34,502 bases of DNA, from contig JASJCJ010000091.1 of the NCBI GenBank assembly GCA_030066045.1, positions 1 through 34,502 on the forward strand, in the 5' to 3' direction. The notes under the pieces were generated by a model, which was not told where the DNA came from, did not search any database, and saw only the letters and a program-made list of their open reading frames with translations. The stretch is from Calothrix sp. MO_167.B12. GTDB taxonomy: Bacteria > Cyanobacteriota > Cyanobacteriia > Cyanobacteriales > Nostocaceae. Shown one piece after another: positions 1 through 34,502 of the stretch. Position numbers and translations under genes: made by a program. Position 1 is the first letter of the stretch. Each line of letters begins with the position of its first letter.

Positions 1-186
1 CTTCCAGTCTCTGGGTTTTTCACCATATTTTGGCAGATAGTCGTCATCTAAGAACGATGTTTTACTGGTATAACTCTCTTCTGTTTCAATAAACTTTATT
101 CCATATTGTTCGCAAGCTCTGGCAATTCTTAGGAAATAATGTCCGGCAACTCTAGACTTTACAGAGCAGATTTTTCTTTTCAGTTG
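1..186 (-). pseudogene. TnpB-type (IS200/IS605 OrfB) transposase fragment, runs off left edge
   Basis: The minus strand is open for 62 codons from an in-frame TAA (187-189) to the window edge. It reads KSRVAGHYFLRIARACEQYG, then FIETEESYTSKTSFLDDDYL, then PKYGEKPRDWK. The E-E-S-Y-T-S-K-T-S-F-L-D motif followed by P-x-Y-G is typical of the segment before the last RuvC motif in cyanobacterial TnpB proteins, which are RNA-guided nucleases carried by IS200/IS605 elements. There is no start codon and the upstream sequence passes straight into tandem repeats, so the N-terminal part seen here is missing or frameshifted. The C-terminal NAD-type motif would lie outside the window. I infer a broken copy; a frameshifted but otherwise longer gene cannot be excluded. 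Confidence 0.72.
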
Positions 187-221
187 TTACCCAGAACAAA
201 TACAGCCAAGGAGGGAAGGAG

Positions 222-270
222 TTCGGAGTTCGGAGTTCGGGGTTCGGAGTAGGGGCGGGGTTTCCCCGCC
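222..270. repeat. TTCGGAG heptamer repeat followed by GC-rich hairpin
   Basis: Four near-perfect 7-bp TTCGGAG units (222-249) are followed by GGCGGGG-TTT-CCCCGCC (254-270), a 7-bp stem with a 3-nt loop. The same hairpin core recurs near 11081-11100 and 22737-22755, each time next to GGAGTGA-type repeats, so it is a dispersed element and not a terminator of one gene. Confidence 0.8.
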
Positions 271-320
271 CGGAGGGAAGGAGTGAAAGAGACAAATTTT
301 TCTTTATTACTTATTACTCC

Positions 321-575
321 CCCATCACCCCATCTCCCAATCACCCCATCTCCCAATCACCCCATCTCCCCATCACCCCATCTCCCCATCACCCCATCTC
401 CCAATCACCCCATCTCCCCATCACCCAATCACCCCATCTCCCAATCACCCCATCTCCCAATCACCCCATCTCCCAATCACCCCATCTCCCAATCACCCCA
501 TCACCCCATCACCCCATCACCCCATCTCCCCATCACCCAATCACCCCACACTCCCCACACTCCCCACACTCCCAC
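321..575 (-). repeat. G-rich tandem array (16-bp unit), G-quadruplex-capable on minus strand
   Basis: The plus strand repeats ATCACCCCATCTCCCA with small variations for about 230 bp and ends in CTCCCCACA repeats (549-575). On the minus strand it reads GGGG-TGATT-GGG-AGAT many times, so runs of three or four G are separated by 4-5 nt, which fits the usual G-quadruplex pattern over and over. It lies directly after the stop codon of the oxidoreductase at 581-2029, so it would be in the 3' part of that transcript. The open frame through it on the plus strand encodes only Pro/Ser/His repeats and is not taken as a gene. Confidence 0.85.
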
Positions 576-580
576 GGGAT

Positions 581-2029
581 TCAAATTTTCCAGTTTCTGC
601 GGAATTGGAAGAAATCCTCTAGAAATTCTTGCCAACAAATATTACGGCTGAATTTTTGTTGATGCCACAAAGCAGATGTTGACTGTAATATTTCTGAAAA
701 ACTGGGATATATGGGAGATAGTTCGGCAAGACGATGTACTTTGATTTTGTGAGCGATCGCTAGTGATACTATATTAATTAACTCTTCCGCTTGGGCACCG
801 AATATAGAACCTCCTAAAATCTCTCCATTTTGCAACACAATTAATTTACAAATACCTGTAGTCACATCTTGAATCTGAGCAGTTGCCAAGGTTTTGAAAC
901 ATTGCCGCAAGACGATAAATTTACCTGGGCTATATTGCCGCTGAACCAGGGATTCTGTTAAACCTACTTGTGCCACCATCGGATTGCTAAAAACACCCCA
1001 AGGAAGACTGCCATAATCTACTTGTTGCTTGGAGAAAAATAGGGCATTTTGAATAGCAATTCTGGCTTCATAATTACCAATATTGGTACAGGCAAAACCA
1101 CCAATCACATCTCCACAGGCATAAATACGGCGATTGGTAGTTTGTAACTGCCGATTTACTAATAAGCGTTCCTCGCCATGCCATTTTACCTCCACTGCGG
1201 GTAAATTGAGAGACTCAATATTTGGTTTTCCTGGGGTAGCTACTAAAATTTCATCAGTTGCAATCGCTTTATCTCCCGCTTGTAGCCATTTTTGCCCATC
1301 AATGTACCTTACCTGGGTAATTGGTGTACCAGTTAATACCCATATACCTTCTGCCTCTAACTGTGCTTGGAGTAAATAAGCTACCTCTAAATCCAAGCAA
1401 GGCAAAATATGAGAGTAGGGGACAATGAGAGTAACTTGGCAACCCAAATGCCTCAAGGTTTGGGCTATTTCTATACTTTGGGGAGTTCCACCCAGAATTA
1501 CCCAATGTTGAGGTAAGGTAGCTTGATTGAAAGACTGCCAAATATTGTCGAGGGTGAGAAAACCTACTGCTGTCAATCCTGGAACCTCTGGGATAATACA
1601 ATGGGAACCAGTGGCAAGTAAGTAAGTACGCGCCCGTAGCAGGCGTTCATTAACTGCAAAAGCTAAATTAGGCGTTCTTTGAAATTGACCATCACCATAG
1701 ATGATATCTACGCCCTTGGCGGCAAGAACTGTGGGTGAATATTGTTCTTCTGCATGGGCAACAACCCCATCGGCAAACAACATAGTATCTGCCAATACAC
1801 GAGTCTCTTTTGCAACTGAATCAAAAATAGAGTCCGGATTTTTCCATAGGGATGAATTATCTTGTAATTGGAGAACTCCAACAGCTTGAGAAACTGCATG
1901 GAGCTTGAGAAAATCGTAACTTGGTTGTGGTTCTACGAGGGCAACTGTAGCTCGTAGCTGGGTGGCAGCAAGGGCAGCACAGCGTCCAGCAGGAGTGCCG
2001 CCAATAATTACAACATCGTAGTCAATCAA
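581..2029 (-). CDS. FAD/NAD(P)-dependent oxidoreductase, mercuric reductase/dihydrolipoamide dehydrogenase-like
   Basis: 482 residues in the class I pyridine nucleotide-disulfide oxidoreductase fold. The N-terminal FAD motif is VVIIGGTPAG (residues about 6-15), the central NAD(P) motif is VILGGTPQSIEIAQTL, the second FAD motif is RIYACGDVIGG, and a C-terminal dimerisation domain follows. The redox-active CxxxxC pair that should follow the first motif is absent: the segment reads LVEPQPSYDFLKLHA. It is therefore probably not a true disulfide reductase, and the electron acceptor is unknown. The start is TTG (2027-2029), chosen because the FAD motif begins within six residues. The start abuts a TTTTGGA-type repeat (2031-2060) and shows no clear ribosome binding site. 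Confidence 0.85.
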   Translation of the reverse strand: MIDYDVVIIGGTPAGRCAALAATQLRATVALVEPQPSYDFLKLHAVSQAVGVLQLQDNSSLWKNPDSIFDSVAKETRVLADTMLFADGVVAHAEEQYSPTVLAAKGVDIIYGDGQFQRTPNLAFAVNERLLRARTYLLATGSHCIIPEVPGLTAVGFLTLDNIWQSFNQATLPQHWVILGGTPQSIEIAQTLRHLGCQVTLIVPYSHILPCLDLEVAYLLQAQLEAEGIWVLTGTPITQVRYIDGQKWLQAGDKAIATDEILVATPGKPNIESLNLPAVEVKWHGEERLLVNRQLQTTNRRIYACGDVIGGFACTNIGNYEARIAIQNALFFSKQQVDYGSLPWGVFSNPMVAQVGLTESLVQRQYSPGKFIVLRQCFKTLATAQIQDVTTGICKLIVLQNGEILGGSIFGAQAEELINIVSLAIAHKIKVHRLAELSPIYPSFSEILQSTSALWHQQKFSRNICWQEFLEDFFQFRRNWKI

Positions 2030-2030
2030 T

Positions 2031-2097
2031 TTTAGATTTTGGATTTTGGATTTTAGATTAACCGATAAATTACGAATTATGAATTATGAATTATGAG
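2031..2097. repeat. Two short tandem repeats between the oxidoreductase and cobD
   Basis: Positions 2031-2060 hold repeats of GATTTTG and related heptamers; 2072-2097 holds three GAATTAT heptamers. The second array enters the 3' end of cobD and supplies its last residues (LIIHNS, from repeated ATAATTC on the coding strand). Confidence 0.8.
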
Positions 2098-3315
2098 CTG
2101 AGACATGATATTGGTCAATGCTGTGATCAAAAGCTGATTATCTGCCGATGTGCGGACAGCTACCCGAAAAAAGCGTGAACCCAGTTCCGGAAAACTGAGA
2201 CAGTCGCGGATAAAAATTTGATATTTTTTGAGTAGCTGGGATTGCAGTTTTGTACAAGATACTTGTGATTTAATCAATAAAAAGTTAGCCGCACCCTCTG
2301 AGGGTTGCAATCCTGGGATTTTGGCTAAACCTTGGAATAATTCATCTCTGGCTGGTGGTAGCCATGCCCAAGTTTGTTGTTGAAAATCCCCATCACCAAT
2401 GGCAGCAATGGCCGCTGTGATTGCTAATGTGTTGACAGACCAAGGATCGCGCCACAATTGCCAGCGTTGGAGCCGCTCGGGGTGAGCGATGGCATATCCC
2501 AACCGTAGTCCAGGAAGACTATAGAACTTGGTAAGCGAGCGTAAAATTACTAAATTGGGATATTTCTGGACAAACCCAATCAGACTTTGTTCCTCTTCTG
2601 GGGGTAGAAAATCCATAAATGCCTCATCCACCACCACCAGAGCAAACTCCTCCAAATAAGGGAGAATTTCTGACTGCCAAAATAACTTTCCCGTAGGATT
2701 GTGGGGATTATTGATCAGCAACCCACTGGTGTGGGAAGTGGGGGAGTGGGAGAGTAGGAGAGTGGGGGAGTGGGAGAGTGGGGGAGTGGGGGAAGTGTAG
2801 GTAGTGTGGGAAGTAGAGGGAGATATGATTTCCTTCCCTCCTTCCCTCTTTCCCTCCATCACTCCATCACTCCTTCCCTCCTTCACTCCTTCCCTCCTTC
2901 CCTCCATCACTCCTTCCCCCCGGCGTTCATCCATCAGAGAAAACTCCTGCACATTGGCATTATATGCCCTGAGAGCGCGGTAATAATCGCCAAAGGCAGG
3001 AGTAATTAATACTGTTGCAGACAACTCTGCTAGCTCCCTACCAGCCAGAGTGAGTAACTCTGCCGAACCGTTTCCCGGCAAAATCCACTCTGGAGGTAGT
3101 TGATGAAAGTGACTGAGAGCAAGTCTCAGTTCACTATAGTTGGGATCTGGATAATGCCGCACATTACCCATTTGGGACTTCATAGCTGCTAAAACACTAG
3201 GGGGGGGTCCCAAAGGGCTAATACTGGCAGAAAAATCCACAATTGCACCAGGAGAACAGCCAGCCTGGTTAGCTGCCCAAGCTAAATTTCCCCCGTGTGC
3301 AGGTTGTATCGTCAA
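2077..3315 (-). CDS. cobD: L-threonine-O-3-phosphate decarboxylase-like aminotransferase with repeat-derived insert
   Basis: A PLP-dependent fold-type I enzyme expected to make (R)-1-amino-2-propanol phosphate for the cobalamin lower loop. Visible motifs: HGGNLAWAA (residues 7-15), NNPHNPTG (202-209), VVDEAF (228-233), PLP lysine in SLTKFYSLPG (K263) and RLGY (271-274). Residues about 131-197 are a low-complexity insert (EGV/MEGRRE, then SHSPT-rich) encoded by purine/pyrimidine-rich repeats at 2725-2925. This makes the protein 412 residues instead of about 350. The start is TTG at 3313-3315, supported by AGGAAAG (3321-3327) five bases upstream and by MTIQPAHGGN matching the family start. It lies 23 bp after the HU gene and is probably cotranscribed with it. 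Histidinol-phosphate aminotransferase is the main alternative; HGGN at the N-terminus favours CobD. Confidence 0.85.
   Translation of the reverse strand: MTIQPAHGGNLAWAANQAGCSPGAIVDFSASISPLGPPPSVLAAMKSQMGNVRHYPDPNYSELRLALSHFHQLPPEWILPGNGSAELLTLAGRELAELSATVLITPAFGDYYRALRAYNANVQEFSLMDERRGEGVMEGRREGVKEGRSDGVMEGKREGGKEIISPSTSHTTYTSPTPPLSHSPTLLLSHSPTSHTSGLLINNPHNPTGKLFWQSEILPYLEEFALVVVDEAFMDFLPPEEEQSLIGFVQKYPNLVILRSLTKFYSLPGLRLGYAIAHPERLQRWQLWRDPWSVNTLAITAAIAAIGDGDFQQQTWAWLPPARDELFQGLAKIPGLQPSEGAANFLLIKSQVSCTKLQSQLLKKYQIFIRDCLSFPELGSRFFRVAVRTSADNQLLITALTNIMSQLIIHNS
2725..2925. repeat. In-frame low-complexity repeat insertion inside cobD
   Basis: The left part (about 2730-2805) is plus-strand G-rich, with repeated GTGGGAGAGTGGGGGA. 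The right part (about 2830-2920) is C/T-rich, with repeated CTTCCCTCCTTCACTCC and CCATCACTCC. The right-hand family is the same GGAGTGATGG/GGAGTGAAGG family, inverted, that forms intergenic arrays at 10774-10866 and 22619-22732. Both halves keep the cobD frame open. Confidence 0.85.
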
Positions 3316-3338
3316 ACAAGCTTTCCTAACACCAACAT

Positions 3339-3623
3339 TTATGATTTTGGGGGTGCAACCCTTTCTTTAAACAATTTACCCGCAGAAAAAGCGGGAACCT
3401 TTGTTTCGGGAATAATCATTTTTTCATTAGTTTTGGGGTTACGTCCTTCACGAGCTTTTCTCTCCCGGGATTCAAAAGAGCCAAATCCGACCAGTGTTAC
3501 CTTATCACCAGAAGAAACTGCTTCAACAATGGTTTCTAACGCAGCACTTAACACTGCATCAGCTTGTTTTTTGGTCACACTAGCTTTTTCAGCTACGGCA
3601 TCAACTAATTCACCTTTGTTCAT
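3339..3623 (-). CDS. HU-family DNA-binding protein
   Basis: 94 residues, the usual length for the bacterial histone-like protein HU, which bends and compacts DNA as a dimer in the nucleoid. MNKGELVDAVAEKA forms the first helix, GFGSFESRERKAREGRNPKT is the conserved core leading into the DNA-binding beta arm, and the arm carries the P-x-T-x-V-P-x-F-x-A-G-K-x-F-K end. It matches the single HU of Nostoc-type cyanobacteria (called HanA or Hup there). It is the first gene of a likely HU-cobD unit with a 779-bp region upstream. Confidence 0.97.
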   Translation of the reverse strand: MNKGELVDAVAEKASVTKKQADAVLSAALETIVEAVSSGDKVTLVGFGSFESRERKAREGRNPKTNEKMIIPETKVPAFSAGKLFKERVAPPKS

Positions 3624-4135
3624 GTCAAACTCCTGAATAATTTACTTGAGATTGTTACAGATACGTCTTGACGCATCTTCTACTTAAATCCTTGTTTGGT
3701 GGTTTACAAAAGTTGTCCTTATGAGTATTTATGCTTAAAAGTTCTGAAATTCCCATCGGCTCAACTTTTCAATGAATTATTCTAAAGCGTTGTAGCCAGA
3801 AGTGGATAGATGAAACCATTAATTTATATGGATTTCAGGATTTTTTCTTACTAAAGAGTGATTTTTTCTCAAAAAACACCCCAAAAAGTAGGGAAAAATA
3901 CTTAGTAAAAACCCCTGTATTCAGAAGAACAACTAAAGTTAAAGATTTTATAAACAGGAATTACTTTCCTATTTAAATCTATTTTTCCCTTTACTAACAA
4001 CAGTTGTAGCCATTTTCAATCGATTTATCAACTTTACCAATTAGAATTTATTCCTTGATTATGTAAATTTTTCCAACACTGCCAAAATTTGAACCGCGAT
4101 CGCCATTATTTTGGTAATATTTCTTAATAATAAAT

Positions 4136-4170
4136 TAACAAAGGGGCATAGTTATAATGCCCCTTTGTTA
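4136..4170. terminator. Strong intrinsic-type hairpin downstream of pilQ
   Basis: A 14-bp perfect stem (4136-4149 with 4157-4170, core AACAAAGGGGCAT) with a 7-nt loop. It lies 230 bp past the pilQ stop, the right side for ending the pilMNOQ transcript. The better T-run (4178-4190) is on the plus-strand side, so it may instead act on plus-strand or both transcripts. Confidence 0.6.
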
Positions 4171-4237
4171 GTACATATTTTTCGTTTTTTGTCAATTAAT
4201 TATTTAGGGATGCTTACTCCTTTTTCGGTAGAAAATT

Positions 4238-4290
4238 ACCCATAACGTAGGTTGGATGGAGCGGAGCGTAACCCAACCTACATTATGGGT
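4238..4290. repeat. Palindromic REP-like repeat (GTAGGTTGG ... CCAACCTAC)
   Basis: ACCCATAA-C-GTAGGTTGG pairs with CCAACCTAC-A-TTATGGGT around a loop containing GGAGCGGAGCG. A related copy (GTAGGTTGGGTAGAACGAAG...) is at about 10897-10930. It resembles the dispersed palindromes common in cyanobacterial spacers. Confidence 0.75.
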
Positions 4291-4402
4291 CAACAAATTA
4301 GGGCAAAAGTTAATGTTCTCTCTTGAATCCCTTGATTATCGGTGATCAGTCAAATGCTTCATCTTTTGTTCTTAATTTGAACTCCTAACACCGAACTCAG
4401 CT

Positions 4403-6505
4403 TCAATTAGGGATGCGTAAGCCACGACGCTTTAACATTTGTCTAACATCTGGACTAGGTTTATAGTTATAGCCGTAGGAAGAACCCTGGGAGTCATCCA
4501 TAACTTGAGGGGTCAGTAATACAATTACCTCAGTTCGCTCATTTTGTCTGTTAGTACTCCTAAACAAGGAACCAAGCAGAGGAATATCACCCAAAATAGG
4601 AACCTTGGATACACTTACTCTATCTTGGTCTTGAATAATACCAGTTAGTACAAGGGTTTGACCGTCTCGTAAACGAATCAAGCCAGAATTTAAGGCACGT
4701 TCGGAGATTAAAGTTACTGGACCAGCAGAGGTATTTTGAGTACTGGTGGGTGCTTTAATTGAAGGTGCTACAGAGAGGGAGACAAAACCATTGTCATCAA
4801 TGCGGTCAATTTTTACACCTAAGTTTAAACCTACTTTCTTCTCTTCTATAGTTCTCGTTTCTCTAGTGCCAGAGTCGGTATCTGTGAACACAGTTTCGAT
4901 TTTTCCAACTACTTCCTGGGTTAAAGCTACTCTCGCCTCCTGACCCTCTTGAACAATTAGGGTGGGATCAGTCAATATTTTGGCATTACCACTAATGACT
5001 TGAGCTTGTAAATTAGCGATTAAGCGTTTAGGAAACGAGCTAGAACCGTTAAAATTGACAATTGCGTTACCACCGTCATTCTGAACGAAGGTGTTACCAA
5101 TACCAAAGGTAAAACTAGTATTAATATCTTTGACATTGCTGAGATTAACATCAACTATTTTGACGTTAACTGCTACTTGACGACGACGGACATCCAACTG
5201 GGTGAGTTGAGCCATTGCTAATTGAACTAACTTGGGAGAGCCAATCAGGGTAACGGAATTAGTTCTCGAATCTCCCAATGCCTGTAAACCTCGGAGGATC
5301 GGAGTTGTGTATTCAGAATCAGACTTAAGAGTTAAGGGTTCAATTTTCCTGGGTTGAACTTCTTCTGCGTCTTGAACCTCAGCAGATGCAGTGTCTTCCA
5401 CCTTCTTTGATTCAACATTCTTGATAGTTCGTTCAACATTAATAGCACTTTCTGCTCCCATTCCAACTAAGAAATTAAGAGCCACATCTACCTTCACTTG
5501 GTTGAGCCGGATATTACGCATGACTAAATCGCGGGCGGAATTGGGTAGTTTTGCCCCCACAAAAATAGTTCTTCCCTTACGACTAGCTTCTAAACCACTG
5601 AGGCGCAATACATAATTAAAAACATCCTGGACAGGCTCATTTTCTATATCTAGAGAGATTGTCCCACCATCACTGGAAGTTGCTGCTGCTGAAGCTTGAC
5701 CATCTTTACCAGTACTAGCTGTATTACCACTGACATATGCCAGGTTTAATCCCGCTGCCCGAGCCAGCAATGATAAAACTTCTCTAACGGGAGCATCCCT
5801 TAGTACTAATCTGGGTACTCGTTCTTGGGTGCCTAAATCAATACTACTAGGAGAAGCATCAAGGCTAGAAATTGCCATATCTCCTACTGGTGGAGCTACA
5901 GCTCTAGGTAAAAATGGGGGTGCAGGAACAGGAGGTTTTGCAACTCCTTCTGTAGGTGCTGGTTTGCCATCAATGGTAACTTTAGGATTGGGAACCATCG
6001 GTGGTGGAGTAGGAGGCGTAGAAGTTGGAGGTTGATTTGCTACTGGTGGAGATGGTTGTTTTGGTATTGTCTCTCCCAATTGCGTCCCACTTCCAGGGGT
6101 AAAGCTGAGGGTGAATCCATTACTTTCTCGCTTCACAGGTTGGCTATTGGGAGCATTTTCACTGCCCACGACTACTAATCTGATACTATTGGCATCTAAT
6201 TGATTAATAGTGATAGAAGCAATACCTGGAGCCGGATTATTTTCAGTAAAATTATTACCTTGGCGTAATTTGAGCTGAGTATTGATAATATCTGTGACTA
6301 AACTTTTGCCTCGCTTAGTGGTAAATACTTGGGGACGAGAACCGGAAGCGGTTTTTAAAATTATATTAATGCCACCGCCATCAACAGGTTTGAGCTGGAC
6401 ATCGGTGATTTTTGTCGCATTCGCATTTGCCAACGCAGGTTGAGCCATTAACATTACTAAACCCGCAGTACCCAAGATTATATTTTTACCGTGAAGGTGT
6501 TTCAC
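4403..6505 (-). CDS. pilQ: Type IV pilus outer-membrane secretin PilQ
   Basis: 700 residues. After a signal peptide (about 1-26, ending in ALA-N) comes an AMIN domain (about 30-135) thought to bind peptidoglycan, then a Pro-rich linker (about 145-200), a secretin/TonB short N-terminal domain (REVLSLLARAAGLNLAYVSG, about 240-310), an N1-type domain, and the secretin barrel. Barrel motifs include AKILTDPTLIVQEGQEA and VPILGDIPLLGSLFRS. It forms the channel through which the pilus crosses the outer membrane. GTG start (6503-6505) with GAGGAA six bases upstream (6512-6517). Last gene of pilMNOQ, 156 bp after pilO; that gap could hold an internal promoter. Confidence 0.97.
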   Translation of the reverse strand: MKHLHGKNIILGTAGLVMLMAQPALANANATKITDVQLKPVDGGGINIILKTASGSRPQVFTTKRGKSLVTDIINTQLKLRQGNNFTENNPAPGIASITINQLDANSIRLVVVGSENAPNSQPVKRESNGFTLSFTPGSGTQLGETIPKQPSPPVANQPPTSTPPTPPPMVPNPKVTIDGKPAPTEGVAKPPVPAPPFLPRAVAPPVGDMAISSLDASPSSIDLGTQERVPRLVLRDAPVREVLSLLARAAGLNLAYVSGNTASTGKDGQASAAATSSDGGTISLDIENEPVQDVFNYVLRLSGLEASRKGRTIFVGAKLPNSARDLVMRNIRLNQVKVDVALNFLVGMGAESAINVERTIKNVESKKVEDTASAEVQDAEEVQPRKIEPLTLKSDSEYTTPILRGLQALGDSRTNSVTLIGSPKLVQLAMAQLTQLDVRRRQVAVNVKIVDVNLSNVKDINTSFTFGIGNTFVQNDGGNAIVNFNGSSSFPKRLIANLQAQVISGNAKILTDPTLIVQEGQEARVALTQEVVGKIETVFTDTDSGTRETRTIEEKKVGLNLGVKIDRIDDNGFVSLSVAPSIKAPTSTQNTSAGPVTLISERALNSGLIRLRDGQTLVLTGIIQDQDRVSVSKVPILGDIPLLGSLFRSTNRQNERTEVIVLLTPQVMDDSQGSSYGYNYKPSPDVRQMLKRRGLRIPN

Positions 6506-6661
6506 AGTTAATTCCTCACAATAGAAAACTTTATAAACAAAAATTTTGAGTTAGATACACCCAACACAATATATGTGGATGATGATTTTTTTAGAGAGTA
6601 ATTTAAGTTTTAATACTCACTATTTTGAGAATAGATAATCAGCATTAGTCAAGAGTTATTT

Positions 6662-7423
6662 TCATCTTTTCTTTTTCTTAGGTGCTGACTTATTTGCCTT
6701 TGCAGATTCCTTGGGACTAAGTGGCATCAACACTTGCAACTGAAATGATGTATTAATAGTTGGAGGTGCTATTAAGCCTGGTCTTTCCTTGTCTACATTG
6801 ACTGTATTCGAGGCTCGAGAACGGTAATTTTTGACTATTAATAAAGGCTGCAAACGTTCGATATTTCTGAGAATAGATTGGGTCTGTTCAAAAGTACCAA
6901 CAATGTCTATGTTGACACTACTTTGCTTTAGCTTACCCTTAACCAATGGACCATAAGAGGAATTATTAATAATTGTTGGTTTTTGGTTGATGGGCACAAA
7001 ATTTTTCAGTTGCGATCGCACAGGGCTTAAAGAAGTTAGACTATTACCAGATTCCACTAGACGATTCAAATCTATCAGTAATGTATCTAAAGTTTTCTCA
7101 TCAGAAAATAACTTGAGTACCTGGGTTTTTTGCTGTTTTGCCTCTGCGAGTTCAGCTTTGACTTTATCAATCTTTTTAATACTGGCTTGCTTTTGGTCAA
7201 TTTGCCCTTGGAGTTCGTCAACTTTGGCTCGCTGTTGGTTGAATTTTTCCCAAGCAGGCATCACCATGTTTAATAACATATAAGCTGCTCCGGCAATTCC
7301 CAAAACCCCGACAATAATGCCAATAATTTTGGGTGTGAAAGTAATGCCAAAGACGACGGGGAAACTACTTTCCTCCAACTCCCCGTCTGCTTCAACAAAA
7401 TTAAAATCCTCACTGACTGTCAT
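6662..7423 (-). CDS. pilO: Type IV pilus alignment protein PilO-like
   Basis: 253 residues. A single membrane segment (about 27-52, FGITFTPKIIGIIVGVLGIA region) is followed by a coiled coil (about 60-105, Lys/Gln/Glu heptads) and a ferredoxin-like periplasmic domain, then a very basic tail (SAPKKKKR). PilO pairs with PilN in the inner-membrane alignment complex. Its ATG overlaps the pilN stop by 4 bp, implying translational coupling. The call depends heavily on gene order, since PilO sequences diverge strongly. No pilP lies between it and pilQ, as is usual in cyanobacteria. Confidence 0.9.
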   Translation of the reverse strand: MTVSEDFNFVEADGELEESSFPVVFGITFTPKIIGIIVGVLGIAGAAYMLLNMVMPAWEKFNQQRAKVDELQGQIDQKQASIKKIDKVKAELAEAKQQKTQVLKLFSDEKTLDTLLIDLNRLVESGNSLTSLSPVRSQLKNFVPINQKPTIINNSSYGPLVKGKLKQSSVNIDIVGTFEQTQSILRNIERLQPLLIVKNYRSRASNTVNVDKERPGLIAPPTINTSFQLQVLMPLSPKESAKANKSAPKKKKR

Positions 7424-8202
7424 TTTTTAAGGACTCCTGTTTGTTGCAGATTACGAATTCGAGTGACTAGCCCCACTGTGCCTTTTTGTTCCAACTCTCT
7501 AATTAACTCAGAAGCTGGAATATTGCTCATGGTAGACCTGATCGTGTATTGAACCAAATCAGGTTTGGTCAGAGGTGCAGCCCCTGGTAACCTTCTTCCG
7601 GTCAATACTCGGGGTGCTGTTCCCTTGATTAAACTGGCTCTGATAATCTTAGTTTCTTCCGCTTTCAAGAAACTAGACTTTTGCAAAGTGAGGAGAAAAT
7701 CATTCACGTCGTTAAAAGAACGTGCCTTACCGACAATTTGTATCCCTCCAGCGGGATTTGGTGGTGGTTCTCCTTTCGCCGCAGCTCTTGGTGGTGTTTG
7801 AGTGATATTCTCAATTTGTACCGTTGCCGGAATGCGATCGCGTAAATCTTGCAACATAGCAGACCAGGGACGAATTTGGTCAAATACACTGACTAGAGCT
7901 TGACCCTCAGCCTGAATAGCTTTAGTTTGTGACTTGATTTTATTAATGTTGCCAATTGTTGTGTCTAATTTCTTGTTTTCTTGTTCAAGTTGTGCTATTT
8001 TACCCTCTAGTTCAGTATTCTTAGCTTCTAAAAACCACCAACCACCACCCACCAAAGCAGGTATACATATTCCTATGGCTAATCCCACATAGACTAATGT
8101 TAAATCTCCAACAGGTAGAGAAATCTTGTTAGTGTTTTGCCTAGGGCTATTTTTTTGAAATTCTGGACGGTCTTGAAGAAAGTTAATATCTAAACTGTAC
8201 AT
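7420..8202 (-). CDS. pilN: Type IV pilus assembly protein PilN
   Basis: 260 residues. The N-terminal SLDINFLQDRPEF peptide corresponds to the INLLP-type motif that docks into PilM. A membrane segment follows at about 33-57, then a coiled coil (NTELEGKIAQLEQENKKLDT), and a periplasmic domain containing VQIENITQTPP. It joins cytoplasmic PilM to periplasmic PilO. It starts 3 bp after pilM and overlaps pilO. Confidence 0.93.
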   Translation of the reverse strand: MYSLDINFLQDRPEFQKNSPRQNTNKISLPVGDLTLVYVGLAIGICIPALVGGGWWFLEAKNTELEGKIAQLEQENKKLDTTIGNINKIKSQTKAIQAEGQALVSVFDQIRPWSAMLQDLRDRIPATVQIENITQTPPRAAAKGEPPPNPAGGIQIVGKARSFNDVNDFLLTLQKSSFLKAEETKIIRASLIKGTAPRVLTGRRLPGAAPLTKPDLVQYTIRSTMSNIPASELIRELEQKGTVGLVTRIRNLQQTGVLKK

Positions 8203-8205
8203 CTG

Positions 8206-9315
8206 TTATATCTCCCGCATCCCTAAACCAAGTACTACCCCTAAACCAGGACGTTGTACAGTAGGATATTTTTCCTCGTCTACTTCTAGGGACAATGATG
8301 TCACTGGATCTATCTGGGTTGTAGGTAAACTTAATCTTTGGGTTAATAACTCATCTAATTGTTCCAAACCTCCTCCTGGTCCTGCTAACAAAATTTGCGC
8401 TACTTCCAAATCTTCAGCTTGATTGAGATAAAAATCGATAGAACGACGCAATTCATCTATGAGTTCTCCCAATACCCTCATCATTGCTGCTAACCCCGGA
8501 TTAGCCGCAGTCATGCCAGTTTTTCCATCAGCTTCTTGAGTAGTCAGAGGAATAGTAATTCCCTGCAACAAATCCAAGTCCCTAGAAACAGGCAAATTCA
8601 TTGCTCTTGCTAAAGCACTTTGCATTTGATAAGTTCCTATGGGTACTGTGCGTGAAAACTGCGGTACTCCATTGACAATAATGGCGATTTCCGTACTATC
8701 AAACTCGATGTCCACCAATACCGTTGCCTCTTGAGGTCCAAACTGCCGCAGTTGATCGCGTATTGTTCTAATTAAGGCAAAACTGTTAATCTCTAAAACA
8801 TTGATTTGTAATCCTGCCTGTTCAAAGGTATTTACATAGGTATCTGTTACCTCCTTACGGGTGGCTACTAATAGTACTTGTACTTTTTCAATGCCATCTT
8901 CATCTACAAAGTACCCAAGTTTCTGGTAATCCACATCAGCCTCTTCACGGGGATAGGGTAAATACAAGCCAGCTTCGTGGTTCAATACCATTTCCCGTAA
9001 TTCTTTGTCATCTAATTCTGCTGGTACAGGTATCAGACGTACAATAGAATCTCGACCCGTTACAGAAGTAGAAACCTTGGAAGCATTAATTTTATTTTCA
9101 GCTAGAGCCTCCTGAATCAGTTGTGCCATTGTCGGAGGATCGGCAATTTGACCATCCACAAAAATTCCTTCTGGAACCGGCACTGATATCAAAGATTCTA
9201 GTTTTAAACCCTGACGTTGTTTCCTAACTTGAGCTATATTCACCCTTTCTGGTGCAAGTTCTATACCCGTTCCTTTGTTAGACTTGCCAAATATATTTTT
9301 GAAGCTGTTCACCAC
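8206..9315 (-). CDS. pilM: Type IV pilus assembly ATPase-fold protein PilM
   Basis: 369 residues with the actin-like (FtsA/PilM) fold. GTGIELAPERVNIAQVRKQR is the N-terminal strand-turn (G-I-E-L for the usual G-I-D-I/L), VLVDIEFDSTEIAIIVNG is the second phosphate-binding hairpin, and LLAGPGGGLEQLDELL is the adenosine loop. It is the cytoplasmic ring component that binds PilN. Start taken at GTG (9313-9315); a second GTG follows directly. First gene of the operon, divergent from the ABC lipoprotein across 156 bp. Confidence 0.95.
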   Translation of the reverse strand: MVNSFKNIFGKSNKGTGIELAPERVNIAQVRKQRQGLKLESLISVPVPEGIFVDGQIADPPTMAQLIQEALAENKINASKVSTSVTGRDSIVRLIPVPAELDDKELREMVLNHEAGLYLPYPREEADVDYQKLGYFVDEDGIEKVQVLLVATRKEVTDTYVNTFEQAGLQINVLEINSFALIRTIRDQLRQFGPQEATVLVDIEFDSTEIAIIVNGVPQFSRTVPIGTYQMQSALARAMNLPVSRDLDLLQGITIPLTTQEADGKTGMTAANPGLAAMMRVLGELIDELRRSIDFYLNQAEDLEVAQILLAGPGGGLEQLDELLTQRLSLPTTQIDPVTSLSLEVDEEKYPTVQRPGLGVVLGLGMREI

Positions 9316-9471
9316 ATTTGTCTCAGTATTTATACTAATTTTTTAAAATTTAACAATTACAGTATTTTTACCGTATTTTTATTTTCATAGGTATTTATTC
9401 TATTTATCTTGTAACCTCGAAAATACCGCATAATATTTTCACCCCAATAAAACATAAATACTAAAAGTACG

Positions 9472-10773
9472 ATGGTTCGATTTCATAAATTCAAAGTTTT
9501 TTTAATTTGGGTAGTGCTTGGACTCCTGACAAGTTGGACTATTAGCTGTAGTGCTGGCAATCTGAGTACGAACTCAAAACCCGCGACTTCTGGAGTAGAA
9601 AAAATTGAGTTTTGGACAATGCAACTCCAACCTCAATTTACTAATTACTTCCAAAATTTGATTGCGACTTTTGAATCCCAGAACCAAGGTATCAAGATTA
9701 ACTGGGTTGATGTACCTTGGGCAGCGATGGAAAACAAGATTTTAACAGCTGTCTCTGGGAAAACGCCACCTGATGTAGTGAACCTAAATCCAGATTTTGC
9801 TTCCCAGTTAGCAGGCCGAAATGCCTGGTTAGATTTGGATGCAAAAGTTTCTAATGAGGTACGTTCTGGGTATTTGTCAAATATTTGGCAAGCCAGTACT
9901 CTCAATGGCAAGAGTTTTGGCATACCTTGGTACCTCACCACACGGTTAACCATTTATAACACTGATTTTTTAAAACAGGCAGGTATTAAAACAGTACCCA
10001 CTACTTATGAAGAATTAGCTGTGGCAGCTGAAAAAATTAAAGATAAGACTGGGAAGTATGCTTTTTTTGTTACTTTCGTTCCCCAGGATTCTGCGGAGGT
10101 ACTTGAATCTTTTGTACAGATGGGTGTAACTTTAGTTGATGGAGATGGCAAGGCTGGGTTTAACTCTGCTGAAGGTAAAGCAGCTTTTCAGTATTGGGTG
10201 GATTTGTACAAAAAAGGATTACTTCCCCAAGAAGTATTGACCCAAGGCCATCGTCGCGCCATTGATTTATATCAGGCTGGGGAAACTGCTTTTCTGGCTT
10301 CTGGTCCGGAATTTATGAAGACGATTGCCAAAAATGCCCCAGCAGTTGCTAAAGTTTCTGCAACTGCACCCCAAATTAGTGGTAATACGGGTAAGACAAA
10401 TGTGGCGGTGATGAATGTGGTGATCCCACGTAATACTAAATACCCTGATGCGGCGGTGAAATTTGCTCTGTTTTTGACCAATGATGAGAATCAGTTGGCT
10501 TTTGCCAAGCAAGCCAATGTTTTACCATCTACCAAAACAGCCTTATCTGACAGCTATTTTAAAGATGTTGCAGCTAATGCCAGTGCCATAGAAAAAGGAA
10601 GGGCAATTAGTGCAAAACAATTGCAACAAGCAGAGGTATTAATTCCTACCCGAAAAAATTCTAACCTGCTGCAAAAAGCCATTTACGAAAACTTACAAGC
10701 AGCCATGTTAGGGCAAAAATCTGTAGAGCAAGCCGTTGAGGATGCCGCGAAGCAGTGGGACAGTCGGAATTAA
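9472..10773 (+). CDS. Sugar ABC transporter substrate-binding lipoprotein (family 1)
   Basis: 433 residues. The N-terminus (basic, hydrophobic core, then WTISC with Cys26 followed by S) is a lipoprotein signal, so the mature protein is lipid-anchored and binds its ligand in the periplasm. The body is of MalE/UgpB type: EFWTMQLQPQF..., ANE-like GKTPPDVVNLNPDF, IPWYLTTRLTIYNTDFLKQAG, and GKAAFQYWVDLYKKG. The ligand is probably a mono- or disaccharide or a polyol derivative, but I cannot say which. No permease or ATPase gene is nearby, so it must work with components encoded elsewhere. The tail ends directly at a GGAGTGA repeat array. Confidence 0.9.
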   Translation: MVRFHKFKVFLIWVVLGLLTSWTISCSAGNLSTNSKPATSGVEKIEFWTMQLQPQFTNYFQNLIATFESQNQGIKINWVDVPWAAMENKILTAVSGKTPPDVVNLNPDFASQLAGRNAWLDLDAKVSNEVRSGYLSNIWQASTLNGKSFGIPWYLTTRLTIYNTDFLKQAGIKTVPTTYEELAVAAEKIKDKTGKYAFFVTFVPQDSAEVLESFVQMGVTLVDGDGKAGFNSAEGKAAFQYWVDLYKKGLLPQEVLTQGHRRAIDLYQAGETAFLASGPEFMKTIAKNAPAVAKVSATAPQISGNTGKTNVAVMNVVIPRNTKYPDAAVKFALFLTNDENQLAFAKQANVLPSTKTALSDSYFKDVAANASAIEKGRAISAKQLQQAEVLIPTRKNSNLLQKAIYENLQAAMLGQKSVEQAVEDAAKQWDSRN

Positions 10774-10866
10774 GGAGGGAAGGAGTGATGGAGTGATGGA
10801 GTGATGGAGTGAAGGAGTGAAGGAGTGAAGGAGTAAAGGAGTGAAGGAGTAAAGGAGTGAAGGAGA
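10774..10866 (+). repeat. GGAGTGATGG/GGAGTGAAGG tandem array
   Basis: About ten irregular 8- to 9-bp purine-rich units start right after the lipoprotein stop codon. Same family, same strand, as 22619-22732, and inverted inside cobD (2830-2920). Confidence 0.85.
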
Positions 10867-11371
10867 GTAGGGCGTGTTTTCAAACTATGGTGTAGGTGTA
10901 GGTTGGGTAGAACGAAGTGAAACCCAACTGGGTGTACGGAAAATGTTGGGTTACTCTGCTCCAAGCCCCTTCGGTTCTACGCTCCTCAAACGCCACTTCT
11001 CTCAACGTGGGGAACCCGTGCACAAGAGTGGCTCCCCAACCTACAATTGATGCTAATTTTGGGTTTGAAAACAGACCCTAGGGGTGGGGTTTCCCCGCCC
11101 AGAGTGGAGGGAGGAAGTGACAATGAAAATTTTTTTCACCACCAAGCCATGAAAATGCTTTGTGAATAACTCCTCAAGGGCGCACGCAATGCGCCCCTAC
11201 AAATTCTGCACCTAACTAGGGCTTGCTGAAAAAGTCATGATTGTGGGGGTAGGGAATAGGGAATAGGCAATAGTTCGGTGCCTAGGGTTTCTATTCTTTT
11301 GACAAAAAAATAACAGATGCAAGGAACGAGAAATTCATAGCGAGGGGATTTTCTTTATTACTCAGGACTTA
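10867..11371. repeat. Repeat-filled spacer between lipoprotein and folC
   Basis: No gene seen. In order: a GTAGGTTGGG palindrome relative (10897-10930), a GC-rich stretch (10950-11045), the GGGTGGGGTTTCCCCGCCC hairpin (about 11081-11100), and a 60-bp partial copy (11146-11206) of the 160-bp repeat at 15477-15640. Then comes GGGCTTGCTGAAAAAGTC (about 11218-11236), which looks like the terminal inverted repeat of some cyanobacterial IS elements and may be an IS scar. TATTACTTATTACT repeats (11356-11383) enter the folC 3' end. Confidence 0.7.
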
Positions 11372-12640
11372 TTACTTATTACTTTCCCCTTGTGGGGGTG
11401 CTCCTAAAAAATGCCCCACTAAGTATAAAGAACCACATAGTACGACTAAATTATCATCTCTGGTAAAAGCTGTATCCAATGCTAATGATAACTCTGGGTA
11501 TGGATAACATCCTTCTAAATACGGATAAATACTGATAGCTAATTGTGCTAATTTTCCGGGATCAGCTGAGCTATGTTCTGGTACTGGTACTAAATATAAC
11601 AGGTCGTGCGATCGCAGTAAAATTTGAAAAATATCACTATGGTCTTTGGTAGATAACATTCCCATTACCCAAGTGACTGATGGCACATCTAAGCTATCCA
11701 CATAATCCCTTAATACTTGAGCCGCAGCAGGATTATGAGCACCATCTAGCAGCAATTTTTGATTTTTCCAGGTAGTCCATTGCATCCGCCCTAACCATTG
11801 GGTTTTTGCCATGCCATGAATGATGGCTGACTCTGGTATATTCCAACCTTGGTTTTGCAATACCTCCACCGCAGCTAAAGCCACAGCCGAATTGGTTAAC
11901 TGAATTTGTCCGACTAGGGGTAGGGGATATTTCAGGGGTTTTTGCCGATTTCCTACGTACTCTGCCCATCCCGGCTCCAACTGGCGGGCACTTTGGGGCA
12001 TAATTAGGGGACATTGTAATTGTACAGCCCGCGATCGCACTACTTGTTCTGCATCCGGTGGTAATGCTCCAATTACAACAGGACAACCATGTTTGAGGAT
12101 ACCAGCTTTTTCTCCAGCAATTTCACCTACAGTATTACCCAATTTTTCGCAGTGTTCCCGACTAATGGAAGTAATAATACTAACTAAGGGTTTTTGACAA
12201 ACGTTGGTAGCATCTAATCTTCCTCCCAATCCCACTTCAATTACAGCAACATCAACCTGTTGTTGAGCAAAATAAAGCCAAGCAGCAGCAGTAATCACTT
12301 CAAACTGAGTCGGTGATTCTTCATCAGTGGCAATTGCAGCTTGGACTTGTAATAAGAGTTTGTGTAGTTCACCCGCAGCAATGGGTTGGTTGTTCAGACA
12401 AATACGTTCAGTCCAATCAACTAAATGGGGAGAGGTATACCTTCCCGTGCGATAACCCGCTTCTGTAAGTATGGACGACAGATAAGCACATACAGAACCT
12501 TTACCATTGCTTCCTGCCACATGCATCACAGGAACTTGATTCTGGGGATTACCAAGATTTGCTAACAGTGACTGAATGCGGGATAGTCCCAGGTGGACAC
12601 CAAAGGATTGAAATGGTTGGAGTAATGAGTTGATGTTCAC
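11372..12640 (-). CDS. folC: Bifunctional folylpolyglutamate synthase/dihydrofolate synthase
   Basis: 422 residues, normal for the Mur-ligase-like FolC family, which adds glutamate to dihydropteroate or folates using ATP. Visible are the P-loop HVAGSNGKGSV (residues 40-50), the substrate loop YTSPHL, EVGLGGRLDATN (Mg/folate site), SISREHCEKLGNT, the LLDGAHNPAAA motif and the C-terminal LCGSLYLVG. Start is GTG (12638-12640), followed by MNINSLLQPFQSFG, which matches the family N-terminus. The last residues (GAPPQGESNK) come from the adjoining repeat region. It appears monocistronic. Confidence 0.96.
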   Translation of the reverse strand: MNINSLLQPFQSFGVHLGLSRIQSLLANLGNPQNQVPVMHVAGSNGKGSVCAYLSSILTEAGYRTGRYTSPHLVDWTERICLNNQPIAAGELHKLLLQVQAAIATDEESPTQFEVITAAAWLYFAQQQVDVAVIEVGLGGRLDATNVCQKPLVSIITSISREHCEKLGNTVGEIAGEKAGILKHGCPVVIGALPPDAEQVVRSRAVQLQCPLIMPQSARQLEPGWAEYVGNRQKPLKYPLPLVGQIQLTNSAVALAAVEVLQNQGWNIPESAIIHGMAKTQWLGRMQWTTWKNQKLLLDGAHNPAAAQVLRDYVDSLDVPSVTWVMGMLSTKDHSDIFQILLRSHDLLYLVPVPEHSSADPGKLAQLAISIYPYLEGCYPYPELSLALDTAFTRDDNLVVLCGSLYLVGHFLGAPPQGESNK

Positions 12641-12980
12641 AAAAGCTAAGAAAATTACTAAAAATATAGAAAATGTTACAAAAACACATTATTAAATAAT
12701 TCGTAATTCTAAATTCTTTTAACCCTTACCCTTTAAGCTTTTCCCCTTACTTATTAATAAGTAAAGGGGCAAGTAGTAAGGGACTTCCAAATAAAAAAAT
12801 ATCCCATTGCAGGGGGCAGGGGCAGGGTACAGGGGGAGGATAGTCGTTTTGATTTCCAGAATTTGGGATCATTTATCCTCTGGAATTCCCTAAGCTGAAA
12901 ATAACGTTAACTCCTAACACCGAACTCCTAACACCGAACTCAGGTTACTTATTTTCGTTCACCCATTATGGTAAAACCAA

Positions 12981-13016
12981 TTGCTCCTCTGGGGTGGAAG
13001 AACCCAAGAGGAGCAA
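12981..13016 (-). terminator. Candidate terminator hairpin downstream of psbY
   Basis: TTGCTCCTCT pairs with AGAGGAGCAA (10 bp), extended by GGG/CCC with one bulge. Read on the minus strand it is followed by a short U-run (GGTTTTACC). It is 290 nt past psbY, so assignment is tentative. Confidence 0.45.
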
Positions 13017-13061
13017 GTGGTAAGTAGGTAGGCAAATGTAAGATGCTTACCTTACCCCCAG

Positions 13062-13086
13062 CCCCTCTCCTTGTTAAGGAGAGGGG
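13062..13086. repeat. CTCTCCTT/AAGGAGAG palindrome
   Basis: CCCCTCTCCTT and AAGGAGAGGGG form an 11-bp stem with a 3-nt loop. The same core is found at 21645-21663 and 32237-32258. Confidence 0.8.
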
Positions 13087-13300
13087 TGCTGTCAGGCGGA
13101 GTGAGTTTTAATTTAATTTGACCAAAACTAGGGTGTAGGGTGCTCTTTGTAAAGTGTGGGAGAGAAGAGAAAAATATATTTTTTTACACTCTGCCCTGAA
13201 ACCAATAGGGGTACAAGCCCTAACCAATTACCCTACACCCCATACCCCACACCCTTCTTGTTGACCTAGTTACTTAAACCCGGAGGGTGAATGTGTAATT

Positions 13301-13420
13301 TTATGCTTCTTTATTTAAAAAGGTTTGCAGTTGTCTTAAAGCAGCTGCACCAATATTAAATAATGCCCAACCAGCAGCAATCGCCAGTGGTGCTAAAACA
13401 ATAAGCAAACGCAGATCCAT
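13301..13420 (-). CDS. psbY: Photosystem II protein PsbY
   Basis: A 39-residue protein: [20 protein letters not shown], then [19 protein letters not shown]. It has one transmembrane helix and the conserved [16 protein letters not shown] core of PsbY, a small peripheral subunit near cytochrome b559 at the edge of photosystem II in the thylakoid membrane. GAGGGG lies about eight bases before the ATG, a good ribosome binding site, and a TTGACA box is upstream (13458-13463 on the minus strand), though its -10 partner is unclear. The gene is easily missed because of its size. It lies 127 bp after the carbonic-anhydrase-like gene on the same strand. Confidence 0.92.
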
Positions 13421-13547
13421 ATCTAGAACCCCTCTGTTAAGTTAAAAATTAAAGTTTTGTCAACTGTTCTCATTTTTATTTTTAGCTGAAGTGGCGATTT
13501 TTTCCCAAATAAAATGTAAAGTTTTTTTACATTATCTGTTAAAGTTT

Positions 13548-14102
13548 CTATTTTGACTGAGTTTCTCCCCCGTCCCCTGGCACACTAAAGCCAGTATCTG
13601 TACCTTTACCAGCGTGAACCAGAGCTAATTTTTGATAGCTTTGGGCATGAGATATTAGTTCTGCGGCTTCAGCATCACTGACTGGGCGAATTACCTTTCC
13701 TGGCACACCCATGACTAAAGATTGTGCAGGTACATCTTTGGTAACTACCGCACCAGCACCAATAAGACTACCCTTGCCTACCCGTACCCCATCCAAGATA
13801 ATCGCACCAATGCCAATGAGGCAGCCGGATTCTATATGGGCAGAATGTACCACCGCTCGATGTCCTATGGTTACATGGTCTTCTAAGATTGTAGGCTTGC
13901 CCGGATCTCCATGAAGAATTGCCCCATCTTGAATATTGGTACATTCGCCAATGGTGATTGATTCCACGTCTGCCCTGATGACAGCACCATACCAGATGCT
14001 TACTCCAGAGGAGATACGTACCGAACCCATAACTACAGCATTGCTAGCAACAAAAGCTGCTAGAGAAAAATCAGGGGAAGACCAGTAGGAAGCAGCAGAC
14101 AC
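13548..14102 (-). CDS. Gamma-carbonic-anhydrase-like left-handed beta-helix protein
   Basis: 184 residues of hexapeptide repeats (for example SIWYGAVIRADVESITIGEC), forming a trimeric left-handed beta helix of the YrdA/gamma-CA type. The three metal-binding histidines are at H64 (AILHGD), H81 and H86 (IGHRAVVH), so a metal site is likely. Many family members show no proven carbonic anhydrase activity. The C-terminal helix follows MGVPGKVIRPVSDAEAAE. It is far shorter than CcmM because it lacks RbcS-like repeats. Start is GTG (14100-14102); no ATG gives a better fit. Confidence 0.9.
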   Translation of the reverse strand: MSAASYWSSPDFSLAAFVASNAVVMGSVRISSGVSIWYGAVIRADVESITIGECTNIQDGAILHGDPGKPTILEDHVTIGHRAVVHSAHIESGCLIGIGAIILDGVRVGKGSLIGAGAVVTKDVPAQSLVMGVPGKVIRPVSDAEAAELISHAQSYQKLALVHAGKGTDTGFSVPGDGGETQSK

Positions 14103-14307
14103 GATAGAATAAGAATATAGAATTATGTGGTAACTAGAAACACTGGTAAGACTCCAACTTTGGAGACTGGTGGCAAAATTTAGGATATCACGGTCTTTGA
14201 TTCCTTTGTCGATTACCTATTCAGCAATTACCCCAATGAGGTGGAGCGGAAGTGTAAGATACAACCTACTCGAATGGTGAAAATTTACATATGTTGATAC
14301 ACACTTC

Positions 14308-14820
14308 ATGATGAATCCAGGCTTACAGTACCCAATATTTGGTCCCGAAATCCAGTGCCCTCATTGTCGGCAAGTTATTCCGGCATTGACATTAACTGAT
14401 ACTTACTTATGTCCCCGTCATGGCGCATTTGAAGCTCATCCCAAAACAGGGGATTTGATTCATTTACAGTCTGGACGGCATTGGCGTAGGTGGAATGGAG
14501 AATGGTATCGCCAACATACCCACCCCGATGGCATTCGCTTTGAAATTCATGAAGCTTTAGATAAACTTTATACCCAAGGATATCGGGCAACTAAGGTAAT
14601 TATTGCCAGACGTTACCAAGAATTAATGAGTGGTTATTTAGAGAAAAATACTCCTTGGCGTTCCGGACAATCAGAAGCTTCTGGTGCTCGCCTCTATGGT
14701 TTACCAGTGGAGTTTAGCCCTGAGCCTGGGGAGGAACCTTGTTGGGAAGTAATTAATTTTGATTTGGATAAGGAACCTGGTGTGCCAGTACGTTATCCTT
14801 ATTTTCGTCTATTTGAGTAA
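14308..14820 (+). CDS. TIGR02652-like conserved cyanobacterial protein
   Basis: 170 residues. An N-terminal zinc-ribbon-like cluster (C17-P-H-C20 and C35-P-R-H38) is followed by a conserved basic/aromatic body (GRHWRRWNGEWYRQHTHPDG) and the ending PVRYPYFRLFE. I recognise the family as one limited to cyanobacteria; its function is unknown. It starts with two adjacent ATGs; the first is used. It is divergent from the carbonic-anhydrase-like gene over 205 bp, so the promoters of both should lie in 14103-14307. Confidence 0.8.
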   Translation: MMNPGLQYPIFGPEIQCPHCRQVIPALTLTDTYLCPRHGAFEAHPKTGDLIHLQSGRHWRRWNGEWYRQHTHPDGIRFEIHEALDKLYTQGYRATKVIIARRYQELMSGYLEKNTPWRSGQSEASGARLYGLPVEFSPEPGEEPCWEVINFDLDKEPGVPVRYPYFRLFE

Positions 14821-15014
14821 TATTGAGGAGTTAGGAGTGATCCCACAAGGGGGAAGTAATAAGTAAGGGGTAAGGGTTGGTAACTGTTGCTTAAAATCTA
14901 CCATTATCTAGACAAATATTACCGTTTGTCTATATTTGAGCAGCCAAGCTCTTTAGCTGCCAAGGATCTAGTTTTCGGTTAAAATAGGACTAAGTGAGTC
15001 TGTATCTGCTCATA

Positions 15015-15305
15015 TCGCTCTCCCGGCTGTGATGGCTAGTAGGAGACACGCATGGGCTTCATGGTATCGATTCAACTTCGCGACTCAAGTCGTTAGCCGG
15101 TATGAGTTTAACAAAACTCCGCCGGGACGAGTGAGGTTTAATCAACAGTCGTTAACAGCGAGCCTTAGCAATTACTCTACAGGGAAAGTGGAGAAATCCC
15201 GATCTGGACGACCTGTGGAGGTCTGTGAATCAGCTATGACCAGTGTTAAGGAACTTGGTGAAAATCCAAGCTGTAATCCCGAACTAGCCGTTAAGGTCGG
15301 GTGAC
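15015..15305 (+). ncRNA. Candidate structured RNA, HEARO/omega-RNA-like, stand-alone
   Basis: About 290 bp with no credible protein but at least seven local hairpins in one orientation: TCTCC/GGAGA (15019-15046), CGAC-TCAA-GTCG (15081-15092), GAGTTT-AACA-AAACTC (15104-15119) inside CCGG/CCGG (15097-15125), CTCTAC/GTGGAG (15175-15193), GACCT-GTGG-AGGTC (15210-15223), CTTGG/CCAAG (15254-15270) and CCCGA/TCGGG (15278-15301), ending in GTGA (15301-15304). Size, hairpin density, and an end at GTGA recall HEARO RNAs, the omega-RNA guides of IscB/IsrB nucleases, which are frequent in cyanobacteria and often lack an adjacent nuclease gene. The family name is an inference from memory. The strand is the one that gives GTGA at the 3' end. 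Confidence 0.5.
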
Positions 15306-15419
15306 GATGGGTAGCTTTATCCAGTTTTGGGTAGAAAAGTCCATTTTTTAAGTAACGGTAGGTTTTGTCTTCCACTTTTTCCCCTGAATCCTTTTCCTTA
15401 AACCGTGAACAAGAAAAAT

Positions 15420-15470
15420 GTGGTGTATGGGGTGTAGGGTTTAGGGTAATTGGTGGGGCTTGTACCCATC
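15420..15470. repeat. TGTATGGGGTGTAGGGT ... GGGGCTTGTACCC repeat
   Basis: It matches, in inverted orientation and with small changes, the segment at about 13212-13256. Both copies end in GGGCTTGTACCC. Confidence 0.7.
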
Positions 15471-15476
15471 ACTATG

Positions 15477-15640
15477 CATGAAAATGCTTTGTGACTAACT
15501 CCTCAAGGGCGCACGCAATGCGCCCCTACTCCGTGCTTCTGAACTATTTTCAAGCTAGTCCCACTCTGCTCCAAGCCGCGCTTCGCTCGTCTACATGGAC
15601 GTTTGTACACAATCTGGCGATGAAAATACCTCGACTGCGG
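15477..15640 (+). repeat. 160-bp composite dispersed repeat, copy 1
   Basis: It begins ATGAAAATGCTTTGTGACTA, contains the GGGCGCA-CGCAA-TGCGCCC hairpin, then ATTTTCAAGCTAG, GTCTACATGGA, GTTTGTACACAA, and ends GATGAAAATAC. A second, inverted copy covers 22766-22925, and the first 60 bp recur at 11146-11206. The shared order of blocks over the whole length shows one unit, not chance matches. Confidence 0.85.
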
Positions 15641-15712
15641 CTCCCACACCTAAGCTGTCAACCATCAACTAACAACTAACAACTAACAACTATTTTCAAG
15701 CTAGATGGATGA

Positions 15713-16210
15713 ATGAGGTTTAATGAATTATTACAGTCAACTAGTAACTCCAAGCGACTGAATATGCATCACGTTTCCATCCGCACAGCCAATATTTATC
15801 GGGCAATCGCTTTTTACGAACAATTAGGGTTTCAAGTCTGTGAACGCTTCACTACAGGCTATACCCTGGCTTGTTGGATGGAAGGTATGGGGGGCAGAAT
15901 TGAGTTAATCCAAATACCAGAACCAAAACCCGCACCAGATGCATTTGCAGATCCGCACTATGTAGGGTATTATCACTTGTCATTCGATGTTACCGAGCAA
16001 ATATCGGATCTATCCAGCTATTTACATCATCTAAAACAGCTTTTTAGTCAAAAAGCTCGGGAAAACCCCGAAAATTTTCAACCCCTAGTGGTACTCCTAG
16101 AACCCAATCAGCAGCAAATCGGCAACCGAATATACGAGGTGGCATTTATTGCTGATACTGATGGTCTACCTATCGAAATCATTCGGATTTTAACTACCAT
16201 TAACAGTTAA
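15713..16210 (+). CDS. VOC (glyoxalase/dioxygenase-fold) family protein
   Basis: 165 residues with the paired beta-alpha-beta-beta-beta fold: MHHVSIRTANIYRAIAFYEQ then LGFQVCERF at the start, GGRIELIQIPEP in the first module, and YHLSFDVTEQISDL and EVAFIADTDGLPIEI in the second. Possible metal ligands are the His of HHVSIRT, Glu of IELIQ, His of YYHLSF and Glu of PIEII. This matches the metal-binding pattern of glyoxalase I, but the substrate is not known. The 5' 17 codons (MRFNELLQSTSNSKRLN) do not belong to the fold; the ATG at 15764 could be the real start. Confidence 0.82.
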   Translation: MRFNELLQSTSNSKRLNMHHVSIRTANIYRAIAFYEQLGFQVCERFTTGYTLACWMEGMGGRIELIQIPEPKPAPDAFADPHYVGYYHLSFDVTEQISDLSSYLHHLKQLFSQKARENPENFQPLVVLLEPNQQQIGNRIYEVAFIADTDGLPIEIIRILTTINS

Positions 16211-16499
16211 TTTATATTATTGTTGTCAGTAGAATAAAATTTTCTGTAGTGTTGCCGAAGCGAAGGTTACTTGCAACAGCTAGACTATAGATACATTAAA
16301 TTTCAATTGAGTGTGATACACCTAAGTATGAACCTCTTTATACTTCCTAATTTCAGGAAAATGGCTCAAAATTTGAGTAATTAGAGGGATGTCCCATAGG
16401 ACACACTGAGGTAAAATCTGTAACTCTCACAAGTAAAATCCCCATATATGAAGAAATTTGTAAATTTAATTACAAATTACATTTGCCACTGTTAAATAC

Positions 16500-19361
16500 A
16501 TGTCTGTATCTTCTCTGCTAAATCGATACCGTATTCCTGCCCTGCTTTTTAGTATTAGCCTGATGGCTGTATTAATATGGCATGGTAACCAGGTGTTCGA
16601 TCCTAGGGTTGCACCACTTGACCAATCTGCCAATGGTAACAGTGTGGAACTGTTAACGGCAAATTTTCCCCGCTCGCTAACCCAAAATGTCCGCAAGACT
16701 GTTTTGGATAATGGGTTAACTGTCCTCACCAAAGAGGTACATAGGAGTCCGGTAGTTACCGTACAAGTATGGTACAAGTTAGGGTCGAGCCATGAAGAAG
16801 CAGGAGTCAATGGTATTGCTCACCAACTAGAACATGTTATGTTTCGCGGTACGAAAAAACGTCCGATTCAATTTGGACGATTATTTACTGCATTGGGTGG
16901 TGAATGGAATGCTTTTACAGGCTATGACCATACGGCATATTATGAAACAGTGGAAAGGAATAAACTCTCAGCACTGCTAGAGTTAGAAGCCGATAGAATG
17001 CAGAATGCGCGAATAGATGCAGCAGATCTAGAAACGGAGAAGCGGGTAGTAATTTCTGAATTACAAGGTTACGAAAATAATGCTGATTATCGCCTCGGTA
17101 GTACTATTTTGCAAAAGGTATTTCCTAATCATGTCTATGGTTTACCCGTGGGTGGAACCAAAGCAGACGTGGCAAAGTTTAATATAGAGCAGCTGAGGAA
17201 ATATTATCGTCATTTCTACCGTCCAGACAATGCAGTTTTAGTGATTGTGGGTGATTTTAACCAAGAAAAAGCCATGAAAGTGGTACAAAAAACTTTTGGC
17301 AAAATCCCCAAACCTTCCACTCCAATGTTAGAGAAAAATATTCCTCAAACATTGGACAGTTATCAAGCTTCACCTTCTCCCGTCGTTGTACGAGAATCAG
17401 GCTCGACGGCGTTGGCACAAGCGGTATACCCCATTCCAGACCTGAATCATCCGGATATTCCAGCTTTAGATGTGATGAATTATATCTTGAGTGAAGGGCA
17501 AAACTCTCGCTTAGAAAAAGCATTAGTGACATCGGGGTTGGCGACTGAAATCAAAACTTATTTGTCGAAATTATCCGCAGGTGGCTGGTATGAGATATTA
17601 GTGAAAACATCTCCTAGCCAGGATTTATCCAAAATTGATTCTGTACTCAAAACAGCGATCGCTACATTAGCAGAAAAACCAATTACACCAGCAGAAGTAC
17701 AACGGGCTAGAGTAAAATTAACAGCCTCCCTCATTTTAAATAACCGTGATATCACTAGTCAAGGGATCCAGTTAGGTAGTGATGAAACCACTACTGGTGA
17801 TTACCGTTATACTGATAAATATTTAGCAGGTATAAGTAGCGTCACGATGGCAGATGTGCAGCGTGTAGCCAAAAAATATCTGCACCCAGAAGTGAGAACC
17901 ATCGGTTTCTTTCAACCCACATCTACCTATCAACAGGCAAAGGCAGCAATTCAACCTCATCATACATCGGTGGCAAATTTATCCATTAACCATCAGTCAA
18001 CACCAAGTAAGGGTATAGATGTAACTGAATTGTCTAAGTATTTACCACCAGTAGATCCCAGCCTAGCATCCCATCAGCAAACCCTACCTCAGGGATTCAG
18101 CTTGCCCAATGGTTTGCAAATCTTGTTATTACCCGACAGTAATACCCCTACAATCACTTTAAGTGGTTATATCAAAGCCGGTCGAGAATTTGACCCAGAA
18201 GATAAAGCTGGATTAGCTGCTTTGGTAGCAACAAACTTGATGAGTGGAACTCAAGGTAAAGATAGTTTAGCGATCGCTAATAGTTTAGCAATCAAGGGAG
18301 CTAACTTGGATTTTGAAACATATCGTGAGGGAGTACAGATTCAGGGCAGTAGTTTAAGGGACGATGTACCTGTATTAATCAAGACATTGGCAGATGTGAT
18401 CCAAAATCCGACTTTCCCCAAAAAAGAATTGTCAATAAGTCGGCAAAAAGCATTGAGCAAGTTGGTTCAAAATGCAGAAGATCCCGCAGAAGTTGCCATT
18501 AAAACCTTTGTGCAATCAGTTTATCCCAAGCATCATCCTTTACATAACTTTCCTAGTAGTACGAGTTTAAAAAATATTAGCCCTGAAGATGCCCGAGCCT
18601 TTAACGCTAAACATTACCGTCCAGAAAGTACTACACTAGTAATCGCAGGAGATTTTCAGCCAGAAAAAGTGCGATCGCTAATCGCATCAGAATTTGGCAA
18701 TTGGCAAGTTAATACATCTCCCCCAAAACTGAACTATCCAGCAGTCAATATCCCCGAGCAAATAGTACAGTTAAATCCGGTGGTGAGTGGCAAAGCCCAA
18801 GCTATTACTTACATGGGTAATACAGGGATTAAACGTAGAGATAAGAGATTTTACCCAGCCTTGGTATTAAACCAAATTTTGGGTGGCGATACCGTATCTA
18901 GTCGCCTGGGTGCAGAAATTCGTGATCGCCAAGGTTTGACTTATGGTATTTATAGTTCTGTACACGCAGGTAAGAATTTTGGTACATTTGCTATTGAAAT
19001 GCAAACTGCACCAGAAAATGCCAGAAAAGCGATCGCTAGTACCCGCAAACTTCTAGATGAAATTCATCGTCGGGGTGTCACTTCTAAGGAAATAGAGGTA
19101 GCTAAAAGTACTTTAATTAGTAATTACAACGTTTCCTTAGCTAACCCAGAGGAATTAACCAACAAAATCCTCATGAATCAAGTGTATGGTTTTCAGCCAG
19201 AAGAGTTACGCAATTTTACTAACAAAATTCAAGCTGTTAACCTCAAGCAAGTAAATCAAGCTGCCCGTGAGCTGCTGCACCCAGATAAAATTATTGTAGT
19301 TACTGCCGGTCCTGCGATCGTTGCAGATAGTAGCATGGGAGAAGAAGTAAGTAATAAGTAA
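16500..19361 (+). CDS. Two-domain M16 (pitrilysin/insulinase) zinc peptidase
   Basis: 953 residues. An N-terminal signal anchor (about 11-27) suggests a membrane-attached or exported enzyme. The first M16 module has the inverted zinc motif HQLEH (H108, E111, H112) and the distal Glu in KRVVISE (about E187). The second module (from about residue 535, LPNGLQILLLPDSNTPTITL) carries LAALVATNLM where the zinc motif should be and is therefore non-catalytic, while its R/Y-type substrate motif SSRLGAEIRDRQGLTYGIYS is kept. One chain thus holds an active and an inactive half, which close around peptides. It is followed by a TAATAAG repeat array and the cupredoxin gene. Confidence 0.93.
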   Translation: MSVSSLLNRYRIPALLFSISLMAVLIWHGNQVFDPRVAPLDQSANGNSVELLTANFPRSLTQNVRKTVLDNGLTVLTKEVHRSPVVTVQVWYKLGSSHEEAGVNGIAHQLEHVMFRGTKKRPIQFGRLFTALGGEWNAFTGYDHTAYYETVERNKLSALLELEADRMQNARIDAADLETEKRVVISELQGYENNADYRLGSTILQKVFPNHVYGLPVGGTKADVAKFNIEQLRKYYRHFYRPDNAVLVIVGDFNQEKAMKVVQKTFGKIPKPSTPMLEKNIPQTLDSYQASPSPVVVRESGSTALAQAVYPIPDLNHPDIPALDVMNYILSEGQNSRLEKALVTSGLATEIKTYLSKLSAGGWYEILVKTSPSQDLSKIDSVLKTAIATLAEKPITPAEVQRARVKLTASLILNNRDITSQGIQLGSDETTTGDYRYTDKYLAGISSVTMADVQRVAKKYLHPEVRTIGFFQPTSTYQQAKAAIQPHHTSVANLSINHQSTPSKGIDVTELSKYLPPVDPSLASHQQTLPQGFSLPNGLQILLLPDSNTPTITLSGYIKAGREFDPEDKAGLAALVATNLMSGTQGKDSLAIANSLAIKGANLDFETYREGVQIQGSSLRDDVPVLIKTLADVIQNPTFPKKELSISRQKALSKLVQNAEDPAEVAIKTFVQSVYPKHHPLHNFPSSTSLKNISPEDARAFNAKHYRPESTTLVIAGDFQPEKVRSLIASEFGNWQVNTSPPKLNYPAVNIPEQIVQLNPVVSGKAQAITYMGNTGIKRRDKRFYPALVLNQILGGDTVSSRLGAEIRDRQGLTYGIYSSVHAGKNFGTFAIEMQTAPENARKAIASTRKLLDEIHRRGVTSKEIEVAKSTLISNYNVSLANPEELTNKILMNQVYGFQPEELRNFTNKIQAVNLKQVNQAARELLHPDKIIVVTAGPAIVADSSMGEEVSNK

Positions 19362-19394
19362 TAAGTAATAAGTAATACGTAATAAGTAATAAAT
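19344..19394 (+). repeat. TAATAAG heptamer array between M16 peptidase and cupredoxin
   Basis: About seven units of GTAATAA. The array starts within the last codons of the peptidase (EEVSNK) and runs up to the next ATG, so it supplies both a C-terminal tail and the whole 31-bp spacer. The next gene has no Shine-Dalgarno sequence. Confidence 0.85.
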
Positions 19395-19878
19395 GAAATA
19401 TTTAGTGAAGATTTACAAAGTTTCCTTGAGTATTGTGGTAGTCATGGTAATTACCTTATGCTCATTTGCGATCGCAAATAATTCAGCCTTGGCAGCCAGC
19501 GCGACCGTGAATCTACTTAAGAAACCAGCAACAGAAGTAACAGTAAGCTTAGGTACGAGTGCTGGTGAACTCAAATTTGTACCCAATAACCTGGAATTTA
19601 CAACTGGGAAACGCTACAAACTGAAACTCACCAATCCCAGTCCCCAAAAACATTATTTCACTGCCAAGGATTTTGCAGATGCCATCTGGACACAAAAAGT
19701 GGAAGCTGGCAATGTGGAAGTCAAAGGAGCTATTCACGAACTGGAATTAAAGCCTCAAGCCGAGGCTGAGTGGGTCTTTGTTCCCATGAAACCAGGTAGT
19801 TATCAGCTACGTTGTACCATTGCTGGACACACAGAAGCAGGTATGATGGGTAAAATTGCCCTAGTGAGTGGAAAATAG
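19393..19878 (+). CDS. Secreted cupredoxin (plastocyanin-like) protein
   Basis: 161 residues. Signal peptide (about 1-34, ends NSALA-AS), then a cupredoxin beta-barrel. The type 1 copper ligands appear as H87 (QKHYF) and C141-H146-M151 in CTIAGHTEAGM, spaced C-x4-H-x4-M. It is probably a periplasmic or lumenal electron carrier or copper-binding protein. It differs from plastocyanin by a long insert between the first His and the Cys loop (DFADAIWTQKVEAGNVEVKG), a pattern seen in other bacterial cupredoxin-domain proteins. The methyltransferase starts three bases after its stop, so the two are cotranscribed. Confidence 0.9.
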   Translation: MKYLVKIYKVSLSIVVVMVITLCSFAIANNSALAASATVNLLKKPATEVTVSLGTSAGELKFVPNNLEFTTGKRYKLKLTNPSPQKHYFTAKDFADAIWTQKVEAGNVEVKGAIHELELKPQAEAEWVFVPMKPGSYQLRCTIAGHTEAGMMGKIALVSGK

Positions 19879-19881
19879 GAA

Positions 19882-20613
19882 ATGGCAGCGTGGTATAAAA
19901 AAGACCTTGCCTACATTCATGATATTGGTTTCCGGGACTATGCTCTCAAATCAATTCCTGGTATTTTGCAAATCCTCAACCAGAACAAAATAGATGAGGG
20001 TTTAGTAGTAGACTTGGGCTGTGGTAGTGGATTATCGGCACAAGAACTGATCAAAGCCAATTATCATGTTTTAGGAGTCGATATTTCTCAGTCATTAATT
20101 GACATTGCTCGGAAGCGAGTACCAAATGCTGAATTTTTAGTTGAGTCTCTTTTCCAAGTAGAAATTCCTCCATGTGATGCGGCAATTTCCATTGGCGAAT
20201 GTGTTAACTATCTATTTGATACAGGCAACAATACACAAAACCTGGTTAACCTGTTTCAACGCATACACAATGCTTTAGCACCCGGAGGTGTATTCATCTT
20301 CGACATAGCAGAACCAGGACAGGTAACTAATGGGAAAACCCAAAGTTTTACCGCAGGAGAGGATTGGATAGTACTGGTAGAAAAGGAAGAAAATATAAAG
20401 CAAGGGATATTAACTAGGCGAATTATTACCTTTCGCCAAGTAGGAGAACAATATAGGCGGGATGATGAAACACACCATCTGCGGTTATATCCAGCAACAG
20501 AGGTAGAAAAGCAATTACAAAAAGTTGGTTTCCAGGTAGAAACAATGGATAACTACGGTAATTTTCATCTCCCCAAGGCACACACGGCATTTATTGCTTG
20601 CAAACCAACATAA
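19882..20613 (+). CDS. Class I SAM-dependent methyltransferase
   Basis: 243 residues. SAM-binding motif I is VVDLGCGSG (42-50), motif II carries the acidic ribose ligand in HVLGVDISQSLID, and motif IV is CDAAISIGECVNYL. GGVFIFDIAEPG is the post-motif strand. The substrate is not identifiable; the insertion-poor C-terminal half suggests a small-molecule enzyme. AGGA overlapping the cupredoxin stop acts as ribosome binding site for the ATG. Confidence 0.9.
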   Translation: MAAWYKKDLAYIHDIGFRDYALKSIPGILQILNQNKIDEGLVVDLGCGSGLSAQELIKANYHVLGVDISQSLIDIARKRVPNAEFLVESLFQVEIPPCDAAISIGECVNYLFDTGNNTQNLVNLFQRIHNALAPGGVFIFDIAEPGQVTNGKTQSFTAGEDWIVLVEKEENIKQGILTRRIITFRQVGEQYRRDDETHHLRLYPATEVEKQLQKVGFQVETMDNYGNFHLPKAHTAFIACKPT

Positions 20614-20752
20614 ATTTATATATACCCCTATTTCTACTGCCCCATTCCCCAAAATAAGTTAACTTAAATATATATAGAAATTGATTCTCAACTAAACTAA
20701 ACAAACTATCCCCATCTCAGCCCTAAGGCAAAAACAACTTAACTAACTTCCC

Positions 20753-21580
20753 ATGAACATCTTCAGCAACTTAATTTCCCAACCCACTCAAGAAAAGCGT
20801 CCCAAAAGACAACGCCGAGGAATTGAAATTAAATCCCAGCGCGAAATAGAGATTATGCGACAATCTGCCAAAATTGTTGCCACAGTCCTCAAGGAAATTT
20901 CTGAGTTGGTACAGCCAGGAATGACGACTGCTGACTTGGATGCTTATGCGGAAAAACGTATCCGAGAAATGGATGCAACTCCTAGTTTTAAGGGTTATCA
21001 CGGCTTTCCTGCTTCTATTTGTTCTAGTATTAACAATGAAGTTGTACATGGAATCCCTAATGCTAAAAAAGTTATCCGTACAGGGGATGTATTAAAGGTA
21101 GATACGGGTGCTTTTTATCAAGGTTTTCATGGAGACTCCTGTATTACCATCGCCGTTGAGGAAGTAACTCCAGAAGCTGCAAAACTAATTCGTGTAGCGG
21201 AAGAAAGTCTTTACAAAGGTATTGAACAAGTCAAGGCTGGAAATTACCTACTTGATATAGCAGGAGCCATTGAAGATCATGTCAAGGCAAATGGGTTTAG
21301 TGTGGTAGAAGATTTCACTGGACATGGAGTAGGTCGTAATTTACACGAAGAACCTTCCGTGTTCAACTTCCGCACCAAGGATATGCCTAATGTCAAATTG
21401 CGTGCGGGAATGACTTTGGCAATTGAACCGATTTTGAATGCAGGTTCCAGATTCACCCGGATTTTGTCAGACAGATGGACGGCTGTCACGGTTGATAATT
21501 CCCTATCGGCTCAGTTTGAGCATACTGTGTTGGTGACAAATACTGGTTATGAAATTTTAACTGATCGGACGAAAGTTTAA
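20753..21580 (+). CDS. map: Type I methionine aminopeptidase
   Basis: 275 residues; removes N-terminal Met from new proteins in the cytoplasm. The dinuclear metal ligands are D117 (KVDTGA), D128 (FHGDSC), H191 (TGHGVG), E225 (AIEP) and E256 (QFEHT). [20 protein letters not shown] is the substrate region. An N-terminal basic extension of about 25 residues ([10 protein letters not shown]) precedes the catalytic domain, a feature of one of the several MetAP paralogs in cyanobacteria. It has its own upstream region of 139 bp. Confidence 0.95.
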
Positions 21581-21607
21581 GAAAATATTAAGAGCTACTT
21601 CTATCTA

Positions 21608-21663
21608 ACCTCACCCTCGCTTTTTACTGCGTAAAAATCTTTCCCTCTCCTTATTAAGGAGAG
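21608..21663 (+). repeat. 56-bp repeat identical to an inverted copy at 32237-32292
   Basis: ACCTCACCCTCGCTTTTTAC, then a GCGTAAAAATCTTTCCCT block, then CTCTCCTTATTAAGGAGAG. All 56 bases match the reverse complement of 32237-32292. Confidence 0.9.
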
Positions 21664-21842
21664 GGATTTGCGCTCTTGACAGGGTGTTGTGTAAGTTGGC
21701 AAACTATCACATTCTAATTAACCTGGGATTCGTTGATGGTAGATAGTTGATTGTGTGTAACTGTTCAAACCATCACAACCCCTGAGAACCCCTAACCTTT
21801 CCCAGACAAGATGGAAGTGGAACACTAAGGGGAGGGGAAAAG

Positions 21843-22616
21843 ATGTATTTTAACCTATTTATCAGTTCCACTATTGGAATTTTTGTTTCCGTACTTCTAG
21901 CCTTTGGAATTTTCCAATGGTTACATATCCCTGTGGGTAATTTATTAGATTGGATTATTGGTGGTGCCAGTTTTTGGTGGTTATTGGTAATTGTCACAGT
22001 CCCGTGGAATATACACTTTCAAGCCAAGGAAGTGTTAGCAGAAGCAGAACAATCCACTAAAAAGAACATTCCCGTAGATGAAAAACAACTTAATTATGTT
22101 CAGGTATTGTCAAAGCGATCGCTACTGCTTGCCATTGGTTTACACTTAGTATCAGCACTTGGTCTTTACATCCTAGCGGTGACTGGTGTGAGTGCAGTAG
22201 GATATCTTGGTTCTGGTGCGGCTTTACTATTAACAGGTTTACGTCCAGCCATTAGCGCGTATCAGTATTTATACGCCCGTTTGACAATGATTCGTCAAGA
22301 GTTTAAATATCCCCGGGAAGACATTGTGGAATTGCGTCACCGAGTACAAACTGTGGAAACAACCGTCAAACGCTTAGAAGAACAACTCAACCCAGATAAT
22401 TCTCATTCATTAACTAGTAAACAACAAAGAGATACAGAAGAAACTCGCAAAGCTTTAGCGCGAATAACTGCAAATGTAGAACAATTACGCGCCACCAATC
22501 AAAAAGAACACGAAAGTTTATCTCGGGAAGCCAGACAAGCCATTGCTCAACTTTCCACCGATGGACAATTTTTGGAGCATGTGCGGGAAATTATCCGCTT
22601 TTTCAAGACAGCATAG
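21843..22616 (+). CDS. Conserved membrane protein with C-terminal coiled coil
   Basis: 257 residues, function not recognised. Two hydrophobic helices at about 5-28 and 36-58, two more at about 90-112 and 115-135, then a long charged coiled coil (about 155-250, with RHRVQTVETTVKRLEEQL and a second helix TRKALARITANVEQLRA). It might tether something to the membrane or scaffold a complex. A strong GGGGAGGGG ribosome binding site precedes the ATG. It ends directly at the GGAGTGA repeat array. Confidence 0.75.
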   Translation: MYFNLFISSTIGIFVSVLLAFGIFQWLHIPVGNLLDWIIGGASFWWLLVIVTVPWNIHFQAKEVLAEAEQSTKKNIPVDEKQLNYVQVLSKRSLLLAIGLHLVSALGLYILAVTGVSAVGYLGSGAALLLTGLRPAISAYQYLYARLTMIRQEFKYPREDIVELRHRVQTVETTVKRLEEQLNPDNSHSLTSKQQRDTEETRKALARITANVEQLRATNQKEHESLSREARQAIAQLSTDGQFLEHVREIIRFFKTA

Positions 22617-22618
22617 CT

Positions 22619-22755
22619 GGTGAGGGAGTGAGGGAGTGATGGAGGGAAGGAGGGAAGGAGGGAAGGAGGGAAGGAGTGAAGGAGTGATGGAGTGAAGGAG
22701 TGAGGGAGTGAGGGAGTGATGGAGTGAAGGAGTAGGTGCGGGGTTTCCCCGCCCA
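22619..22755 (+). repeat. GGAGTGATGG/GGAAGGAGG array plus GC-rich hairpin
   Basis: 22619-22732 contains purine-rich 8- to 9-bp units (GAGGGAGTGATGGAGGGAAG and relatives). GCGGGG-TTT-CCCCGC follows at about 22738-22753. The same array-plus-hairpin order is seen at 10774-11100. Confidence 0.85.
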
Positions 22756-22765
22756 GAGTCAGAGA

Positions 22766-22925
22766 AGTATTTTCATCCTTGGTTGTGTACAAACTTCCAT
22801 GTAGACGTGCTAAGCGTGGCTTCTTGGAGAGTGAGGCTAGCTTGAAAATAGTTAATCAGCGCGGAGTTTGTAGAGGCGCATTGCGTGCGCTCTTGAGGAG
22901 TTAGTCACAAAGCATTTTCATCAGC
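22766..22925 (-). repeat. 160-bp composite dispersed repeat, copy 2 (inverted)
   Basis: The reverse complement runs ATGAAAATGCTTTGTGACTA ... GAGCGCA-CGCAA-TGCGCCTC ... ATTTTCAAGCTAG ... GTCTACATGGA ... GTTTGTACACAA ... GATGAAAATAC, in the same order as 15477-15640. From here to 23088 I see no other element, only the presumed promoter of the Psb32-like gene. Confidence 0.85.
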
Positions 22926-23088
22926 AGGTTGTGGGATTTTCCCCTGGGGGACTAGGTTCAAACATTTTCCCGGGAGCATCCCAATTTTTCAAAAATATGC
23001 GGTAGTGGGAGCCAGAAAGCGGTTGACTTCCGCGCAGAGGTACTAGTTTTCGGTATACTTGGTGGAAGTTTGTTTTAAGAATTTACCT

Positions 23089-23826
23089 ATGAAACAGCTC
23101 CTCAAGCAATTATATTACTGGCAAAAATATATTTACCACAAGCTAATTATATTATTGGCGATCGCAATGTCAATGGCATTGTTTACCACACCAGCTTTGG
23201 CGACGGGTTTGTATGATATGCCTACTCTGAAAGCTGGGGATTCTACTTGGATTGTAGATGAAGCAGAAGTACTCAGCCGGAGTAATGAAGGTAGCATTAG
23301 CAATACCTTGAAGGAATTGGCTGACCAAACTGGCAATGAAGTAAGAATAGTAACTATTCGTCGTCTTGATTACGGGGAAACACCTATCAGTTTTACCCAA
23401 GCACTGTTTAAAAAATGGTTCCCTACACCAGAAGCACAGGCGAATCAAACCTTGTTAATGGTTGATACACTGACTAATAGTCCAGCAATTGTCACAGGCG
23501 ATCGCATCAAGTCTTTGATGTCCGATGAAATTGCCGAGAGTGTAGTATCGGAAACATTAATGGCACCATTGCGAAATGGGAATAAATACAATCAAGCCTT
23601 TTTTGATGCGAGCGATCGTATAGTTGCTGTATTATCAGGACAACCCGATCCAGGTCCACCAGAAATTGTTGATAATGTACAATTAGAATCTAATTTTGTG
23701 AAGGCGGATGAAGTGGATCGAGGTAATGCAACCGCTTGGGTAATAGGATTATTGGTTGCTGCCACTATCATTCCGATGGCAACCTATTATATTTACCAAG
23801 TCAACCAACCCTCTTCTGAAGGATAA
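23089..23826 (+). CDS. Psb32-like TPM-domain protein (photosystem II maintenance)
   Basis: About 245 residues from the ATG at 23089; an upstream TTG (23059) would add ten residues that do not resemble a signal start. A signal peptide (about 1-38, ends PALA-TG) is followed by a TPM domain (TWIVDEAEVLSRSNEGSISN, then VRIVTIRRLDYGE, NQTLLMVDTLTNSPAIVTG) and a C-terminal membrane helix (about 217-236). This layout matches Psb32/TLP18.3, which faces the thylakoid lumen and helps repair photosystem II after light damage. Convergent with the next gene across 29 bp. Confidence 0.85.
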   Translation: MKQLLKQLYYWQKYIYHKLIILLAIAMSMALFTTPALATGLYDMPTLKAGDSTWIVDEAEVLSRSNEGSISNTLKELADQTGNEVRIVTIRRLDYGETPISFTQALFKKWFPTPEAQANQTLLMVDTLTNSPAIVTGDRIKSLMSDEIAESVVSETLMAPLRNGNKYNQAFFDASDRIVAVLSGQPDPGPPEIVDNVQLESNFVKADEVDRGNATAWVIGLLVAATIIPMATYYIYQVNQPSSEG

Positions 23827-23831
23827 AGTAA

Positions 23832-23848
23832 GGTGGGCACTGCCCACC
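23832..23848. terminator. Bidirectional terminator-like hairpin between convergent genes
   Basis: GGTGGGC-ACT-GCCCACC, a 7-bp stem, sits between the two convergent stop codons. No long T-run follows in either direction, so termination may be weak; the motif also resembles a dispersed repeat. Confidence 0.5.
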
Positions 23849-23855
23849 CTACTCC

Positions 23856-24245
23856 CTAATCTTGTATATATTCTTCCCCTGATACTAAAGCCATTTCCGC
23901 TTTGGTAAATTCTCTACCCAGATAAGCTGCATGGTCGAACATAGTTACTGGACAGGGTTTGGTTTTCTCAAATAGTTCTACACACAACTCCTTGGCAGTC
24001 CTACCAGTATAAACAGTGGTGTGAGTTCGTTCTACTTTACCACGGGCGGGAATTACCTTTCCTGTTTCTGGATCGACAGCCAAACCACGCTCATCAATTA
24101 TATTGGTAAAATGCTTGGCACAAATAAGACTAGCTTCCCGATCCAGATAAATAATAAAATAGCCATTAGGATCGAGGTCAATGTGACGCTGAGATAAGCG
24201 ATTATCTATCTGTGCTAAATTTTCAACTGTCAAATCCATAGTCAT
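23856..24245 (-). CDS. DUF4346-like cyanobacterial protein
   Basis: About 129 residues from ATG 24243-24245 (a second ATG is two codons on; an upstream TTG at 24281 is less likely). The core DLDPNGYFIIYLDREASLIC, HFTNIIDERGLAVDPETGKV, YTGRTAKELCVELFE and the end FDHAAYLGREFTKAEMAL match a domain I recognise from cyanobacteria as DUF4346, found alone or at the end of larger proteins. Biochemical role unknown. The repeated GRTAKEL and DHAAYLGRE motifs are the family signatures. Confidence 0.75.
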   Translation of the reverse strand: MTMDLTVENLAQIDNRLSQRHIDLDPNGYFIIYLDREASLICAKHFTNIIDERGLAVDPETGKVIPARGKVERTHTTVYTGRTAKELCVELFEKTKPCPVTMFDHAAYLGREFTKAEMALVSGEEYIQD

Positions 24246-24894
24246 AATCAAAACAATTTTATGCAAACTTGTGACTGGCAATCTTTAACTATGTAAAGTT
24301 GTCAGCTTCAGTCATGGTTATATGAGGGATACTACATATTTAAGTGTAGTAGTTTGTTTACACCAAATCATCCCGATTTTGGTAATACTTTCGGGATTTG
24401 CTTGTATTTGATTTCCAGTAGACCGAAAATTTTGGGAATTTGAGGAAATAGTCAGGGTTTTAGCCGACGTTTTTGGGCTGATGATTGCGATACGCGGAGC
24501 GTCAAGTTTTTGATGCTCAGATTGTATTAACTCCCGAACAAGGAGTAAATCTGGTGACACAAATGTAGCAATCCCAGCTATGGCAGGTTCATCAAACAAA
24601 ACAGCTATATATCTCAAAAGCTTCTAGGACTCCAGCAAATTAGTTTTTAGGGTCACAGCTCCCCAACTTCTTGAAGAAGTCGGGGAGCTAAACAATCGTG
24701 ACTGGTCAAAATTAATGGGACAGACCACTAGTAGTTCATCGCATTAATTTTGAAAGGCTGCTGTAGTTAGGGTTCCAAAGCTCACTTCCTTACAGCAGGG
24801 AGCGAGACGCTCCCACTACAATTGTTTTACCCCTCAGAACTAATGCGATAGACCACTAGAAACTGTATTAAGTTTTAATGCAGATTCAAATCTA
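24246..24894. other. Spacer with hairpin repeats upstream of the DUF4346 gene
   Basis: No convincing gene; a 99-codon minus-strand frame at 24318-24617 starts at TTG and has no family motifs. Repeats: AGCTCCCC-A-ACTTCTTGAAGAAGT-C-GGGGAGCT (24657-24689), GGGAGCG-AGA-CGCTCCC (24798-24814), and AGACCACTAG twice (about 24723 and 24851), each near an ATCGCATTAAT block lying in opposite orientation. The last may be the ends of a small degenerate element. Confidence 0.6.
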
Positions 24895-24897
24895 AGG

Positions 24898-25197
24898 CTA
24901 AAAGACACTTGTGGCACTACTTTTAGCTGCACTGGGACACTCTGTGTGAGCTTGTCTAGGATTAGGCGATGTAGTGATAGGAGGCAGTTTTTTGAATTTA
25001 TCACTACTAACATCTAAACCCAATTCTGGAAACATAAAGACTAGTTCAATAACTGTTTTTAACAGCGTCAATACAACTAATATGCGCTGTATAAGTTTCC
25101 ATGAAATAAATGGATAATTTGTTGGAGCTTTAGATTTAGACTGCTCTTCTAATTTTTTATTCCCATTCACTCTCCTACATTTGTTAGATTGTTTCAT
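24898..25197 (-). CDS. Small hypothetical single-pass membrane protein
   Basis: About 99 residues from ATG 25195-25197 (a GTG five codons upstream is possible). A basic N-terminus (NKCRRVNGNKKLEEQSKSK) precedes one hydrophobic segment (LIQRILVVLTLLKTVIELVF), followed by a Pro/Ser-rich tail. It is divergent from the STAND ATPase gene, separated by a spacer with direct repeats. I do not recognise the family. It may be a genuine accessory partner or a chance frame; the membrane helix after a positive cluster favours a gene. Confidence 0.45.
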   Translation of the reverse strand: MKQSNKCRRVNGNKKLEEQSKSKAPTNYPFISWKLIQRILVVLTLLKTVIELVFMFPELGLDVSSDKFKKLPPITTSPNPRQAHTECPSAAKSSATSVF

Positions 25198-25263
25198 GAT
25201 GTCTAATTTCACTCGACAATTCTATTCTGAAATATGGGTTACCTGAGAAGAGTTGTAGAAAAG

Positions 25264-25345
25264 CCTGACTTATGACTGACTTTTCTCCTATGCAGAAATT
25301 ATGCCGGACTTATGACTGACTTTCACTGACTTTCACTGACTTTCT
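25264..25345 (+). promoter_or_regulatory. Direct repeats upstream of the STAND ATPase gene
   Basis: GCCTGACTTATGACTGACTT (25263-25282) recurs with one change at 25303-25322, exactly 40 bp away, about four helical turns. Two more ACTGACTTTC units follow (to about 25344). Because the downstream protein has an N-terminal HTH domain, these could be operator sites for autoregulation. That is inference; slipped-strand expansion of a spacer repeat is the alternative. Confidence 0.5.
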
Positions 25346-25413
25346 TAAATGACCTATGAAAATTCCGGTTTGTGATGCAAAATAATTGTTGTTGCTAATA
25401 AGTATAGCGAGCT

Positions 25414-27648
25414 ATGTCACGACGCTCACGTCAAGTTGATCCTGCATACTTGCCAGCAGTCAAATCAGCTTTACAACAGAATGGCTATAGAACTCAACAG
25501 GCTCTGGCAAAAGCTCTCCAATGCAGTAGAGATACTGTGGGAAAATTTTTTCGTGGCGATCGCATTGATTTTTCTTACTTCGTTGACATTTGTGAGAAAT
25601 TAGGAATGGAATGGCAAAATATTGTTTTTAGGGAGAGAAATATTCGTCATAATCTCCCAGCACCAACCTACAACGCTTTTGTCGGTCGCGAAAAGGAGAA
25701 AACGGATTTGTTAAAGTACCTTTCTCCTGACCATGCAGCTCCTATTATTACAATTGATGGTATTGGGGGCGTAGGTAAAACCACTTTAGCAATCGAAGTT
25801 GCCTACCAATGCCTGGAAGCTAGCCAGAGAAATCTGCCGAATACACCTACATTTGATGCTATTATTTTTACTTCAGCAAAGTTGCAAAAGCTTTTTCCTA
25901 CAGGAATCTTGCCTACATCTCAAAAACAGCGTAACTTAAGCGATATTTTCCGAGAAATTGCCAGTACCTTAAAAGACGACACTATTATTACTGAAGCAAC
26001 TCCTGAAGAAGTGCTTCACTCTGTACATAAAAGCCTTGACAAGCAACGAACGTTACTACTTGTAGACAATTTAGAAACAGTAGATGACAAAGAGAATGTG
26101 CTAAGTTTTCTAGTTGATTTACCTCGCACTGTTAAGTCTATAATCACTACTCGTGAACAAAAATCTATCTACGTTAATATTCGATTAACTTCGCTTCCAG
26201 AGGCTGAGAGTTTACAGTTGATTCAGCAGGAACTGGAGGTGAAAAAAGACGACACAATTTGTCTTACAGAGGACAAACAAAGACAGCTTTATAAGGCTAC
26301 AGACGGCATTCCCATAGTCATTGTGTATGCTATTGGTCGGTTAGCAAACAGCAGGTCTTTTGAAACAGTATTACATGATTTGCAGTCTGCGGAGGGAGAT
26401 GTTGCTCATTTTATTTTTTCCCAACATGCCATCAGTTTAAGAGGACAAGCAACTCATAAAATTTTGATGGCATTAGCGATTTTTAGAGATCCTCCTGTTC
26501 GTGATGCTCTTAAAGCAGTTGCAGGGTTACAAACTAAGTCCATCTTTACATTTCAGAATGCCTTAGAACATCTACAACAAATTTCTTTAGTCATTCAAAG
26601 TAGGGATGATCGTTACAGTCAAAGTAAGGATAGTCGTTACAATATACTTCCCATAACACGTTCCTACATCCAAGCAGAAATTGATGCTGATCCAGATTTT
26701 GAAAATGGAGCACGACAACGCTGGGTAGAGTGGTATTTAAACTTCGCTAAGAAGGCTGGCGGTGTTGATTGGGGTCCTACGGAAAGTGGATATTTTCAGC
26801 TACGAGAAGAATGGGGGAACTTGATAGACGTGATTGAATGGTGTGCAGGCCAAAATGATTACAGAAATGTCACAAACTTCTGGCAACATCTTCATGAGCG
26901 TGCTTATGGTTATGGTTATTGGCGCGAGCGAATTCGTTGGATAGAATGGTTAATCGAACAAGCAGAATTGCGTGACGACTGGGTAACCTTCTTGGAGATG
27001 GCAACTAGTGCAAGTTGGTCATATATACGCCGGTATTCACCAGAGAATTCTCGAAAAGCAAGGGATTTATTGACTAGAGCTTGGGAACTTCGCAATTACG
27101 GAGATTTGAAAGTTCAAGATTTCATCGCCCACAATATTGCACAATTACATATAGTACAAGAAGAATATAATGAAGCACGCACTTGGTTGGATACTCAAGA
27201 GCAAATTATACGTGATGCTGATATGAAAAATCGTTATCGTATTCGACGTTTAATAACTGTTTCATATAGTAGAGCCGAAATATTTTTTCTTGAACAACAG
27301 TATGACCAAGCTAATCAGCTATTCCAAGAAGTGAAGAGTCAAGCAATAGAAATTGAGTGGCACCGTTATAGCAATTATGCACAAAATTGGTTAGCTGATA
27401 TTGCAATCATAAAAGGTAAACTTGATGAAGCAGAAAAGCTACTGAATAGAGGTTTACCTGTAGCTGAAAAAAATAATCTCAAAAGGCGAATTGTTTGTTA
27501 CCAAATTTCTTATGCACGTTTAGAGAAAGCAAAAGGCAATTTAGAGAAAGCTCGTCAATGGGCAGAACAAGCACTTGATGGTTTTAATCAGCTTGGCATG
27601 GCAAGAGAAGCAGAAGGGGTTCAATCTCTTCTTACTAGACTAAGATAG
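25414..27648 (+). CDS. STAND NTPase: HTH domain, NB-ARC ATPase, TPR repeats
   Basis: 744 residues. Residues about 8-75 form a HTH-like domain (LPAVKSALQQNGYRTQQALA, SRDTVGKFFRG, FVDICEKLGMEWQNI), of a type often placed before NB-ARC domains in cyanobacteria. The NB-ARC core starts at FVGREKE (89-95): Walker A GIGGVGKTT (116-124), Walker B LLLVDN (214-219), sensor 1 SIITTRE (242-248), GxP motif GIPIVI (298-303). A winged-helix stretch follows, then helical TPR-like repeats from about 540 to the end (YDQANQLFQEV, LDEAEKLLNRGLPVAEKNN, LEKARQWAEQALDGF). Such proteins are ligand-sensing switches; some relatives defend against phage. No catalytic effector domain is visible, so output may run through the HTH domain. 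A short internal duplication (SRDDRY, SKDSRY) is seen near residue 405. Confidence 0.88.
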   Translation: MSRRSRQVDPAYLPAVKSALQQNGYRTQQALAKALQCSRDTVGKFFRGDRIDFSYFVDICEKLGMEWQNIVFRERNIRHNLPAPTYNAFVGREKEKTDLLKYLSPDHAAPIITIDGIGGVGKTTLAIEVAYQCLEASQRNLPNTPTFDAIIFTSAKLQKLFPTGILPTSQKQRNLSDIFREIASTLKDDTIITEATPEEVLHSVHKSLDKQRTLLLVDNLETVDDKENVLSFLVDLPRTVKSIITTREQKSIYVNIRLTSLPEAESLQLIQQELEVKKDDTICLTEDKQRQLYKATDGIPIVIVYAIGRLANSRSFETVLHDLQSAEGDVAHFIFSQHAISLRGQATHKILMALAIFRDPPVRDALKAVAGLQTKSIFTFQNALEHLQQISLVIQSRDDRYSQSKDSRYNILPITRSYIQAEIDADPDFENGARQRWVEWYLNFAKKAGGVDWGPTESGYFQLREEWGNLIDVIEWCAGQNDYRNVTNFWQHLHERAYGYGYWRERIRWIEWLIEQAELRDDWVTFLEMATSASWSYIRRYSPENSRKARDLLTRAWELRNYGDLKVQDFIAHNIAQLHIVQEEYNEARTWLDTQEQIIRDADMKNRYRIRRLITVSYSRAEIFFLEQQYDQANQLFQEVKSQAIEIEWHRYSNYAQNWLADIAIIKGKLDEAEKLLNRGLPVAEKNNLKRRIVCYQISYARLEKAKGNLEKARQWAEQALDGFNQLGMAREAEGVQSLLTRLR

Positions 27649-28129
27649 GATTACATAATTATATTTCTCTGAGTTTCTCCAAACCACAAGATAGAGAAAG
27701 TCCCCAAAACTTTTATCTGGCAATAAATTGAAAGTTTTAAACTGGGTTTAAGGTACTCATGTAAGCGATAGAACTATAAAGAAAGATTAAGGAAACAAAA
27801 TGTAGCGATCAGCAATGTGGTAATCATAACCGAAGTAAGGGTATTAATTTTATCTTGTGAACTATGTCATCCCCACTATTGATAATATTTCTAATACCAA
27901 ATCAAAAAATGTTTGCAATAGATCCAACTGTAGGGGTGCAATGCTTGCACCCTCCAGCCAATTATGTGTTGTATTCTTTTTTCAAATAGGTATAACAGTT
28001 AGCGAAGACCAAAAATTACTGGAATTAATTTTTCAGTATAATTTATGTCTTAATAAATAGAAACAATTAAGTTATTATACTGTGTGACACCCTAGGGTGC
28101 GGAATGTGGGATATAATTTTAGGCTCAGA
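27649..28129. other. Spacer between STAND ATPase and glycosyltransferase
   Basis: AT-rich and without a convincing gene. A dispersed hairpin, GGGTGCAA-TGC-TTGCACCC (27935-27952), sits inside a 67-codon open frame that I take as non-coding. Confidence 0.6.
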
Positions 28130-29446
28130 ATGGATAATTTGATTAATCACAAAAAACTTCCTAACAAATTACTCTTTGATCGACATAGAATTGCCATAAT
28201 TTCCGATCATGGCGATCCTTCTACAGAAACTGGTGTAGAAGAGGCAGGTGGTCAAAGTGTTTATGTTCGTCAATTGGGTGAAATACTGCCGACTTTCGGC
28301 TGGTGGGTAGATATATTTACTCGCAAGATCAACAAAGAAGACCCTGCGATCGTTCAAAATTCTCCTTACTGTCGCACGATCCGTTTAGTTGCAGGTCCAG
28401 AAAAGTTTATTCCTAGGGATCATATTTTTGATTATATGCCTCAATTTGTTGCAGCATTTGAGGCTTTTAGAAAGCAAGAAAACATATACTACCCAATAGT
28501 TCATACAAACTATTGGCTTTCAGCCTGGATTGGTCTGGAATTAAAAAATCTCACTAACATTAAGTTAGTTCATACTTATCTCTCTTTAGGTATAGTTAAA
28601 TACGAAACTTCTTTAAAGTACAAAACCTTGACTCAGCTACCTGAAATTGCAGGAACTCGACTAAGAGTTGAGCAGCAGATTCTTGAACAAGCAGATTGTG
28701 TAGTTGTAAATAGTCTGCAAGAGAAAGAAGACCTGCGTAATCTAGTTTCTCAAAAGGGATGTATGGAGCTTATTCCTTTGGGAACAAATATTGACCTTTT
28801 TCATCCAATACTGAAGTCAGAAGCCCGAACTAAGTTAGGATTAAAACAAACTGAACAAATTGTTTTGTATGTGGGACGATTTGATCCTCGCAAAGGTATA
28901 GAGACAATGGTTCGAGCCTGCGCGAGGTCTAAAACTCGATTGACGGGCGATCTAAGATTGGTAATTGTGGGAGGAAGTTGCCCGGATCGCATAGATGGCT
29001 CAGAACGTAAGCGAATTGAGCAAATTGTTCAAGAAGTAGGACTTTCAGAAAGAACTTTATTTGTTGGTCGAGTTGACCACGATATGTTGCCTTTTTACTA
29101 CGCCTGTGCGGATGTGTGTGTAATACCCAGTCACTATGAACTGTTCGGTCTAGTCGCAATAGAAGCTATGGCTTGCGGTACTCCAGTTGTCGCTTCAGAT
29201 GTTGGTGGTTTAAAGTACACGGTTATACATGAGGAAACTGGCTTGTTAGTACCTCCCCAGAATATTGAATTATTTACTGAAGCGATCGACCGGATTTTAA
29301 CAAATAAGGTTTGGGCTAAACAGTTGAGTATCAATGCCTCTAACCGAGTAAATAAATATTTTAGTTTGGCAAAAACAGTTGGTCATTTGAACAGCCTTTA
29401 TAAGAAATTGCTAACTCAAAAAGTAGAACTAACAGTTATAAGCTAA
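28130..29446 (+). CDS. GT4-family glycosyltransferase, sucrose-phosphate-synthase-like
   Basis: About 438 residues from ATG 28130, with AGG eight bases upstream; an upstream GTG (28097) is possible. GT-B fold: N-terminal glycine loop in EEAGGQSVYVRQLGEILP with VDIFTRK, central HTNYWLSAWIGLELK, and C-terminal YVGRFDPRKGIETMV, then HYELFGLVAIEAMACGTPVV, which contains the E-x7-E nucleotide-sugar motif. The AGGQSVYVRQLG and HTNYWLS segments resemble the synthase half of sucrose-phosphate synthases and related GT4 enzymes. The fructokinase-like gene 16 bp downstream fits sucrose or related sugar metabolism. Acceptor and donor cannot be read from sequence; a polysaccharide glycosyltransferase is the alternative. 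Confidence 0.85.
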   Translation: MDNLINHKKLPNKLLFDRHRIAIISDHGDPSTETGVEEAGGQSVYVRQLGEILPTFGWWVDIFTRKINKEDPAIVQNSPYCRTIRLVAGPEKFIPRDHIFDYMPQFVAAFEAFRKQENIYYPIVHTNYWLSAWIGLELKNLTNIKLVHTYLSLGIVKYETSLKYKTLTQLPEIAGTRLRVEQQILEQADCVVVNSLQEKEDLRNLVSQKGCMELIPLGTNIDLFHPILKSEARTKLGLKQTEQIVLYVGRFDPRKGIETMVRACARSKTRLTGDLRLVIVGGSCPDRIDGSERKRIEQIVQEVGLSERTLFVGRVDHDMLPFYYACADVCVIPSHYELFGLVAIEAMACGTPVVASDVGGLKYTVIHEETGLLVPPQNIELFTEAIDRILTNKVWAKQLSINASNRVNKYFSLAKTVGHLNSLYKKLLTQKVELTVIS

Positions 29447-29462
29447 TGCAATCGAGTCATTT

Positions 29463-30452
29463 ATGAAAAAAATTAGTGTCATCTGCATGGGTGAAATGTT
29501 ATTTGATTGTTTTTCTAGACAACCTGAAAAATTTTTCAAAAAAGTTACATCTTGGCAGTATTTTCCAGGTGGGGCACCAGCTAATACGGCTTGTGCTTTG
29601 GTAAAATTAGGTATTCCTACTGCTTTTATTGGTTGTATAGCTAAAGATAAGCAAGGAGAACTATTGATAAATTTACTAAAAGAATCTGGAGTAGATTGTA
29701 CAGGTGTGCAGCGTCATCATACAGCACCTACAAGAAATATCTATTTGCTTAGGGACGAAATAGGTAGCTCCAAGTTCGTTGGATTTGGTGGTGGTAACTC
29801 AGCAGAATTTGCTGATGCTTATCTCTGTGCTGAATTATTACCTATCTCTTTGTTTAAAGAAGTAGATTGGCTGGTTTTGGGAACTTTGGAACTTGCTTAT
29901 CCTAAAAGTAGGGAAGCAATTTACAAGGCGATTAGTTTAGCAAAGTTGTATGATACACAAGTTTTCGTCGATATAAACTGGGAGCCAATGTTTTGGGAAG
30001 AAATAGACAATCCTTTTCAAGAAATATTGGATTTCATGAAATATGTAAATTTTCTCAAGTTAACTGTTGATGAAGCACAATTGTTATTTAAAACTACCGA
30101 TCCCAAAGCAATTGCTCAATCCTTTAGCAATCTTAAAGGTGTGTTAATAACTGCAAATGAAAGAGGTTGCAGTTATTATATGGGAGAAAATGAAGGCAAT
30201 TTACCTGCCTTTTCTGTTAATGTTCAAGATACTAAAGGAGCAGGAGATGCTTTCAACGCGGGAATAATTTTTCAGATACTCAAATATGGCATTTACTGTT
30301 TGACTAATCCAGAAATCATCAAGGAAATTGTTACCTATGCTAGTGCTGTAGGAGCAATTACGACAACTAAATTAGGAGCAATTAAAGCTCAACCCACATT
30401 TGTTGAAGTCGAAGATTTCTTACGTAGCCATTGCTTAAGGAACGCGGATTAA
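29463..30452 (+). CDS. PfkB-family carbohydrate kinase, fructokinase-like
   Basis: 329 residues, standard ribokinase/PfkB length. The N-terminal motif MGEMLFDCF (9-17), substrate glycines FPGGAPANTACALVKLG (34-50) and the C-terminal ATP/anion-hole motif DTKGAGDAFNAG (256-267) with catalytic D262 are all present. The GEMLxD and GGAPAN combination is typical of fructokinases. Together with the preceding glycosyltransferase it forms a two-gene operon; release and rephosphorylation of fructose from sucrose is the plausible link (inference). The coding DNA is more AT-rich than in the pilus operon. Confidence 0.9.
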   Translation: MKKISVICMGEMLFDCFSRQPEKFFKKVTSWQYFPGGAPANTACALVKLGIPTAFIGCIAKDKQGELLINLLKESGVDCTGVQRHHTAPTRNIYLLRDEIGSSKFVGFGGGNSAEFADAYLCAELLPISLFKEVDWLVLGTLELAYPKSREAIYKAISLAKLYDTQVFVDINWEPMFWEEIDNPFQEILDFMKYVNFLKLTVDEAQLLFKTTDPKAIAQSFSNLKGVLITANERGCSYYMGENEGNLPAFSVNVQDTKGAGDAFNAGIIFQILKYGIYCLTNPEIIKEIVTYASAVGAITTTKLGAIKAQPTFVEVEDFLRSHCLRNAD

Positions 30453-30677
30453 ATAAAGTCACTAGATTGACAACTTTTGAGATTGGATGAAATAATAAGG
30501 GTTTCAGGTTATTTCTAAACTAAAAAGTGCAATTCCCTTAGGGGTATGAAGCTTAAAAAACTTGCATTGATAATTTTTTCTGGTAAAAAGAATAGAAAAA
30601 ATCAGGGATAAAACAGTTTCCTGTTATCTGTTAAAAGTTCCCTACCCTTACCCAAAGACTTTTTTCGCAAGCTCTAT

Positions 30678-31055
30678 CTACAATCCTGTTTGCTCTTTAT
30701 GGGTTAACTTACCATCGGTAAAAGTTGCAGTGATTTTAGAACCATCAAGATTTTTCCAAATAAATACTCTATTTATGGTAGTACGTTTGGTCTCAGTGCC
30801 ACCACCACCTAAACTACCCTGTACTTGTACTAGCAACATTCCCAATCTCAATTTTTCATAGTCCACAAGAGTATATTGACGAGTTTGGGTAGGTAGTGGC
30901 GGGTTCTTTTGTGTAGGTTTATAATTTATTCCAATACCAATACCAATAACAAATACGATTGCAATTACTACAAGTAAACGATCGCTTGAGTTTGCTAAAA
31001 TAGACAGTAGAGAGCTAACGTCTATCCCAAAGACGTTGAAGTTATGATTTTTCAT
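30678..31055 (-). CDS. Small membrane protein with BLIP/SmpA-like domain
   Basis: 125 residues. A single membrane helix (about 27-45, LLVVIAIVFVIGIGIGINY) is followed by a Pro/Gln linker and a compact domain reading YEKLRLGMLLVQVQGSLGGG, VFIWKNLDGSKITATFTDGK and LTHKEQTGL. This is the repeat unit of the beta-lactamase-inhibitor-protein/SmpA-OmlA fold (the LxxGMxxxQVxxxLGxGG motif). Related cyanobacterial genes are common and uncharacterised. No sign that it inhibits beta-lactamase. It is convergent with the kinase gene, 225 bp apart. Confidence 0.75.
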   Translation of the reverse strand: MKNHNFNVFGIDVSSLLSILANSSDRLLVVIAIVFVIGIGIGINYKPTQKNPPLPTQTRQYTLVDYEKLRLGMLLVQVQGSLGGGGTETKRTTINRVFIWKNLDGSKITATFTDGKLTHKEQTGL

Positions 31056-31087
31056 TTTTAGTTCTCAGTTGATAGTTTTATGTTTTT

Positions 31088-31171
31088 GGCTGAGTACCAG
31101 TCAGCCTGAGACAATTTGACCATTCCTCTTAATAGCCTTTGGTTGAGTACCAGTCAGCCAAAGGCTATTAA
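31088..31171. repeat. Two hairpins sharing the same apical stem and loop
   Basis: Hairpin 1 (31088-31106): GGCTGA-GTACCAG-TCAGCC. Hairpin 2 (31129-31171): the 18-bp stem TTAATAGCCTTTGGTTGA pairs with its partner around the identical GTACCAG loop, with one G-T pair. They lie upstream of the BLIP-like gene, so they could be in its 5' leader or be a duplicated repeat. Confidence 0.8.
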
Positions 31172-32102
31172 CAAAATGGGTATTAATAATTTAGGACTCA
31201 GCACCAACGACTCATTTACATATGATTATTGATTAGCCCTTGCAGATAAACCCTGATAAACTTAAAAACTCATAAAAAAGGAAAAGAGTAAAAATATTGA
31301 TTTTGTACACAAATTATTTTTAATCTTTTCATTTCAAGAAAAGTATATCTATAAGCACATTTTGACAGTATTCGTCATTTCCCTGAAGTTTTTAGGGGTG
31401 AGACTCCACATACACGTAAAAATACGGAAAAGGTTTTTAGAAAATGCAAATAAATTAATAAAGAATTAAAATTTCACTTGCAATATACCAAAAAATACTT
31501 AATCTATATAGTGTTTGATTGTAATTTAAAATATATATTTTTTAAAATTTTCTATGTATTATCCGTATATTTATTGCCCAAGCATTGAAAAACTGTAAGT
31601 ATTGTTGGGTATAAATTTTGGAATGGCAAAATGTACTTAGAGAATGTTTTAAGCGATGGAGATATTGTAGCAAAAGTTACTATTTTGAGGTGAAATATTA
31701 AGGAAATCAGTAGTTTGCGATCCTCTGATGCTGATGACACTTGCAGCAACTCCGATAACAGGAAGCGGAGCCTCCAAACCCTGGTTACTAGGCTGAAATT
31801 TGTAGTGCGGGCATCTTGCCCGCTTTGTATGTAACGTCAATTTTCAGATTATGTGGTTTATGAAAATAATCTCACCTGTTACCAAGTCAGAGGGCGCAAG
31901 CATTGCGCCCCTACGGTAAATATGGTGTGGGACAAATATTCTCATCACATCCGTTGATGATGAATTGTCAGTTGCTGTGGTAATTCTGGAAATCTCCTTA
32001 TTCCGCCACGTTACTCCTATCCCGCCCAAAGATTACTGATTAAAAAACCGCTCCAGGCGCAGAGAACACAGAGGACAGAAAGGTTTAGGAGATAGGTATA
32101 AA
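31172..32102. other. Long AT-rich spacer
   Basis: No gene supported; the short frames here lack motifs and starts. Two dispersed hairpins are seen: GCGGGCA-TCT-TGCCCGC (31807-31823) and GGGCGCAA-GCA-TTGCGCCC (31892-31910). 31240-31600 is very AT-rich and otherwise featureless to me. Confidence 0.6.
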
Positions 32103-32168
32103 GATCCCCGACTTCTTCAATAAATATCCGCACATTATAGGGATTTGTAGGATAGAAGTCGGGGATCT
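32103..32168. repeat. AGATCCCCGACTTCT inverted repeat
   Basis: AGATCCCCGACTTCT at 32103-32117 is complementary to AGAAGTCGGGGATCT at 32154-32168, with a 36-bp interior. The arm is related to the palindrome at 24657-24689. Confidence 0.8.
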
Positions 32169-32210
32169 AAGCATCGGGATCTAAGGATTCAAGATGAAAT
32201 AAAATACAAA

Positions 32211-32292
32211 ACCTCACCCTGTCCTATCGGACATCCCTCTCCTTATTAAGGAGAGGGAAAGATTTTTACGCAGTAAAAAGCGAGGGTGAGGT
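32211..32292 (-). repeat. 82-bp MITE-like element with 10-bp terminal inverted repeats
   Basis: It begins ACCTCACCCT and ends AGGGTGAGGT, perfect inverted ends. It contains the CTCTCCTTATTAAGGAGAG palindrome. 32237-32292 is identical (inverted) to 21608-21663. It sits 6 bp from the stop codon of the GNAT-like gene. Confidence 0.8.
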
Positions 32293-32298
32293 GACGAC

Positions 32299-33471
32299 TC
32301 ATTTTTGACTGAAAGGCAATTCTGCATTAATGCCATCAATTTCCTCCTGTTCCAACTCATTCACTTCACCGATGTAAGCACATAAAATATGCTGCAAGCG
32401 ATCGCTATAAAAACGGTGTAAACTATGATTGGGTTTAGCAGGGAAACCGCGACGTTTTTTATGTCTTCCCCCAGCACCAGGATCGAATAGTTGCATATTG
32501 TTTGCGATCGCCCAGTCAATGGGTGCATAATAACAAGCATTAAAATGTAGGTTATTTATTTCCTGAAAGCTTCCCCAATAACGCCCATACAAGCGCTCCT
32601 CTTTAAATATGCAGAAAGACATTCCTAAGGGTTGACGCTCGTCATGCTCGCTGTAAGCAGCTACCAACAGAAGCCGGTGACGATAGTTATGTAATAGTTC
32701 AAAAAATCTCTTAGTTAGGTACTTACTTCCCCACCAACCAAACTTGTCACAGGTGTCGGCGTAGAAATCATACATTAACTCTAACAAAGAATTGGAAATG
32801 CGATCGCCAGTTAAGCTTTGTAGTTGTAAACCAGCTTTCCCCATCGCCTTGCGTTCCCGCTTGATATTACGACGTTGGTTGGCATTAAATACAGCTAGGT
32901 AGTCATCAAAGTCGTTAAATCCCAGATTTTCCCAGATATAGCTGTGGTGTAACCAAGCAGTAAAACCTTGATTTTCAATTAATGGTTTCCATTGAGGATC
33001 GACAAATAGGAAATGACAACCACTTAAACGGTGTTTGATACAGAAAGCATCTATTTCATGTACCATCATCGCCGTAATTTCTGCCTCATCTTCCCCTGGT
33101 GCAATCAAAAATCGATAACCTTCCACCGGGGTAAAAGGAGACATCCCCAACATTTTGGGATAATAATCTACCCCCAAACGTTCCGCTAAATTAGCCCATT
33201 GATGGTCAAAGACAAACTCACCGTAACTGTGTCCCTTAATATATAAGGGAGCCGCAGCAATTAGGTTTTTTTCCCGCCATAGTGTTAAATGGTTAGGTAG
33301 CCAACCATTTCTTGCGATCGCACTACCAGATACTTCTAAATTATACAGCCACTCCCACTCTAAAAATGGAGTTTTTAACGGCATTGCCAAAGCATCCCAA
33401 GCTGATTGGGGAATTTCAGCAATTTTTTGTGTCCAAGCAACAGAGTAACTAGGCTTTGTTTTTTCCACCAT
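32299..33471 (-). CDS. GNAT/FemAB-like peptidoglycan-biosynthesis-type N-acyltransferase
   Basis: 390 residues of a double acyltransferase fold known as the COG3146 group. Visible are TPFLEWEWLYNLEVSGSAIA near the start, GEFVFDHQWANLAERLG, YYPKMLGMSPFTPVEGYRFL, the repeated HxxF region SGCHFLFVD, and FNANQRRNIKRERKAMGKAG. The end reads FDPGAGGRHKKRRGFPAKPN. The family is annotated as possibly related to peptidoglycan synthesis because of similarity to FemAB aminoacyltransferases, but its substrate is unproven. Single gene, ATG start, with TAATAAG repeats just upstream (33484-33510). Confidence 0.85.
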   Translation of the reverse strand: MVEKTKPSYSVAWTQKIAEIPQSAWDALAMPLKTPFLEWEWLYNLEVSGSAIARNGWLPNHLTLWREKNLIAAAPLYIKGHSYGEFVFDHQWANLAERLGVDYYPKMLGMSPFTPVEGYRFLIAPGEDEAEITAMMVHEIDAFCIKHRLSGCHFLFVDPQWKPLIENQGFTAWLHHSYIWENLGFNDFDDYLAVFNANQRRNIKRERKAMGKAGLQLQSLTGDRISNSLLELMYDFYADTCDKFGWWGSKYLTKRFFELLHNYRHRLLLVAAYSEHDERQPLGMSFCIFKEERLYGRYWGSFQEINNLHFNACYYAPIDWAIANNMQLFDPGAGGRHKKRRGFPAKPNHSLHRFYSDRLQHILCAYIGEVNELEQEEIDGINAELPFSQK

Positions 33472-33483
33472 TGTGGTTTATCC

Positions 33484-33510
33484 AAGTAATAAGTAATAAG
33501 TAATAAAGAA
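33484..33510. repeat. AGTAATA heptamer repeats upstream of the GNAT-like gene
   Basis: Three to four units of the same heptamer as at 19344-19394, within the presumed promoter region of the GNAT-like gene. Confidence 0.75.
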
Positions 33511-33681
33511 TTAAATCCTCTCGCTATGAATGGAATAAACAAGTAAAATCATCTTCCCTTCTGCCTTCTGACTTATAAGTGAGGAGTTAGGAGTTAGGAG
33601 TGAGTTGAGGAAAATCATTTTCATGCTTGATGGTGAAATTTTTTCATCGGGACTGCCTTCTGCCTTATTTTTTCAGAGTAA

Positions 33682-34332
33682 TCACCCGGACTCGATATTA
33701 TTTACTAGTGACTTTTGACTTTTGACTTTTGACTTGCGCGTAGCGCTATACCAATTATGTACGTGCAGTGATAATTCTGGGAAAAATTCCAGAAAATCTG
33801 CTGACAAATCATGATAGTGTGCCTTCAATTCATTAATTCCATGATGCAATGAAAAATCCCTTTGCCGACGGGCGGATAATTTTTGTGATATCCTCCTTAA
33901 GGTATTTTCCACACCTGTAATTTGCTGGTAAGCACCCAACCAATCTTCCCTCGACATCCGACGAATAATATCCCTCACTGCTGGGGGTAGTTCTCCCCTA
34001 TAGGCTTGGAAGGATTGATAAATTTCAGCAGTAAATACTTCTAAAGGTTGTGGGGAAAAACAAGACCAATTTTTTGCTAAAAAATGGTCATAAAAAACAT
34101 CTACCAGGATGCCGGAAAATCTTCTATATTGTGTATTGAGACGCTGTTTACTGCGACGCACAATATCATGACTATCAGTAAATATATCGATACTTTGATG
34201 GCACTCAATGCCGCGATGGATACCATCGTTTAAATCCCGACGTGCCACTCCTTTGACTAAATCAGCAACTAGATTTCCCAAACGACTTTCAATATTGCGT
34301 TCAGATAACAATAAGTGGGCTAGCCAGTTCAT
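33682..34332 (-). CDS. ACP phosphodiesterase (AcpH/YajB)-like protein
   Basis: 216 residues from ATG 34330-34332. MNWLAHLLLSE with GNLVADLVKG is the AcpH family start, followed by GIECHQSIDIFTDSHDIVRR, RRFSGILVDVFYDHFLAKNW and a C-terminal helical region. The family removes the phosphopantetheine arm from acyl carrier protein; HD-like metal residues (H25-type CHQSID, DVFYDHFLA) are kept. An upstream GTG (34395) would add residues encoded by the hairpin cluster at 34345-34431 and is rejected. The last 17 residues (ATRKSKVKSQKSL...) come from TTTTGAC repeats and are not part of the fold. Confidence 0.85.
   Translation of the reverse strand: MNWLAHLLLSERNIESRLGNLVADLVKGVARRDLNDGIHRGIECHQSIDIFTDSHDIVRRSKQRLNTQYRRFSGILVDVFYDHFLAKNWSCFSPQPLEVFTAEIYQSFQAYRGELPPAVRDIIRRMSREDWLGAYQQITGVENTLRRISQKLSARRQRDFSLHHGINELKAHYHDLSADFLEFFPELSLHVHNWYSATRKSKVKSQKSLVNNIESG
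33704..33736. repeat. TTTTGAC heptamer array in the acpH 3' end
   Basis: Four TTTTGAC units; on the coding strand they read as KSKVKSQKS near the C-terminus of the AcpH-like protein. Confidence 0.85.
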
Positions 34333-34344
34333 AATTTCATCTAA

Positions 34345-34502
34345 AAATCTCCGGGAGTGTGGAAACCGTGTGTCTTGAGACCACGGAGTCAACACGACAC
34401 GGCTAATTTATTAGCCGTACCCCTTTCGGGGATAGGTAAGCAGAGGAGTAGTACTTACCCACTTCCCTGTATGCCGGGAATTGCCTTGCTACAGAGCGTA
34501 AA
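34345..34502 (-). mobile_element. Possible 3' end of an IS200/IS605-type element with TnpB omega-RNA
   Basis: Read on the minus strand, three strong hairpins follow one another: CCCC-GAAA-GGGG (34420-34431), ACGGCTAA-TAAA-TTAGCCGT (34399-34418), and CCGTG/CACGG extended by GTCT/AGAC (34366-34386), then a small CTCCCGGAG fold (34349-34357). A minus-strand frame entering from the right edge is open for 32 residues (ending GKYYSSAYLSPKGVRLIN) and stops at 34403-34405 inside the hairpins. A tnpB 3' end overlapping its omega-RNA would look like this, but the residues themselves do not identify the family. Confidence 0.35.

Follow-up and report, generated by a model that had tools for sequence, protein, structure and literature searches.

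A probable core-deleted IS607-family element with a preserved TnpB omega-RNA in Calothrix sp. MO_167.B12

The window analysed here is a stretch of 34,502 nt of contig JASJCJ010000091.1 from Calothrix sp. MO_167.B12, whose own genome is labelled G000 below. Between a TIGR02652-family gene, present in all 30 genomes searched, among them that of the window, and a VOC gene, the plus strand holds at ~14874–15358 a degenerate left end, a 3′ remnant of tnpB and an intact right end with a TnpB omega-RNA (Table 1); tnpA and most of tnpB, including its catalytic part, are absent. An earlier note on this DNA had placed a structured RNA at 15015–15305 and had seen no protein-coding signal there. Both points need revision. 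The covarying RNA occupies ~15139–15358 within the longer element, and an ORF at 15029–15304(+) is the C terminus of tnpB, its final 46 residues being identical to those of the intact 514-aa TnpB of copy L003 in G002, a genome of the same genus. The GTGA remarked on at the 3′ end of the last stem does exist, but tnpB ends with it: the frame reads GGG TGA, with TGA as the stop codon.

Table 1. Features of the element and its right flank, in window positions.
Feature	Position	Strand	Basis
Degenerate IS607-type left end	14874..14940	+	alignment of six left ends
tnpB 3′ remnant, last ~110 codons, stop TGA 15302–15304	14972..15304	+	match to L003 TnpB, alignment A3
TnpB omega-RNA (reRNA) scaffold and right end, intact	15139..15358	+	identity to L071/C50, covarying structure, model R1
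GG, right boundary, predicted IS607 crossover dinucleotide	15357..15358	+	right ends of 7 copies and a 28-bp tip
Predicted guide segment (flanking host DNA)	15359..15378	+	right-boundary position; 16-mer search; function inferred

The tnpB remnant has lost the N terminus and all three acidic residues of the RuvC site, and small indels are visible by eye. Residues 374–514 of the L003 TnpB can be matched to the window with three TAG and one TAA codon, all of them upstream of 14972. A 27-nt in-frame insertion (15112–15138), absent from all seven aligned homologs, resembles, by eye, an imperfect tandem copy of the adjacent stretch. At the tnpB 3′ end of another copy, L072 (4380–4601), the frame stops early, unlike in the other copies, and the RNA block still agrees with the window at 188 of 220 positions, which suggests that in L072 the constraint on the RNA outlasts the coding frame.

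The search of the same genome for further copies, which the earlier note had advised, was rewarded: one was found on contig C50, at 75% DNA identity. Among 98 further genomes, two hold full-length copies and two hold short matches (L005, L006). Each of these three full-length copies carries the RNA at the 3′ end of a long same-strand ORF, of 522 aa in C50 (L002), 514 aa in G002 (L003/L071) and 496 aa in G033 (L004/L072). The C50 copy is complete, with TnpA, TnpB and RNA, in the same genome as the window. Directly upstream of its tnpB, TnpA scores 224.7 bits against NF033518 (cut-off 110), which marks it as an IS607 serine recombinase. ORFs of 213 and 203 aa similar to TnpA precede tnpB in L072 and L073, and a TnpA C terminus does so in L098/G236_c1; in L071 tnpA is absent. 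The parent element, with a serine-recombinase TnpA beside tnpB, is of the IS607 type. A piece consisting of left end and tnpB start without tnpA is also present in the window's genome: L088 241–534 (G000:C190:20540–20833) matches L071 2864–3158 over 295 bp at 95.9%, and since the two places, G000:C190 and G002, have unrelated flanks, the sequences compared suggest that this tnpA-deleted derivative moved in trans.

The TnpB proteins match TIGR01766 at 35–38 bits, above its cut-off of 32. Their matches to the guided_TnpB model NF040570 are partial and fall below the cut-off (42–54 bits against 100), and the Cas12f models likewise give partial matches. A search of PDB sequences gave no relative of TnpB (two matches, both at E of at least 1.4). 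The top Foldseek matches were CasX, the ISFba1 TnpB (8iaz) and Cas12g, with low TM-scores; the AlphaFold model used, built from three sequences, is poor (pLDDT 60), so we treat these matches as supporting evidence only. The homologs carry a RuvC D-E-D triad (D276 in 33/33, E336 in 32/32 and D406 in 28/32 of those with letters at the position) and read D-x-N-P at RuvC-I in 31 of 33 aligned TnpBs, whilst a CxxC..CxxC zinc finger before RuvC-III is found in none of the 33. Given the TIGR01766 scores above cut-off, we read these zinc-finger-less proteins as a variant TnpB clade. The aligned set comprises L007, L008, L014, L016–L040, L071–L073, L086 and L087, mostly of ~490–550 aa, and 36 of the 217 family genomes, including that of the window, have a match to the clade at E≤1e-10. 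In L008 (G000:C228:9524–10777), a 40% paralog in the window's genome, the third RuvC aspartate is replaced by G (SSGVGAA); it is E in L024 and L039 and S in L037. To judge by these residues, the four proteins are possible nuclease-dead relatives of TnpB.

The strong structure reported for this stretch stands. On the plus strand, 14980–15320 folds at -118 kcal/mol (z -3.66), a value reached by none of 100 shuffles; the minus strand gives z -2.15, with 4 of 100 shuffles as good. The 221-nt core folded alone is not unusually stable, either in the window (z -0.60, 47/200 shuffles as good) or in C50 (z -1.48, 17 shuffles as good). A long-range pairing of ~15020–15045 with 15285–15315 in the single-sequence fold was dropped because its 5′ arm is variable, by eye, in the homologs. 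Comparative evidence comes from eight homologs, for which RNAalifold predicts 56 pairs in an alignment (A4) that begins at 15139; of 442 cells counted in it, 95.9% pair, and the window row keeps the consensus pairs. At 18 of the 56 pairs both partners differ in one or more of the sequences, against a shuffled mean of 8.4 (0/500 shuffles as high), and the covariation score is 0.330, compared with 0.143 for shuffled alignments (0/500) and no more than 0.080 for slid ones. A weaker signal comes from the number of additional pair types (34 against 29.0 shuffled, 15/500 as high).

A covariance model, R1, was built on 15161–15310 and run over the 217 family genomes with stricter filters and 14 candidates scored per genome. 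It matches nine places in six genomes, eight of them its own training sequences; the ninth, in G241 (E 4e-4), lies directly 3′ of a 45%-identical TnpB. A complete tnpB accompanies five of the nine matches (C50, G002, G033, G236_c1, G241) and a truncated or broken one the other four (the window, G236_c2, G236_c3, G237). The structured RNA overlaps the 3′ end of tnpB and reaches the right end of the element, as an omega-RNA (reRNA) does. At gathering scores, no Rfam 15 family matches anywhere in the whole 34.5-kb window, nor at the eight loci with homologs. Rfam includes RAGATH-18; it has no match in the window, in 14850–15450 at E≤10 or in the eight homolog loci.

The left end of the element can be aligned across L071, C50, L014, C190, L072 and the window (there at about 14871–14935), the window copy being 68–71% identical to L071, C50 and L072 and 67% to L014. 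It holds a promoter-like pair, TAGACA-16-TATATT (14909–14936), where the intact copies read TATAAT; a promoter scan of 14800–15720 on both strands gave three candidates against a shuffled mean of 1.3, a signal that is weak alone. At the right end, seven copies finish with GTAACGGT; a tip of 28 bp from G002:C273 finishes with GTAACGGC, after which all diverge. Conservation stops at ..GTAACGG (15358) and the flanks differ within one base; the T at 15359 is common to all seven full right ends, which would allow a boundary one base further on. GG stands at the right boundary in all eight right ends displayed, and the left boundary is a G-run. The tip itself (L099, G002:C273:363–390) is a lone sequence without scaffold, ending in AACGG and identical to the window's right-end tip; our reading, from the letters, is of a possible scar or minimal remnant.

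Since right-end conservation ends at 15358, a guide would begin at ~15359, in host DNA. The proposal that the guide lies upstream of ~15017 puts it on the wrong side, in what is tnpB coding sequence common to the homologs. In the window's genome and G002, the exact 16-mer 15360–15375 occurs here and at one other place, G002:C243:1976–1991, which is the empty insertion site; with one mismatch it has six further places (two in G000, four in G002), and the reversed control has none. An empty site of this kind is the expected target of a TnpB guide.

That site emerged from a comparison of the window with five related loci (L042–L046), as an empty site in a related strain had been suggested as a check. 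L042, the locus from G002, lacks the element; it matches the window at 96.6% over 585 bp left of the insert, at 90% over the 50 bp directly right of it and at 95.9% over 555 bp across the VOC gene. The empty site is not base-precise, the junction differing by ~18 nt of low-complexity sequence, and further right window positions 15410–15745 have no match in L042, whose interval is 89 bp. No match to the element was found at the orthologous place in any of the five relatives, four of which have intergenic DNA too divergent to define a junction. The two ends are present, the genes between them are deleted and the insert is polymorphic, being missing in G002, as is the case for a non-autonomous transposon. 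We are confident that the element is a TnpB/IS607-type remnant, and consider it probable that ~14874–15358 is a core-deleted, non-autonomous IS607-family derivative in a Calothrix-like cyanobacterium. A second copy of the core-deleted form was not found in the 217 family genomes, with at most three candidates scored per genome, and a distant-mode DNA search of phage and plasmid collections gave no match. With a single copy of the deleted form, the mobility of that form is putative; the TnpA of a complete copy would have moved it in trans, and the tnpA-less relative in G000:C190 and G002 fits such movement.

The history of the RNA block is uneven. Positions 15139–15358 are identical to the G002 copy (L071) at 219 of 220 sites and to C50 at 188 of 220, whereas the tnpB remnant at 14987–15110 agrees with L071 at 92 of 123 (Fisher p 2e-14 for the contrast). 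The host flanks differ from G002 by ~4%, which makes the RNA block either more recent than the species split or more constrained. Alleles unique to L071 against five other copies (G237 and gapped columns left out) are shared by the window at one of six sites on the left and six of six on the right (p 0.015). This pattern of sharing, on small numbers, is better explained if an L071-type element recombined with the window copy than by selection alone, and purifying selection as the sole cause of the near-identity is not favoured. Contig C190 of the window's own genome carries an L071-type fragment, the 295-bp piece described above. The default view is of a remnant in decay, its RNA part renewed through recombination with an L071-type copy.

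The principal alternative is that the RNA is a working orphan guide, an omega-RNA that selection preserves and that the C50 TnpB uses in trans, which would give a tnpB-less element RNA-guided maintenance. If the RNA is transcribed, the C50 TnpB could bind its scaffold, and the two together could cut insertion-free alleles as TnpB does with intact elements. The contrast in identity across 15139 would fit this proposal, as would the consensus pairs kept in the window copy, the intact TnpB and TnpA in the same genome and the fact that, beyond its own locus, the guide has a single exact match in two genomes, at the empty G002 site. Against it, four copies with a complete tnpB (L071, C50, L072 and G236_c1) differ from one another by 14–22% in the RNA block, so its sequence is not constrained to such a degree; the allele sharing points to recombination; four of the nine RNA matches sit with a truncated or broken tnpB, as expected of ordinary decay; and the promoter at the left end is degenerate (TATATT). 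We judge the working guide unlikely on this evidence, and active use of the RNA in trans, taken by itself, is possible and on balance doubtful. The same tentative standing applies to the wider picture of a zinc-finger-less cyanobacterial TnpB clade with an omega-RNA family absent from Rfam, together with tnpB-less derivatives whose orphan guide still works and serves the resident TnpB in trans. The earlier idea of an orphan guide RNA without its nuclease is supported in its broad form; the nuclease concerned is TnpB of IS607, not IscB.

The abrupt change in divergence at 15139 might also arise if the contig, which belongs to a draft assembly of 321 contigs, had fused a divergent remnant with an L071-type right end. 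However, the relative with the empty site matches the window at this locus over the 50 bp that follow 15358, so that a chimera would need one switch in and a second switch out, and the C50 copy, 86% identical in the RNA block, was assembled separately; such an artefact is very improbable. Still harder to credit is a host structured RNA (a riboswitch, attenuator or sRNA) unrelated to the transposon: the location between two host genes would suit it, but there is no match at the orthologous place in the five relatives compared, all nine R1 matches accompany tnpB or tnpB remnants, and neither the window nor the eight homolog loci match Rfam at gathering score. Least probable of all, and rejected here, is the HEARO (RF02033) identity, an omega-RNA of IscB or IsrB, that the earlier note proposed from hairpins sharing one orientation with GTGA after the last of them, in what is indeed a HEARO-rich genome: the HEARO model has no match at E≤10 over 14850–15450 whilst finding 33 elsewhere in the genome, 25 of them above cut-off, and the full-length homologs are placed at the tnpB 3′ end, not upstream of iscB or isrB. 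The three matches obtained there at E≤10 are none of them HEARO; a match to RCNMV_5UTR over the left-end hairpin (25.4 bits, gathering score 75) and two snoRNA matches below gathering score were taken as chance.

On the default reading, of a refreshed remnant, a structured intergenic region that had no explanation becomes identifiable as an IS607 deletion derivative with a preserved guide RNA, and R1 supplies a covariance model for an RNA family without a match in Rfam 15. The intact parent in the same genome makes it a testable question whether a TnpB can serve the guide RNAs of its tnpB-less relatives. If an orphan guide did act in trans, non-autonomous elements would share in RNA-guided maintenance, and through recombination among copies the guide scaffold would stay compatible with the resident nuclease.

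Like a HEARO, the window RNA belongs with the guide RNAs of transposon-borne RNA-guided nucleases, but it represents another RNA family and another nuclease. In a HEARO the guide is on the other side than in a TnpB omega-RNA, and stand-alone HEARO copies have been reported. The 33 HEAROs of G000 are spread over many contigs, but the genome has only 10 matches to RRXRR, the IscB N-terminal domain, and stops interrupt two of these. Judged by position, an RRXRR match follows within ~50 nt of 5 HEAROs. The remaining 28 are possibly stand-alone copies, although contig ends or divergent iscB genes could hide some partners.

Omega-RNAs or reRNAs of IS607 TnpBs are already known, including that of ISXfa1 (PMC10711439) and the RAGATH-18-derived reRNA of ISFba1 (PMC11061315). 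By analogy with the AGGAG/GAGGG motifs given in PMC11061315, the C50 TnpB would be predicted to use a G-rich TAM. As far as the parts of those accounts used here describe them, the window element resembles them in an RNA that follows the tnpB 3′ end (overlapping it in the window) and runs to the right end, in a guide taken from the flank and in the serine TnpA upstream in its parent copies; it differs in an RNA of ~220-nt scaffold without an Rfam match, in a clade of TnpBs of ~500 aa that lack CxxC..CxxC and in the deletion of tnpB. Non-autonomous derivatives of TnpB elements are known as well, in the form of the PATEs of Haloquadratum, which are core-deleted IS605/IS1341-type elements (PMC3119063). 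In the portion of that work drawn on here, these too are transposase-free and consist of ends and a C-terminal remnant; they have no inverted repeats, and the window element appears to have none. The window element has IS607 rather than IS605 ends, an intact guide-RNA part supported by covariation, and a single copy. For stand-alone TnpB guides or IS607 MITEs like this element we found no description in the open literature, which does not prove their absence. With the cyanobacterial pro-Fanzors, as set out in the sections of PMC10711439 cited here, the clade shares membership of the cyanobacterial IS607 TnpBs; in contrast to them it has D-x-N-P at RuvC-I (31/33) rather than DPG, no zinc-finger motif, and its glutamate ~70 residues before the third aspartate. 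What sets the system apart from those known is the combination of an RNA family without a match in Rfam and a TnpB clade without a zinc finger.
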